The notes under the pieces are model-generated. The model ran no database searches and was not told where the DNA came from. It saw only the letters and a list, made by a program, of their open reading frames with translations. Made by a program: the position numbers and the translations under genes. Shown here in pieces: positions 1 through 64,000 of a stretch of 64,000 bases of DNA; position 1 is the stretch's first letter; each line of letters begins with the position of its first letter. This DNA comes from Bacteroidota bacterium (GTDB taxonomy: Bacteria; Bacteroidota; Ignavibacteria; Kryptoniales; JAKASW01): contig JAMCQL010000034.1 in NCBI GenBank assembly GCA_023381615.1, forward strand, positions 1-64,000, read 5' to 3'.

Positions 1-223
1 CGAGTTTACCCATTTAGACTCTGAACGAGAGAATCTTGTAGAAATCAACATCGGATCTAAGTCACGTTGAGAGATGAGTCTACTAAGATTACCACGAATC
101 AACCTCCCCTTAGTCCCCTCCTTGACAAGGAGGGGATATAGTCTACGACCCTACGAGCCGTAGACTCGTAGAGGGGTGGTGAGGGCAAAATTCTTAAACC
201 TTTTCGCGTTTTGGGTAAACTCG
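1..223. repeat. MITE-like repeat, copy 1 (12-bp terminal inverted repeats CGAGTTTACCCA...TGGGTAAACTCG)
   Basis: Positions 3-225 are identical to 14199-14421; inverted termini at 1-12 and 212-223; internal hairpins; no transposase inside. Left edge coincides with the window start. Confidence 0.8.
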
Positions 224-490
224 TGTTTCATTCTGTTGAACACCGGCTCCAGAACACATTCTAATGAATTACCTCGCCGCAAGCGGCGGGGAATCAAAGC
301 CGATAGAGATTCAACTCCGCTCGTTCAAGTCATCTCAACCAACAAATCCTATGGTATTCCTGCTCTTTGCATATCTGTTCTCGAAGATCCTCTACGTGAT
401 ACTTATCACTACTCAATTCAGCCGCTAAACATAACTTGTTATTGTTGTCAGAGGAACACTAACTAAAAAACACAAAAAGGAGAGTAAACC

Positions 491-3118
491 ATGTTTACTG
501 TTGTTCTACCAAAATCCGAAGGGAGAGCATGGCGCGGCATTTTAATTGCGATCGCGCTAATGACAATCCTATCGAGTAATTCGTTCGGTCAGCAGATGAC
601 GGCACAGTCATCTGTTCCCCTTTCAAAGATGCTAACCCCAAACGGAACCTTGAACATTCCAAAAAGTTTCCAAGGGAGCATCGACGCAAGAGGCTACCAG
701 TTCGCCGCAGACAAAAACGGCGTTCCGATATTCAAACCAATGAGCGATCCCAACGATGTAAATTGGGATCCTTCTTTCACAGTGCCCGGAGTCGGCGGGT
801 ATTTGTACACCGTCGCTGTTAACGGAAACTATCTATATGTCGGCGGGTGGTTTGGGACTGTCGGTAATGTTATTGCGCACGGCGTGGCTAAGTATAACCT
901 CGTGAGTAAAACATGGTCAACGTTCGATAGCGCCGGAGTTGGAGTAGGAGGAGGCATTGTTACTTGCTTTGCTTTCAACGGAAGCGATGTCTATGTTGGC
1001 GGACAGTTCACAACGGCTGGTACCGTCCCGGTAAGCAATATAGCAAAATGGAACCCAACGACGGGCTGGTCGGCTTTAGGCACAGGACTGAACGCCTACG
1101 CTTGGGCTATGTCGTTCTTTGGCGGCAATCTTTATGTTACGGGCGCCTTCACGCAAGCCGGCGGCGGCACGGTGAACTACATTGCAAAGTGGAATGGGAC
1201 AAGCTGGTCAGGCCTCGGCGGCGGCGTTAATAGCCAGACGTATGGCTTAGCTGTCGCAGGAGGAGCGCTTTACGTCGGCGGCTCTTTTACGCAGGCCGGC
1301 GGTAGTGTTACTGTGAACCACATTGCAAAATGGGATGGAACGACTTGGACTGCACTCGGATCCGGTACAGTAGGGACCGATGGCACTGTTGTCAATGTCG
1401 TCTCATACGGAGATACCGCGTTATACGTTGGCGGTACATTTGCTAACGCAGGCGGCAATCCAGCAAGCAACGTTGCCAAGTACAGCATTGCCGGAAACTC
1501 ATGGTCGGCATTGGGAGGCGGAGTGAATAACCTCGTTTATGGCCTGTTCATTGACGGAAGCAGTCTTTATGTGAGCGGCTTTTTCACAAACGCCGGGATA
1601 GTCTCCGCCAATTATATCGCGAAGTGGAACATTAACACCTCTTCATGGTCAAATCTTGGAACCGGCTTAAACAGTCTCTGTTACAGTGTGCTCGTAACCG
1701 GCGGCAAGGTCTACACTGGTGGATATTTCACTACCGCCGGAACTTCAAGTGCCTTCGGAGTTGCATCTTGGGACGGGACCAATTGGAGTTCGCTTGCAAG
1801 TAGTTCGACTGGAAGCGTAGGCGGCGGCGTCAATGCCATCGCCGTGAGAGGGGACAGTGTTTTCGTCGGCGGCGGTTTTCTTTCCGCAGGCTCCTCACAA
1901 GCGCAAAACATTGCTGTTTGGAACAGAGCAACAGGCCAGTGGTCGGCGCTTGACAATACTTTAACTGTCAAAGGCGTGAGCGGAACAGTTTTTTCGATAC
2001 TGCCTCTTAGCAACGGCGATGTCTATATTGGAGGAAGCTTCTTAAACGCCGGCAGCATCGCTGTGAACAATATAGTCAAGTGGAACCCAGCAACCGGCTG
2101 GTCAACATTGGGCAGCGGCTCTAACAACGGCGTTGACAATCGTGTGTACGGCATGGTTCAAGTGGGAACCGACCTGTATGTTTGTGGTAGCTTCCTGAAT
2201 GCAGGCGGAAGTTCAGCAAACCATGTTGCCAAGTGGAACGGGACGAGCTGGTCAACGCTTGGAACCGGTTTAAACGGCAATGGATTCGCCATTACACTTG
2301 CAGGCGGCAAGCTTTACGTCGGCGGAAATTTCACTACCGCTGGCGGAAATACCGTCAACCACATTGCCGCATGGGACGGCTCGACATGGTCAGGGTTGGG
2401 CAGCACAGCAGGGACTGACAACTTGGTGGGAGCGATTGCTGTCAGCGGCGACACAGCATTGTATGTCGGCGGAGGTTTCTTAAATGCAGGGGGCTCTTCC
2501 GCAAGTCATATTGCAAAATACAGCATTGCAGGAAACAGTTGGTTTCCGCTATCGGGCGGTGTGAACGGTGCCATTTTTTCCATCGCAGTGAAAGGCGACA
2601 CTGTCTTAGTGGGAGGCAGTTTTACGACCGCTGGACTATTGACGGTAAACAATATAGCAGTATGGAAAATCTCAACCTCAGCATGGTCCGGACTTGGAAG
2701 CGGGACTGATAGATATGTTAACGCTATTGCCCCCGGAACGCACTACAATATATATGTGGGCGGTTCTTTCAGTCTTGCTGGAAACAAGCCATCCTACGCT
2801 TTTGCCCGATACAACCCGAACCTGACTCCGGTCGAAGAACAGCGCCCTGTCGCTAGAACCTTCACGCTCATGCAGAACTATCCTAATCCATTCAACCCGA
2901 CAACGGTCATCAGCTTCCAGCTTCCGGCTCGAACCTTTGTAACGCTGAAAGTTTATGACATTCTCGGTCGTGAAGTGGCACAGTTGATAAGCGGAGAGAT
3001 GACTGCTGGTGAACACGCTGTGACATTCGACGGTTCAAGGCTTGCGAGCGGTATGTACTTCTACCGTTTGTCGAGCGGAAGCAACATCGTAACCAAAAAA
3101 ATGTTGATGGTCAAATAA
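491..3118 (+). CDS. Secreted repeat protein with about 14 '(N)xIAKWN..W..LG.GVN...LYVGG.FT.AGG' repeats and C-terminal T9SS type A sorting domain
   Basis: Signal peptide; repeated motifs; C-terminus 'MQNYPNPFNPTTVISFQLP...GREVAQL...GMYFYRLSSG...TKKMLMVK'; RBS aaaggag upstream. Confidence 0.85.
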   Translation: MFTVVLPKSEGRAWRGILIAIALMTILSSNSFGQQMTAQSSVPLSKMLTPNGTLNIPKSFQGSIDARGYQFAADKNGVPIFKPMSDPNDVNWDPSFTVPGVGGYLYTVAVNGNYLYVGGWFGTVGNVIAHGVAKYNLVSKTWSTFDSAGVGVGGGIVTCFAFNGSDVYVGGQFTTAGTVPVSNIAKWNPTTGWSALGTGLNAYAWAMSFFGGNLYVTGAFTQAGGGTVNYIAKWNGTSWSGLGGGVNSQTYGLAVAGGALYVGGSFTQAGGSVTVNHIAKWDGTTWTALGSGTVGTDGTVVNVVSYGDTALYVGGTFANAGGNPASNVAKYSIAGNSWSALGGGVNNLVYGLFIDGSSLYVSGFFTNAGIVSANYIAKWNINTSSWSNLGTGLNSLCYSVLVTGGKVYTGGYFTTAGTSSAFGVASWDGTNWSSLASSSTGSVGGGVNAIAVRGDSVFVGGGFLSAGSSQAQNIAVWNRATGQWSALDNTLTVKGVSGTVFSILPLSNGDVYIGGSFLNAGSIAVNNIVKWNPATGWSTLGSGSNNGVDNRVYGMVQVGTDLYVCGSFLNAGGSSANHVAKWNGTSWSTLGTGLNGNGFAITLAGGKLYVGGNFTTAGGNTVNHIAAWDGSTWSGLGSTAGTDNLVGAIAVSGDTALYVGGGFLNAGGSSASHIAKYSIAGNSWFPLSGGVNGAIFSIAVKGDTVLVGGSFTTAGLLTVNNIAVWKISTSAWSGLGSGTDRYVNAIAPGTHYNIYVGGSFSLAGNKPSYAFARYNPNLTPVEEQRPVARTFTLMQNYPNPFNPTTVISFQLPARTFVTLKVYDILGREVAQLISGEMTAGEHAVTFDGSRLASGMYFYRLSSGSNIVTKKMLMVK

Positions 3119-3122
3119 CAAA

Positions 3123-3183
3123 GTGCGACTCACTTACGTGGGTTTCCCGAAACAAGGCGGTTTGCATGATAAGTGAGTCGCAC
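3123..3183. repeat. 14-bp perfect inverted repeat GTGCGACTCACTTA...TAAGTGAGTCGCAC directly after the stop codon of the T9SS protein
   Basis: Arms 3123-3136 and 3170-3183. Confidence 0.8.
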
Positions 3184-3209
3184 ATGAAACTTGACTCACC
3201 CCTTTTATT

Positions 3210-3234
3210 CCCCTCTCTATTTTTTAGAGAGGGG
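3210..3234. repeat. Hairpin CCCCTCTCTA-ttttt-TAGAGAGGGG (G/C-rich intergenic palindrome)
   Basis: 10-bp perfect arms. Confidence 0.7.
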
Positions 3235-3294
3235 ACAGAGAGGTGAGTAGCTGATGAAGTAACAACTGCGAGAAAATCGCAGCAGAAACCCGAA

Positions 3295-3331
3295 GGCGGC
3301 GCAGGCAAGACTATCCTGCGCCGCCTTTTTT
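3295..3331 (+). terminator. Rho-independent terminator
   Basis: 11-bp perfect GC-rich stem GGCGGCGCAGG/CCTGCGCCGCC with 9-nt loop followed by a T-run. Confidence 0.85.
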
Positions 3332-3374
3332 AATCTCTTTCCTTGTTACAGAACTAGGGTGTATTATTTCAATT

Positions 3375-3600
3375 GCCACGATCTTTAGATCGTGGCACAA
3401 ATGGGCTGTAGCCACCACGGCTTTAGCCTCATCATAAGCCATCTGATTATCCCAAGAAGTCGGGAAATTAGTCGTTTGCTCTTTCATCCACGACTTAAAA
3501 GTCGTGGCAATTACGACTTGTGCAACGCGCTCCATGGCGCACTCCTATTTGAGTTCACCACGCGTCTCGCGTGGTGAAAATGGAGCGCCATTAAGCGCCA
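3375..3600. repeat. Cluster of REP-like hairpins
   Basis: GCCACGATCT-TT-AGATCGTGGC (3375-3396), CCACGACTT-AA-AAGTCGTGG (3488-3507), TTCACCACGCG-TCT-CGCGTGGTGAA (3554-3578), plus GGCT..AGCC mini-hairpins. Confidence 0.75.
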
Positions 3601-3771
3601 AATTCCGAATTCTTTTGGCGGGAGTGCCGATGAAGTAACGACCGTGATAATGTTCTGAAAAGAACGCCAAGGCGGCATTTTCTTGCGAGAGCATGTTACC
3701 TCAACCGGAACAAACCTCCCTCGTCATCGCCTTAAATTCCCAACTTTAAAAAATTTTTCTTTGTTCAACTC

Positions 3772-3800
3772 TTGACATCGTTGCAACACTTTCTTATACT
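3772..3800 (+). promoter_or_regulatory. Candidate sigma-70 promoter TTGACA-N17-TATACT for the ilv/leu operon leader
   Basis: -35 TTGACA 3772-3777, 17-bp spacer, -10 TATACT 3795-3800. Confidence 0.7.
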
Positions 3801-3814
3801 GAAACAAGGACGAA

Positions 3815-3985
3815 ATGACTGACAGCAGCACCACATACGATTCACAGACTTCGACAGCAAAAACTATTTTGCTGCACGCGGCTGATGTTGTCAGCACAGA
3901 TCTCCTCGGCCTCATTTCTATTATTTCCATCCTTATTCTCCTCCTCCTTAGCGAGGGGAATATCCTGCTCGGCATTATTAGCTAA
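3815..3985 (+). CDS. Branched-chain amino-acid operon leader peptide (56 aa): MTDSSTTYDSQTSTAKTILLHAADVVSTDLLGLISIISILILLLLSEGNILLGIIS
   Basis: ATG at 3815 with AAGGA upstream; 23 of the last 39 residues are Leu/Ile/Val, including LISIISILILLLL; stop codon lies in the loop of a strong stem-loop; directly upstream of ilvB. Confidence 0.75.
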   Translation: MTDSSTTYDSQTSTAKTILLHAADVVSTDLLGLISIISILILLLLSEGNILLGIIS

Positions 3986-4107
3986 TAGCCGAAGGTTATT
4001 CCCCGAGTAAGCAAGTCTGATCTAAAAAATCATATCAACTCAAAGGGAATGACCTGAAGGCATGACTATGCCGAGAGATGCTTCGAGGTCAGACAAACTG
4101 TTTTTTT
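3955..4107 (+). promoter_or_regulatory. Putative attenuator region: hairpin A (3955-4004), hairpin B (4050-4091) and T7 tract (4101-4107)
   Basis: GGGGAATA/TATTCCCC + CCT/AGG + TCGGC/GCCGA stem; TGACCT(g)AAG..CAT/ATGCTTC(g)AGGTCA stem; T-tract upstream of ilvB. Confidence 0.6.
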
Positions 4108-4176
4108 AAACGCTGAGAAGTATAAGCACCATTGCAGTTTCCTTGTCGGGAACTGCGTGCTTCAAAAAATGTAAAA

Positions 4177-5928
4177 ATGGAGACCCAGAGAATGAGCACC
4201 AACGAAATAACCGGCGCTGAAATATTCGTCAGATGCCTGATTGAAGAGAACGTGGAATACATTTTCGGCTATCCCGGCGGCGCGGTGATCGGGGTGTATG
4301 ACGCGATGCACGACATGTCGAACATAAAACATATCTTGACGAGGCACGAACAAGGCGCCGTTCATGCAGCGGAAGGATACGCAAAAGCGACGGGAAAAGT
4401 CGGTGTCGTGGTTGTTACGTCAGGACCGGGAGCAACAAACACTGTTACGGGAATTGCAGACGCCCACATGGACTCCGTCCCGCTCGTCGTATTTACAGGT
4501 CAGGTAGCAACCCATCTTATCGGAAACGACGCTTTTCAGGAAGCTGATATAGTCGGAATAACCCGCTCGATCACGAAGCACAATTTTCTCGTCAAAGACG
4601 TTCGCGAGCTTGCTTGGACAATAAAAGCAGCATTTCACATCGCGTCAACAGGTCGTCCCGGACCAGTTCTCGTGGACATGCCGAAGGATGTGATGGCGGC
4701 AAGCGCTCCATTCATATATCCGAAGGAAATCAAACTTCGCGGCTACCACCCGTTTTACTTCGGACACATGGGACAAATCAACAAGGCGGTCGAGATAATA
4801 AATTCTTCGAAAAAGCCGGTACTGTACGTCGGAGGGGGCGTCGTCAATTCAAATGCTTCCAAAGAACTTTACAATCTCGCAAAGAAATTGAACGCGCCGG
4901 TTGCGATGACCTTGATGGGACTTGGCGCTTTTCCGGGTGACGATGAACTCTCCATGGGAATGTTAGGCATGCACGGAACATGGTATTCAAATATTGCAGT
5001 AGACCAGTGCGATTGTCTGATAGCTGTTGGGCCGCGCTTCGACGACCGCGTTACAGGCAATCCGCAATTCTTTTCTCCGAACTCAAAGAAAATCCATATC
5101 GACATCGACCCGTCTGCAATAAGCAAAAATGTAAAAGTTGATGTGCCGATTGTCGGCGACGTTCGCCACGTTCTCGAAAGGCTGATTCCTCTCGTTCAAC
5201 CGTTGGACACGGAGGAATGGCTTGCTCAAATAAACGGATGGAAATCCGAACATCCACTTCGGTACGAAAACGGAGACAAGATCCGTGCGCAGTATGTTAT
5301 AGAGAAAATTTATGAAGTGACCAAAGGAGAAGCGATTATAACAGTTGATGTCGGACAAAATCAGATGTGGACTGCGCAGTTCTATAAATTCAAATATCCG
5401 AGGACGAACATAACTTCCGGCGGACTCGGAACGATGGGCTTTTCCTTCCCCGCTTCCATTGGAGCCGCCTTCGGAGTAAAAGACAAGACGGTTTTCAGCA
5501 TAAATGGAGACGGCGGAATCCAGATGAACATCCAGGAACTTGCGACCGCAGCGTGGCACAAGCTTCCGATAAAAATCGTCATCCTTAACAACGGCTTTTT
5601 GGGCATGGTGAGGCAGTGGCAGGATCTTTTCTACAAGAAACGATACAGCAACACCTCGCTCGGACTCAGCAATCCGGACTTTGTGAAGCTCGCGGAATCA
5701 TTCGGAGCGGTTGGATTCAAAGCAGAAAAGACCGATGAGGTGGTTCATGTTCTACAAGAAGCAATGAAAGTAACAGATCGGCCGGTGCTCATGGACTTCA
5801 AAACCACTCACGAAGACAATGTTTACCCGATGATTCCGGGCGGTGGGACTGTCTCGCAAATTATGGATTATCCAAAATCGGCTAAGGAACTGAAAGAAAT
5901 AAAATCACGAGCGGAGGCAGTGAAGTGA
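4177..5928 (+). CDS. ilvB: Acetolactate synthase large subunit (start at 4177 or 4192; the ORF-track start at 4132 is unlikely)
   Basis: TPP-enzyme sequence 'GAEIFVRCLIEENVEYIFGYPGGAVIGVYDAM...LTRHEQGAVHAAEGYAKATGKVGVV'. Confidence 0.97.
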   Translation: METQRMSTNEITGAEIFVRCLIEENVEYIFGYPGGAVIGVYDAMHDMSNIKHILTRHEQGAVHAAEGYAKATGKVGVVVVTSGPGATNTVTGIADAHMDSVPLVVFTGQVATHLIGNDAFQEADIVGITRSITKHNFLVKDVRELAWTIKAAFHIASTGRPGPVLVDMPKDVMAASAPFIYPKEIKLRGYHPFYFGHMGQINKAVEIINSSKKPVLYVGGGVVNSNASKELYNLAKKLNAPVAMTLMGLGAFPGDDELSMGMLGMHGTWYSNIAVDQCDCLIAVGPRFDDRVTGNPQFFSPNSKKIHIDIDPSAISKNVKVDVPIVGDVRHVLERLIPLVQPLDTEEWLAQINGWKSEHPLRYENGDKIRAQYVIEKIYEVTKGEAIITVDVGQNQMWTAQFYKFKYPRTNITSGGLGTMGFSFPASIGAAFGVKDKTVFSINGDGGIQMNIQELATAAWHKLPIKIVILNNGFLGMVRQWQDLFYKKRYSNTSLGLSNPDFVKLAESFGAVGFKAEKTDEVVHVLQEAMKVTDRPVLMDFKTTHEDNVYPMIPGGGTVSQIMDYPKSAKELKEIKSRAEAVK

Positions 5929-6416
5929 AAAAGCACACCATCTCAATCTTAGTGGAAAATAAATTCGGCGCTTTGAACAGGATCGTGGGGCTATTCAGTG
6001 CCCGCGGTTACAACATCGATAGCATTTCAGTCGGCACAAGTGAAGACGATTCCATGGCACGTGTTACCATAGTCTCAAAAGGCGACGACGACGTCATCGA
6101 GCAAATCATCAAGCAGCTCAACAAACTCATCGATGTAACAAAGGTTGTCGATCTGACTTACGACAGCTTCGTCGAACGGGAACTCGTCTTGATAAAAGTC
6201 GCGGCGAACCGCAGCTCGAGACCGGAGCTGATGCAGATTTCGGAAATCTTCCGCTCGAAAATAGTCGACATCAGTCCGCGATCGCTCACTGTCGAAGCAA
6301 CCGGCAGCGAGAAAAAAGTCGAGGCAATGATAAAAATGTTCGAGCCTTTCGGCATAAAAGAAATTGCGCGGACGGGGCGCATCGCCCTGAAGCGCGAATT
6401 CGAAGGAAGTGTATGA
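5925..6416 (+). CDS. ilvN: Acetolactate synthase small (regulatory, ACT) subunit
   Basis: 'KKHTISILVENKFGALNRIVGLFSARGYNIDSISVG'; overlaps the ilvB stop by 4 bp. Confidence 0.96.
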   Translation: MKKHTISILVENKFGALNRIVGLFSARGYNIDSISVGTSEDDSMARVTIVSKGDDDVIEQIIKQLNKLIDVTKVVDLTYDSFVERELVLIKVAANRSSRPELMQISEIFRSKIVDISPRSLTVEATGSEKKVEAMIKMFEPFGIKEIARTGRIALKREFEGSV

Positions 6417-6417
6417 A

Positions 6418-6527
6418 GAACAAGGGACTAAGGGACATAGAGACAAAGGCACAAAGATGTTCTGCTACTCTGCGCCTTTGTACCTCTGGAGCTTTGTCCC
6501 TTTTGGACTTTGTGCCTTTCCAAACAA
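6418..6527. repeat. Imprecise palindromic repeat of the 'GGGACAnAGnnACAAAGGCACAAAG' type
   Basis: Left arm 'aagggacatagagacaaaggcacaaag', right arm 'cgcctttgtacctctggagctttgtccctt...ctttgtgcctttcc'; similar element at 38010-38118. Confidence 0.6.
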
Positions 6528-6536
6528 TAAACCTAA

Positions 6537-7550
<1,014 letters not shown>

Positions 7551-7578
7551 GAGGACTTATCCGGAAGGACCTGACGGT

Positions 7579-9189
7579 ATGGAAAGAAAACTTTTCATTT
7601 ACGATACAACGCTTCGCGACGGCACTCAAGGAGAAGAAATCTCGTTCAGCGCCGAAGACAAGGTAAAAATTGCACAGCGTCTCGACGATTTCGGCGTTGA
7701 TTACATAGAAGGCGGCTGGCCCGGCTCAAATCCGAAAGACATGGAATTCTTCGAAAGAATGAAAAAAATCAAGCTCAGACATGCAAAGCTTGCCGCTTTC
7801 GGAAGCACCTGCCGCGCATCGTCAACGCCTGAGTCGGACGAAAACGTGAACCAGCTATTGAAGGCAGAGACTCCGGTCGTGACGATATTCGGAAAGTCAT
7901 GGGACATGCACGTGAAGGAAGCGCTTGGAACGACATCGGAAAGAAATCTTGAGATAATTTTTGAAACAGTGAAGTATCTCAAAGACAACGGCAAGGAAGT
8001 CATCTACGATGCTGAGCATTTCTTCGACGGCTATAAGTCAAACCCGGACTACGCAGCGAGCACGATTCGCGCAGCCGAAGCGGCGGGGGCGGATTTCATT
8101 GCTCTTTGCGACACGAACGGCGGAAGCCTTCCACACGAAGTCGAGGCGATCACGAAGACGGCTTCACAGGCTGTGAAAGTTCCACTGGGAATCCATGCGC
8201 ATAACGATTCCGAACTTGCCGTCGCAAACTCGCTTGCGGCAGTGCGCGCCGGTTGTGTTCAGGTTCAAGGCACGGTAAACGGATTTGGCGAACGCTGCGG
8301 AAATGCAAACCTCTGCTCCGTGATCCCGAATCTTCAACTGAAAATGAAATTTCAAATTATGCCGCAGAAGAAATTGAAGACTCTGACGGAATTATCGCGA
8401 TACGTAAGCGAGGTTGCCAACCTACAGCCGCGCAAAAATCTTCCCTACGTCGGACAGAGCGCCTTCGCTCATAAAGGCGGAGTCCACGTGAGTGCCGTAA
8501 TGAAATCTGCGTGCACTTATGAACATATTGAACCCGAACTCGTTGGAAACACACGCCGCGTTCTTGTGAGCGATCTCTCCGGAAAAAGCAACGTTTACTA
8601 CAAAGCCAGCGAACTCGGCATAAATGTTTCCGGAAACCAAGACCAAGTATCCTCGATAGTGAACGAACTCAAGTCACTTGAGAATGAAGGATATGTGTTC
8701 GAAGACGCGGATGCATCTCTGCAGATCTTAATGAGAAGGAATATCGGCAAAGTCGAAATGCCGTTCGAACTTGACGCCCTCCGAATAATCATCGAGAAGA
8801 AAGCAAACGCCGGCGTTACACACACGGAAGCCGTCATTAAGCTTAGAGTCGGCGATAAAATTGAGCACACGGCTGCCGAAGGCAACGGGCCTGTCAACGC
8901 GCTTGACAATGCTCTCAGGAAAGCGCTCACGCAATTCTACCCGCAGCTCGCTGAAACGAAGCTGTCGGATTACAAAGTGAGAGTAGTTGACGGCAGCGAA
9001 GGAACCAGCGCAAAAGTAAGAGTTCTGATCGAGACCTCCGATGAAGATTCGAATTGGAACACCGTCGGAGTTTCCGAAAACATCATTGAAGCGAGCTGGA
9101 AAGCGCTCGTTGATTCAATCGTTTTCAAACTAATGAAGGACAATGACAATCATAAACTCATAAATAAACATTTGGAGTTAGTAAAATGA
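7579..9189 (+). CDS. cimA: (R)-citramalate synthase
   Basis: '[50 protein letters not shown]'; alpha-IPMS/citramalate synthase architecture. Confidence 0.93.
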
Positions 9190-9416
9190 AATCACAGACG
9201 AGAATCGAATTGCTTGAAAAAGCGTTGAATGATGAAATGGAGTCGATACGAGAATATAATATCGATGCTGAAGCCGACGACGATGCTGAGACGAAGCGTC
9301 TCTTCCGTTCGCTCGCGAGCCAGAAATATGAACATTACCTCCAAATTGAAAAACACCTTCGGCAGCTCAAAGCAAACAACGACATCACCGACGCAATTAA
9401 CAACATGTTCATTTAG
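9186..9416 (+). CDS. Small (76 aa) ferritin-like / half-rubrerythrin-like helical protein
   Basis: ATGA overlap with cimA stop; '[45 protein letters not shown]' helix pattern with E/H residues. Confidence 0.6.
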
Positions 9417-9440
9417 AACATAACAAAAGGCTGGACGATC

Positions 9441-11000
9441 ATGAAAGATAAAATATACATTTTCGACACGACACTTCGCGACGGGGAGCAGTCGCCGGGC
9501 TGCAGCATGAACACGAAAGAAAAATTAAAAATGGCTCGGCAGCTCGAAGCGCTCAATGTTGACGTCATCGAAGCCGGTTTCCCCATCGCATCCGAAGGCG
9601 ACTTCGACGCCGTCAAAGAAATTTCGAAGGCAATTACTAATTCCACCATTGCCGCTCTCTCCCGTGCTACGCCGGTAGACATCGACCGCGCGTACGAGGC
9701 GCTGCAATACGCCGCAAAGCCGCGCATTCATACATTCATCGCGACAAGCGATATCCATCTCAAGCACAAATTAAAGAAAACGAGAGAAGAAGTTCTCGAG
9801 CAATCCGTGAATGCCGTCAGATACGCAAAGAAATTGACGCAAGACGTGGAGTTCAGCTGCGAAGACGCAAGCAGGAGCGACGTCGATTACTTGTGCCTTA
9901 TCATAGAGTCGGTGATTGAAGCCGGCGCGACCGTCATAAATCTCCCGGACACGGTAGGTTATTCCATCCCGTCGGAATACGGGAACATGATTAGGACGAT
10001 CCGCGAAAAGGTCAAGAACATCGACAAAGCAATCCTAAGCGTTCACTGCCACAATGATCTCGGCCTGGCCGTCGCAAACTCGGTTGCCGCTGTGTTGAAC
10101 GGCGCGAGACAGGTTGAGTGCACTATCAACGGGATCGGCGAACGCGCTGGCAACGCCTCGCTCGAAGAATTCGCGATGGCTTTGCGGACGCGACAGGACA
10201 TTTTACCGGTTTACAGCGAAGTGAGAACCGAAGAGATATACAAATCAAGCCGGCTGCTTTCGACTTTGACAGGCATGATGGTACAGCGCAACAAAGCGAT
10301 CGTTGGCGCGAACGCGTTCTCGCACGAAGCGGGCATCCATCAGGACGGAATCATAAAAAGCAGGATGACTTATGAGATAATGACGCCTGAGTCTGTCGGA
10401 ATAAAGCATTCTACTTTGGTTCTCGGAAAGCATTCCGGCAGGCATGCTCTGAAGAAAAGATTCGAAGAGCTTGGCTATTCCCTGACTTCAGAAGAGCTCG
10501 AAAATGTTTATACTGAATTCACCCGTCTCGCAGACAAGAAGAAAGAAATTCTCGACGAAGATTTGGTGGCGATACTGAACAACGAAGTTGATCGCGACGA
10601 GTTCAACTACTCACTTGCAAGTCTTCAAGTCATGACTGGAACGGGCGTAAAATCAACTGCAGTGCTGGAATTAACCGACGGTGAGCAAACCTATTGTGAT
10701 TCGGCAACAGGCGATGGCCCTGTCGATGCGGCATACAACGCGCTTGAAAGAATTGTGAAAATGAGCGGTCAGCTTGTCGATTACACAATAACTTCCGTAA
10801 CCTGGGGCGGAGACGCAGTCGGAGAAGTTTTCGTGAAAGTTATTTTTGATAATGTAATCTTCACCGGCCATGCTGCGAGCACCGACATCGTAACAGGAAG
10901 TGTCGAAGCATACTTGCAGGCAGCCAATCGCGCGCTCTCCGCAAAAGCGAAAAAAACATCTTCAGAAGGAGCAGTGAAGAACCAGGTTAATGCACTATAA
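9441..11000 (+). CDS. leuA: 2-isopropylmalate synthase
   Basis: '[44 protein letters not shown]'. Confidence 0.96.
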
Positions 11001-11075
11001 ACAAGTGCAGTGTTTGCTATTTTGCAAACCACGAATTTAAGCTTGAACGAATAAAAACAGGAAGAGATTCTAAAA

Positions 11076-12371
11076 ATGGGAATGACAATTACCGAAAAGA
11101 TACTTGCGAGCCATTCCGGCAGAGATAAAGTTGTCCCGGGGGAAAATGTCTGGGTCGACGTCGATGTTCTCATGACGCACGACGTAACCGGTCCCGGCAC
11201 GATTTCAATCTTCAAAAAAGAGTTTGGAGAAAACGCAAAACTGTGGGACAGCGATAAAGTCGTCGTGATTCCGGACCACTATATTTTCACAAACGACCAG
11301 CACGCTCAAAGAAACGTAAACTTTCTTCGCGAGTTCGTTAAAGATCAGCAAATACAAAATTATTACGATGTCGGTTCTTCGCGTTATAAGGGCGTCTGCC
11401 ATGTCGCTCTTCCCGAAGAAGGTTTTACGCGCCCGGGCGAAGTATTATTCGGCACCGACTCTCACACCTGCACCGCCGGCGCATTCGGAGAATTTGCCAC
11501 AGGGATCGGCAACACCGACGGCGCATTTATCATGGGCACAGGAAAACTGTGGGTGAAAGTCCCATCCACCATGCGTTTTGTCTTCGAAGGCGAGATGCCG
11601 GAATATCTGATGGCAAAAGATCTAATCCTGCAAATCATCGGCGACATTGGCGTTGACGGCGCTTCGTACCAAACGATGGAATTTGCAGGCGACGCCGTTT
11701 ACAGTTTGAACATCGAAGAACGAATGACACTTTGCAACATGGTTATAGAAGCCGGCGGAAAGAACGGAGTGATCGCACCGGATAAAAAGACTATCGACTA
11801 TGTGAGGGCAAGAACCAACAGGACTTTCACATCAATTCAAAACGACGAAGATGCACAATTCGCATTTGAAAAAATATATGATGTAAGCAAATTGCTTCCA
11901 CTCGTGGCAAAGCCTCATTCTCCAGAAAATGTCGAGCCCGCGCAAAATTTATCCGACGTGAAAGTTGACAGAGTCTACATCGGATCATGCACAGGCGGCA
12001 AGCTGACGGATTTCGCTGCTGCGGCAAAAATACTTTACGGGAAAAAAGTTGCGGTAGATACTTTTGTTGTCCCTGCGACCTCCGACATAACAAAAAGCCT
12101 GTTTGAGACGAAAATTGATGGGAAATCGCTTCATTCAATTTTTCAGGAAGCCGGGTGCAGAATCGGAAATCCAAGCTGCGGAGCCTGCTTAGGCGGACCG
12201 GATGACACTTTCGGCCGTCTCAATGGAGAAGAAGTTTGCGTCTCGACAACGAATCGCAATTTCCCGGGAAGAATGGGTTCGAAGAAAGCGCAAGTCTATC
12301 TGGCTTCTCCCCTCACAGCCGCATCCACCGCTGTTACCGGAAAAATTACTGATCCAAGAAAGTTCCTATAA
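11076..12371 (+). CDS. leuC: 3-isopropylmalate dehydratase large subunit
   Basis: 'GMTITEKILASHSGRDKVVPGE...FGTDSHTCTAGAFGEFATGIGNTD...NPSCGACLGG'. Confidence 0.95.
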   Translation: MGMTITEKILASHSGRDKVVPGENVWVDVDVLMTHDVTGPGTISIFKKEFGENAKLWDSDKVVVIPDHYIFTNDQHAQRNVNFLREFVKDQQIQNYYDVGSSRYKGVCHVALPEEGFTRPGEVLFGTDSHTCTAGAFGEFATGIGNTDGAFIMGTGKLWVKVPSTMRFVFEGEMPEYLMAKDLILQIIGDIGVDGASYQTMEFAGDAVYSLNIEERMTLCNMVIEAGGKNGVIAPDKKTIDYVRARTNRTFTSIQNDEDAQFAFEKIYDVSKLLPLVAKPHSPENVEPAQNLSDVKVDRVYIGSCTGGKLTDFAAAAKILYGKKVAVDTFVVPATSDITKSLFETKIDGKSLHSIFQEAGCRIGNPSCGACLGGPDDTFGRLNGEEVCVSTTNRNFPGRMGSKKAQVYLASPLTAASTAVTGKITDPRKFL

Positions 12372-12407
12372 TCAAAGCAGGCATTCATTTTGGGAGAACA
12401 ATAGAAA

Positions 12408-13010
12408 ATGCAAGAGAATAAAATTATTGGAAGAGTATATGTGGTCGGTGATAATGTCGACACCGACCAGATTATTCCCGCAAAACATCTTGTCTACGAC
12501 ACACACTCACCGGAAGAAAGAAAACTGTTTGGCAAATATGCGATGAGCGGAGTGCCGGAAGAAAAATCGGGATTGCCTAACGGCGGAATAAAATTTGTGA
12601 AGGAAGGAGAACACAAATCTGAATTTACAATTATCGTCGCCGACAAGAATTTCGGCTGCGGCTCATCGAGAGAACACGCGCCGCTCGCCTTGCAAGTTGC
12701 AGGAGTAACTGCTGTTGTAGCGCAATCTTACGCCAGAATATTTTACAGAAACTCGGTCGACGGTGGATTTCTTATGCCGCTTGAGTCAGTCGAAAATATA
12801 CACGGATTTTTCGCAACCGGAGACGAAGTCAAAATAGATTTGGTCGCAAACACCATTATAAATCCTTCAGCGGGAAAATCCTTTGCGCTGCGCCCGATTG
12901 GCGATGCAGCGGAGATAATAAATGCCGGCGGGTTATTTGCCTACGCGCGGCAAATAGGCATGATAAAAACGTCCGAAGGATCCTTTGGAGAAGCGAAGTC
13001 AAATGTTTAA
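12408..13010 (+). CDS. leuD: 3-isopropylmalate dehydratase small subunit
   Basis: 'GRVYVVGDNVDTDQIIPAKHL...FGCGSSREHAPLAL'. Confidence 0.95.
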   Translation: MQENKIIGRVYVVGDNVDTDQIIPAKHLVYDTHSPEERKLFGKYAMSGVPEEKSGLPNGGIKFVKEGEHKSEFTIIVADKNFGCGSSREHAPLALQVAGVTAVVAQSYARIFYRNSVDGGFLMPLESVENIHGFFATGDEVKIDLVANTIINPSAGKSFALRPIGDAAEIINAGGLFAYARQIGMIKTSEGSFGEAKSNV

Positions 13011-14160
13011 AATTGCAGTTATACCCGGAGACGGCATCGGCACTGAAGTTACCTCACAGGCAATTCGGATACTCAAGAAAGCTTCACGGATCTTAAACGA
13101 GCAATTTGAATTTGTGGAACTGAAGGCTGGCGGAATTGCGGTTGATACTTTTAGCAAACCGCTGCCCGATGAAACTCTAAAGGCTGCTCTTTCGAGCGAC
13201 GCTGTTTTACTTGGAGCGGTCGGCGGCCCGAAATGGGATTCGCTTCCCTACGAATTAAAACCTGAACAAGCTCTCCTCGGTCTCCGGAAATCTCTCGAAC
13301 TTTATGCGAACATTCGTCCGGTAATAATGTTCGATGCCCTCACTGAATCGTCCTCGCTGAAAGTCGATGTCGTGAGAGGAATTGATATTGTTGTCGTGCG
13401 CGAATTGACAGGCGGAATTTATTTCGGCAAACCGGCCGGAATCCGCCACTTGGCGGACGGAACGCGCCGCGGTGTTAACACGATGACTTATACTGAACCT
13501 GAGATCGAACGCATAGCGCACACCGCCTTCAAGCTTGCGAAAACGAGAAAGAAGTCGTCGCGAAGTCCCGCTGAACGGGATGGCGCAAAAGGCGCTCACG
13601 AGATCCCGTCCAAAGGATCCTTCGGATTCGCGGGAAAAGTCACTTCGGTCGACAAGGCAAATATCCTGCACACCTCCATGCTCTGGCGTGAAGTGGTTAA
13701 CGAAGTCCACAAATCCCATTACAACGACATCCAGCTCGACCATATGTACGTCGACAACGCCGCGATGCAGCTTGTCAGAAATCCAAAACAGTTCGATGTT
13801 ATACTCACAGAAAACATGTTCGGCGACATTCTAAGCGATGAAGCATCAATGCTCACTGGTTCGATCGGGATGCTCCCATCCGCAAGCCTTGGCGAGAAGC
13901 ATGCGCTTTACGAACCGGTTCACGGAAGTGCGCCCGACATAGCGGGAAAGGGGTTGGCTAATCCCATAGCGAGCATACTTTCAGCGGCGATGCTTTTGGA
14001 GTATTCCATCAAACAAAAAGAACTCGCAAAAAAGATTTTCCGCGCAGTCAAGTGTGTACTAAACGAAGGCTACAGAACAAGTGACATCGCGTATGATGGT
14101 TGCACCGCTGTTCCAACTGAGAAGATGGGACAGTTGATTGAACAAGCTTTCACCATGTGA
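13003..14160 (+). CDS. leuB: 3-isopropylmalate dehydrogenase with an apparent in-frame insert (about 13555-13632)
   Basis: 'KIAVIPGDGIGTEV...LLGAVGGPKWD...VRELTGGIYFG...GKVTSVDKANIL'; start ATG 13003 overlaps leuD end. Confidence 0.95.
   Translation: MFKIAVIPGDGIGTEVTSQAIRILKKASRILNEQFEFVELKAGGIAVDTFSKPLPDETLKAALSSDAVLLGAVGGPKWDSLPYELKPEQALLGLRKSLELYANIRPVIMFDALTESSSLKVDVVRGIDIVVVRELTGGIYFGKPAGIRHLADGTRRGVNTMTYTEPEIERIAHTAFKLAKTRKKSSRSPAERDGAKGAHEIPSKGSFGFAGKVTSVDKANILHTSMLWREVVNEVHKSHYNDIQLDHMYVDNAAMQLVRNPKQFDVILTENMFGDILSDEASMLTGSIGMLPSASLGEKHALYEPVHGSAPDIAGKGLANPIASILSAAMLLEYSIKQKELAKKIFRAVKCVLNEGYRTSDIAYDGCTAVPTEKMGQLIEQAFTM
13555..13632. repeat. Palindromic insert in leuB coding sequence
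   Basis: CGCGAAgtcccg...cggattCGCG ends, TCCCG-ctgaa-CGGGA hairpin, TCCAAAGGATCCTTCGGA near-palindrome; encodes about 26 extra residues between AFKLAKTRKK and GKVTSVDKAN. Confidence 0.7.
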
Positions 14161-14196
14161 AATTTGCAGTATGCTTTGACAAATCTGCAACCTTGG

Positions 14197-14419
14197 CAAG
14201 TTTACCCATTTAGACTCTGAACGAGAGAATCTTGTAGAAATCAACATCGGATCTAAGTCACGTTGAGAGATGAGTCTACTAAGATTACCACGAATCAACC
14301 TCCCCTTAGTCCCCTCCTTGACAAGGAGGGGATATAGTCTACGACCCTACGAGCCGTAGACTCGTAGAGGGGTGGTGAGGGCAAAATTCTTAAACCTTTT
14401 CGCGTTTTGGGTAAACTCG
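14197..14419. repeat. MITE-like repeat, copy 2
   Basis: 14199-14421 identical to 3-225; TIR 14197-14208 (one mismatch) and 14408-14419; GCAACCTTGGCAAG present on both sides (14187-14200 and 14424-14437). Confidence 0.8.
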
Positions 14420-14457
14420 TGCAGCAACCTTGGCAAGGCTGCCGCATTAGATGGAAG

Positions 14458-15615
14458 TCAGTAGTGAATAGTAGAGGCTTCTCTTAGCCTCTGAGCCTTC
14501 ACGGAATCGGTAGCGGCTTCCCTCATCTTTTGGAATCGCATGTAAACTTTGTACCTGAAGAGCGGTATCCGATAGTCGTCATTTGAGAGCAATTCGGCGT
14601 GGGAAAACTCACGCAATGCACCTTGCAGATCGCCCTGGCAGCCTAAAGCATAACCGAGATAACAATGAGCCATTGCTTTTGTCGAATCCTGACTTACTGC
14701 CTTTTGGAGCAGCTCAATTGCCTCAGCAGTATTTCCCTGTTTTGTCAAGAGGAGTCCCTTGAGGCTCAGAGCATCTGCGGACTTCGGTTCTAACTTAAGC
14801 GCCCGTTCAAGTGCTTTGGCTGCCTCAGTTAGATTATCTTCGCTCAAATGTATCTCCGCGAGAAGCAGAAGTGGATTTGCAAACAGAGAATCGATGCTGT
14901 TTGCTCTTGCTACATACCTGCTTGCCGCCTCGACCCGCCCCTTCTTAAACTCCAACCGAGCCATATTATATATGCGCAGTGCTTCCTTATTTGGCTCATG
15001 CCCCTTCTGCACATGCACAACCTTTGGCGTTTTCACCCCGATCTTTTCTAACACGAAATCATAAAGCTGATCCCGGCCCACGATTGGGTATCCCGAAAGC
15101 TTGTAAAGAATTCTTAAACTTCTGTCGACTACAAAAGTCGTCGGAACCGCTATAACTCCGTACAAGCGAAATGTTTGAAGCTCGTGGTCAATCAAGTTCG
15201 GGAAAGTAACTTGCTTGCGCTGCAGTGTGTCAACAATCTTCTGGCGAATTGAATCCGTTATTACTTGCTGTTCAACGCATACCCCAATTATCTCCAAACC
15301 GTTGTTCTTGTACTTACCGTACAACTGCTGCAAGTCGTCGAGCATCTTAATAGAATCAGTTCCCCAAGTTGCCCAGAAAACAATGACCGTAAGTTTGTTA
15401 CCTAACATATCCTGCATGGAATGCTCTTTACCATCGATGCCTTTCAGTGTGAAGGGCGCCGCCAGAGAATCTGTCACGCTTTGGCCGACACAATTTGCGG
15501 AAACCAGCTGCACCATTAAGGAAAGAACGATACAAATGACGATATCTTTTTTACAGTTCAGCAAACTCACTAATGGCGGACATAGCGCTGCGAATGATCT
15601 ATTGCGTTTGTTCAT
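14458..15615 (-). CDS. TlpA/thioredoxin-like (active-site Cys pair missing) plus TPR protein
   Basis: 'GNKLTVIVFWATWGTDSIKMLDDLQQLYGKYKNNGLEIIGV...'; TPR-like 'ALSLKGLLLTKQGNTAEAIELLQKAVSQDSTKA'. Confidence 0.8.
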   Translation of the reverse strand: MNKRNRSFAALCPPLVSLLNCKKDIVICIVLSLMVQLVSANCVGQSVTDSLAAPFTLKGIDGKEHSMQDMLGNKLTVIVFWATWGTDSIKMLDDLQQLYGKYKNNGLEIIGVCVEQQVITDSIRQKIVDTLQRKQVTFPNLIDHELQTFRLYGVIAVPTTFVVDRSLRILYKLSGYPIVGRDQLYDFVLEKIGVKTPKVVHVQKGHEPNKEALRIYNMARLEFKKGRVEAASRYVARANSIDSLFANPLLLLAEIHLSEDNLTEAAKALERALKLEPKSADALSLKGLLLTKQGNTAEAIELLQKAVSQDSTKAMAHCYLGYALGCQGDLQGALREFSHAELLSNDDYRIPLFRYKVYMRFQKMREAATDSVKAQRLREASTIHY

Positions 15616-15616
15616 T

Positions 15617-16954
15617 TCACTTTTTTACCGGAGCAGATAGCGTTCGGCTGTATTGTTTCGGAGAATGGCAGCCTGGTGCACATCTTCCACCATCCGAGGT
15701 TTTTTCAAAGTGAATCGGAAGCGTCCATTTCCCAAACGGGACAGCCTCACGAATGTGCTTTGGTTCCTGGCTGGCGTGAGTTTCGTGACACGCACGACAC
15801 GTTCTGCCCTTGGTTCGATTCACATGGAGATAGTGCAGGTTACGATCACCGTCCCGGAATCCTGTCAAAGTTGTGGTTTTCGCATCTAACACAAGCGTAG
15901 GTTGGTGGCAGCTAAAGCAAAGATCATATTGATATTGTGAAAAAGAGGCATAAAACTCTTTAGGATAATACTTCTTCAGTATTCGAAAATTATCTGAGCC
16001 GTGCGGATCATGGCACCCTGAACAGTCTCGCTCGCGAATCGGTCCATGCCAATCTTTGTTTTGTGCTAACCAATCTTTCATGTTTATCAAGGTACTTCCA
16101 TCTGTGGCGGTGACCGGCTTGTCATGGCAGCTCAAACAAAGAGTCATCGGTTCATCTTTAAGCTGCTTAGGATATTGAGCTTCGTGTGGTGAATGACAAT
16201 TTAGACATTTGTTGTCAATGCCCATTGCTCCGTGTTTTACGGTTACTTTGGCAATATGGGTTTCAACATCTTTATGGCAACTGTAACATAAGTCCGGGAC
16301 ATCTTTGGGCAGCATATACTTTGAATCATTACTATGAGGGCTATGGCATTTTATGCAGAGTTCAGATGCCGGCTTGTGAACATACTTTGCTTGCGCAAAA
16401 GAGTCCTTAATGTCGGTATGACACTCAAAGCAAAGGGCATTCCCTTGCAGCAGCAATAGTTTCGTGTTGTCGCTCGAATGCGGTGAATGGCAGACTGTAC
16501 AGTCACCTTCGGCAGCGGGTCCATGTTTAAATTTTTTGCTCATTATGTCCCGATTATGGCAGCTAAAGCACAGCTCAGCAACCGGCTCTTTCTTTAATTG
16601 GTATCTGAAATCCGATTGATGTGGATCGTGGCACACCGTACACTGACCCTTCGTCACCGGGGAATGTACCACAGCCTTGTTGTTCATGGGGTCATGGCAA
16701 TTGTAACAAAGCTGATCGATTTTTTTTATTTGTTTAAACTTATGTGTCTCATTTGGCAGAAGTTCGTGGCATGAGATACAATCTTTTACGGCAATTGGCC
16801 CGTGAACAAATTTTGCCTTTCCGAACTTCTCATGACATCCGGTGGACACACAAGAAGGGGCAGCCTTATCTTGTGCATATAAAATGGTGCTTGTGCTAAA
16901 CAAATAAATCATTATGAAGAGAATGCAAAAAAGTATTTCTGTTTTTTTCATCAT
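15617..16954 (-). CDS. Multiheme cytochrome c (13 CXXCH plus CX4CH and CX3CH; paired-CXXCH type)
   Basis: Repeated 'C..CHDPH/C..CHSPH' motifs; signal peptide. Confidence 0.92.
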   Translation of the reverse strand: MMKKTEILFCILFIMIYLFSTSTILYAQDKAAPSCVSTGCHEKFGKAKFVHGPIAVKDCISCHELLPNETHKFKQIKKIDQLCYNCHDPMNNKAVVHSPVTKGQCTVCHDPHQSDFRYQLKKEPVAELCFSCHNRDIMSKKFKHGPAAEGDCTVCHSPHSSDNTKLLLLQGNALCFECHTDIKDSFAQAKYVHKPASELCIKCHSPHSNDSKYMLPKDVPDLCYSCHKDVETHIAKVTVKHGAMGIDNKCLNCHSPHEAQYPKQLKDEPMTLCLSCHDKPVTATDGSTLINMKDWLAQNKDWHGPIRERDCSGCHDPHGSDNFRILKKYYPKEFYASFSQYQYDLCFSCHQPTLVLDAKTTTLTGFRDGDRNLHYLHVNRTKGRTCRACHETHASQEPKHIREAVPFGKWTLPIHFEKTSDGGRCAPGCHSPKQYSRTLSAPVKK

Positions 16955-17019
16955 AATTTCCTTTCAATGGACTTCATAAAGGACTGAGTAACGTAACAAA
17001 AAATTGCATTATGTCGCGC

Positions 17020-18951
17020 TTATGGGTCATATGTATTAAACTGCGTCCAATGGCAGACTCCGCTCATCGAACAATTGCTTTCGGAATAGTTAAAAGGCCC
17101 GCTGGCTTTGCGAAATCCAGTGATCACTAACTTGTTATACGTGCCGGTGCCATTGTAGTTGTACGGATACGGATCAGATGCATATCCTATGAGCCTTGAG
17201 CGTTTAGAACCGTGCGGAACAACCACATGGCAAGTAATACACTTCACCGACGAACTTTGATGGGGTCCTCTAGAATGTACTCTATTTTGCCAAGTTCCGC
17301 CGCTGTACATGGGGTGACAATTGACGCAGAACAAATCGTTTTGCCAATTGTTCTGGTTGTTCTTGACATCATAAAGCGACCATAAGGCACCGCTCGCATT
17401 GGTGGGCCAATATTTTGCAGTTCCGGTGAGCATGTACTTATAATTTGAACCATGCGGGCCCTGCGGTACTGTTGAGGACGTAGGCTGATCGTTACCATGA
17501 CAGTCGCTGCAGTACATTGTCTGATTGCCGACATTATTCCACGTGGAGGTCATTTGGCTCGTGGTAAGCGTCTTTGGAGCGTATGATCCCGTCTGGTTAT
17601 TCGATCCTACTTCCACCGGATGCGCGGAATAGTTGTTTACGTTATACTCCATTGCTTGATCAGTAATGTTTGTACCTGACGGACCAATAATTGTAGTAAC
17701 GCCTGTCGGCGCTGAGCCAACTCCGTAGTATGAATGGCATTTGAAACATATCTGATATTCTTTAACTGCCGGATCATTCCGTGTGAAACTTGTCGGCTGC
17801 AGCCACTTTGCAGTGGAAGACGGTTCTAAACCCCATACACCCGATAAAACACTTGAAACGGCATCCGATTGTGTTGTATGAAGTCCGCTTTTTGCTGCAT
17901 GGGGATTATGACAGTCGGAGCACTCGGCATGGCGATTGGGCGGGCTTACATCCGCAGAATTTTCAGTGGAAGTATTCGTAATCGGTGACGCATTCACTGG
18001 ATTGTGCTTTCCACTAATATCGTAAGTCGGATGGCGGTACATTTTTGAAAACGGTCCACCGCTTACATTTGATACGTTCTTTTCAGTTATTCCACCGTTG
18101 GTCTTTCCTTTGTGACATGGGTCGCATACTCCTTCCTCCGTACTCTTCAATAATCGAGCAGCGCCCGGCGCGGAATGCGGCTTGTGGCAGCTTTCGCACC
18201 CATTATTCGCAACAGTCGAATAGCCCGTATGGCTCAAGCCGGTCGGCATTGTTTTTGGTGAAGATTGGTGAATCGACGGATTGGTTGACCAGTATGCGTT
18301 CTTGTGACACATCAAGCAAAGTGCAGAGCCGGCATTGTTCATTTTCAGAAACTTCTTCGTCGTTGGATCTATATCCTCTTTGTGAGGATCATGACATGTG
18401 GTGCATCTGATGTCGTCTGTAGTCACCTTTGCGTGAACGTTATGGCAGCCCGAGCAATTGAACTGATTCTGTTTGGCATGATCAAAAACTATAGCAATTG
18501 GATGATCATTAGACAGGTTTGCGCCGGTGCTTCCACCGATGTTGCTGGAGGCACTTGCAGACAACGACTGATCCGGGTCAAGCAATGACCCTCCACTTAC
18601 AGGGATCGTTCCTGTACCTACCGCTCCTATTGCAATTGTACCATCATGACATGAAAGACAAAGTTTTGATGAAGAGTTAGGATACTGAGTCTGGAACGTA
18701 GAGAGCATAGTGCTGCTTGCGTACTGGCTGTACGACACAGATGACATGGTGTGATCCCAAAGTGGAACCGACGGCGAAGCATGATGAGGAATGTGACAGA
18801 ATTTGCATACTTCTTGTTCGGTTGTTGACTTTATCGTTCCAGGTCCGCTAACAGAAAGATTGTGTTTCGAAAGAAGGATCTGTGCATTACCCGACAAGGC
18901 ATGCGTCATAAGGCCGAGAATAATTAAGCAATATTTGACATAACTTCTCAT
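17020..18951 (-). CDS. Multiheme cytochrome c (12 CXXCH plus one CX5CH)
   Basis: Counted CXXCH motifs; signal peptide; paired CXXCH organisation. Confidence 0.92.
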   Translation of the reverse strand: MRSYVKYCLIILGLMTHALSGNAQILLSKHNLSVSGPGTIKSTTEQEVCKFCHIPHHASPSVPLWDHTMSSVSYSQYASSTMLSTFQTQYPNSSSKLCLSCHDGTIAIGAVGTGTIPVSGGSLLDPDQSLSASASSNIGGSTGANLSNDHPIAIVFDHAKQNQFNCSGCHNVHAKVTTDDIRCTTCHDPHKEDIDPTTKKFLKMNNAGSALCLMCHKNAYWSTNPSIHQSSPKTMPTGLSHTGYSTVANNGCESCHKPHSAPGAARLLKSTEEGVCDPCHKGKTNGGITEKNVSNVSGGPFSKMYRHPTYDISGKHNPVNASPITNTSTENSADVSPPNRHAECSDCHNPHAAKSGLHTTQSDAVSSVLSGVWGLEPSSTAKWLQPTSFTRNDPAVKEYQICFKCHSYYGVGSAPTGVTTIIGPSGTNITDQAMEYNVNNYSAHPVEVGSNNQTGSYAPKTLTTSQMTSTWNNVGNQTMYCSDCHGNDQPTSSTVPQGPHGSNYKYMLTGTAKYWPTNASGALWSLYDVKNNQNNWQNDLFCVNCHPMYSGGTWQNRVHSRGPHQSSSVKCITCHVVVPHGSKRSRLIGYASDPYPYNYNGTGTYNKLVITGFRKASGPFNYSESNCSMSGVCHWTQFNTYDP

Positions 18952-18955
18952 GCTG

Positions 18956-19975
18956 TTACTTCAGATACTGAAATACTTGAACACGCTTGTTGCCTGAATC
19001 CACAACGTAGATGCGATCCTTCGAGTCGATGAAAATTCCCGAAGGAAGGAGAAAATTACCAAACTTGTTCCCTGAGCCTCCAAAAGCCATTAGAAGTTTT
19101 CCTTCCTGATCGAAGATTTGCACAACATCGAAAAGCGCGTCGACAACATAGATGTGCCCGTCATTGTCTAACGCGATTCCCTTGGGACGCGCAAAATCGC
19201 CGAATCCATTCCCTAACCGGCCAAACTTGTAAACGAATGTTCCATCAGCGCGGAGGACTTGAATCCGAAAATTCATCGCATCGACAACGTAAAATCTATC
19301 AGCAACAGCCTCACGTGTATCATTTCCGGCACAGAGATACACTGGAAAGTTAAACTCCCGATCTGCAGTGCCTCTCCCACCGATGCGAAACTTTTCATGC
19401 CCCTGTAAGTCAAAAACAATTATCTGGTTTGCTCCCGTATCTGTCACATAGAGCAATCCGCCGTATATCGATATTCCCGTGGGTCTCGTCAATCCATCCT
19501 TAATTGAAAATAGATAATTCCCCTTTTTATCAAACACCATTACTTCACCCAGTTCAGAGTCAGTTACATAAAACGTCTCATCGGGTGCTACGGCCAAACC
19601 GATAGGCGACTTAAGCAGGTGGACGTTCCCTCCTTTGATGAACTTATACTCTTTGCGTTCGAAGTCAAAAATGTGCACACCGTGGTCACCTATATCTGTT
19701 ACGTAGATGCGGCCGTCACTGTCGACGGCAACGCTCTGCGGTCTGACGAGAGAACCAACGTTATCCTCTGCACCCAGAATAAAATCTATAGCTTTCTTCC
19801 ACCAAGGTTTTTCTATACCGATATCCGCTTTGCTTGAAAACGCATAGAGGAACTCTATCCGCGGCTTTTCCGGGGGCAGCGGCCAGACAAGTTTTCTGCT
19901 CGACTTTTGCTGAGGCAAACCATCAGCATTGAAGAGACTCACAAACATCAAAGCAATCAAAAATGGCTTCATCAT
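18956..19975 (-). CDS. NHL-repeat (beta-propeller) protein
   Basis: 'PQSVAVDSDGRIYVTDIGDHGVHIFD...RPKGIALDNDGHIYVVDALFDVVQIFD...LPSGIFIDSKDRIYVVDSGNKRVQVF'. Confidence 0.9.
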   Translation of the reverse strand: MMKPFLIALMFVSLFNADGLPQQKSSRKLVWPLPPEKPRIEFLYAFSSKADIGIEKPWWKKAIDFILGAEDNVGSLVRPQSVAVDSDGRIYVTDIGDHGVHIFDFERKEYKFIKGGNVHLLKSPIGLAVAPDETFYVTDSELGEVMVFDKKGNYLFSIKDGLTRPTGISIYGGLLYVTDTGANQIIVFDLQGHEKFRIGGRGTADREFNFPVYLCAGNDTREAVADRFYVVDAMNFRIQVLRADGTFVYKFGRLGNGFGDFARPKGIALDNDGHIYVVDALFDVVQIFDQEGKLLMAFGGSGNKFGNFLLPSGIFIDSKDRIYVVDSGNKRVQVFQYLK

Positions 19976-21540
19976 GCAACCGTTTGCGCTGTTACTTCTA
20001 TCACTTTCATGAACCTCGAGCTCTCCACACCTGTAGGAATCCTCACCGTGAACGTCGTGCCCTTGTCAATCCCGCTTTCGAAAAAGATCTCGCCGTGATG
20101 CTGCTCGATTATCCTCTTCGTCACAGCTAAGCCGAGTCCGGTTCCGTTACGTTTTCCAAACGTAACAAAGGGATCGAATATCTTGTCGTGAATTTCCACC
20201 GGAATTCCGCAGCCCGTATCGCTTATCCTAAACACAATGTGTCCATCCTCTCGGTCTGTGACGAGCAAAATCTCGCCATCTTTAGAAATCGCGTCCTCAG
20301 CGTTGTTTATGATGTTGAACAATGCCCGCTCCAAACGGTTGTCGTCGAATCGCGCACTGCCTGCACATCCATGATGAACAATAAGGTGAATTTTCTTTGA
20401 GTCAAGTTGACGCACGGCAGCCGATGAGATCGAATTTACGAATTCCTCCACGTCATGAATTTCCAATTGGAGTCTTATCTCGCCGCGCGAGAAATCAAGT
20501 AGTTCTTGCGTCATTGTGCTCATTCGGTCCAGAGAATTGTGAGCGATGCTGAAAATTCTTGACAACCTCTCATCAGTTTGGTCGCAGGTCATTTGCAAAG
20601 ACTCAAGCGCCAACCGTGTCGTCGTTATTGGATTTCTAAGATCGTGAACTATGCTTCCCGCCATCTGTCCTATCGTCGAAAGCCGCTCTTTACGTATCAA
20701 TTCACTCTGGACCTGCTTCAACCGTTCCCGCATGTTGTTGAAAGAACGTGCGAGTTTACCAAGTTCATCCTTGTGTCCCCCTTCGTCAACAACAAAATCC
20801 AAATTCCCACTCCCCACAACTTCAGTCGCTTGGACGAGCCGCCTGACAGGCTTCAACACAAGGAACTTGAAATTAGTAACGCCGACTACTGAGCCGACAA
20901 TTGCGAATATGAGAAAAGCCCAGACAGAACGCGCCCAGTTTGCTCTCATAACTGAAGTTACGTTTGGGGTCGAGACATACATATGTACAACACCTATGAC
21001 TGCGCCAACGGGAACGTCATGGCATGATTGACATTTCTTTTCTGCCCGAAGTGAGACAAAGGCTTCGACGCTGTCGCCTTTGAAGAAACAGAGCGGCGCA
21101 GTTGAGGAAGTTGTTTTTATCTCATCTAACAAATGACCGTCAAGAATGTCTGCGCGCTGCAGCTGCTTGAGACGTTCAATATTTTCTGGACGAAGGAGAT
21201 TTGAATCTAGATGTAAATTCTGGAACTGAAATTGAAATTGGAGGTGCTTTACATTTCCAATATTCACCCCATGCTCTTCTGATCCTTGAGTAACATTAGG
21301 AATACCGGCAACCATATTATTATAAGAACGGGCTGTAACGAGATTGTACACTGCCATTGCTTGTGTTCTTGCAAAACTCTCTGTCAACTCAAGTACTTGG
21401 TTTCTTTCATGGGTATAATTGAGATATATGCTCAATGCAACCGCAATCAGAAACAGCGGCATGATTATCAGATAAAACTTTGCTAAGAGGTTCATATTAC
21501 TAAATGTCACTTTGGTGCTTGCTTTCTGCTTATTCATCAC
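19972..21540 (-). CDS. Membrane sensor histidine kinase with CXXCH in the extracytoplasmic sensor domain; HAMP, HisKA, HATPase
   Basis: 'EKKCQSCHDVPVGAVIGVVHMYVS' sensor; 'MAGSIVHDLRNPITTTRLALE'; 'DTGCGIP...FGKRNGTGLGLAVTKRIIEQHHG'. Confidence 0.92.
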   Translation of the reverse strand: MMNKQKASTKVTFSNMNLLAKFYLIIMPLFLIAVALSIYLNYTHERNQVLELTESFARTQAMAVYNLVTARSYNNMVAGIPNVTQGSEEHGVNIGNVKHLQFQFQFQNLHLDSNLLRPENIERLKQLQRADILDGHLLDEIKTTSSTAPLCFFKGDSVEAFVSLRAEKKCQSCHDVPVGAVIGVVHMYVSTPNVTSVMRANWARSVWAFLIFAIVGSVVGVTNFKFLVLKPVRRLVQATEVVGSGNLDFVVDEGGHKDELGKLARSFNNMRERLKQVQSELIRKERLSTIGQMAGSIVHDLRNPITTTRLALESLQMTCDQTDERLSRIFSIAHNSLDRMSTMTQELLDFSRGEIRLQLEIHDVEEFVNSISSAAVRQLDSKKIHLIVHHGCAGSARFDDNRLERALFNIINNAEDAISKDGEILLVTDREDGHIVFRISDTGCGIPVEIHDKIFDPFVTFGKRNGTGLGLAVTKRIIEQHHGEIFFESGIDKGTTFTVRIPTGVESSRFMKVIEVTAQTVA

Positions 21541-21546
21541 ATTTGG

Positions 21547-23319
21547 TCATTGAAAACTAAAAGAAAATAGTCGATGGACTTCAAGAATTACTCCTTGCGT
21601 TTGAAAACCCGCAATGGTACGCAACGTATATCTTGCGGTAAACGTAAAGGCATAAAATTGGTAGTTTGCAATTCCGTCAATTCCCAAAATAAGTAACTTT
21701 GTGACGTTATTGAACGATCTTTCGCCTCTTAATTGGAAAGTAAGATTTCGGATAAGTCCGGACTCTGAGATGTTGACGCTCGTCTGAGTTACCTTTTCAA
21801 GGTACCATGAAGATATCCAACTTTGATAATGTCGAATCTCAACGGCTGTAGTCGGTGTCAATCGGGTTATAATATTGCCGCCAACTCGCGTGACCGATAG
21901 CGGAGAAATAGTAGTGTAAGTAAGGTATTTTGAATCGCTGCGGGAAGCCTCAGCTCCGATAATAAATCTAGGAATTATGCTAGTGGTAGTTCTCAACATT
22001 ATATTATTCTGTACTATGTTTCCAAGACTATAAGTCGTCGCAAACGACGCATCGTTTCGAAGTATAATTTCCAAGCCTTTAATTGCAGGTGAGGTGCCAC
22101 CGATACTCAACTGCGATTGTTGAACAAATCTTCTTGGACTGAGAGAATACCTTTCAAAACCAAAACTTGTCGAAGCAGAGCCTGTTATTTCAGCAATCGA
22201 AGTCGGTTTGTTAAAATAAACCTGAGCGTTTCCTTCTCCCCTGTCAACTGTTGTTCCAACATCGCCGAGTTCGTTTTCCTGAACCAGATAAGACGCCCCG
22301 AATAATCCTTGAACATTGTTTGAGAAAGAGACATGCGTTTGCTCCACTATTGAATTCGCATTGCTCCTGTTTGTTAGAAAACCTTGATAGATACCTTGTG
22401 CGTTCTTCAACTTTAATTCATGTTGAACTTTATCACTCTCCTTGTAGGTCGTCCCAACCTCTGCGGTCATAATCGTTCCATAATCGCGAGATGAATAGAT
22501 GACGTTAGAATAAACTTCTGTTTGGTTTGACACCTTTGAGTTTCCATAAAACTGGAATTCGTTATTTGTTCGTCTTATCTGGGCGAACTCGAAAGAACCA
22601 CCCAAAGGGTTAGCCGATGATGGATAACCGGTCGGTATCTTCAGATCGGATTGAAACCGTGTCCCTGAATATTGAAATGAATATTGTGCCGTTCCCTTAC
22701 GGTTTGAATTGGATAATCTCAGAGAAAGTACATCGCTCCTATCGCTGGTTGGGAAAATGTCGCTGATCGCTCGATTGCCGCTGCGTTCGATTGATAAATC
22801 AACTTGTGGAATATATGCGTTTTTCTGCAGGCTCCACCGAAGTCCCATTGTTTCAACTTCATTTGAAGTTTGAATCATCGGAGCGGAAAGATTAGACATA
22901 TCTCCGGAACTCATGTTCTCGGATAAGGAACGCACTGCATAAAATTGAACAGGATAACCTGTCTTCTCCAGAAGGGATAGAGACACATTATAGTAGCCGA
23001 GATTGCGGTTCCGCAGGGATTGAGTAGACCCAAGCCATTTGTTTTTTGACGAAAAGTCAGTTAGGGACGTTTGGATGCTGAAGTTGAGAAGCTGTGGGTC
23101 GAGAGCAAATCCGTTTACGCCAAGTACATAAAATTGTCCGTAGGTTTGTAGATCAAGGCCGTCCTGGGCTTGGCGCGTATGATAAGAGGAGAAATTATTT
23201 CTTAAATCGAGCGAGATACTTTTGATTTGTCCTAATACTGCCGCTGTGGGTAGAAGACATACCACCAACGCAGAAGCAAATTTTCTTATCATCCATCTGT
23301 TCGTAGAGAGCCACTTCAT
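21547..23319 (-). CDS. Predicted outer-membrane beta-barrel protein (candidate porin partner of the cytochromes)
   Basis: Signal peptide; long beta-strand-like alternating sequence; ends in aromatic residues 'LFSFSFQ'. Confidence 0.7.
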   Translation of the reverse strand: MKWLSTNRWMIRKFASALVVCLLPTAAVLGQIKSISLDLRNNFSSYHTRQAQDGLDLQTYGQFYVLGVNGFALDPQLLNFSIQTSLTDFSSKNKWLGSTQSLRNRNLGYYNVSLSLLEKTGYPVQFYAVRSLSENMSSGDMSNLSAPMIQTSNEVETMGLRWSLQKNAYIPQVDLSIERSGNRAISDIFPTSDRSDVLSLRLSNSNRKGTAQYSFQYSGTRFQSDLKIPTGYPSSANPLGGSFEFAQIRRTNNEFQFYGNSKVSNQTEVYSNVIYSSRDYGTIMTAEVGTTYKESDKVQHELKLKNAQGIYQGFLTNRSNANSIVEQTHVSFSNNVQGLFGASYLVQENELGDVGTTVDRGEGNAQVYFNKPTSIAEITGSASTSFGFERYSLSPRRFVQQSQLSIGGTSPAIKGLEIILRNDASFATTYSLGNIVQNNIMLRTTTSIIPRFIIGAEASRSDSKYLTYTTISPLSVTRVGGNIITRLTPTTAVEIRHYQSWISSWYLEKVTQTSVNISESGLIRNLTFQLRGERSFNNVTKLLILGIDGIANYQFYAFTFTARYTLRTIAGFQTQGVILEVHRLFSFSFQ

Positions 23320-23377
23320 TTTTCAATACCTTGCAAAGAAAATGTCCAGCAACCGGCTTCATTCCACCTAAAGGTGG

Positions 23378-23405
23378 TGGAGGTTCGATCAATGCCGAAC
23401 CTCCA
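23378..23405 (-). other. Intercistronic perfect hairpin TGGAGGTTCG-N8-CGAACCTCCA
   Basis: 10-bp perfect stem, no following U-run on the minus strand. Confidence 0.75.
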
Positions 23406-23421
23406 CTCATTACGTTGAACA

Positions 23422-24111
23422 CTACTTGTTATGGCAGGTAAAGCACATCTGGCTTCCCGTATTTGCAACACGCAAAAACGTGGGATGGCCTGCGCCCGTC
23501 TTGTGCGGATCGTGACACGAGGTGCACTCCAGGGTAGCTGTTGCAACGGCACTGCCCTCGAGCGGGAGACTTATGCCGTTATAGCTTACGACAGCCTTCG
23601 TGCCTGACAATGCAGCTGTTCTCAAGCCGTTGTCACCGGATGTCACTTCGCTATTGTATGATGTTTGATACACGAAGCCCACCGGATGGTCGTTCGAAAG
23701 ATCTACGCCTATCGAATCCCAGCCGCTCATGTTACTGGCTGTCATAGTTGGCGCCGTGCCGACCCCCCTTCCTGGATTATTCAAAAGACTGTTGAACGCA
23801 ACGGTACCATCATGACAGCTCAAGCAATTTTTAGAAGCGTTGCCAGGCTGTCCAGGAGTCTGCTCCATGCTCGGGCTTGTATACACCGTGTATGTGGCTG
23901 CAGAGGCAGTTCTGTTCCACAGAACCGTGGTCGAAGACTGTGAGTGGGGGGTATGACAGAAGACGCAGACTTCATCCACGTTGGTGGATTTGATTGCCTG
24001 TCCGCCACTTGACGAAAGGTCGTGGTAGCTGTTTCTTATTTGCGCTGTTGAAATTTGTGCTGCAATAAGCACGCCCAGCAGCACAACTGCGGATTTGACG
24101 ATGTTTTTCAT
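23422..24111 (-). CDS. Tetraheme cytochrome c (start more likely 24111 than the ORF-track 24252)
   Basis: CVFCH, CLSCH, CTSCH, CFTCH; signal peptide MKNIVKSAVVLLGVLIAAQISTAQ. Confidence 0.88.
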   Translation of the reverse strand: MKNIVKSAVVLLGVLIAAQISTAQIRNSYHDLSSSGGQAIKSTNVDEVCVFCHTPHSQSSTTVLWNRTASAATYTVYTSPSMEQTPGQPGNASKNCLSCHDGTVAFNSLLNNPGRGVGTAPTMTASNMSGWDSIGVDLSNDHPVGFVYQTSYNSEVTSGDNGLRTAALSGTKAVVSYNGISLPLEGSAVATATLECTSCHDPHKTGAGHPTFLRVANTGSQMCFTCHNK

Positions 24112-24168
24112 TTTCACTTCTCCTAATTGTTTGTTCCAAAGAAAAATTTTCAACTTCATATTACATGG

Positions 24169-24184
24169 GACAATTGCTATGCCA
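24169..24184 (-). promoter_or_regulatory. Candidate sigma-54 promoter TGGCAT-N5-TTGTC
   Basis: Reverse complement of gacaattgctatgcca; upstream of tetraheme cytochrome start at 24111. Confidence 0.4.
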
Positions 24185-24336
24185 TAAGGAGCAGATTTAC
24201 CTATCGACAAAGTGATAAAACCGCCAAAAACACTGCAAGAAACAACAGACATCTGCCTACGAAATAATGCAGATTCACAGATCTTTCCCCCTCAGTGTAG
24301 ATTGGGTGGTATTACGCAGTTGCTGGGTTAAATGGC

Positions 24337-25377
24337 TCAGTTTCCCCCTAAGAACCTGAAAACCTCCACGCGGCTATTGAGCTGGTCAACTACATAGATG
24401 AAATCATGTTGGTCAATAAAGATTCCCGCCGGGAGATCGAATTCTCCAGGTCCCGATCCCGCTGTTCCAATGAAAAGGAGTATTTGCCCCTTATCGTCGA
24501 ATATCTGAAAATTGTCAAATGCTGCATCAACCACGTAGATGTGATTCTGAGAATCAACGGCAATCCCCTTTGGACGCGAAAATGAGCCCGGCCGATCTCC
24601 TAATGATCCAAATTTGTATAAGAATTTCCCGTTGAGATCAAATATCTGGACACGAAAATTCATTGTGTCCATAACATAGACTTTGCCATCACGCACAAAA
24701 ATGTTAGTGGGATAGTTAAATTCGCCATCACCGCCGCCACGTTTTCCAAAAGAGAACAGGAACTTACCTGAGCGGTCATAAACACGGACTTCGTGTTTCC
24801 CTGTGTCGACGACGTACAATCTTTTAGTCCCCTCGTCGTAAGCCAAACCGCTTGGAGAAACAAACTCATCTTTTGCCCCGATCGCCATTTTGAGATTTCC
24901 CTGAAGATCATATCCAAAAACGCGCTTGAGCCTGCTGTCGGACACAAAGACCATACTGTCACCTATGGTAATACCTGTCGGAAGCGATAGTTTCCCCTCG
25001 CCAGCGTCTCCTATCATTCTAACTTTTTTTTCAACCTTATCGAAAACGAATACCTGTCCTAATCCCGTATCGGTCACATAAACTCGTCCCATTGAATCAA
25101 CAGCTACACCATACGGTTTGAAAAGTCTATCTCGGCGGGATTGTCCCAGAAAAGCTGCGAGAAACGATTTAAAAAAGCTCGTTCCGAAATAGTTTCCGTC
25201 CCTAAGTATTTCAACAAACTCTATTCGCGGTTTTTCCGGCGGCGGTGGCCAGAAAAGCTCGGTTCTCTGAACCGATGCGGCGCATCCACCAAGAAACAAA
25301 ACAAAACTGAGCAATAGGAAGCTCTGGACCAATCTCACTGCAGTTTTCGTTGCTTTGAAATTCCTTACTTCATTCAT
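24337..25377 (-). CDS. NHL-repeat lipoprotein
   Basis: Lipobox 'LLSFVLFLGGCAASV'; NHL repeats 'FKPYGVAVDSMGRVYVTDTGLGQVFVFD'. Confidence 0.9.
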   Translation of the reverse strand: MNEVRNFKATKTAVRLVQSFLLLSFVLFLGGCAASVQRTELFWPPPPEKPRIEFVEILRDGNYFGTSFFKSFLAAFLGQSRRDRLFKPYGVAVDSMGRVYVTDTGLGQVFVFDKVEKKVRMIGDAGEGKLSLPTGITIGDSMVFVSDSRLKRVFGYDLQGNLKMAIGAKDEFVSPSGLAYDEGTKRLYVVDTGKHEVRVYDRSGKFLFSFGKRGGGDGEFNYPTNIFVRDGKVYVMDTMNFRVQIFDLNGKFLYKFGSLGDRPGSFSRPKGIAVDSQNHIYVVDAAFDNFQIFDDKGQILLFIGTAGSGPGEFDLPAGIFIDQHDFIYVVDQLNSRVEVFRFLGGN

Positions 25378-25803
25378 CCTTGAGTAATCCTTCTGATATA
25401 TAGTTTAAGACCTCTGAAAAACTTTTCAAACCGAGCAGGTTATCATACTGAACTTGTCCCGATATCTAAGACTGGCGAATAATCCTGGATTTGTCATTGA
25501 AGGAATGAAATTCCAAATGCCGCCTTGCGGCATGAGTTCTTTGCGTGTGGATGATAAACCTCTCCCTAACCCTCCTAATAGGAGAGGGAAGGGTGAGGTT
25601 TAAATCCCTGTCATATTTCCACTTATGTCCGATGAAACATTTCAATTGACAAATCTGGTGAATAATTGAGACGCTGAGCCGAAGGCTTCCCTTCGGGAAA
25701 ACGAGCCTGCACTGGAATCTGCCTCCGGCGGACAGTCCATGGTTCAGGGTGACAAAAAGGCGCTTTTTCAGGAGTCTCAGTCTCATCATGCGGCGGCGAA
25801 AGC

Positions 25804-26235
25804 TTACTCGCCTTTACGTTTGCGCCTAAGTATCTCATTAACAAGGACGACCAATTCTGACAGGTTGAATGGCTTATCAACAAAGTAGTCTATGCCGCTT
25901 TCCGTTGCACGGCGTCTGGATAACTCATCGCCATAAGCTGTTATCATCATAACAACACTTTTTGGAAAAAGCTGTTTCGACGCCGTGGCAATCTCAAAGC
26001 CATCATGTTGAGGAAGCTTCATATCAGTGATCACTAGATCAAACTTAGAAGAATTTAGCTTATCGAACGCCTGTTCAGCGCTCCGTACACTTGAAGCTCT
26101 GTAGCCCGCTTTCCTCAGACTATTTTCCAGTGACCAGCATATTAGCGGCTCATCGTCAACAATAAGAATATTGTAAACCGAACCGTTGAGCAAGGAGAGC
26201 CCGTGATTTCTGTTAGTTCTAACAGTTGCGATCAT
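25804..26235 (-). CDS. Response regulator receiver-domain protein
   Basis: 'NILIVDDEPLICWSLENSLRKAGY...DLVITDMKLPQHDG...DKPF'. Confidence 0.92.
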   Translation of the reverse strand: MIATVRTNRNHGLSLLNGSVYNILIVDDEPLICWSLENSLRKAGYRASSVRSAEQAFDKLNSSKFDLVITDMKLPQHDGFEIATASKQLFPKSVVMMITAYGDELSRRRATESGIDYFVDKPFNLSELVVLVNEILRRKRKGE

Positions 26236-26262
26236 CTTATTTTTGTTTATCAGGAAATAAAG

Positions 26263-26278
26263 TGCAAATTGAATGCCG
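26263..26278 (-). promoter_or_regulatory. Candidate sigma-54 promoter CGGCAT-N5-TTGCA
   Basis: Reverse complement of tgcaaattgaatgccg; exact GG-N10-GC spacing; upstream of the receiver-domain gene. Confidence 0.5.
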
Positions 26279-26374
26279 CCATAAGCTCATGTCATTTTTG
26301 AACAAAATCTATTGTTTTGAACGTTCCAATTAATCCCTGTATAAAAACTTATCAAGTATGCTGCGCCAATTGAC

Positions 26375-27751
26375 TCATTTCTTCTTCAACAGTCCATACT
26401 TTTTCATCCTGTAGCGGAGTGTGTCTCTGCCAACTTTCAAGAGTCGAGCGGCTTGAGATTGGTTGTAATTTGTCTTTTCCAATGCACGGATAAGGGTTTG
26501 CTTCTCGATCTCATACAGCGACAAAGCCACTCCTGCGTCTTCCGATTTGTCCGCTTCCTCAGCTTTTGGCAAGTTTCGGAGATGCCCAAGCTTAACATGA
26601 TGAGCAAAAATGAGATCGCCATCATCCAGCAGCACTGCTCGCTCCATGACGTTTCTTAACTCTCGCACATTGCCGGGCCAATGATATTGCAGGAAAAGGT
26701 CTCTGGTTTCATCCGAAAGTCCTTTGAAGTGTTTATGGAACATAGTATTGAACTCTTGAAGAAAGAAATTTGCAAGCAACAATACGTCATCACCTCGCTC
26801 CATCAAGGGCGGCAAATGAATGTTTGCAACGTTTAGTCGGTAATACAAATCGGTTCTAAATTTTCCCTCCGCTATTTTCGCTTCCAGCGGTTGATTTGTG
26901 GCAGCGATTATGCGCACGTCAACGGTGATGTCGGAATTCCCGCCTACTCGCCTGAAGGTCTTCTGCTCAAGGACGCGAAGTAATTTGGCTTGAAGCGCCG
27001 GCGTCATGTCGCCTATTTCATCGAGGAAGACAGTTCCACCGTCAGCCAGCTCAAATATTCCCTTCTTCTGTGCTTTTGCATCGGTAAAAGCCCCCTTCTC
27101 GTGTCCAAACAACTCACTTTCAATCAGAGTCTCGGTCAAGGCTGTGCAGTTTACGGTCATGAGAGGCTTACCCTCCCGGTCACTCAAGAAATATATCGCC
27201 CTTGCCACCAACTCTTTTCCGGTTCCGCTTTCACCTGTTATCAGGACAGTTGTAGTACTGCTCTTTGCGACCTTCTGAATTTGTTCAAACACTTTTTGCA
27301 TCACAGGTGAAGAACCGATCATACCACAAAAGCCGTATTGCTTTTCCTGCTCCCTGAGATAATGCGCAACCTGTCGTTTCAATCTGGTAGATTCAAGTGT
27401 CTTGTTAATAACAACTTTGAGTTCCTCTATGTTGACGGGTTTCGTAACGTAGTCGGATGCGCCTAACTTCATTGCCTGAACAGCAACGTCTGAACGATCA
27501 ACGGCTGTCACCATTATTACAGATACTTCATTTTTCTCTTTCCGCATTTCCTGCAGCACGTCGATCCCTGTTCCGTCAGGCAAACGCTGGTCCAATATGA
27601 TTAGATCCGGCTCTTTTTCTCTGACAAATGCAAGCGTTTGCTCAACCGTCTCAGCCTCCAGAACATCAAACCCTTCTCTGATCAACTCCTGTTTCAATGA
27701 CCATCGAATGAGTTTCTCATCGTCAGCTATTAAGATTGACTCGCCTCGCAT
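26375..27751 (-). CDS. Sigma-54-dependent NtrC-family response regulator
   Basis: Receiver + AAA+ 'GESGTGKELVARAIY...ESELFGHEKGAFTDA' + Fis-type HTH. Confidence 0.96.
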   Translation of the reverse strand: MRGESILIADDEKLIRWSLKQELIREGFDVLEAETVEQTLAFVREKEPDLIILDQRLPDGTGIDVLQEMRKEKNEVSVIMVTAVDRSDVAVQAMKLGASDYVTKPVNIEELKVVINKTLESTRLKRQVAHYLREQEKQYGFCGMIGSSPVMQKVFEQIQKVAKSSTTTVLITGESGTGKELVARAIYFLSDREGKPLMTVNCTALTETLIESELFGHEKGAFTDAKAQKKGIFELADGGTVFLDEIGDMTPALQAKLLRVLEQKTFRRVGGNSDITVDVRIIAATNQPLEAKIAEGKFRTDLYYRLNVANIHLPPLMERGDDVLLLANFFLQEFNTMFHKHFKGLSDETRDLFLQYHWPGNVRELRNVMERAVLLDDGDLIFAHHVKLGHLRNLPKAEEADKSEDAGVALSLYEIEKQTLIRALEKTNYNQSQAARLLKVGRDTLRYRMKKYGLLKKK

Positions 27752-27757
27752 ACTTAT

Positions 27758-29281
27758 TTAACCGTGTGATTGCTTGATAGGGATGCTAATCGTAACAACG
27801 GTTCCCTTGTGGACTTCACTCGAAATTGTAATTGAGCCTTTATGCTGCTCCACTATTCGCTTTGAGATTGCCATGCCAAGGCCGGTGCCTTTGTGTTTTG
27901 TCGTGAAAAACGGTTTGAAAATCTTTTCAAGATTCTCCTGTGAAATACCGGAGCCAGTATCGGTGATTTCAATCTTGACTGAAGAATTTTCTTTACTTGT
28001 TTTAACAGCAAGTGTTCCACCGCCCGGCATCGCCTGAACGGCATTAAGCATGATGTTCCACAGCAATTGCTGAAGGAGGTTCCTGTCTGCTATAATCGCG
28101 GTGTTATGATTTTGCAGGCTAACATCCATCTTGATGGATGCCGCCTTAAGCTGCAGGGAAAGAAGCGAAATTGTCTTTTCAACTACCTCGTCTATTTTCA
28201 CCTCTTCGAACACCGGAGGAGATGGGCGAGCATAGCTGAGCAGATCGTTAGTTGTACGGTTTATTCTTCCTAACTGCTCCATCATCTCAGCTATGATTTC
28301 CTTATGAGGATCATCTTTGGAAATCTCAGTATCGAATATCTGAAGCGCTCCAAGGACTCCAGCCACGGGATTTCTTATTTCATGAGCAATGCTTGCAGCC
28401 ATTTCGCCTGTCGTCGCAAGACGATCAGCTTGTTCGAGCTGCATCTGATGCATCTCGTGAAGTTTAGCATTTGTTTGATTCAATTGTTCAATAAGATTGT
28501 TGAAGGCGCGGCTCAGATCAGCAACCTCGTCTTTACTTTTCGGGGAATTGAACAGCGGGAACATTGTCTGTTCTCCGCTTTCAAGCTTGGCGAGACCATT
28601 CTCCACCTGATGCATGTGCGTCCGCAGCTTTCTGATAGGTGAGATCACCAGAACGAATAAAGCTATAAAAATAACAGATCCTAAACCACCGAATATCACT
28701 GCGGCCATCATGATGTTGTTAACACTGTGGCTGCGAGATATTGCGCGTAGATTGTTCATCGCTACATTCACAGCAAAATAACCGCACGTTGTTTCCGGCT
28801 CTTTGTGACAACGATAGCATTCAGGTTTTTTGACGATGGGTATGATAACATATTCATAGAGATCGCCATTTTCGCGAACTGTCCAGAAACGGTCGCCTTT
28901 CCACTCGGGCAGCGGACGAAAGTTTTCCATTGGAAATTTCTCAGATACACGGTCATCTTTTGCACTCAACGCAACGGTGCCGTCCGGTTTCAAAATGAAC
29001 GCATCGCTTGCCTCCCCAGACGTAATTGCCAGTTTGAGTGCAGATTGCAGGTGCTTGTTGTCGCCCTCAAGCATGACATGCTCAAGAAGAGCCTTCCCAA
29101 ATTCAGCAGTTGCATGAGCTGTCGCCTGCGCCTGCTTCTCCAACATCTGAGAGCCTGTTCGATATGCAAGGAATACAAACGCAAAACCTGTTGTCAAAAG
29201 AACCAGCACAACGGCAGCTGCAAATTTCCTACCAAGGGTAGGAAACATTTTTTCAAGAAAGTCTCTCAGCGCCTGTGTCAT
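27758..29281 (-). CDS. Membrane sensor histidine kinase with CXXCH in the periplasmic sensor domain
   Basis: 'KKPECYRCHKEPETTCGYFAVNVAM'; HAMP; 'MAASIAHEIRNPVAGVLGALQIF'; HATPase. Confidence 0.93.
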   Translation of the reverse strand: MTQALRDFLEKMFPTLGRKFAAAVVLVLLTTGFAFVFLAYRTGSQMLEKQAQATAHATAEFGKALLEHVMLEGDNKHLQSALKLAITSGEASDAFILKPDGTVALSAKDDRVSEKFPMENFRPLPEWKGDRFWTVRENGDLYEYVIIPIVKKPECYRCHKEPETTCGYFAVNVAMNNLRAISRSHSVNNIMMAAVIFGGLGSVIFIALFVLVISPIRKLRTHMHQVENGLAKLESGEQTMFPLFNSPKSKDEVADLSRAFNNLIEQLNQTNAKLHEMHQMQLEQADRLATTGEMAASIAHEIRNPVAGVLGALQIFDTEISKDDPHKEIIAEMMEQLGRINRTTNDLLSYARPSPPVFEEVKIDEVVEKTISLLSLQLKAASIKMDVSLQNHNTAIIADRNLLQQLLWNIMLNAVQAMPGGGTLAVKTSKENSSVKIEITDTGSGISQENLEKIFKPFFTTKHKGTGLGMAISKRIVEQHKGSITISSEVHKGTVVTISIPIKQSHG

Positions 29282-29386
29282 CTTGCACCTGCCGGTTTCT
29301 TGATCTTTGAATGACAGAACATAGTGCCACTTCTAAAAAATAATATTGTGTTTTCAGGATAAAACAATTGATTCAACCAACCCCCT

Positions 29387-29428
29387 GCGTCCCACACAAC
29401 GGGACGCGTCCCCCTTGACAAGGGGGAC
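29387..29428. repeat. Two adjacent perfect hairpins GCGTCCC/GGGACGC and GTCCCCCTT-gac-AAGGGGGAC
   Basis: Arms read directly at 29387-29407 and 29408-29428. Confidence 0.75.
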
Positions 29429-29507
29429 AAAAAGCGCCCACGAACAACTGATCCGCGCCCAACATTTTCCTTCCTTACCAAGCTATGCATTACCCATAAG
29501 CCGGACT

Positions 29508-29612
29508 TAACCGCAAAGACCGCAAGGGACTCAAGAAAAATCGCCAAGAGCGCAAAGGGAAAGTAATTCCTTCTCTGCGTCCTTTGCGCCTTCTTTGCGA
29601 GAAAAGGAAACA
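29508..29612. repeat. Imprecise palindromic repeat 'AACCGCAAAGACCGCAAGG...CTCTGCGTCCTTTGCGCCTTCTTTGCG'
   Basis: Complementary arms; half-copy at about 60080-60112 ('aaccgcagaggacgcggagacacgcaaagac'). Confidence 0.6.
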
Positions 29613-29759
29613 TGCGGGTAATGATAAGCCTTACCAAGGAGAGCCTGCCCCGACCTATCGGGGGGACAAAGCCGACGGCTCGGCTCGTCGAGGGGAGGTC
29701 AGTTCTATTCATTGAATGCCCTTACCTCAAAACACAGCCTTTTAGTTGGTGACATGCGT

Positions 29760-30692
29760 CTAAATTCCTCCACTTGTTGTAGTGTCCTGCGGCGATTTTT
29801 CAAGCGGCGGCGGCTCAGGAAGGGCAGGCGGCAATTTGCCTCCAATATCTCGCACAGCATTTAACGTCTCTGAAGAAAAGCTTAAGCCGAGAAACACACC
29901 GCTCACAAACTTTTCGGAAAAATGTGTCCCAAGTAACCCAAGTGCAACTTGAAGATGGTTCAAGAGAAAACACTTTATTCCTAATCTGCCGGCAACCATG
30001 CTTTGGCCGAGCAAATCTTCGTTCACGTCAGCTTCAGAAATCAAAAGGAAATATCTACTCATAGGAAAAGCCAAGCCGACCCCTCCGGCAAATCTGGCGC
30101 GTAAGGGTAACGATCCGTCTCTAACCAACGCATATCCAAGCTGAAGGTAACCTGTGCTTTCTCCCCACAGCGGGTATCCTGCTATGACGGAACCCATTAG
30201 AGTTGCTCCTTCCTGAGGTACATTAGCACCATCGGAAAGTTCAGTGCGTTGGAACCTCACGTCTGCAGAAATCCTGAGGTCATCTAGTTCGGTGTTCAAA
30301 AAGTTTATCTTCAATCCAAGTGTCGAATACGACCGCTGCATAAGCGGCGACTTTGTTGAAGTGTAAAATGCTCCGTACGCCTCGACGCGATTGGTAACGC
30401 CAAAAACTGCACCGACAGGAAACGAAGTTATTGATTGGCTGCGGCTAAAATTGCCATTGTAAAATATACCTACCCCCATCTCCCCCATCTCAACAACTGA
30501 AGGTGACGGCGTTAAAAAGAGTCCCGATGAAGCGTACTGGGTCAAGCCAACGATATTTTCTTCATTTCTGTTCACACTCGCGTTTACCTGCGCCTTGCAT
30601 AAATTTCCGAACAAAAAAAGAAATCCGGCAAAAATCCACAAACGAACAATCGGCGAAGCGATCCCTTTCGGGAGACGACCGAAACCTTGCAT
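29760..30692 (-). CDS. Predicted outer-membrane beta-barrel protein (start likely 30692)
   Basis: Signal-anchor 'LWIFAGFLFLFGNLCKAQ' followed by barrel-like strands; ATG 30692 next to stop of upstream cytochrome gene. Confidence 0.6.
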   Translation of the reverse strand: MQGFGRLPKGIASPIVRLWIFAGFLFLFGNLCKAQVNASVNRNEENIVGLTQYASSGLFLTPSPSVVEMGEMGVGIFYNGNFSRSQSITSFPVGAVFGVTNRVEAYGAFYTSTKSPLMQRSYSTLGLKINFLNTELDDLRISADVRFQRTELSDGANVPQEGATLMGSVIAGYPLWGESTGYLQLGYALVRDGSLPLRARFAGGVGLAFPMSRYFLLISEADVNEDLLGQSMVAGRLGIKCFLLNHLQVALGLLGTHFSEKFVSGVFLGLSFSSETLNAVRDIGGKLPPALPEPPPLEKSPQDTTTSGGI

Positions 30693-30699
30693 GGTACAC

Positions 30700-32040
30700 T
30701 TACATCTGATGGCATTTCTGGCATATTTCGGATCCCGCGGCGGGCAGCAGATATGAGTTTCTTGAAGCATGTGGATTATGACAACTGACACAACTCAGCT
30801 CTCTGTCAGGTTGAAGCGGATCCGGAGGTCCTGAAACGGGATGACCAGCCACAGGATGAGGAACCTTAGAAATGTCGTCGTGACAGGAGCCGCAGACGTC
30901 GTTTATCTTTGCAATGACCAGCGAGCGCTGCCGACTGCCATGAGGATCGTGACAGGTTAAACATTCACCTGACGCCGCCGGTGCATGGGTTACAGATTCA
31001 GACGAAAGGCTGTCCCTCACACCGACGTGACATCCGAAGCAAAGGGTAGCGCCATAATCCTTATCCGGATATAATTTGTATTTTGGTGAAGATGATGGGT
31101 CATGGCACAAGAGGCAATTCCACTCACGAGCAGGAGCGTGCGAGGATTTTTGACTTACCAGAATATCGTGACAGGTTTTGCACTCCTTCTCCACAGCAGG
31201 CTTCTGCTTCTTCACGGCTTCGGTCAGGGTTAACGAATGACATGGGGCGCATTGATGCTCAACGCTGTCGACATGAAATGGCTCACTAACAAATCCTTCC
31301 GGCACAGCTTCACTCATGGCTGCCGTTTTGTAGTAAAAGGCAATTGAGTCGTATGCACCGATGCTGCCATCAACATCCACAGTTCGCAGATAAAAAGAAT
31401 TTTTGCCCGGCGACAGCGACGTGGAAAATGAAAATATGTCGCCATACTTCCGGTGATAAGTTGAATCGCTGACCGATAGGCTTTTCACGGACCAGCCAAC
31501 GAAACTCACTTCACATGAAAGGGTATTCTTGTCATAGACTGCTGCAAGCATCTCTCTAAATGACGTAGATGACCAAAACCTCTTTAGATCAGTATTCGAT
31601 ACAAGTGAAAAATCATACCGATAAGTACGGTTGCCGCCAGCGAGACTGATTGTATTTAATACCGCTCGTTCCAAAATGAATTTGTCAGGAAACATATCCT
31701 GCACTTGCCTGGCGAAATTTTCTTTTTGAACTTTTGTCGCTGTTTCGATATTTCTTTTCACCTGCGCCCGTTCAAGAAGTTCGACGTACGCCGCTTTAGA
31801 CAAATTGAAACGACCCGTTATGACTGCGCCTGGACCCGTTATTACAACTTGACTGTGCTTGGGATAAAGGAACTCGAGGTCCGTGTTCCTTTTATCAATT
31901 TGTGCTTGCAGAATTTCACCTCCCCTGCAAAAGGCAAAGATCGAAAGGAGAACAACAACCCTCATAGGGCTACGACCGAATACGAGACTTCTCAAAGCGG
32001 GCATAACTTTTCCAAAATTTGATTGACTTGCAAACGACAA
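30700..32040 (-). CDS. Octaheme cytochrome c (8 CXXCH) with N-terminal non-heme domain
   Basis: CAPCH, CKTCH, CLLCH, CFGCH, CLTCH, CGSCH, CVSCH, CQKCH in C-terminal half. Confidence 0.9.
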   Translation of the reverse strand: MSFASQSNFGKVMPALRSLVFGRSPMRVVVLLSIFAFCRGGEILQAQIDKRNTDLEFLYPKHSQVVITGPGAVITGRFNLSKAAYVELLERAQVKRNIETATKVQKENFARQVQDMFPDKFILERAVLNTISLAGGNRTYRYDFSLVSNTDLKRFWSSTSFREMLAAVYDKNTLSCEVSFVGWSVKSLSVSDSTYHRKYGDIFSFSTSLSPGKNSFYLRTVDVDGSIGAYDSIAFYYKTAAMSEAVPEGFVSEPFHVDSVEHQCAPCHSLTLTEAVKKQKPAVEKECKTCHDILVSQKSSHAPAREWNCLLCHDPSSSPKYKLYPDKDYGATLCFGCHVGVRDSLSSESVTHAPAASGECLTCHDPHGSRQRSLVIAKINDVCGSCHDDISKVPHPVAGHPVSGPPDPLQPDRELSCVSCHNPHASRNSYLLPAAGSEICQKCHQM

Positions 32041-32081
32041 TTTCCCTCATTCAGATAAACCTTCACCATCAATTGAGGATC

Positions 32082-32097
32082 ATCAACCCCTGTGCCA
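32082..32097 (-). promoter_or_regulatory. Candidate sigma-54 promoter TGGCAC-N5-TTGAT
   Basis: Reverse complement of atcaacccctgtgcca; upstream of octaheme cytochrome gene. Confidence 0.5.
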
Positions 32098-32364
32098 AAT
32101 CACCCACCTCGAAAAATAGCAATTTTATGAATGTTTGGGTTGACAACGGAAAAGCGTTAAACAAGTTTGAGGAAAAAGTGAACAATGATGCGTTTTTTGA
32201 CCCTGCTTCTCTTTACAGAGATTAGCTTCAGGCTTCATTGCACTTATTCGAGTACATTCACGCCCACCAAATGAACACATAAACGCAGCTCCTGAGGTAG
32301 CACAATTTTGTTGAAAAACACCATCTCAAGCCTTTATATTTAACCTAAAATCAATGGCACATCA

Positions 32365-34704
32365 ATGAAAAAGCTCTTTCTGGCCCTCGCGCTCGGCATT
32401 TCACTGTTCTCTTGGAGCTGCACTCCATCGGTTTACTTTGTGAAACCCTCCGATTGGGATACGGCGGTAAAACAAGATTCCACTATCAATTATTATTCAC
32501 AATATCTGAAAGACTGGAAGATTTTTGTGGATCCAGGACACGGCGGCGAAGACAGAAGAAGCCACGGCCCTACCGGTGAAACTGAAGCCGACATAAATCT
32601 GAGAGTTGGACTTTCGCTTCGAGATTATCTGACGCGCGCCGGCGCAACGGTATTTATCTCGCGCACGAAAGACACGACCGTCAGCCTTCTCGATAGGCCG
32701 AAGCTTGCCGCAGAAAGCGGCGCGGATATTTTCATTTCGATCCACCACAACGCAACAGGGAGCAGCTATAAATATCCGCCGTTGAATTTCACTTCAACCT
32801 GGTACCACGCGTTTAGAGGCGACAGCGCTTACAGCCCGACCAATCACGACCTTGCAAAATATGTCGAACGCGATCTTGCTTACGCGATGGGAAATCCGGA
32901 ACCAAACTTCTTCTCATTTGACGGCACGCTCTCAGATTACCTCATCTATCCATTCAGCGGCTTCGCTGTCTTGAGATACTCGAAGATACCGGCAATTCTC
33001 ACCGAATGCTCGTTCTTTACAAGTCCTTACGAAGAGCGGCGGCTCAAACTCGACACATTCAACGAGATCGAAGCATGGGGAATTTTCAAAGGCTTGGGGA
33101 AATATTTCCAAGCAGGCATACCTGAGCTTTCTTATGCTGGCGATACTTTGTTCAGTCAGCTGCCAATCACATTTGAAGTCAGTTACTCGCAAGGAAAACT
33201 TGCCGGCGGGAAATATGCCATCGACAAGAATTATCTGGATGTAAGTCTCGACGGGAAGCCTGTCGCCGCTGAATTTAAAAATGAATCTAATCCGAAGGTC
33301 GATGATTCCCGACGGGTTGGCCTACGGCCTCGTAGAGGGTCAACGACTCCCTACGGGATTGTAGATCGACTCGTAGAGTCATCGACGACTCGTCGAGATC
33401 CCAACCTTCGTCGGGACAAGATCGCTTTTACTCTCAACAGCTTATTGCCGGGACGCCATTATTTCAGCGTGATCATAAAGAACGAAAACGGCAATCATTC
33501 ATTTCCCTTCTTAAGATATTTCGACTATGTGCCCCCTGCCGCAGAGATCACCGCTTCCGTTTTTCCGGACACACTCTCAGCCAAGTCTTCCGAGTTTTTT
33601 ACGCGAACCGAGGTGAGTTCAGTAGGTGGTTATAACATCTCAGATTTTGTGAACCTATCAATTGTACCCACAAATGCCGTCGCGGAAACCACCTTCCACA
33701 GTAACGAAGCGATTTACACAATTTTCAGAAAGAATAGTTCAGAAAAAGTTGTAATTAAGTATCTTATCGACACGCTTGAAACAGTCCTCACTCCTTCAAT
33801 CTCCGATAGCGTCTCGACGGCATCAATATCGGTCGCTTCACACAAAAGAATTCCGCTCGAAGGTGCAGCCATTTGTTCAGATGGAAAAACGATCGCATCT
33901 ACTCTTTCAAATGGATTTGCGGCATTCAAATACGACGGAGAGCCGCTGCAAATATCCCGACAAGGATATTACATTAAAAAACTTGAGACACTTCCGAAAG
34001 ACACGGTTCGATTGACGCCAATTGCCGATGGCGCCTTGATCGGAAAGACATTTTTGATTGATCCGGCATTTGGCGGAAATGAAAACGGACCCACATCCGG
34101 TTCTTTGCGCGCGGCGGATATCGATCTCGCCACTGCAAAAAAGCTAAATGATCTGCTTCAGGCTTTCGGTGCAAATTCGCAGCTCGTTAGGAGCGCCGAC
34201 ACAACGTTGACTGTGGAACGACGAGCGACTTTCTCAAAAAGGTTTTCACGCGGATTCTATCTCGTGATCTCCGCATCCAACGAGGATGCAAAATTTTCTT
34301 CAACAGTTTATCCAAGTATAGAAAATCACAAATTGGCAGAAGACCTGCTCCGAGCGTTTAGCGTGGAATTTGACACGTCCGGAGTAACGGGATCGGACGA
34401 CGGCATCTTCAAACTTGCGGCGCTTGGAACGGCAGCAATTGAAATTCCATCTCCAAAGACCGATTTCTACTCCGATAAAGATCTAGAACAACAATCGAAC
34501 GAAGTGGCGTGGAGGATTTTGGACGGCATCCTCAGTTATTTTGGCTACATCAAGGCAATCAACAAAACAGATTATGTTAAACTCGACAACGTCATTAAAT
34601 TACCACTTGATGAATGCTCCGCTTTATCCATCGATCCGTCACGGCTGAATATGATAAATAAAATCTTTCTCAACGATTACAGAGAAGCTTGCGAGGAGAA
34701 ATAA
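32365..34704 (+). CDS. N-acetylmuramoyl-L-alanine amidase (Amidase_3) with a second, apparently degenerate amidase domain
   Basis: 'DWKIFVDPGHGGEDRRSHGPTGETEADINLRV...ISIHHNATGS...AILTECSF'; second domain 'KTFLIDPAFGGNENGPTSGSLRAADIDLATAKKL'. Confidence 0.88.
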   Translation: MKKLFLALALGISLFSWSCTPSVYFVKPSDWDTAVKQDSTINYYSQYLKDWKIFVDPGHGGEDRRSHGPTGETEADINLRVGLSLRDYLTRAGATVFISRTKDTTVSLLDRPKLAAESGADIFISIHHNATGSSYKYPPLNFTSTWYHAFRGDSAYSPTNHDLAKYVERDLAYAMGNPEPNFFSFDGTLSDYLIYPFSGFAVLRYSKIPAILTECSFFTSPYEERRLKLDTFNEIEAWGIFKGLGKYFQAGIPELSYAGDTLFSQLPITFEVSYSQGKLAGGKYAIDKNYLDVSLDGKPVAAEFKNESNPKVDDSRRVGLRPRRGSTTPYGIVDRLVESSTTRRDPNLRRDKIAFTLNSLLPGRHYFSVIIKNENGNHSFPFLRYFDYVPPAAEITASVFPDTLSAKSSEFFTRTEVSSVGGYNISDFVNLSIVPTNAVAETTFHSNEAIYTIFRKNSSEKVVIKYLIDTLETVLTPSISDSVSTASISVASHKRIPLEGAAICSDGKTIASTLSNGFAAFKYDGEPLQISRQGYYIKKLETLPKDTVRLTPIADGALIGKTFLIDPAFGGNENGPTSGSLRAADIDLATAKKLNDLLQAFGANSQLVRSADTTLTVERRATFSKRFSRGFYLVISASNEDAKFSSTVYPSIENHKLAEDLLRAFSVEFDTSGVTGSDDGIFKLAALGTAAIEIPSPKTDFYSDKDLEQQSNEVAWRILDGILSYFGYIKAINKTDYVKLDNVIKLPLDECSALSIDPSRLNMINKIFLNDYREACEEK
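33307..33416. repeat. Palindromic insert within the amidase coding sequence
   Basis: Outer arms TCCCGACGGGTTGG / CCAACCTTCGTCGGGA; internal GACTCGTAGAGTC, CCTCGTAGAGG; encodes SRRVGLRPRRGSTTPYGIVDRLVESSTTRRDPNLRR in frame. Confidence 0.75.
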
Positions 34705-34705
34705 G

Positions 34706-35674
34706 GTGCTGAATTATGTTTGGCTTGGATTAGTCATCATCGGCGTGCTCACCGCGGCTGGGAACGACATATATGATGCCGCGACCAACCGGTACCGCAA
34801 CGGCGATCAGTTTGAAGTTCAATACGACAGCACATCCGGAAATGCCGGCACAGTGGTTTACGGTACAAGATATTTCGACAAGTTCTATGACGTCAATCTC
34901 GAATCATCCAACGGATCCAATGTTCCGGACACGATGAAATTTTCCGCTTCGCTAAACGACAACACGATGCAAATCAAATTGAGCGACACAACTCCCTCGC
35001 TCTGGGAAACAATCGCAAAGACCGCCGGCGACGATAAGCAAATAACCGCAACGGTCGTCAAAAGAATGGGAACAAGCCTCTTCATTCTTCTTCCCACCAC
35101 TTCACTCGTGAAAACAAAAGCTGTGCTCGACGCGGTTATCAGTTACAGTTCAACCGCGGTCGAAATCGCTCTCGGACTGATTGGAGTCATGGCATTTTGG
35201 TTAGGCATCATGAAACTTGCCGAAGAAAGCGGTCTAATAAAGATTATCGCGCGAATGATGCGACCAATCATGACAAAGATCTTTCCGGATATCCCTCCCG
35301 ATCATCCGGCAATCGGTGCTATGATAATGAATGTCGCGGCAAATATGCTGGGACTGAACAATGCGGCAACCCCGCTGGGACTCAAGGCGATGGAAGAACT
35401 CGACAAGCTGAATCCGAAGAAAGGGACAGCGAGTAATGCCATGGTGGTTTTTCTTGCCATAAATACTGCGGGTTTGACATTGATTCCGGCAACAGCAATA
35501 GCAATCAGAGCCGCACTTGGCTCCAAGGACCCAACCGTCATTCTTATGACTTCTTTTTTTGGTGCGGGTCTCGCAACCATCGCCGGAATAGCTGCCGCCA
35601 AAATTCTGCAGAGACTTAAAGCATATCGCATTGAAGAACCCGCGTCCGAAGGATCCGGGGGAGAAGAAAAATGA
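34706..35674 (+). CDS. spmA: Spore maturation protein A-like (nucleoside-recognition domain) membrane protein; GTG start
   Basis: 'SSTAVEIALGLIGVMAFWLGIMKLAEESGLIKIIARMMRPIMTKIFPDIPPDHPAIGAMIMNVAANMLGLNNAATPLGLKAMEELDKLNP'. Confidence 0.9.
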   Translation: MLNYVWLGLVIIGVLTAAGNDIYDAATNRYRNGDQFEVQYDSTSGNAGTVVYGTRYFDKFYDVNLESSNGSNVPDTMKFSASLNDNTMQIKLSDTTPSLWETIAKTAGDDKQITATVVKRMGTSLFILLPTTSLVKTKAVLDAVISYSSTAVEIALGLIGVMAFWLGIMKLAEESGLIKIIARMMRPIMTKIFPDIPPDHPAIGAMIMNVAANMLGLNNAATPLGLKAMEELDKLNPKKGTASNAMVVFLAINTAGLTLIPATAIAIRAALGSKDPTVILMTSFFGAGLATIAGIAAAKILQRLKAYRIEEPASEGSGGEEK

Positions 35675-36207
35675 TTAAAGAAATTCTCGGCGCGCTCTCG
35701 ATCGTTGCGATTCCTCTGATAGTGGCAGGTTTCGTGGTTTATGCCGCAAAGAAGAAAGTGCCCGTATACGAATCTTTTGTATCGGGCGCCAAAGAGGGCT
35801 TCGCCGTTGCGGTGAAAATTATTCCGTACCTTGTTGCGATGCTTGTTGCAATTGGAATTTTTCGTGCAAGCGGTGCCATGGATATTCTTGTCGGGGCACT
35901 CTCGCCGATTGCACATCTAATCGGAATGCCGCCTGAAGTTCTTCCGATGGCAATTCTGAGACCGCTTAGCGGAAGCGGTTCGCTGGGTCTTATGGCAGAT
36001 ATAATGAAAAGGTATGGACCGGATTCCTTCATCGGGATTCTCGTTTCGACGATGTACGGCAGCAGTGAAACAACCTTTTACGTAATTGCTGTGTACTTCG
36101 GCGCGGTTAACGTCTATCGTACGCGCCATGCTGTAGCAGCAGGTTTGATTGCAGACGCCGTCGGAATGCTTGGCGCTTTGCTGATCTGCAAAATCTTATT
36201 CGGATAA
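35671..36207 (+). CDS. spmB: Spore maturation protein B-like membrane protein
   Basis: 'PVYESFVSGAKEGFAVAVKIIPYLVAMLVAIGIFRASGAMD...MPPEVLPMAILRPLSGSGSLG'. Confidence 0.9.
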   Translation: MIKEILGALSIVAIPLIVAGFVVYAAKKKVPVYESFVSGAKEGFAVAVKIIPYLVAMLVAIGIFRASGAMDILVGALSPIAHLIGMPPEVLPMAILRPLSGSGSLGLMADIMKRYGPDSFIGILVSTMYGSSETTFYVIAVYFGAVNVYRTRHAVAAGLIADAVGMLGALLICKILFG

Positions 36208-36224
36208 TAAAAATGAGGTGAGTT

Positions 36225-37544
36225 ATGAAAATTCTATTGACAATGTGTTTCGCAATTGTAATGCTATCGCCGATTGCGTTTGCACAGCAATATCCGCAGC
36301 CCATGCTCCTTCCGGGCCAAAGCCAAATCTCCGGTGGACTGGGTATTTCGTGGATAAACGGAACCCCGTATTACATGATCGGAGTTATGCCCGATCTTTC
36401 GTTCGGTAAGCTCGGTGTCGGTCTTAATCTGACTTTGAACATTTCAGCCACCGACGGCACGATTCGAAAAGTCGATTGGTCAAACGGTGCCTACCGGAAA
36501 ATAATTCGTTATGTTAGTTGGGGACAAAGGCACGATCCGGTTTATGCGCGAGTTGGGCAGCTTGACATGGCGACTATCGGACACGGTTTTATCGTGTACG
36601 ATTATAACAACAGCGCGAGCTTCGACGATAGAACAATAGGAGCCGAGCTAAATCTTGATTTCACAAAGTTCGGTTTCGAGACAATGTACGGCAATTTCCA
36701 AACACCCGGTTTGATGGGCGGTAGAGCCTATGTACGCCCGCTGAAGTTCACACAGCTTGCAAGTGTTCCGATAATCGGCGGGTTTGAACTTGGCGCTACT
36801 TATGTAACCGATCAGAATCCATATTCGGGCGTGGTCAACGCGAGTTATAACCAAATCACTCAGCGCGACAGCGTAATTACCAATAAGGGGAAAATCGCGG
36901 AGTTTGGTTTTGATGCCGGATTGCCGCTCCTTCGGATCCCATTCGTGGACGTGGATCTCTACTATGATTACGCAAAAATCGTAAACTTCGGAAGCGGCTC
37001 TGCTGTCGGACTTCTCGCGGATTTCAACGGGCTTGGGCTTGCAAAAGTGTCTTTGAAAGTTGAGCGTCAGTTCATAGGAGACAAATTTATACCGGAATAC
37101 TTCAACCAATTCTACGAACTCGACAGGTATACTCCGAACGCCAAACCATTCATCAGCAAGGCTCAATTGCTCGACAGCATGAAAGCTTCGAGCGGATGGT
37201 ATGGGCAGATCATGGTGGCGGTTCTCCAGAATTTCCAGATAGTCGGCGGCTACCGTGGGATCGCAGATGATCCTCAAGGCGGACTTCTCCATCTTGAAAC
37301 ACGGTTCCCGAGTGTAGTCCCAATGATCACATTCAGCGCCGGTTACGACAGGCGAGGCGTTCAAAATTTCGGAGATGTATTCAAGCTCGATAATAGGTCT
37401 CTCTTGTATGCATTCTTCGGTTATAAGCCTTACCCGTTCATGACTGTCGGCTTCAATTACTATTGGACATTCATTCCGGAAAACGGGACTTACAGCGTAC
37501 AGAGGAGAGTTGAACCGCGCGTGATGTTTAATTTCTCATTCTGA
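36225..37544 (+). CDS. Predicted outer-membrane protein
   Basis: Signal peptide; beta-barrel-like; terminal aromatic 'VMFNFSF'. Confidence 0.65.
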   Translation: MKILLTMCFAIVMLSPIAFAQQYPQPMLLPGQSQISGGLGISWINGTPYYMIGVMPDLSFGKLGVGLNLTLNISATDGTIRKVDWSNGAYRKIIRYVSWGQRHDPVYARVGQLDMATIGHGFIVYDYNNSASFDDRTIGAELNLDFTKFGFETMYGNFQTPGLMGGRAYVRPLKFTQLASVPIIGGFELGATYVTDQNPYSGVVNASYNQITQRDSVITNKGKIAEFGFDAGLPLLRIPFVDVDLYYDYAKIVNFGSGSAVGLLADFNGLGLAKVSLKVERQFIGDKFIPEYFNQFYELDRYTPNAKPFISKAQLLDSMKASSGWYGQIMVAVLQNFQIVGGYRGIADDPQGGLLHLETRFPSVVPMITFSAGYDRRGVQNFGDVFKLDNRSLLYAFFGYKPYPFMTVGFNYYWTFIPENGTYSVQRRVEPRVMFNFSF

Positions 37545-37598
37545 AATCGGAACCTTTATAACAATACTTTCTGTTAGGAAAATAAAAATGGAGAAGAA

Positions 37599-38003
37599 AT
37601 GGTAAAAAGAACGCGGCTGGCTATTGTTGTTATCATTTCCATTGGAGTTGGCAGCTTGCTAATCCACAATAGAGTTTATGCTCATCCACAAACTCAACCG
37701 ACGTTTGCAAAAAATCTTCAAGTACTGAAGTTCGTGAAATCAAAGGAAGAGTTGAAGGGCTGGATGAAAATGATAAAGACCAGCCTCGGCGTTGACTGCG
37801 ACTATTGTCATAACACGGACAACTTCGCGAGCGATGAAAAACCGGCAAAGCGGAAAGCAAGAATGATGTTGAAGATGCTGATTCAGATTAGACAGGATTA
37901 TTTTTCTTATCCAAACGCAAAACAGCCGACATGTTACACTTGCCATCAAGGTCATAAGGAACCTGTCAATGAACCCTCGGGGGGTTTTAAGAGCAACGAT
38001 TGA
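37599..38003 (+). CDS. Small diheme cytochrome c resembling the photosynthetic reaction-centre cytochrome subunit (CytoC_RC) family
   Basis: 'NLQVLKFVKSKEELKGWMKMIKTSLGVDCDYCHNTDNFASDEKPAKRKARMMLKM...CYTCHQGHKEP'. Confidence 0.8.
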   Translation: MVKRTRLAIVVIISIGVGSLLIHNRVYAHPQTQPTFAKNLQVLKFVKSKEELKGWMKMIKTSLGVDCDYCHNTDNFASDEKPAKRKARMMLKMLIQIRQDYFSYPNAKQPTCYTCHQGHKEPVNEPSGGFKSND

Positions 38004-38009
38004 GTCTGA

Positions 38010-38118
38010 AGAGGGCACAAAGGTGCTAAGGGACAAAGTGAAAGAGCAAATCATAAGTTCCAAATCTCAAACGCTAAACCTTTGCTCCTCTGTGCCTTTG
38101 TGCCTCTGCCCCTCTTTT
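38010..38118. repeat. Imprecise palindromic repeat, same type as 6418-6527
   Basis: 'agagggcacaaaggtgctaagggacaaag ... ctttgctcctctgtgcctttgtgcctctgcccctcttttt'. Confidence 0.6.
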
Positions 38119-38140
38119 TTAAATTGCTGAAGGAGGAAGA

Positions 38141-39229
38141 ATGAGGTCGACTTTTATCTTTGTCGTATTTTTTTCAATTGTTAATGCAGCATTTGCCCTT
38201 CCTCGATTTGCAATTATGACCGGGATGCAATGCCTGAACTGCCACGTTAACCCGACGGGTGGCGAGCTCAGGAACAGTTACGGAAGTTCGGATTTCGTCG
38301 ACGACCATCTGAGATTGATTCCAGCACATGGGAACGATTATGATTTCAACCCTAAAATCAACGACAACATCCTCCTCGGAGGAGACGTTAGGTTCCAATA
38401 TCTCTATGACGGCAACACAAAGAACACAACTTTCCAGTCAATGGAAGGAGCGATCTACTCTTTAATTCGTCTTTACACTTCCACAAGCTTCTACGTGAAG
38501 TACGATTTTGCGAACACGGCATACGAAGCCTACGGACTTTATAATTTCAATTCGGGAGACTCATACGTAAAGGTAGGCGCGTTCCTGCCGTCGTACGGAA
38601 TACGACTCGACGATCATACGGCTTACACCCGCGGCGGAAATTTTGGATACTTGCAGGGAATTCCGCAAGTAGGACTGATCTTCTTTCCTGATTACCGCGA
38701 TTTGGGAGTGGAAGTAGGTTCGAAGTTCGACAACTTCTTCGTTACCGTCGACGCGACGAACGGCGACGGAGCAAGCAACATAAACTTCAACTCTAAGAAG
38801 GCATTCATCGGGAGCGTTGAATATTTGGCAAAGGGTTTCGTGAATTTCATGTTAGGCGGCTCAGCTTACGTTACCGGCTTGACCACAATGTACGGCGTGC
38901 ACGCGGGAGTCGGAATTGATAAGCGCCTGACGATTCTATCGGAATTTGATTGGGCTAAGTCGCTGCCGACTTTACTACCGGACGAAAAGTCCAACGCCGC
39001 ATTTGTTGAAGTCAGCTACAATTTCATGAACGGTTTGTTCGGTGTCGGAAGGTTTGACTACTTTCGAAACTCGGCGGGCGGGCAAATCTATGCCCGTTAC
39101 ATAATCGGCGCTGATATTTTTCCGATTCCCCATCTTGACTTCATGCCTCAAGTGCGTTTCAATACGACAAACGTAACTGGCGCTCCGCAGCCGGTTGAAG
39201 CGCTGATTCAGTCGCACATCTATTTCTAG
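38141..39229 (+). CDS. Outer-membrane beta-barrel protein with an N-terminal CXXCH heme motif
   Basis: 'ALPRFAIMTGMQCLNCHVNPTGGELRNSYGSSDF' then barrel-like sequence ending '...LIQSHIYF'. Confidence 0.75.
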   Translation: MRSTFIFVVFFSIVNAAFALPRFAIMTGMQCLNCHVNPTGGELRNSYGSSDFVDDHLRLIPAHGNDYDFNPKINDNILLGGDVRFQYLYDGNTKNTTFQSMEGAIYSLIRLYTSTSFYVKYDFANTAYEAYGLYNFNSGDSYVKVGAFLPSYGIRLDDHTAYTRGGNFGYLQGIPQVGLIFFPDYRDLGVEVGSKFDNFFVTVDATNGDGASNINFNSKKAFIGSVEYLAKGFVNFMLGGSAYVTGLTTMYGVHAGVGIDKRLTILSEFDWAKSLPTLLPDEKSNAAFVEVSYNFMNGLFGVGRFDYFRNSAGGQIYARYIIGADIFPIPHLDFMPQVRFNTTNVTGAPQPVEALIQSHIYF

Positions 39230-39254
39230 GTTCGACAAGAAGCAGCAAAACAAA

Positions 39255-40679
39255 TTAAAGTATCTTTTCTATCCTCAGCGTGTTCGTCGTCCCGCGTGCA
39301 AGAAGCGGCGTCCCAGCAGTCAAAACGTATGTATCGCCGGAAGATGCCAAAGACTTTTCCTTGAGTATAGAACTCACTTGAGCTAACATGGCGTCCGTGT
39401 CGGAGAGCGAAGGCACTTCAACAGGAACAACTCCCCAGATTAGAAGCAATTTTCGCGCAACTTCCAGGCTCTCGGTCAAAGCGTAAATCGCAACTTGCGG
39501 CCGATATTTCGACAAGGCTCGCGCGGTCGTGCCGGTATTGGTGATCGGGACGATAAAAGAGGCATCGACAAATCTTGCAAGTGAACAGGCGACTTCGGCA
39601 ATTGCATCTGTGAAATCATCGCGAACGGTTTTGTAATTCAGTTTATGCTCAACCAAACCCAAATGCGATTCAGCCATCTTCACAATCGAAACCATTGTCT
39701 TCACGGCTTCCAACGGGAAATTTCCCGCCGCTGTTTCGCCGCTTAGCATTACCGCATCCGTTCCGTCAAACACGGCGTTCGCAACATCTGTCGCCTCCGC
39801 CCTCGTCGGTCGTGGTTCACGTATCATCGAATCGAGCATCTGAGTTGCAGTGATAACAGGCTTGCCGTATTCGTTGCACTTTTTGATGATAGACTTCTGC
39901 AACACGGGTACTTCTTCAATGGGGACTTCAACACCCAAATCGCCGCGCGCCACCATTATCGCGTCACTCGCTTCGACAATGGAATCAATTTCATCCAAGG
40001 CTTCCGGCTTCTCAATCTTCGCGATTATTCCCTGCGTTCCGTCTAATTGTTTAAGCAAATCCCGCAGCTCAAAGACATCGGAAACATGGCGCACGAACGA
40101 AAGCGCAATGAAGTCAACTTTCATCTTTACGCCAAACTCCAAATCGTCGATGTCTTTTTCAGTCAAAGAAGGGATGCTTACTTTAACACCGGGAAGATTG
40201 ATGCCTTTGTGCGAACTCAATTGCCCGCCATTTACAACGACGCAAGCGACGTTCTTTCCCGAAACCGATTTCACCTTGAGTTCAAGAAGTCCATCGTCCA
40301 TGAGTATCCTGTCGCCAATGACCACATCCTTGACAAGCCCTTCGTAGGTCACGGGAATTGTGATACCACTGCCGACAACATTATCGGTCGTCAGCGTGAC
40401 GACTTCGCCATTCTTTAGCTCCATGATGCCGTTTATTTGTCCGACTCTTATCTTTGGTCCTTGAAGGTCTTGTACGATCGCAAAACGCTTTCCGATCTTT
40501 GTTTCAAGTGTCCTGATGATATTGATGTGCCTCGCATGTTCGTCGTGCGTGCCGTGGGAAAAATTCAGACGGAAAACGTCAGCGCCTGCATCAACAAGAT
40601 TCTTAATCTCCTCCGCTGTGTCGGAAGCCGGACCTAACGTGCAAACAATTTTCGTTTTTCTATTTTGATTCTTTTGCAA
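39255..40679 (-). CDS. pyk: Pyruvate kinase
   Basis: 'RKTKIVCTLGPASDTAEEIKNLVDAGADVFRLNFSHG...MVARGDLGVEVP...TQMLDSMI'. Confidence 0.97.
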   Translation of the reverse strand: MQKNQNRKTKIVCTLGPASDTAEEIKNLVDAGADVFRLNFSHGTHDEHARHINIIRTLETKIGKRFAIVQDLQGPKIRVGQINGIMELKNGEVVTLTTDNVVGSGITIPVTYEGLVKDVVIGDRILMDDGLLELKVKSVSGKNVACVVVNGGQLSSHKGINLPGVKVSIPSLTEKDIDDLEFGVKMKVDFIALSFVRHVSDVFELRDLLKQLDGTQGIIAKIEKPEALDEIDSIVEASDAIMVARGDLGVEVPIEEVPVLQKSIIKKCNEYGKPVITATQMLDSMIREPRPTRAEATDVANAVFDGTDAVMLSGETAAGNFPLEAVKTMVSIVKMAESHLGLVEHKLNYKTVRDDFTDAIAEVACSLARFVDASFIVPITNTGTTARALSKYRPQVAIYALTESLEVARKLLLIWGVVPVEVPSLSDTDAMLAQVSSILKEKSLASSGDTYVLTAGTPLLARGTTNTLRIEKIL

Positions 40680-41418
40680 CTCGACGATACTCCTTTATTT
40701 TCTCGACGACTTCTGTCATTACTTCCGATGCCGAGCCTTGAATTGAAAGATCGGCAAATTCTGAAAGAGGTGTTTCCTCGATGTTGACTTCTACAATCAT
40801 TCCGCCATGACTCTTAACGGTCATCGGGAGCTCCGCCGCCGGATAGACCACAGCGGAAGTCCCTACGACATACATCACCTCTGCTTCCGACGAAGCAACC
40901 TCTGCGGTCCTCCATTGGTCGGACGGCAGCATCTCACCGAACCATACGATATCCGGCCTTATCAAACCGCCGCATTCCGGACACTGAAAAGAATTATTTC
41001 TGTCAAAATCTTCGCCGTCATACCTTTTCCCGCAGCCGAGGCAGTAGTTTCTCTCAATGTTCCCATGAAGTTCGGCAACATTTTGTGAGCCTGCACGCCT
41101 GTGAAGGTTATCAATATTCTGAGTGACTAACGTGAAATGCGAAAACAGTTTTTCCATTTCGACAAGCGCCGTGTGCGCTGCGTTTGGCTTAGCGACACGT
41201 GTTACCTCTCTGCGGTGTTTGTACCATTCCGAGACAAGCTCGGGATTTCTCAGGAATGCGTCGAAATTAGCCAACTCTTCAGGTTTCAACTTACTCCACA
41301 ATCCGTCTGTTCCCCTGAATGTCGGGATACCGCTTTCGGCGGAAATGCCGGCGCCGGTAAGAACTACAACATTCTTTGCAGACGAGAGAACAGGTAAAAA
41401 CCTTTCCATAACTTTCAC
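40660..41418 (-). CDS. cobB: NAD-dependent protein deacylase (sirtuin, class III-like)
   Basis: 'VVVLTGAGISAESGIPTFRG...EWYKHRR...TQNIDNLHRRAGSQNVAELHGN...CLGC...CPEC'. Confidence 0.93.
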   Translation of the reverse strand: MKVMERFLPVLSSAKNVVVLTGAGISAESGIPTFRGTDGLWSKLKPEELANFDAFLRNPELVSEWYKHRREVTRVAKPNAAHTALVEMEKLFSHFTLVTQNIDNLHRRAGSQNVAELHGNIERNYCLGCGKRYDGEDFDRNNSFQCPECGGLIRPDIVWFGEMLPSDQWRTAEVASSEAEVMYVVGTSAVVYPAAELPMTVKSHGGMIVEVNIEETPLSEFADLSIQGSASEVMTEVVEKIKEYRRVAKESK

Positions 41419-43859
41419 TTTTCTGGGATTAGTTCAAGTTTATGCAAAGCATTGCTTTGCTTTAAGTCAATCGGAAAAAACTTCATCCTGCCTTGTCCGA
41501 AGGATCCTGCGGACAAGTAGCTGTTCAGGAAATCGGAATAATGAGAGCTCAGAAGTTGACCGCATTCTCCACCCGGCAAACTGAAATACATTCCGGGCTT
41601 GTTCATGTCAACAATCATTCTCATCGAAGGACCTATTAGCATGTTATAAGGTTTATCCAAAGAATATTCGCCGTTGTTTACTGTCGTATTGTTACCGCCT
41701 CGTTTGAATGGGCCTAAATCGTACAGTTTCTTAAGCAGCGAATTTGAACTCAGCGGATGTTTTAACTCAAGCGTGTGTATTCTCCCCCACATCCATTTGA
41801 TCGGATTTGTCCCAAATTTTTCTTTCAACATTTCCAGAGATTTCTCTAAACTTCCCGTCAACTCGGCGTTAAGCAAACTATCTCCGTTTGCAACGCCGTA
41901 AAGCTGGGCGGCATCGTTCGGATTCTTGAGCATGCCTTCAAGTATTCTCGTCGGCACATTGCTGATGAGGACATATCTTTGGAAGAGCGGTCTGCCGAGA
42001 ATAGGTTCGAAGAGTTCTTTCACGAGTTCTACGAAAGTCACATTCAAGATTGTTGACGCAGTGCTCTTAGCAGTAATTTTTCCATCGAAGTTCTTCAGAT
42101 AAACCAACTCCTTCGGGAAATACTTTTCGCTGTCGCAGGCGGCGAGGAGCTTGTTATTTAGCAGCGCCATGAACTCGGAATAGTAATCAAGCTGAAGCTC
42201 TCTGCAGAGCTGGACGCTCATTGTGTCATGCTCCGAAATGAAAGAGTTTATCCTGTCTATTCGAGAAGATGGCTCATATAGATTACTTATGTAATACGGA
42301 AAATTGTTAGTCGAAGTTTTGTTATTCGCAGTGGCAATGAAAGCTGATGATGGATTATAACTTTGAGGGAGCGATTCATACGGTATAAAGCTTTGCCAGA
42401 CATATTTGCTCGAATTCCCGGCTTGTGGTAAAAATGGCATTTGGTAATTCCGCAGCGGAATATTACCCGCCGCTTTGTATCCGATGTTCCCATTGATATC
42501 GGCATAAACAAAATTTTGTGCCGGCGCGCCAAAATATTTTAGTGCATTCAGAAAGTCTTGAAAGTTCCTTGCAGTATTTAAAAGGTAAATAGATTTTGTT
42601 TCATCGCTAGGCCAATAAGCCGTCCAGCGAAGCGCGACAACAGCGTTGGGCACAATTGGTTCTGCATGGTGCAGCGCACTCATCTCGTAAGATTTTGCCA
42701 TAACATCGCTGACAACCGGACCTTGTATCGTCATGCGCCTGGCAAATATGTAAGGCGAGCTTCCTTTTACCTCTATCGTGTCTTCTACACTTTGGAAAGA
42801 CACAAGCTTCCCGTCATACCAATAAAGGTTTGTGTTCGTAGAATCGGGTTGGACAATATAGAAATCAGAATCATCAGCCATGACGTTTGTCAGTCCCCAC
42901 GCGATATTCTCGTTTCTGCCGATAACAATTCCGGGCGTGCCGGGGAGACACACTCCCAAGACTTTCAGAGAGGGTGAACTGATCGAAACATAGTACCATT
43001 TCGCTGGTTGACTAAAAGCAAGATGAGGATCGTTGCACAATATTGCCGAACCTGTATTTGTCTTTGACGGCGAGATCGTCCAATTGTTGCTGCCGAAACC
43101 GTCCGGCGCTTTGACGCTTTCAATAAGCGCAAGCGCTTTTGAATTCACATCGATGAAATTATTCACTGCCGAAGCAGCAGAATTATTCTCTACGCCGGAA
43201 TATTTTTCTTTAGGATTGCCAGAGAATAGAGGAATGAGCAGCGCAGCCTTTTGAGGCCCCAATTTGTTGTACAATTCACCGAAAACAGGCTTTGTCCACC
43301 ATGAAATATTTAGTTCCCATGCCATCAACCGTGCAACGATAATGCAGTCCCGCGGTGTCCACGGCTTCGGCTCGAATTGCAGCATCGAAAACTCGGCGGG
43401 AAGCGCTTTCACGGTCGAGAGATATGCATTTACGCCGCTGCAATACCAACGAAAAATATCCTTGCTGTTGGGCGACGCAGTTTTGTACAAGGAGTCAGCC
43501 ATCTCGCTAAAACGAAGCGTACGGAAAAGCTCATCTACGGGAAGAGTCTTTTTACCAAATATTTCGCTAAGCCTCCCCTGCCCCAGACGCCGGTACATTT
43601 CCATTTGAAAAAGCCTATCCTGCGCATGCACGAACCCGAGCGCGAAGTAAGCATCGGAATCAGACTGTGCCACGATGTATGGCACATCGAGACTGTCCCG
43701 CATAATTCTTGTGTCAGATCCCAAATTTTCGACAAACACTTTGCCATCCTGTTGAGGCAGAGATGCGGTTCCGATTTTTCTGAGAAACAGAATAAGGCTG
43801 ATGAGTACAATGATCAGCGTAAGAGAAACAATCGCGAGGACAAACCTAAGCCGTTTCAC
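41415..43859 (-). CDS. Penicillin acylase family (Ntn-hydrolase) protein
   Basis: 'FGSNNWTISPSKTNTGSAILCNDPHLAFSQPAKWYYVSI', a 'SNNW' autocatalytic site. Confidence 0.9.
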   Translation of the reverse strand: MKRLRFVLAIVSLTLIIVLISLILFLRKIGTASLPQQDGKVFVENLGSDTRIMRDSLDVPYIVAQSDSDAYFALGFVHAQDRLFQMEMYRRLGQGRLSEIFGKKTLPVDELFRTLRFSEMADSLYKTASPNSKDIFRWYCSGVNAYLSTVKALPAEFSMLQFEPKPWTPRDCIIVARLMAWELNISWWTKPVFGELYNKLGPQKAALLIPLFSGNPKEKYSGVENNSAASAVNNFIDVNSKALALIESVKAPDGFGSNNWTISPSKTNTGSAILCNDPHLAFSQPAKWYYVSISSPSLKVLGVCLPGTPGIVIGRNENIAWGLTNVMADDSDFYIVQPDSTNTNLYWYDGKLVSFQSVEDTIEVKGSSPYIFARRMTIQGPVVSDVMAKSYEMSALHHAEPIVPNAVVALRWTAYWPSDETKSIYLLNTARNFQDFLNALKYFGAPAQNFVYADINGNIGYKAAGNIPLRNYQMPFLPQAGNSSKYVWQSFIPYESLPQSYNPSSAFIATANNKTSTNNFPYYISNLYEPSSRIDRINSFISEHDTMSVQLCRELQLDYYSEFMALLNNKLLAACDSEKYFPKELVYLKNFDGKITAKSTASTILNVTFVELVKELFEPILGRPLFQRYVLISNVPTRILEGMLKNPNDAAQLYGVANGDSLLNAELTGSLEKSLEMLKEKFGTNPIKWMWGRIHTLELKHPLSSNSLLKKLYDLGPFKRGGNNTTVNNGEYSLDKPYNMLIGPSMRMIVDMNKPGMYFSLPGGECGQLLSSHYSDFLNSYLSAGSFGQGRMKFFPIDLKQSNALHKLELIPEK

Positions 43860-43910
43860 TTACACAATTTAGTGAAGAGGGAACTAATGTAACAAGAAAA
43901 CGAAGGTTAA

Positions 43911-44609
43911 CTATTGTACGAGATTAAAATAAAATCCTAATGATACCGACGGCACCAGATATCTTGTCTGCGGCATGAAGGACGACGAGAACAAATCAAA
44001 ATATCCCATTCCACCATTCAAATAGAGACCAACATACCGATCCATTCTCAAAGTGTTTCCGATACCTAAGTATGCAGATGCTCCCGTTGTAAACCTTGAG
44101 TTTGGAACGGAGTAGTTTATGAATGAACCATCCGTTGGAAACGCCCATCCCATGAGCAGCCCTGCGGTCGTCTCGCCATAAAGAGTGTAACTCATCGAAC
44201 CGAGCGTTGAATTCAAGAACGGAAGCCTCAACCCCAACTCAACAGGTATTAAGATACTTTGCGAATTTGCCGCAGTCGTTCCAAATGGCGATACAAAGGA
44301 TTGAGCTAAGTTCAATACGGAAACGCGAGCAATGTAATTGCCTTTTATCGGGAAAGTTCCCACGGCACCAATGCCAAGCGAAGTCCCTGTCAATAAGACG
44401 GGTGAATACTCGGGCGCCGAGAAAGCCATTCTGTTGGCAGTGAAACCCGAAAAGTCTCTTGTGAAAAGTCCGTTATAGGACGTTCCAAGGAAACTTTGCC
44501 GCTGCACATTTTCTGGACAAATACCGCCCTTAATGGTCTGAGAGTTAGCAGCAAATGCGGTGAACAAAACCACAAACAATGACAAGCCGAAAGATGCTTT
44601 ACGCGTCAT
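43911..44609 (-). CDS. Predicted outer-membrane protein
   Basis: Signal peptide; barrel-like; 'SVSLGFYFNLVQ' end. Confidence 0.55.
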   Translation of the reverse strand: MTRKASFGLSLFVVLFTAFAANSQTIKGGICPENVQRQSFLGTSYNGLFTRDFSGFTANRMAFSAPEYSPVLLTGTSLGIGAVGTFPIKGNYIARVSVLNLAQSFVSPFGTTAANSQSILIPVELGLRLPFLNSTLGSMSYTLYGETTAGLLMGWAFPTDGSFINYSVPNSRFTTGASAYLGIGNTLRMDRYVGLYLNGGMGYFDLFSSSFMPQTRYLVPSVSLGFYFNLVQ

Positions 44610-44617
44610 GGCACACC

Positions 44618-46078
44618 TCAGAAATTATACTTAAATGTGAACACAAAATTCGTGTTTGTAACTTTCTCGTTGGTTACACTGTATTTGTCATATTGCTGAT
44701 GAATCGTATTCCACCATCCATATTGATAAGCGACATCCAGATCGATGCTGTTTTGAAGTTTAACGCCGACTCCGCCGCTCAAGTATTTCTGCGCTCTGTC
44801 GGGACCGTCCCCCTTGTATGGCGACGGGAAATAACCTCCGCCCAATCTTATGAAGGGCACGAACAGCGAATACTCGGGATTAGTCAAAGCCAATTCCAAG
44901 CCGCCGCGAAAACTTGTAGTGGCACGATATTCCTGTTTGATCTGTGCATTCAGACTATTTATGAAATCTGACGGAAGATTTGAACTACCGAACTGTAATT
45001 GCGTCCAATCGACATACTCGACATCTGCCGCCAGTGTGAGCTGCGACGTTCCACCCGACGCGCCAAACCCGAATTTGAAGGGAGTTGTAACATCATAGTT
45101 ACTGCTTCCGCCCGGTGTCGTGTAAGGAACAACTAAGCCGGTAAGATAAGTAGCGGTTCCTTTGTCGGAATATTTCTCATTAACAGTGATGAACGATGGA
45201 AACGTTATCGTTGCGCCAAATCTTCCGAGAACTCTGCCGCTCTCATCAGTAAGACGGTACATGAACCCGCCTTTGGCGTTCCATCCGTTCAAGGTTTGGT
45301 CAACCTCATCGTTTAAAACAAAACTTCCGAGTCCAACAGCGCCGCTCATATCGGATAATCTCCCACGGTAAAATCCCTGTGGATCCGTTTCAGTGAATTG
45401 ACGCGTGTACTTGTACGAACCACTTATAAGATTCAAAGTCAATCCAATAGAAAAGTCCGGTCCAATATCCATAGCCCCTGCGGCAAGCCAATTATTCAGT
45501 CCGCCCGATTCATACACAATCCCGCTCTGTCCGACATTTTTGTTCACAATAATGTTACCGAGCGTATCCTCAAGCCCCACGTTGAAAGGTATATCGTACT
45601 TCACATTGTTAGCGTAAAGAGAAGGTATTATTGAGCTGTACGGGTTGAAACCATTGAATGACAAAGCGGTGTTGAAATCATTTCCGCGGTTGTACCCGAA
45701 AGCTACCACGAAACTTCCCCTGACCGTCGGGAACGGATAAACCAATCCTAAGTTTGAAAGATCGGTTTGGGAACTTGACGATGAGCTGTTTGTCCCAAGG
45801 TAAGTCGCGTTATCATTATAGCCAAGAAAATTCAAGCCCATTGAGATCTGCGATTGGCGGGACTGAGCTAATCCTGCGGGATTGAAAAATGTCGCATCAA
45901 AACCCTGTGACAGTCCGATTTCCGCATTTCCCATCGCAATTGACCTGGCGCTGACTCCATATCCACTCTGGCCTAATCTAAGAGCATCGCTGGGAAATTG
46001 AGCATACGCATTAACAGATACAAAAGCCAAAAAAAATAAAACCGCTGAAATTCTGCTTTCCATTTTATTTCCGTTCAC
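44618..46078 (-). CDS. OmpP1/FadL/PorV-like outer-membrane protein
   Basis: 'SARSIAMGNAEIGLSQGFDATFFNPAGLAQSRQSQISMGLNFLGY...'; terminal 'FVFTFKYNF'. Confidence 0.75.
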   Translation of the reverse strand: MNGNKMESRISAVLFFLAFVSVNAYAQFPSDALRLGQSGYGVSARSIAMGNAEIGLSQGFDATFFNPAGLAQSRQSQISMGLNFLGYNDNATYLGTNSSSSSSQTDLSNLGLVYPFPTVRGSFVVAFGYNRGNDFNTALSFNGFNPYSSIIPSLYANNVKYDIPFNVGLEDTLGNIIVNKNVGQSGIVYESGGLNNWLAAGAMDIGPDFSIGLTLNLISGSYKYTRQFTETDPQGFYRGRLSDMSGAVGLGSFVLNDEVDQTLNGWNAKGGFMYRLTDESGRVLGRFGATITFPSFITVNEKYSDKGTATYLTGLVVPYTTPGGSSNYDVTTPFKFGFGASGGTSQLTLAADVEYVDWTQLQFGSSNLPSDFINSLNAQIKQEYRATTSFRGGLELALTNPEYSLFVPFIRLGGGYFPSPYKGDGPDRAQKYLSGGVGVKLQNSIDLDVAYQYGWWNTIHQQYDKYSVTNEKVTNTNFVFTFKYNF

Positions 46079-46095
46079 GTTAAAGAATTACTTTA

Positions 46096-46118
46096 GAGAC
46101 GGGTTTCAAACCCGTCTC
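46096..46118. repeat. Perfect hairpin GAGACGGGTTT-C-AAACCCGTCTC
   Basis: 11-bp arms; between two minus-strand genes. Confidence 0.8.
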
Positions 46119-46145
46119 AACAATTTAAAATTTCAGAAAACTACG

Positions 46146-47294
46146 TTAATGCCTCGTTCTTCCGTTACCGCTTGAGCTTTCACTTCTCGCCGGTGCTGGT
46201 GGCGGAGGTGGCGGTGGAGCTGATTCTCTTACACTTGGCATTGAGAATCTCGGCTGATTATTCATTCGGGGCGCATTTTCGATATAACGCGGTGCCGCAT
46301 AATGACGAACTTCCTGTATCTGCGGATGATAATAATATCTCTGCGGCTCGGTATTTACCGGTCTCACTCTCTCAGCTTGAGGAGGCTGGGGATGCCAATA
46401 ATATTTCACCTGCGGAGAGACATTCCCGCCTCTGTAATATGAGACACCACTTCTGGAACGCCCCTGATTGCTGCTGTCATTTGCGTGACCGCCGCCGCCA
46501 CGTGTCGATCCGCTCTCTCGGACGCGCGGTTGATTCTGTGGCGCTGCCGGAGGTTGAGAATTAGGCACCGGATACTGCGACGGTGGAGGAGTATACTCTC
46601 GCGTTCTTGTGCGAGGCTCTACAGTTCCATTCGAAGGGGGATTCTCGTTTGTTCGAGTCCTTGTTGCCGGAGATGGTTGAACATTTCGTGATGCTCCTGA
46701 TCCGGCATTGGCGCTCCCAACACTCGTCCCTGCGCTCGGCTGAACATAAGGAACTGGCGAAGTCCCACCGCCATATCCTTCTCTACCGTTACGAGTACTA
46801 CCTATGTTTCTTATCCTGCCGGTAGATTCTGTATTGCCGTTCTGATAAACATATATCGGAGCGTATGGATAGAAGGGACTGTAATAATACGGCGAGTAAT
46901 ATGAGGAATAGGGAGAATAGTAATTATAAGGCCAGCCGTAGCCGCCGTACATCGAATAAGGATCCCAATATCCCGAATTCCATCCAAACCCAAACCACAA
47001 ATTATCCGAGTACCACCATGCAGGGCTCGGTGTGAAATAATTATAATTCCAGTTATAGTTACTGTAAGGATAGCCGTAACCGTAGTAATTGTAATTGTTT
47101 ACCATTGGTGCGGCAGTCGAATCGTAATATGAGTAACCCGAATCGCTGGAACTGTTGTAATAGCCCGAGTTGTAATTACCCGACGATCCATAATCACCGG
47201 AGCTGTTACTTGTCGTTGCAAACTGCGTGTAGCAGCCGGACAAACCGATCGCAACTACCAAAGAAACAGTCAAAGCAGCCAATTTTGTTTTCAT
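46146..47294 (-). CDS. Tyr/Asn/Gly-rich low-complexity lipoprotein (start likely 47294)
   Basis: Lipobox 'VVAIGLSGCYTQ'; 'NYNSGYYNSSSDSGYSYY...YNYYGYGYPYSNYNWNYNYF'; proline-rich C-terminus. Confidence 0.7.
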   Translation of the reverse strand: MKTKLAALTVSLVVAIGLSGCYTQFATTSNSSGDYGSSGNYNSGYYNSSSDSGYSYYDSTAAPMVNNYNYYGYGYPYSNYNWNYNYFTPSPAWWYSDNLWFGFGWNSGYWDPYSMYGGYGWPYNYYSPYSSYYSPYYYSPFYPYAPIYVYQNGNTESTGRIRNIGSTRNGREGYGGGTSPVPYVQPSAGTSVGSANAGSGASRNVQPSPATRTRTNENPPSNGTVEPRTRTREYTPPPSQYPVPNSQPPAAPQNQPRVRESGSTRGGGGHANDSSNQGRSRSGVSYYRGGNVSPQVKYYWHPQPPQAERVRPVNTEPQRYYYHPQIQEVRHYAAPRYIENAPRMNNQPRFSMPSVRESAPPPPPPPAPARSESSSGNGRTRH

Positions 47295-47304
47295 GACACT
47301 CACC

Positions 47305-47616
47305 TCACTTATTTTGACGCAACCCATTGTCTAAACGCTTAATCTTTTCCGCAGGGTCATTCGGACCAGACTCATGTTTTTGACCTTCGGATTTCCAAGC
47401 ATTCAAATAATTTTCCATAATAAATGGCGCTGGAATAAAAACAGGCAGCGGATATTCTTGTGGCGAAATAAGCACCGCAGGCGGGTTGTAAAACATCTTA
47501 TAGTTTTCGGCAAGCTTCTTCGTGCTCAACGTGTCTGCGTTTACCGTTCCAATCGAAACATATGCTGCCAAAAGAACCGCTATCATCTCATCTCCTCGTC
47601 TTAATTTCAATAACAA
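47305..47616 (-). CDS. Hypothetical small exported protein
   Basis: Signal-peptide-like 'MIAVLLAAYVSIGTVNA'; non-overlapping slot in a minus-strand gene series. Confidence 0.45.
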   Translation of the reverse strand: MLLKLRRGDEMIAVLLAAYVSIGTVNADTLSTKKLAENYKMFYNPPAVLISPQEYPLPVFIPAPFIMENYLNAWKSEGQKHESGPNDPAEKIKRLDNGLRQNK

Positions 47617-47799
47617 ATAAATTCAAAACAAGGTTCTTTCGAGGTCTTAAAATAAATTAATGCCACTTTCATAGACGGATAAATGACACCCGCGGTTACA
47701 TCTACGAACGCGTTCAAACGATAATCTTTAACCTTGTTAAGGCTGAAAAGCTCTTTACCTTGACAATGTCTCCGAGCCAAAGTAGCGGGTGGCTGCCGC

Positions 47800-47836
47800 A
47801 ACCTTGTCAAGGATAAAAAGAAACCTTGACAAGGTT
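47800..47836. repeat. 13-bp inverted repeat AACCTTGTCAAGG-N11-CCTTGACAAGGTT downstream of 47843-48622
   Basis: Arms 47800-47812 and 47824-47836. Confidence 0.75.
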
Positions 47837-47842
47837 CTGTAG

Positions 47843-48622
47843 TTACATCGACTGGACGTATTCAATCCGAATTGTCCGCAGACTTCCTGTTTTCTTCAAG
47901 TCCAGAAGATTCTTGTAATCAAATTCGACAGTGAATCCGTTTCCGACGCTCCACCTTACTCCTGCGTTCAAATAACCCGGACCGGGCCTCGACAACTTAT
48001 CCGGAAGTCCATTAGGATAATTGTCGTTGAGTCCGAAGTTATACTCCGCAACAATAGAAATATCGCGGCCTATCGTCTTGTCCGCGCCGACATAGAAATT
48101 CACATTCTTATTGCCGTCGCCGTTCTCAAGAGAATAATTCACGCCCCCATGGATCCCGAGATAACCAAGCATTGTAAAATACTTTGAAGCCGCGGCAAAG
48201 AATCCCGGAGACTTGTATAAGTATCTGCTGTATTCTGGAATGTAGACGTCCTTTCCCTGCGAATCGAATCCGAGCGTGACTGCCGGGAAGCCTGCGGTTT
48301 CATCAACAACCCTGAAACGTATGTTGACACCGGGAAGTTTATTCCAATCGACAGCGCCGGAACCAATCACATTCGTGCCGCCATAACTCAGTCCGAATGT
48401 AAGTCTGTTGAACGCTCCGGCTTCCAGAGACACCAATACACCGCTCATTTCGTAGAAGTGCACGCTCATCCCGATCATCCCATTATGCAAGATGCCCGCA
48501 GTCGGCATGTCGATTAAATATCGCGGCTCAACCTGCGCATCGCTGCCCGCACTTCCAGTAACATTACCTGCAAATGCTGCAGATGATATCAAGATTGTTA
48601 TGAGAAAGATTTTCAATTTCAT
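47843..48622 (-). CDS. YjbH-like / outer-membrane beta-barrel protein
   Basis: 'YLIDMPTAGILHNGMIGMSVHFYEMSGVLVSLEAGAFNRLTFGLSYGGTNVIGSG'. Confidence 0.55.
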   Translation of the reverse strand: MKLKIFLITILISSAAFAGNVTGSAGSDAQVEPRYLIDMPTAGILHNGMIGMSVHFYEMSGVLVSLEAGAFNRLTFGLSYGGTNVIGSGAVDWNKLPGVNIRFRVVDETAGFPAVTLGFDSQGKDVYIPEYSRYLYKSPGFFAAASKYFTMLGYLGIHGGVNYSLENGDGNKNVNFYVGADKTIGRDISIVAEYNFGLNDNYPNGLPDKLSRPGPGYLNAGVRWSVGNGFTVEFDYKNLLDLKKTGSLRTIRIEYVQSM

Positions 48623-48634
48623 TATCGCCTCCTT

Positions 48635-50029
48635 TCAAAATTCGTCCTCTCCAAAAACTTTTCGGATAACTTTGGGCAGCTTTATCTTTTGGGATTCAGC
48701 CTCAATTTCCGAAGGTCTTTCCGCTCTCGTCTCCGGAATTCTTGGAGACGATAACTTCCCTTCTGAAACGAGAATGGTATTTTGCTCGTATTTTTTAAGT
48801 GCTTCAACTAATTCGATCTCTTCGTTTAGCAATTCGGCATCATGGTACAGAAGCAGTTTCCTGTCCCTGTAAACAAATTCCCCGTCAAGCATCACATCCG
48901 AAACGTCAGAGTCGGTATAATCTTCAATAAACGCGCCCGCAGATTCCGAAGTCGGCAGCTTCTCGAGGCGGCGCGCAGAAAGTTTTCTCGCATCGACAAA
49001 TGTTAAGTTGGCAACTTTGCCAACTTCAATGCTGCCAAGTTTTGAACTTAAATTGAACATTTCCGCGCCAACTCTCGTAGCGCTTGCCAAAACTTCTTCC
49101 GGTTCGCAGTCGAACTCGAGAAGCTTTTTCATTTGGGCAAAGATCCCGGGTGTTTCCCAATCGGAGCCGATCGCGTATTCGTAAAATATATTTCTGATCG
49201 ACTTGAAATTTGGCTGGTTTAGTTTACCGGGAATCAAAACGATCCTCGCACCCCCCGCTTTGGCGGCCTTCAAGGAATTGACAGGTGTACCATTAAGTCC
49301 GACTAGGACCGTAGCACTGCTGAGGAGCCCGCTCTTTTTTAGCAGTTGGATCAAATCCGAGTTGAAATTTGACTTCGTGGTTAATATATCTTCCTCGTCC
49401 TCATCCGTGTGTGTCATTATCCAGCCGGGTGAATCGGAATTGCTCCGCGCAACCGCGCTCAATCCGAACAGCGTCAAGTCTTTTTGATATGGAACAAAAT
49501 TTCCAGTCTTGAGATGTCGGTCAACCACTCGTCTCAAGAAACTACTCTGCTGTTCACCTTTTGCAAACGCGACCACATCAACGCCGGTCAATTTCACCGC
49601 CGAGTACATTCCGCGAGCACCTGCTTCGTCGCCAATCACCGCAAACGCAATTCCGCCGACTCCCGATTGAAGTCCGCTGAAGAAAGCAAGGTGGTACAGC
49701 TTTTCGTAAAAATTTTCATCCTGCGCCTCAAGCGCGGCTTCAACTCTCAGAAGGGATTTTTCCTGCCATTGAGAGATCGGCTTTCTTGGCTCGACAGAGC
49801 GGCAAATGATAGCTTCGGGATGGAAATGGGCGTTGAAGAAGGTCGGCAGAACGATCTTACCGGCGGCGTCGACAATCTCGGCTTCGGGATACTTACGCTT
49901 GAGGACTTCTATGTCCTTCGACAACTCGACAATCAAATTCGACCTTGTAGCGATGTTGAAAAATCCTGTCCACTTCTCATCGTTGCAAGTGAAACAGAAA
50001 GCGCCGGTGATAATTTTTGTCGAGTTCAT
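48635..50029 (-). CDS. Amidohydrolase family protein
   Basis: 'GKIVLPTFFNAHFHPEAI'; 'LGSIEVGKVANLTFVDARKL'. Confidence 0.8.
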   Translation of the reverse strand: MNSTKIITGAFCFTCNDEKWTGFFNIATRSNLIVELSKDIEVLKRKYPEAEIVDAAGKIVLPTFFNAHFHPEAIICRSVEPRKPISQWQEKSLLRVEAALEAQDENFYEKLYHLAFFSGLQSGVGGIAFAVIGDEAGARGMYSAVKLTGVDVVAFAKGEQQSSFLRRVVDRHLKTGNFVPYQKDLTLFGLSAVARSNSDSPGWIMTHTDEDEEDILTTKSNFNSDLIQLLKKSGLLSSATVLVGLNGTPVNSLKAAKAGGARIVLIPGKLNQPNFKSIRNIFYEYAIGSDWETPGIFAQMKKLLEFDCEPEEVLASATRVGAEMFNLSSKLGSIEVGKVANLTFVDARKLSARRLEKLPTSESAGAFIEDYTDSDVSDVMLDGEFVYRDRKLLLYHDAELLNEEIELVEALKKYEQNTILVSEGKLSSPRIPETRAERPSEIEAESQKIKLPKVIRKVFGEDEF

Positions 50030-50046
50030 CGCTCCGCCTTCACAGA

Positions 50047-51060
50047 CTACTCATATAAATATTTCGAATCGTACAACTTGTTCGTGCCGTCGTTGCGCAA
50101 CGCGTACTGGAATCCTTTTCTAATTGCGGCGCCGCCAACCTCTCCTTTCGTGTTCAATGCAATATATGCAAGTTGGAAACTTTTATCAGCCTTTATCATT
50201 TTCAAGTGGACTTCTATAGCGCGCTTAATTGCCACTTCACAAGCCTCTTGCGGGCTCATTCCGCTCCTCATGCTTTCGACGACAAGATGGCTCCCGACAA
50301 TTCTCATATTTGCTTCGCCAATTCCGGTGGATGCCGCAGCTCCAACCTTGCCATCAACATACAAACCGGCTCCAATGATCGGCGAATCTCCAACGCGCCC
50401 GTGAATTTTCCATGCAAGTCCGGATGTTGTAACTGCGCCGCTTATTCGTCCTTTCAAATCCATCGCGAGCATACCAATCGTATCATGGTTATCCTCCAAA
50501 TCATTCATATCGTGCGGCGGAAGCCAATTGTCTTTGTCGCTCAAATTCTCCTTCCACTCCAGCCAACGTTTTCTTGCTTCGTCGGTCAGCAAATCCATCG
50601 GTTTAAATCCATGAGCCAACGCAAAACTGTAAGCGCCTTCGCTGACAAGAAGCACGTGCTTAGTTCGCTCCATGACTTTCCTCGCAACGCTGATCGGATT
50701 CTTGATATTCTGCAGGCAGCCGACTCCGCCGCAGTTTCCTCGCCAGTCCATTATGGAAGCGTCGAGCGTCACTTTCGTTTCCTCGTCAGGAAGTCCGCCG
50801 TAACCCACGCTCATAATGCTCGGATCGTCTTCGATCACTCTGACTCCCTGTTCGACGGCATCGAGTGAATTTGCGCCGCCCATTAGAGTCTTCCAAGCGG
50901 TTTCATTCGCTTGCATCCCATAATTCCACGTCGAGATAACGACTGGAGAAGCCATTTTGCCTCCGCTTCTGGTTATTAGCTTTGGTATTCCTAACTTGGT
51001 CGCTGTGTAGGCTCCGACTCCGACGACAGCGCTTTTTTTTATGAACTCGCGTCTTCTCAT
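50047..51060 (-). CDS. N4-(beta-N-acetylglucosaminyl)-L-asparaginase / isoaspartyl peptidase family (Ntn hydrolase) with Tat-like signal
   Basis: '[14 protein letters not shown]'; 'DNHDTIGMLAMDLKGRISGAVTTSGLAWKIHGRVGDSPIIGAGLY'. Confidence 0.9.
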   Translation of the reverse strand: MRRREFIKKSAVVGVGAYTATKLGIPKLITRSGGKMASPVVISTWNYGMQANETAWKTLMGGANSLDAVEQGVRVIEDDPSIMSVGYGGLPDEETKVTLDASIMDWRGNCGGVGCLQNIKNPISVARKVMERTKHVLLVSEGAYSFALAHGFKPMDLLTDEARKRWLEWKENLSDKDNWLPPHDMNDLEDNHDTIGMLAMDLKGRISGAVTTSGLAWKIHGRVGDSPIIGAGLYVDGKVGAAASTGIGEANMRIVGSHLVVESMRSGMSPQEACEVAIKRAIEVHLKMIKADKSFQLAYIALNTKGEVGGAAIRKGFQYALRNDGTNKLYDSKYLYE

Positions 51061-52520
51061 TTCACAACTCTATATGAAGTGCCATCCTTTTTGTCTTCGA
51101 GCACAACACCCATGTTTTGCAGCTCTGTGCGAATCATGTCAGCCAATTTAAAATCTTTATTTTGACGAGCGTCAGCGCGCATTTTGATAAGCAAATTTAC
51201 AAGATCAGCTTCTAACTTTTCGTCGGCACCGTTATGATCTTCCGAAGGAATTATCCCAAGCACGTCGCCGGCAAGTTTTTTTATGAAAGCATAAACTAAT
51301 CCTGCAAACTCCTTACTCAACGAAATTGTCGAACTCAGCAACGAATTGACATCTTTCAACATCTCAAAAAGCGAGGCGATTGCCGCGGGAGTGTTGAAAT
51401 CGTCCGACATTGACGCAAGCCATTCATTGTAATACCGCCGGAGATTAACCGGCTCTTCAGGAAGATTATCAAAATTAATCTCGACTTCCTTTTCACCGGC
51501 AATGCTTTTCAGCTGCCGGACAACATTCTTCAATCGCTCAAGCCCTTTACCGGCACCTTCGATTGCTTCATCGGAATAATCGAGCGGACTGCGATAATGA
51601 CTCTGGAGAATGAAAAATCTAAGCGTAACGGGATCGTATTTTTTGAACGCATCTTTCAGCGACACGAAATTGCCAAGCGACTTACTCATCTTCACGCCGT
51701 CAACGGTCACCATGTTGTTGTGCAGCCAATACCTGACAAATTGTTTCCCGGTTACCGCTTCGCTCTGGGCGATTTCGCATTCGTGATGCGGGAATTGATT
51801 TTCTATTCCGCCGCCGTGGATGTCGAATGTTTCCCCAAGGTATTTCATGCTCATCGTGGAGCACTCGAGATGCCAGCCGGGAAATCCTTCGCCCCACGGC
51901 GATTGCCATTTCATCAGATGTCCGGCCTCAGCCTTTTTCCAAAGCGCGAAGTCGGCGGGATTTCTTTTCTCGCTGCGGACATCAACTCTTGCGCCTGCAA
52001 CAAGATCATCAAGACGCTTCCCTGAAAGTCTGCCGTAATTCGGGAATTTCGTCACATCATAATAAACATTCCCGTCGGCTTCGTAAGCGTATCCTTTCGC
52101 GATAAGCTGCTTCACCATTTCAATTTGTTCGACAATATGTCCCGCGGCCCGCGGCGAAATATTCGGCCTCTCCACTCCGAGCCTGTCCATATCTTCGAAG
52201 TAGCTTCTCATGTAAGTCTCGACGATCTCCATCGGTTCGACGCGATCCAGCCTTGCCTGCTTCTCGATCTTGTCCTCGCCTTCGTCCGCATTATCGGTGA
52301 GATGTCCAACATCGGTTATATTCTGCACATACAAAACCTTGTAACCGACAAAGCGGAAAAACTTCACAATGACATCGAACGACACATAACTCTTTGCATG
52401 ACCTATATGAGAATGGTTGTAAACTGTCGGACCGCAGACATACATTCCGACTCTGCCTTCTTGGAGCGGGACGAACTTTTCTTTTTGCCGCGTGAGTGAA
52501 TTATAAAGAAAAATTGCCAT
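51057..52520 (-). CDS. cysS: Cysteinyl-tRNA synthetase (ATG at 52520; ORF track uses an upstream TTG at 52526)
   Basis: '[26 protein letters not shown]'; '[14 protein letters not shown]'; 'KMSKSLGN'. Confidence 0.97.
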
Positions 52521-52522
52521 AT

Positions 52523-53293
52523 TCAATCTATTTTTTCTAAGAACTTTTTCAAAAGCAACGAGCTGAAAACTGTCACACTTGCATTTTCGATCTTCTTAAA
52601 CTCTTGTGAGCTCGGTTTTATCCATAGAACTCCATCAACGATTGCAACTTTGTAGGCTTTTCCAGAAGTATTAGAAGCAAGTTTTAAAGCATCATCCAAA
52701 CCTCTACCTTGATTTCCACCAGTCGCGCTAAGAAACTTTGCCTCTCCAACAACATACTTTCCGTTCGCCTTCCCAACAAAATCTGGCATCTTACTTAGGC
52801 CTAAGTTTAATTGGATATTAGAGAAATCTAATATTTGTTTGTCACTTCCATCAAGAATTGCAATTCCTTTTTTTGACTTGATAAAATCATCGATGGAAAC
52901 AAGCTTAAAATTTTTCTTGAGCCAACGACCGAACTGTTGTCCCCTTGCTCGATTAGATTCTTTAGGAGCAAGAATCCCATCTCTCACCTCATCAAATCCT
53001 GCCTTATATAAAACCTCACAAATTCTTCTGACAGTCTTTGGATTGCGAGCAATGGCATTTCTATCTTCTCTTAAAAAACTTACATAAGAATCTTTAATTG
53101 GAAATTTTTCTAAATCGAGCAATTGGTTAATAAGTTGTTTGCAGTCTCTATTCTCGAATGATTTTCTTATTGCAGAAAGGATTCGATCGTTTACTTCTCT
53201 GAGTCCAGGGTCATTAGGATAAATATCATATAATTTGTCGAGGTAGTCTTTCGTTCTAGCGAGTTCAATTGTCTTTTTCCCCCAAGTATTCAT
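52523..53293 (-). CDS. Putative Type II restriction endonuclease (PD-(D/E)XK motif)
   Basis: 'KMPDFVGKANGKYVVGEAKFLSATGGNQGRGLDDAL'; adjacent to a DNA methyltransferase; AT-rich. Confidence 0.75.
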   Translation of the reverse strand: MNTWGKKTIELARTKDYLDKLYDIYPNDPGLREVNDRILSAIRKSFENRDCKQLINQLLDLEKFPIKDSYVSFLREDRNAIARNPKTVRRICEVLYKAGFDEVRDGILAPKESNRARGQQFGRWLKKNFKLVSIDDFIKSKKGIAILDGSDKQILDFSNIQLNLGLSKMPDFVGKANGKYVVGEAKFLSATGGNQGRGLDDALKLASNTSGKAYKVAIVDGVLWIKPSSQEFKKIENASVTVFSSLLLKKFLEKID

Positions 53294-54600
53294 TGATTGG
53301 TTCCCTTATGTAGTTTTTTGTCAATTGCTTCACATTCATAAACCGTGAACTCCGATAAATTTGGTACTTCACGGAGTTTCTTTATTGTAGCTTGGATTGC
53401 TAGGACTGAATTATCTATGCCTATCCATCGCCTACCCAACATCTCTGCTGCTAAAAGGGTTGTACCAGATCCTGAAAAACAATCTAATACAATATCCCCA
53501 GGATCAGATGTCGCGTTAATTATTCGTTTAAGCAACTCAAAGTTCTTCTCGGTAGGATATCTAGGATAAGGTGGATCTTTTAACTCCCACAAATCCTGTA
53601 ATTTTTTCCCTTTCGATAATACCTCCTCTGCAAATATCTTCTTCCTTGGATTGCCTGTGCTTGACCATTCAATGAGGTTCATTTTATCTAACCGAGTCAA
53701 TTCTTTCGGAGGAACTCGCCAGTGTCTACCGGACGGTGGAAAAAGACCATTCCAAGGCTGTCCTGTTGCCCCATTAGATGTTTCACCCGGTGCGTGTAAA
53801 GGCGTTGTTGTATACCTGCGACCACCAGAATCGATTTTGGGAAAAAGCCTCTCAATATCTTCCTTGGTCATCTCCACTCTTGGTTCGTTCCATAGGAAAT
53901 TTTCAGATTTTGAATAGAACAATATTAAATCCTTTATATTTCCAAAACCCTTTCTAGAAAAATTTTTAGGGTTGCATTTAATTCTTGTGATGTCATTTAT
54001 AAAATGCTTTTCTCCAAATATTTCATCCATTAGGATTTTGATATAATGCCCCACCTTATAATCGTTATGGACAAAGATTGTACCATCATCGGACAATAAA
54101 TCTCTAAGGAAAATCAATCTTTCCCTAATAAACTCAAGGTATTCAGACCCGACCATTTTATCACTGTAAGCAAGATTATCTCCATTGCCTGAACTTATTG
54201 TTGCAACCCTTCCATTGCCACTTCTAAATTCAAGACCTGTCGCAAATGGAGGATCAATATACACCTGTCGTATTTTACCTTTTAATCCACACTTAGTAAC
54301 TAGTGCTTTTAATCCTAAGAGATTATCTCCGTGAATTAGAAGGTTCGGATCATCGTGAAAACCAATTTGCCCATAGGATTTTACTTCCAGGAGTATAGCA
54401 TCTGGAACCGTTGCTATACACTCTGCGACAGTTTTCTTCCCTTCGTAATTCAAAGTGATCTTAGCTTTGGGAATGTCTATGACTTGTAGTGGCCATTGCG
54501 CAATTGTCTCATGAAGAATTGATGAACGATCGCTTCTTTTCAAATAAGCCGTTCTCTTATTTTCCTTTTTGGGAGACTTGTGTTTTGTGGTTCTCTTCAT
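53290..54600 (-). CDS. DNA methyltransferase (beta-class amino-methyltransferase order: DPPF then FSGSGTT)
   Basis: 'VYIDPPFATG...' and 'DPGDIVLDCFSGSGTTLLAAEMLGRRWIGID'. Confidence 0.92.
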   Translation of the reverse strand: MKRTTKHKSPKKENKRTAYLKRSDRSSILHETIAQWPLQVIDIPKAKITLNYEGKKTVAECIATVPDAILLEVKSYGQIGFHDDPNLLIHGDNLLGLKALVTKCGLKGKIRQVYIDPPFATGLEFRSGNGRVATISSGNGDNLAYSDKMVGSEYLEFIRERLIFLRDLLSDDGTIFVHNDYKVGHYIKILMDEIFGEKHFINDITRIKCNPKNFSRKGFGNIKDLILFYSKSENFLWNEPRVEMTKEDIERLFPKIDSGGRRYTTTPLHAPGETSNGATGQPWNGLFPPSGRHWRVPPKELTRLDKMNLIEWSSTGNPRKKIFAEEVLSKGKKLQDLWELKDPPYPRYPTEKNFELLKRIINATSDPGDIVLDCFSGSGTTLLAAEMLGRRWIGIDNSVLAIQATIKKLREVPNLSEFTVYECEAIDKKLHKGTNQ

Positions 54601-56312
54601 TTTATCCCAATCATTTCCTTTGCCCCTGAGATACTTGCTTTCGTAATATCATCACCGCTCAGGAGACGTGCAACCTCTTTAACTCTCTCGTCTTCTGAAA
54701 GTTGCGACACCTGAGTTACGGCTCTTTTTCCTTTGACGACCTTCTCAACGAGAAAATGTAGATCGGCTTTACCTGCTATCTGGGGAAGGTGCGTGATCGC
54801 GACTATTTGATGGAAACTCGAAAGGCTCTTCAAGGCGCGCGCAACTTTTGCGGCGACTCTTCCGCTGATTCCTGTGTCGATCTCGTCGAACACCAAAACC
54901 GGCAGTCGGTCGCTCTTTGCAAGTATTGTCTTAAGCGCCAGCATAATGCGGGATATTTCGCCTCCCGACGCTACTTTCACGAGCGGCTTCGGTTCTTCTC
55001 CAACATTTGTGGAAATGAAAAACTCGACGAAGTCAAACCCTTTCTCATTTGTCTCATAATAGTCCGTTCCGAGTTTCACAAGCGGCTTGAGCGCGGCAAC
55101 GCCGGCGGTATAAGTTCTATTTTCAACGTTGACTTCAAATTTCGCTTTCTCGATCCCGATCTCGGCAAGCACATTGAAAATGCTGCGGGAAACCCGCTCG
55201 GCAACTTCCCTTCGTTTTGATGAAAGCCGCTCGGCAATGTCGGAAAGTTTAGCCCGCGTTTCGGCGACTGACAATTCGAGTTTTGCGATCTCTTCATCGA
55301 AATTTTCGGCGAGCGCAAAATCCTTACCGATTTTCTCGCGATAAGAAATCACAGAGTCAATTGAACCGCCGTACTTTTTTTGAAGCATGCTCAGGGCGCC
55401 GAGCCGGTCACGAATTTCGTCGAGCCTCTGGGGATTGAAATCTATCCGGCTGCTGTAACTCTGCAAGAATCTCGTGATCTCGTCAACGATCGCGCGGGCA
55501 CTTTCGCATTCCTCTTTCAGATTATCGAACGAGCGGTCTATTCCAGCTAAATCCTCGAGTTGGTTCCTGACTATCACAAGTTGGTCGTGGACGGAAGATT
55601 CGCTCTCATAAAGGAGTTCATACAACTTGTTCGTCGCTTCGTAGAGCTTTTCCGAATTCTCCAGTATTTTCAGTTCGGCTTCGAGCTTGTCCATTTCATC
55701 GGTTTGAGGTGCAACCGCATCTATTTCTTTTATCTGAAACAAATATAAGTCGCGTTTCTCCTGCAGGGCATCACGCTTGGAGACAAGTTCCTTCAATTGG
55801 GAAATCAAACCGCTTAGTTCTTGATAGACATCGCGAAAACTATTCAACAGCGCATCAAGCCCGCCGAAGTCATCTAGGAGGTCGATGTGCGTCTCTGCCC
55901 TCAGCAGTGATTGATGTTCGTGCTGGCCGTGCAGATCAACTAACAGGTCTCCGAGAGTCTTCATCTGGGCAATCGGTATCGGCGTGTCGTTCACGAAAGC
56001 GCGTGTCTGGCCCTTCTGGTTGACTTCCCTGCGAACGATTATCTCTTCATCCATTTCTGTCAGAGCGTCCGCAAGCATGCTCTTCACTTTGCGATTGCCG
56101 GAGATCGTGAAGATTCCCTCGACGACCGCTTTCTCCGCGCCCGATCGCACATCGTCTGCCGATGCACGCTCACCTAATATCAGGCTCAAGGCATCGATGA
56201 TTATCGACTTCCCCGCCCCGGTTTCGCCGGTGATAATATTCAAACCGGTTCCGAATTCAATCTCGAGCTCTTCGATCAAAGCGAAGTTTTTTATCGAAAG
56301 TGTTTTTAGCAT
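54597..56312 (-). CDS. recN: DNA repair protein RecN
   Basis: 'MLKTLSIKNFALIEELEIEFGTGLNIITGETGAGKSIIIDALSLILGERASAD'; 'VFDEIDTGISGRVA'. Confidence 0.97.
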   Translation of the reverse strand: MLKTLSIKNFALIEELEIEFGTGLNIITGETGAGKSIIIDALSLILGERASADDVRSGAEKAVVEGIFTISGNRKVKSMLADALTEMDEEIIVRREVNQKGQTRAFVNDTPIPIAQMKTLGDLLVDLHGQHEHQSLLRAETHIDLLDDFGGLDALLNSFRDVYQELSGLISQLKELVSKRDALQEKRDLYLFQIKEIDAVAPQTDEMDKLEAELKILENSEKLYEATNKLYELLYESESSVHDQLVIVRNQLEDLAGIDRSFDNLKEECESARAIVDEITRFLQSYSSRIDFNPQRLDEIRDRLGALSMLQKKYGGSIDSVISYREKIGKDFALAENFDEEIAKLELSVAETRAKLSDIAERLSSKRREVAERVSRSIFNVLAEIGIEKAKFEVNVENRTYTAGVAALKPLVKLGTDYYETNEKGFDFVEFFISTNVGEEPKPLVKVASGGEISRIMLALKTILAKSDRLPVLVFDEIDTGISGRVAAKVARALKSLSSFHQIVAITHLPQIAGKADLHFLVEKVVKGKRAVTQVSQLSEDERVKEVARLLSGDDITKASISGAKEMIGIK

Positions 56313-56316
56313 TCTG

Positions 56317-58083
56317 TTACTTCACATTAAAATATTTTGCCTCTGGATGATGGACAACTATCGCGGTCGTGCTTTGTTCAGGCACGAGCTGATATTCTTC
56401 AGTAAGCGTAACGCCGATTCTTTCCGGACGCAGCAGTTCGAACAGCTTCGCCTGATCCTCAAGATTCGGACACGCCGGGTAGCCGAAAGAGTAGCGCGAT
56501 CCTTGGTAGCCCTGCGAAAAAAGTCTTTTGGTTTCCTTTGCGTCATTGATGTGAATTCCTAATTCCATTCTTACAATTTTGTGCAAGTATTCGGCAAGCG
56601 CTTCGGCGCTTTCAACGCTAAGCCCGTGCAAGAAAAGATAATCCTGATAATTGCCGGATTCGAAGAGATGCTTCGTGTATTCGCTGGCTTTGGCGCCAAT
56701 CGTTACGATCTGCGCCTCAATCACATCGAAAACTCCAGAGCCTGTCGACTTGAAGAAATCGGAGATACAAAGAAACCTATCGCCTTTCTGACGCGGAAAT
56801 GTGAATCTCACCCACTCGATGAGCTGACTCATCTTCAATTCGCCCGGCTTTAGGGTTTTCCACTTTGAGTATAAATCCCGTTCTTCTTTCGGACGATAAA
56901 TAATCAGATCGTCACCGTCCGATTGACATGGGAAATATCCATAAATGACTTTTGGTTCGAAAAGCTTTTCTCTTTTTACCCGCAATTTCAGTTCATCAAG
57001 GACCGGATGGATTTCCGATTCCAAAAGTTTATTGTATTCTTCTTCGGTCTTGCCTTTCTTTGAGAACTGCCACTGTCCTCGGACAAGCGCAACTTCGTTC
57101 AAGTATTCCCAAATCTTTTCCACTTTCACATCACTTACAACAATACTTCCGTAAAACGGCGGCTGAGGAACCGGAACATCTTTGCTATCCGCCATTAAGA
57201 TAGCCTGACTGTGCAATTTTATATCAGCATTCTTCGAGTCTGCGGCTTTCTCTGCTGCTGCGCTCTTTCTGTTTAATTCAAGTGATTTGTTCAGTGATGA
57301 AGAAGTCGTGGTGACATCTTTCAATTCCGTAACATCCACTTTCCCGGACCGAATGTCTTCCATGAAATGCAGACCATCGAACGCATCGTTCGCATAGGAA
57401 AGATAACCTTCGTAGACTCTCCGCAAATCTTGCTCGACGTATCTTCGTGTCAAAGCAGCGCCGCCAAGAACCACAGGAATCTTCAGCCCGCGCTGTTCCA
57501 TCTGCTCCAGATTCTCTTTCATAATAACCGTGGACTTCACGAGCAAGCCGCTCATCCCGATTGCATCGGCGGCATTCGCCTCCGCTGCTTCAATGATCTG
57601 CTCAATCGGGACTTTTATTCCGAGATTGACCACTTTGTAGCCGTTGTTGGTCAGAATAATGTCAACGAGATTTTTTCCTATGTCGTGGACGTCCCCCTTC
57701 ACCGTCGCAAGAACCATAACTCCTTTTTGATTTCCTTCGACGCGTTCCATATAAGGTTCCAGGAATCCGACAGCCGTTTTCATGGTCTCGGCGGATTGAA
57801 GGACGAAGGGAAGCTGCATTTGTCCGCTGCCGAATAACTCTCCGACGGTTCTCATCCCATCGAGTAGGACTTCATTTATTAGTTGAAGCGGCGAATATTT
57901 TTCGAGCGCTTTTTTCAATTCATCGTCGATTCCGATCTTGTCTCCGTCGACAATTCGCCGTTTTAATCTCTCCTCCAGAGTCAAAGACTCTGAGCCTTCG
58001 TCTTTCTTGGATTGCGCTTTGGCGCCGGCGTAAAAGTTCATTAACTCGACGAGCGGATCGTAAACACATTTAATCTCGGCCAT
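56317..58083 (-). CDS. metH: Methionine synthase C-terminal part: B12-binding cap, cobalamin-binding (GDVHDIGKN) and AdoMet activation domains
   Basis: 'TVKGDVHDIGKNLVDIILTNNGYKVVNLGIKVP'; 'GYPACPNLEDQAKLFELLRPERIGVTLTEEYQL'. Confidence 0.92.
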   Translation of the reverse strand: MAEIKCVYDPLVELMNFYAGAKAQSKKDEGSESLTLEERLKRRIVDGDKIGIDDELKKALEKYSPLQLINEVLLDGMRTVGELFGSGQMQLPFVLQSAETMKTAVGFLEPYMERVEGNQKGVMVLATVKGDVHDIGKNLVDIILTNNGYKVVNLGIKVPIEQIIEAAEANAADAIGMSGLLVKSTVIMKENLEQMEQRGLKIPVVLGGAALTRRYVEQDLRRVYEGYLSYANDAFDGLHFMEDIRSGKVDVTELKDVTTTSSSLNKSLELNRKSAAAEKAADSKNADIKLHSQAILMADSKDVPVPQPPFYGSIVVSDVKVEKIWEYLNEVALVRGQWQFSKKGKTEEEYNKLLESEIHPVLDELKLRVKREKLFEPKVIYGYFPCQSDGDDLIIYRPKEERDLYSKWKTLKPGELKMSQLIEWVRFTFPRQKGDRFLCISDFFKSTGSGVFDVIEAQIVTIGAKASEYTKHLFESGNYQDYLFLHGLSVESAEALAEYLHKIVRMELGIHINDAKETKRLFSQGYQGSRYSFGYPACPNLEDQAKLFELLRPERIGVTLTEEYQLVPEQSTTAIVVHHPEAKYFNVK

Positions 58084-58085
58084 GG

Positions 58086-59915
58086 TTAGTTCCCCGCCGT
58101 CTCGAATTTTCTCTCGTCGAAAATCAATTCCTTGCAGAGCTCCCTGCCGTGTTCGTCGATCTTGTATAAAGGCATGATCTTCTGCGCGTTTACGATGGCG
58201 AGGTCAAGCCCGGACTCAATGGCATAATGGAGAAAAACGGAATTCAGAACATTTCTCGTATGAATATTCAAACCGAAGGAGGCGTTGGAGACTCCAAGCA
58301 GAGTGTATGATTTCGGAAACGCTTGCTTGATCATCTTTATAGCTTCGATCGTCTCGATTCCGGCCTTGCGGAATTCTTCATCGCCCGAGCCGAGCGTGAA
58401 AGTCAGTGTATCGAAGATCAGGTCTTCCTCGCGCAGACGATATTTGTCGATGGCCAGATCGTGAATTCGCTTTGCCACCTCAAATTTTTTCTCGCGAGTT
58501 TTCGCCATTCCCGTCTCGTCGATGGTCAGTGCGATGACAGCGGCGCCATATTTTTTACAGAGAGGCAGAACTCGCCGCAATCTTTCCTCGCCGTCTTCGA
58601 GGTTGATCGAATTGACAATCGCTTTGCCCGCATATCGCTTCAGCGCTTCTTCAATGACCGGATATTCCGTCGAGTCGATCATCAAAGGGAGCGCGACTTG
58701 CGTGTTGAATCTTTTCATCACTTCTTTGATGTCGCGGATTTCGTCCCTGCCGACATAAGCCACACACAGATCGAGAATATGCGCCCCTTCTTTCATCTGC
58801 TCCTTTGCAAGCTGAACCATAGCGTCGTAATCTTCTGCGAGAAGAAGCTCTTTGAATTTCTTCGAGCCGTTTGCGTTGCACCTTTCGCCGACGATTACGG
58901 GCGGGGGATCGAGATGAAGCGCAACGCTCGAATAGATCGACGAAACAGATGGCGTATATGAAAACTCTCTCTTCTTTGGTTTAGTCTCTGCTGCAATTCT
59001 AACGAGACGGGAAATGTGATCAGGCGTTGTGCCGCAGCAGCCGCCAATTATGCTGACGCCGAACTCCGTTACGTATCTCTTCATCCAGAACTCGAGTTCG
59101 TCCGGCGTTAAGCGATAGCAAGCTTGTCCGCCGACATTTTCCGGAATTCCTGCGTTTGGCATCACGAAAACCGGCTTGGGAGAATTCTCGCAAAGATACC
59201 GAACGTTCTCTTCCATCTCCTTCGGACCGGTTGCGCAATTGATTCCAAAAACCGTTACGATATCATAAGGTTCTATCGTGGTAAGCGCAGCAGAAATTTC
59301 CGTTCCCATCAACATCGTGCCCATGGTCTCAATCGTGATCGAAACGATGACGGCAACTTCCATCTTTCTTTCTTCAAAGAATTCTTGCATCGCAGCTAAC
59401 GCCGCTTTGACCTGGAGGAGATCCTGGCAAGTCTCCAAGACGAGAATGTCAACTCCGCCGTCGACCAAGCCTTTCACCTGCTCTTTGTAAGAATCGCGCA
59501 TCGCATCGAATTCAATGTGACCGAGCGAAGGAAGCTTTGTCGTCGGTCCCATCGACCCTGCAGCATAACGGCGCCTTTCGGGAGTCGAAAATTCATCCGC
59601 AACTTTACGCGCTATCTCGGCAGCACGTTTATTTATCTCATAAGACTTATCGGCGAGACCATATTCTCCGAGCACAACGGAAGTCGCACCGAAAGAGTTT
59701 GTTTCAATTATGTCTACACCGACTTCAAGAAATCCTCGGTGAACCTTTTCTGTGGCGTCAGGTTTAGTCAGGTTTAAATACTCATTGCAGCCCAAGAAAG
59801 CTTCGCCTCCGAAATCCGCCGCGGTGAGATCTTGAAGCTGGAGATTTGTACCCGTTGCGCCATCGAATACAAGTATTCTATTTTCTAAAATTTCAAGAAG
59901 TTCTTTGCCGGTCAT
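58086..59915 (-). CDS. metH: Methionine synthase N-terminal part: homocysteine- and pterin-binding domains
   Basis: 'ILVFDGATGTNLQ'; 'GGCCGTTPDHI'; 'VGERCNANGSKKFKELL'; 'MIDSTEYPVIEEAL'. Confidence 0.92.
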   Translation of the reverse strand: MTGKELLEILENRILVFDGATGTNLQLQDLTAADFGGEAFLGCNEYLNLTKPDATEKVHRGFLEVGVDIIETNSFGATSVVLGEYGLADKSYEINKRAAEIARKVADEFSTPERRRYAAGSMGPTTKLPSLGHIEFDAMRDSYKEQVKGLVDGGVDILVLETCQDLLQVKAALAAMQEFFEERKMEVAVIVSITIETMGTMLMGTEISAALTTIEPYDIVTVFGINCATGPKEMEENVRYLCENSPKPVFVMPNAGIPENVGGQACYRLTPDELEFWMKRYVTEFGVSIIGGCCGTTPDHISRLVRIAAETKPKKREFSYTPSVSSIYSSVALHLDPPPVIVGERCNANGSKKFKELLLAEDYDAMVQLAKEQMKEGAHILDLCVAYVGRDEIRDIKEVMKRFNTQVALPLMIDSTEYPVIEEALKRYAGKAIVNSINLEDGEERLRRVLPLCKKYGAAVIALTIDETGMAKTREKKFEVAKRIHDLAIDKYRLREEDLIFDTLTFTLGSGDEEFRKAGIETIEAIKMIKQAFPKSYTLLGVSNASFGLNIHTRNVLNSVFLHYAIESGLDLAIVNAQKIMPLYKIDEHGRELCKELIFDERKFETAGN

Positions 59916-60323
59916 AACATTCGATTTTTGTTTAATTTAGCTGTGCCGAGGGGAAATTCAAACTATATGATGAATGCGAAAAAAATCAGCCATCACCATT
60001 CGGCGATTGACAAACGAGGCTCACAATTCGTATTAATCTCTTAGCAGTTCATTTTGTGTAATAAAAGCAAAAATATTTTAACCGCAGAGGACGCGGAGAC
60101 ACGCAAAGACAATTGATTGGAAAATGCTGGGATCATTTATTCCCTTGGCGGATCGTGGCGATCTTCAAGGTCTTCTTGTTTTGACACTCCAAGGAGAAGT
60201 TGTAGTAAAAAGCTCAAACTGGAACGCTCAGAGCAACCAAAGCCGACCTGTACGCTTCCAAATCCGTTTGAACTAAATAAGTAACTACATAACTACAGAA
60301 GCTGGAATCAAATAAACCCTGTC

Positions 60324-61706
60324 TTAGCTTCGCGATTCAGCCAATACCTCTTTATCAGGTTTTTCAAGTGGACCAAACGGCCATTCGCTCCTTTTCTTGG
60401 CCCAGAAGAGAAAGAAGATGCCTCCGACCGCGAGCCAGACAAGCCCAAGTGCAATCGCACTTATCCCGGATGAAATAAATATAAGACTGAATCCTATGAA
60501 TGCAAGGATGGACGGGACGGGATACAACCACATTTTAAATGGTCTCGCCATCTCAGGCCTCGTGCGGCGAAGAACTGTCAATCCGATAATCTGTCCTATG
60601 AATTGGATAAGTATCCTGCTTGAAACCGCGGCGGCAATAATGAAATCGAGATTGAAAAGGCATGCGACGGCTGTAATTCCTCCGACGAGCAAAAGCGAAT
60701 AATGTGGAAAGTGTTTCTTCGGATGGACTGCCGACAGCCAGTTGAAAAAGAATCCGTCCCGCGACGCAGCAAACGGCAATCTTGAATAGCTCATCATTAA
60801 CGCATAGATGGAACCGTAAGCAGTTATCGCGACAAGAATGCTCATCACTGATGCAGGAACAAAGCCGTAGAACTTCATCACAAGGTCAGTCGCTATGTGC
60901 TTTGATGATGCGATCTCACGCCACGGCATCGTACCAAGAATTGAGAAATTCATAAAAGCATACAGGATCGTGACTGCAATAACCGAGATGAATATCGCGC
61001 GCGGAAAAACGTAACCGGAATTTTTCACTTCCTCTTCCATATAGCAAATGTTATAGTAGCCCATCAGATCATAGATTGCTATCAGTGTTGCTCCGCCCAA
61101 ACCCATTACAAAACCCCAGGAGAACGTGACCCAACTCTTCGGAAAAGAGAAAGCATATTCGGGATGGAAATGTGTCGCACTGGTTACGATTGTCAACCCA
61201 ACCGTTACCAGCATGAAAGCCCAAAGAATGACGGTAACTGTTCCTGCGAACTTGACTTTATTGTAATGAAGCACGATGGTGACAATTCCAAAAAAGAATG
61301 CAAGAAGCCTTAGCTCAGCAGCGCTGAAATGTGGCAGCAAGAATGAGAGGTACTCGACCATACCAACGATGCCGGAAGCAATTTCAAAAGGCCCGCTCAA
61401 AAGAAAAGTCCAGATAAACAAGAACGCGATCATTTTGCCGACGAATTGCTTATACGCCTCGCGCAAATAAACATACGACCCGCCTTCACCCTTAATGGAT
61501 GTGCTGAGTTCCGCCCACACCTGCCCGTCCGATATCGCTATCAGCGCGCCGACTATCCATCCAATCATAGCCTGCGGGCCGCCCATTGCTGAAATGATGA
61601 GTGGAATTGTGATGAAGGGACCAATGCCTACCATCGTTGCCATGTTGGAAGCTGTCGCGTGAAGCAGTCCCAAGCTTCGCTCAAGATTTGTTCTCGGTTC
61701 AGACAT
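60324..61706 (-). CDS. APC-superfamily amino acid permease
   Basis: 12-TM-like; 'GIGPFITIPLIISAMGGPQAMIGWIVGALIAISDGQVWAELSTSIKGEGGSYVYLREAY'. Confidence 0.9.
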   Translation of the reverse strand: MSEPRTNLERSLGLLHATASNMATMVGIGPFITIPLIISAMGGPQAMIGWIVGALIAISDGQVWAELSTSIKGEGGSYVYLREAYKQFVGKMIAFLFIWTFLLSGPFEIASGIVGMVEYLSFLLPHFSAAELRLLAFFFGIVTIVLHYNKVKFAGTVTVILWAFMLVTVGLTIVTSATHFHPEYAFSFPKSWVTFSWGFVMGLGGATLIAIYDLMGYYNICYMEEEVKNSGYVFPRAIFISVIAVTILYAFMNFSILGTMPWREIASSKHIATDLVMKFYGFVPASVMSILVAITAYGSIYALMMSYSRLPFAASRDGFFFNWLSAVHPKKHFPHYSLLLVGGITAVACLFNLDFIIAAAVSSRILIQFIGQIIGLTVLRRTRPEMARPFKMWLYPVPSILAFIGFSLIFISSGISAIALGLVWLAVGGIFFLFWAKKRSEWPFGPLEKPDKEVLAESRS

Positions 61707-61779
61707 GTCGGCTGTTTTTCATTCTTAAGAGATTTTCAAATTGGCTTGCAGAAAACATTTCCATGCAAGTAAATGATTA

Positions 61780-61905
61780 CCGCCATAGGTGGCGGCTTTC
61801 TTTCCCGCAGGATCCCGACCTTGTCGGGACAACCCCCTCTTTTTCTCCCCCTTGGCAAGGGAGAGACGTCCCGTCCCGACTTTGTCGGGAGACGGTGGGG
61901 GTCAA
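61780..61905. repeat. Nested palindromic intergenic element
   Basis: CCGCC/GGCGG hairpin 61780-61795; TCCCGA-CCTTG-TCGGGA 61813-61829; CTCCCCCTTGGCAAGGGAG; TCCCGAC-TTT-GTCGGGA 61874-61890. Confidence 0.7.
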
Positions 61906-61996
61906 TAAACCGGCGAAGCCATTCGGACATAACCACCGTCACAGAATGCGTGGTTTCCATTTCACTAAAGTAATAACGCACTCAAAGAGATTTTAT

Positions 61997-64000
61997 TTAT
62001 TTGCTCGGAGAAACATAATACTCCGGCACATTCCAACCGGCAACTCTGAGAATTGGCGCTTTGCCATCCATATCTTGCTTCCAAAAATATCCTCGAATGG
62101 TTCTTTCTTCGCCGGGAAGAAGCGAGAAATAATTGTCATCCAAAAATATCGGCAAAATGGACTCCTCCTGTTTACCTTTTACCACGGCCAGAGAGATTTG
62201 AAATGCGAGATGAGAAGAAGAATTCTTGACATGAATATCAAAATACTCCCGCTTCGGGCGTTCCGTGAGATTCCACTTTGCCTGAATGTAAGTGTTGGGA
62301 AGAGCGTTCAGTTCCGTCAGGTCGGCATATTCCTTCTCAGGCGTAACATACCAGGTCGTTTTAGTTGTGTCGAGCATGTCCGGCTTCGTCGACAGGACAT
62401 AGAAATTCGTATTGACAAGTTTTTTATCGCGACTAAAAAGCTTCAGTTCAACAAAATATGTCTTGCTCAAATCGTTCAGCGAAGGAATCGCAATCAACTG
62501 TTCGCTGCGATTAGAATGGATGTCAAACATTTTCTTCTGCGCGAATTGTTCCGACATGTCAAAATTCAGAACTCGCACAGAAGCGGTCAGCTCTTTATGT
62601 ACCTTGAGAGTGTTGTTGACGACGTCAACTGCGTTCGTACCATAATTGTAAAGAATGTGAAGCGGCTCGCAAGCTTTGCGGGCGCCGTAGAATGCGCCAT
62701 TGGGCATCAAGTAGTAATCGAACAACTGCCACCACAACTTTGGCCATGCAGCATTGTACATCCATTGGATTATCCCCGTCGCGGTATATCGGTTCGTCTC
62801 AAAAGCCTCAAACATCGCTCTCATCCCTTCGTAGTTCAGGAACTGAGCTTTCCTTTCATAGTCATTTAAACTCACCGGCTTCCCCAAACGATTTTCCATC
62901 GCCTCATTATATCTTGTCAAATTATGAAACATCCCGCGGCTGCAATGATAATACCAATCGCTGCTAATAGGCCAGAGCGAATCAGCCGGCATCATCTTTC
63001 GCAGACTTTCAATCGGCGGCACTTGAGGCCCGGGACCTGTCTCTGTGTTAAATCCGAATGCGCCGCCGTTCTCCTTGTCCACATACCAATATGAAGGCGG
63101 GACATAGTCGTAAGGTCCATTCATCTTGACTCCCGTCGGACCGGAGATCTGGCTTGTGTGTCCTTTTGCCGAAGCCAGAGACGGCCTCGTTGAATCATAT
63201 TTAGAAAGTATCCGAAGATATTCTTTTTCAAGCTCCGGCCTCGGAAGTTTGTCACTCCCATACAACCAAAGGAAAATACTCGGATGGTTTCTTAACCATT
63301 TCACCTGATCTTTCCATGACTCAGCGGCTAACTTCATGTCCTCCGATGATTTTATTCCGCCGAACTCGTCCGCCTCCTTGCCGAACACATCCTGCCATTC
63401 CCATTGGGCACTCCAGCCAACCATGATAAGAATGCCCTTTTCATCGCACAGGTTATAAATGTCCTGACTCTCTCCCCAGAATCCTTCCATCCTGATCGTG
63501 TTGAGATTCATTTGCCGCGCATAGTTGATTTGCGCTTCCAAATTCTCGTGGGAATTATCGAGCAGCAGATGATCTGTCCAGCCGCCGCCGCGTATCAAAA
63601 TCTTTTCCCCATTCAACTTATAGCCGCGATATCCCTCGGGAGTAAAATATTCCGAAATTGTCCTGATACCGAACTTCAACTCTCTCGAATCAGACACAAG
63701 TTTCTTCGATCGAAATTCTAATTTAAGATCATACAATGACGGCTTGCCAAGGTCATGCGTCCACCACACTCGAGGGTTTCGGATGTTCAATTGCTTATAA
63801 TTCTCAGGAGTGAACTTCACAAACTTCTTTTCGTGTGCACCGAGAACTACACTCTTGTCAAACGTAATCGAACCCACCTTTCCAATCAGGACTCCGGAAA
63901 CAGCGTGCCCGGTATTGTTTTGAATCTCCGTAGAAATCTCAAGGTTCGCTTCCTTTAGAGTCACGGTGTCTAAGGTTGCCACGACGAAAGGAGAATTGAT
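61997..64000 (-). CDS. Glycoside hydrolase family 2 protein, likely exo-beta-D-glucosaminidase/mannosidase-like; 5' end truncated by the window edge
   Basis: 'GYKLNGEKILIRGGGWTDHLLLDNSHENLEAQINYARQMNLNTIRMEGFWGESQDIYNLCDEKGILIMVGW'; frame stays open to 64000. Confidence 0.85.
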   Translation of the reverse strand: MNSPFVVATLDTVTLKEANLEISTEIQNNTGHAVSGVLIGKVGSITFDKSVVLGAHEKKFVKFTPENYKQLNIRNPRVWWTHDLGKPSLYDLKLEFRSKKLVSDSRELKFGIRTISEYFTPEGYRGYKLNGEKILIRGGGWTDHLLLDNSHENLEAQINYARQMNLNTIRMEGFWGESQDIYNLCDEKGILIMVGWSAQWEWQDVFGKEADEFGGIKSSEDMKLAAESWKDQVKWLRNHPSIFLWLYGSDKLPRPELEKEYLRILSKYDSTRPSLASAKGHTSQISGPTGVKMNGPYDYVPPSYWYVDKENGGAFGFNTETGPGPQVPPIESLRKMMPADSLWPISSDWYYHCSRGMFHNLTRYNEAMENRLGKPVSLNDYERKAQFLNYEGMRAMFEAFETNRYTATGIIQWMYNAAWPKLWWQLFDYYLMPNGAFYGARKACEPLHILYNYGTNAVDVVNNTLKVHKELTASVRVLNFDMSEQFAQKKMFDIHSNRSEQLIAIPSLNDLSKTYFVELKLFSRDKKLVNTNFYVLSTKPDMLDTTKTTWYVTPEKEYADLTELNALPNTYIQAKWNLTERPKREYFDIHVKNSSSHLAFQISLAVVKGKQEESILPIFLDDNYFSLLPGEERTIRGYFWKQDMDGKAPILRVAGWNVPEYYVSPSK

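Follow-up and report, generated by a model that had tools for sequence, protein, structure and literature searches.

A non-autonomous palindromic mobile element has very probably (probability about 0.85) inserted recently and precisely into the amidase gene of a Bacteroidota genome; the element belongs to a dispersed family. The gene lies in a contig stretch of 64,000 nucleotides that was analysed as a whole (the window). It encodes an N-acetylmuramoyl-L-alanine amidase of 779 codons including the insert, and its product matches the Pfam domain PF01520 (Amidase_3) at residues 53–244 (E = 8.4e-44). The edges of the insert have been fixed from the empty site in two congeners, G006 and G002. The insert is 126 bp or 42 codons long, contains no stop codon and is located outside the Amidase_3 domain. 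The orthologues from both congeners match residues 6–309 and 351–779 with contiguous subject positions, and no remnant of the segment is present at their junction, at either the protein or the DNA level. A near-identical 126-bp segment is found over its full length in a DUF1015-family gene of the same genome (Table 1). An earlier note, based on the letters of the window, had proposed an in-frame palindromic insertion in the amidase gene and had called for a comparison of orthologues and a genome search for further copies; both orthologues lack the segment, the search found many copies, and the proposal is borne out. The segment does contain the arms, both CTCGTAGAG cores and the arginine-rich peptide that it described. 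Its 3′ edge at 33416 was placed correctly, whereas the true start, 33291, is 16 bases upstream of the proposed 33307. The minimal units of 27 and 39 bp, their nesting, the range of housekeeping genes that host copies and the preference for certain adjacent bases had escaped the note.

Table 1 Coordinates of the amidase insert, its parts and related features in the window
Feature	Position	Strand	Basis
Composite palindromic element	33291..33416	+	Orthologues without the element; copy in L002 (the DUF1015-family gene) with 95% identity
Left end TCCGAAGG, common to all type A and type B elements	33291..33298	+	Alignment of copies
Nested 18-bp module CCTACGGCCTCGTAGAGG	33321..33338	+	Present or absent: 60-bp copy L084 versus 78-bp copies L083 and L085
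First CTCGTAGAG, within CCTACGGCCTCGTAGAGG	33329..33337		
Nested 39-bp module ACGACTCCCTACGGGATTGTAGATCGACTCGTAGAGTCA (edges ambiguous by a few bases)	33343..33381	+	Present or absent: 96-bp copy L110 versus 135-bp copy L092
Second CTCGTAGAG, within ACGACTCCCTACGGGATTGTAGATCGACTCGTAGAGTCA	33370..33378		
Conserved type A 3′ core GACTCGTCGAGATCC	33387..33401	+	40 genome copies, 0 in reversed control
Type B right half GATCCCAACCTTCGTCGGGA, in place of the usual type A end	33397..33416	+	Genome matches
Host gene, amidase	32365..34704	+	Open reading frame; PF01520
Separate 32-bp palindromic insertion inside the MITE (edges approximate)	14333..14364 (second copy about 137–168)	+	Absent from three other MITE copies

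The RNA of the amidase insert has a predicted folding energy of −58.3 kcal/mol (z = −4.1 relative to dinucleotide shuffles). The word CTCGTAGAG occurs four times in the window, where 0.23 occurrences are expected and none of 100 shuffles reaches four. In the whole genome it occurs 92 times, compared to 37 for the reversed control, and it is not enriched in the congeners.

The dispersed elements are of two types. The minimal unit of type A, TCCGAAGGTCAACGACTTGACTCGTCGAGATCCTTCGGA, is 39 bp or 13 codons long and is present in 11 nearly unchanged copies; longer nested forms reach 255 bp, and the genome contains about 40 type A copies in total. Type B, TCCRAAGGATCCCGACCTTCGTCGGGA, is 27 bp or nine codons long and has 40 copies with three or fewer mismatches. 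With the window element as the query, 53 matches were found in the genome. The 3′ end of type A, GACTCGTCGAGATCCT, occurs 40 times with at most one mismatch, and the right half of type B 47 times with at most two, both with no occurrence in the reversed control. The ends of type A, TCCGAAGG...CCTTCGGA, are inverted with the consensus TCCRNAGG/CCTNYGGA; the two usually differ at two inner positions, with one end being TCCGAAGG (Fisher p = 0.0025). The ends of type B are unequal.

The family is narrowly distributed. Across the class (61 genomes), DNA resembling the window copy is limited to the same genus, and the congeners contain few or no copies of the family. The other 19 genomes of the order contain a single exact copy of type B, in frame in a helicase-like gene of G006, and one degenerate match each in G003 and G010. 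The element pattern is absent from the viral_contigs and plasmids collections, and the window has no match in Rfam. A scan of genome_contigs returned four scattered exact matches in unrelated organisms, a number close to the chance estimate of about two, given 19 specified bases and 264 Gb; records of this genome and of its near relatives may be absent from that collection. Four congeners (G004, G005, G007, and G011) have nested palindromes of their own with similar words (CTCCCTACGGGATCGTAGATCGACTCGTCGAG), mostly outside long open reading frames (L061–L072).

About half of the type A copies lie within open reading frames, and the inserts in genes are 9–45 codons long. The host genes of in-frame type A copies include those for an ABC exporter, NiFe hydrogenase, IleRS (named by sequence from its class I synthetase domains and DUF5915), AccA, an M1-peptidase-like protein, FtsK, 6-phosphogluconate dehydrogenase, an enoyl-ACP-reductase-like SDR, RNase R, an AddB-like nuclease, a trypsin/PDZ protease, SdhA, and a GltD-like oxidoreductase; the list is not exhaustive. 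Type B is in frame in the genes for MetRS and prolyl oligopeptidase and, as judged from the look of the sequences, in those for an RND transporter, a solute-binding protein, FtsY, LarB, and a putative multihaem cytochrome. The domains ACCA, RNB, NiFeSe_Hases, FAD_binding_2, FtsK_SpoIIIE, and Peptidase_S9_N span inserts. The suggestion that one palindrome family occupies both coding and intergenic DNA while keeping the frame thus holds, with copies of both kinds found. In the GltD-like gene (L117), a 39-bp type A insert is accompanied by a 27-bp type B insert encoding SEGSRPLSG. A 75-bp type A copy on contig C39 (L097:1447–1521) starts a few bases past the apparent 3′ end of a tRNA gene.

The joined flanks of 19 further sites were compared to nine congeners, and 17 of them were resolved. 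Together with the amidase, 18 sites, including those in the genes for IleRS, MetRS, AccA, FtsK, RNase R, and SdhA, lack the insert in the relatives compared. The site L083 has no match among the matches listed, and the DegP-like L113 is not among the resolved sites. The alignment at the site is somewhat shifted in L109 and L135. Gaps near the junctions never exceed one codon, and those of one codon result from rounding at sites where the insert starts inside a codon. No target duplication is present at any of the DNA junctions compared to the exact base; the junctions GTGATG|AAGGA and AACTCA|TCGGAG, for example, are identical in this genome and in the related ones. The twelve residues around the junctions have 65% identity to the relatives, compared to 81% elsewhere, as expected if the inserts persist in tolerant places.

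The lengths of the elements are biased towards multiples of three. This is the case for 35 of the 41 type A copies and for 12 of the 18 distinct lengths of non-coding ones (p = 0.004), where p values for lengths are only indicative because the copies descend from one another. Four of the six frames are open in the 39-mer and all six in the 27-mer, and element forms with a stop in phase 0 occur in other phases. Copies in intact genes have a length divisible by three and no stop in the host frame. The sense orientation predominates in open reading frames of at least 200 residues, where 15 of 20 copies of type A and 9 of 12 of type B have it. Selection may be the cause of this three-base, multi-frame-open design; however, the intergenic copies are also mostly multiples of three, which selection acting in genes does not directly explain. 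A 62-bp copy on contig C49 (L100:1460–1521), which has a stop and a length not divisible by three, splits an open reading frame of about 225 codons in an apparent disruptive insertion. Therefore, insertion is not aimed at reading frames, but few of the surviving copies are disruptive. The open frame and the length are consistent with the presence of the insert in the mature protein, and SEGQRLDSSRSFG-type inserts are probably translated in vivo.

Pairs of copies differ by single inner palindromic insertions of 12, 18, 21, 33, 36, 39, or 54 bp. Examples are the steps between 39 and 72 bp at CTTG|AC, between 60 and 78, between 78 and 96, and between 96 and 135 bp. Where a step is not divisible by three, one of the few copies with a length not divisible by three is mostly involved. 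The window copy has both the 18-bp and the 39-bp module, and its terminal part is the right half of type B. The module changes may have been gains rather than losses.

The exact empty sites fix not only the ends of the elements and the absence of duplication but also a preference for neighbouring bases. Type B has CA directly at its right edge in 18 of 23 distinct sites (p = 6e-18), whereas TG is directly at its left edge in only two. On the opposite strand, YTG is followed at once by the hairpin TCCCGAC-GAAG-GTCGGGA with a 7-bp stem. Type A, the ends of which are alike, has a neighbour preference on either side, with G at −1 in 27 of 41 copies and A at +2 in 31 of 41. No clear relation was found between the GA-bearing end and the TG-bearing flank. 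The empty site in the prolyl oligopeptidase gene reads CAAG in both relatives, and that in the RND gene reads CAG; the relatives lack a CAR-type neighbour in the gene for the solute-binding protein. The flush YTG/CAR neighbour belongs to the host site and not to the element.

In the favoured and very probable reading, copies of the non-autonomous palindromic element enter genes and intergenic DNA precisely, with neither duplication nor loss of the target site, and preferentially adjoining YTG/CAR. What separates the longer forms from the minimal ones, of 27 and 39 bp, is the presence of additional small palindromic modules, mostly in three-base steps. Copies staying in genes, free of stops in the host frame, would be read as short loops rich in Ser, Gly, Arg, and Asp in tolerant parts of proteins. 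An HUH (Y1/RAYT-like) transposase acting in trans might recognize the short tag followed by the hairpin. Single-strand HUH (Y1) transposases, such as those of IS200/IS605 and REP/RAYT, leave insertions that are free of duplication, with a hairpin at the end and fixed, short neighbouring bases at one edge. Because the present elements combine the same absence of duplication, one-sided fixed neighbour, and terminal hairpin, mobilization in trans by such an enzyme is, by analogy, at best an even bet. The absence of a significant strand bias relative to GC skew in the non-coding copies counts against it, since the lagging-strand mechanism of HUH enzymes might give one. The genome contains 11 divergent Y1_Tnp matches, several with palindromes nearby, and the 10 loci examined hold no type A or type B element, only isolated 5′-end matches with one mismatch. 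Most type A 5′ ends pair with a nearby 3′ end, and among the unpaired ones, read in part, no autonomous parent with type A ends enclosing a transposase was found. It is somewhat less likely than not that the 27-bp and 39-bp units are selfish elements adapted to genes, able to enter housekeeping genes owing to three-base lengths, the absence of stops from most frames, and mild peptides, with frame-preserving changes of their modules, and moved at YTG/CAR by a single-strand transposase in trans. As a separate observation, several of the Y1 loci (L122–L131) have palindromes of their own nearby, for example, AACCTTGCGAAGGTT around L128 and CCTCTACGAGG around L124, the latter with the same core as CTCGTAGAG.

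It is unlikely that a conventional DDE transposase moves the elements as MITEs, with TCCGAAGG/CCTTCGGA as their terminal inverted repeats. Type A has such inverted ends, short non-autonomous elements moved in trans are typical of MITEs, and a true MITE is present in the same genome; however, target-site duplication is absent at every junction compared, the ends of type B are unequal and its site preference is one-sided, and the minimal sizes of 27–39 bp include one, 27 bp, below that of usual MITEs. Spread by recombination, gene conversion, or hairpin template switching in the absence of a transposase has an equally low probability: a specific cutting activity is needed for dozens of copies to share their precise ends and a fixed neighbour across unrelated sites, even if the nested modules, mosaics, and variable inner parts resemble hairpin-driven rearrangement, which may well explain the inner module changes. 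Removal of the inserts by the time translation is complete, in the manner of mobile elements that are bypassed or spliced out and so are missing from the protein, could account for strong hairpins within essential genes; it is very improbable because a skipped element needs neither a three-base length nor a stop-free host frame in intact genes, and because bypassing would require the codon before the insert to match the final codon within it, which it does not. Finally, an ancestral conserved part of the amidase, outside the catalytic domain and lost in relatives, is refuted by the exact empty sites in both close orthologues and by the nearly identical 126 bp in an unrelated gene.

The closest known systems to these precisely inserted elements are the Rickettsia palindromic elements (RPEs) and intragenic REPs, which are alike in their behaviour in genes and differ in minimal size, modular change, supply of empty sites, and apparently sequence. 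RPEs are described as palindromic repeats of about 150 bp that are in frame in unrelated protein genes, as well as in intergenic DNA, and occupy tolerant positions (Ogata et al. 2000, 2002, as cited in PMC10969869; PMC3767692). The present palindromic repeats are likewise in frame in several unrelated genes, with 18 such sites; the likeness is one of behaviour. The lineage is different and so, apparently, is the sequence, the smallest units measure 27 and 39 bp instead of about 150 bp, and nested three-base modules are a feature of the present elements. Furthermore, congeners retain exact empty sites, whereas Rickettsia orthologues bear RPE inserts at the same locus (PMC3767692). REPs tagged with GTAG/CGTC are hairpins of 20–40 bp at the tetranucleotide, present in many copies; most are intergenic, some lie inside open reading frames, including those of tRNA synthetase and repair genes, and HUH (RAYT) mobilization has been proposed for the GTAG types (Di Nocera et al. 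2013, PMC3733652). Type B, with 27 bp and about 40 copies, resembles such hairpins. By contrast, the present elements lack the GTAG/CGTC tag at their ends and have the host-owned neighbour CAR/YTG instead, their type A copies are intragenic in about half of cases, and none flanks a Y1_Tnp gene at the examined loci. The small dispersed repeats of cyanobacteria are also very short and form mosaics. To our knowledge, they have not been described as in-frame inserts across many conserved genes with three-base modularity.

Since 2000, palindromes that code for protein have been described mainly in Rickettsia, where the scarcity of empty sites has been one obstacle to learning how they enter genes. 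In the present case, a single bacterium contains dozens of recent copies, many of them in housekeeping genes, and its congeners retain the exact empty sites. The elements offer testable substrates of 27–39 bp and a clean system for studying their entry into genes. They also represent a route by which proteins could repeatedly gain short loops, 9–45 residues in length.

Two nearly identical MITE copies with the ends GAGTTTACCC...GGGTAAACTC are located at positions 1–228 and 14198–14421 of the window. The earlier note had linked the amidase insert to the interior of this MITE. The shared CTCGTAGAG word is indeed there; however, the interior holds a different palindromic insertion, which is 32 bp long, not a multiple of three, and lacks the TCC...GGA ends. 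Alignment shows that MITE copies on contigs C16, C83, and C40 do not have it. Since both window copies carry the 32-bp insertion, either the MITE already contained it when it was copied or conversion took place. The intergenic region 29640–29700 contains a composite palindrome, GCCGACGGCTCGGCTCGTCGAGG, resembling the inner modules of the long type A copies L091 and L107. Another repeat, present about a dozen times (...GGCATCCACAAA / CAGATTCCCGCT...), has a type B element at an identical internal position in every copy (L132, L134, L137, L141–L143, L145, L146, L148–L150, and L152).
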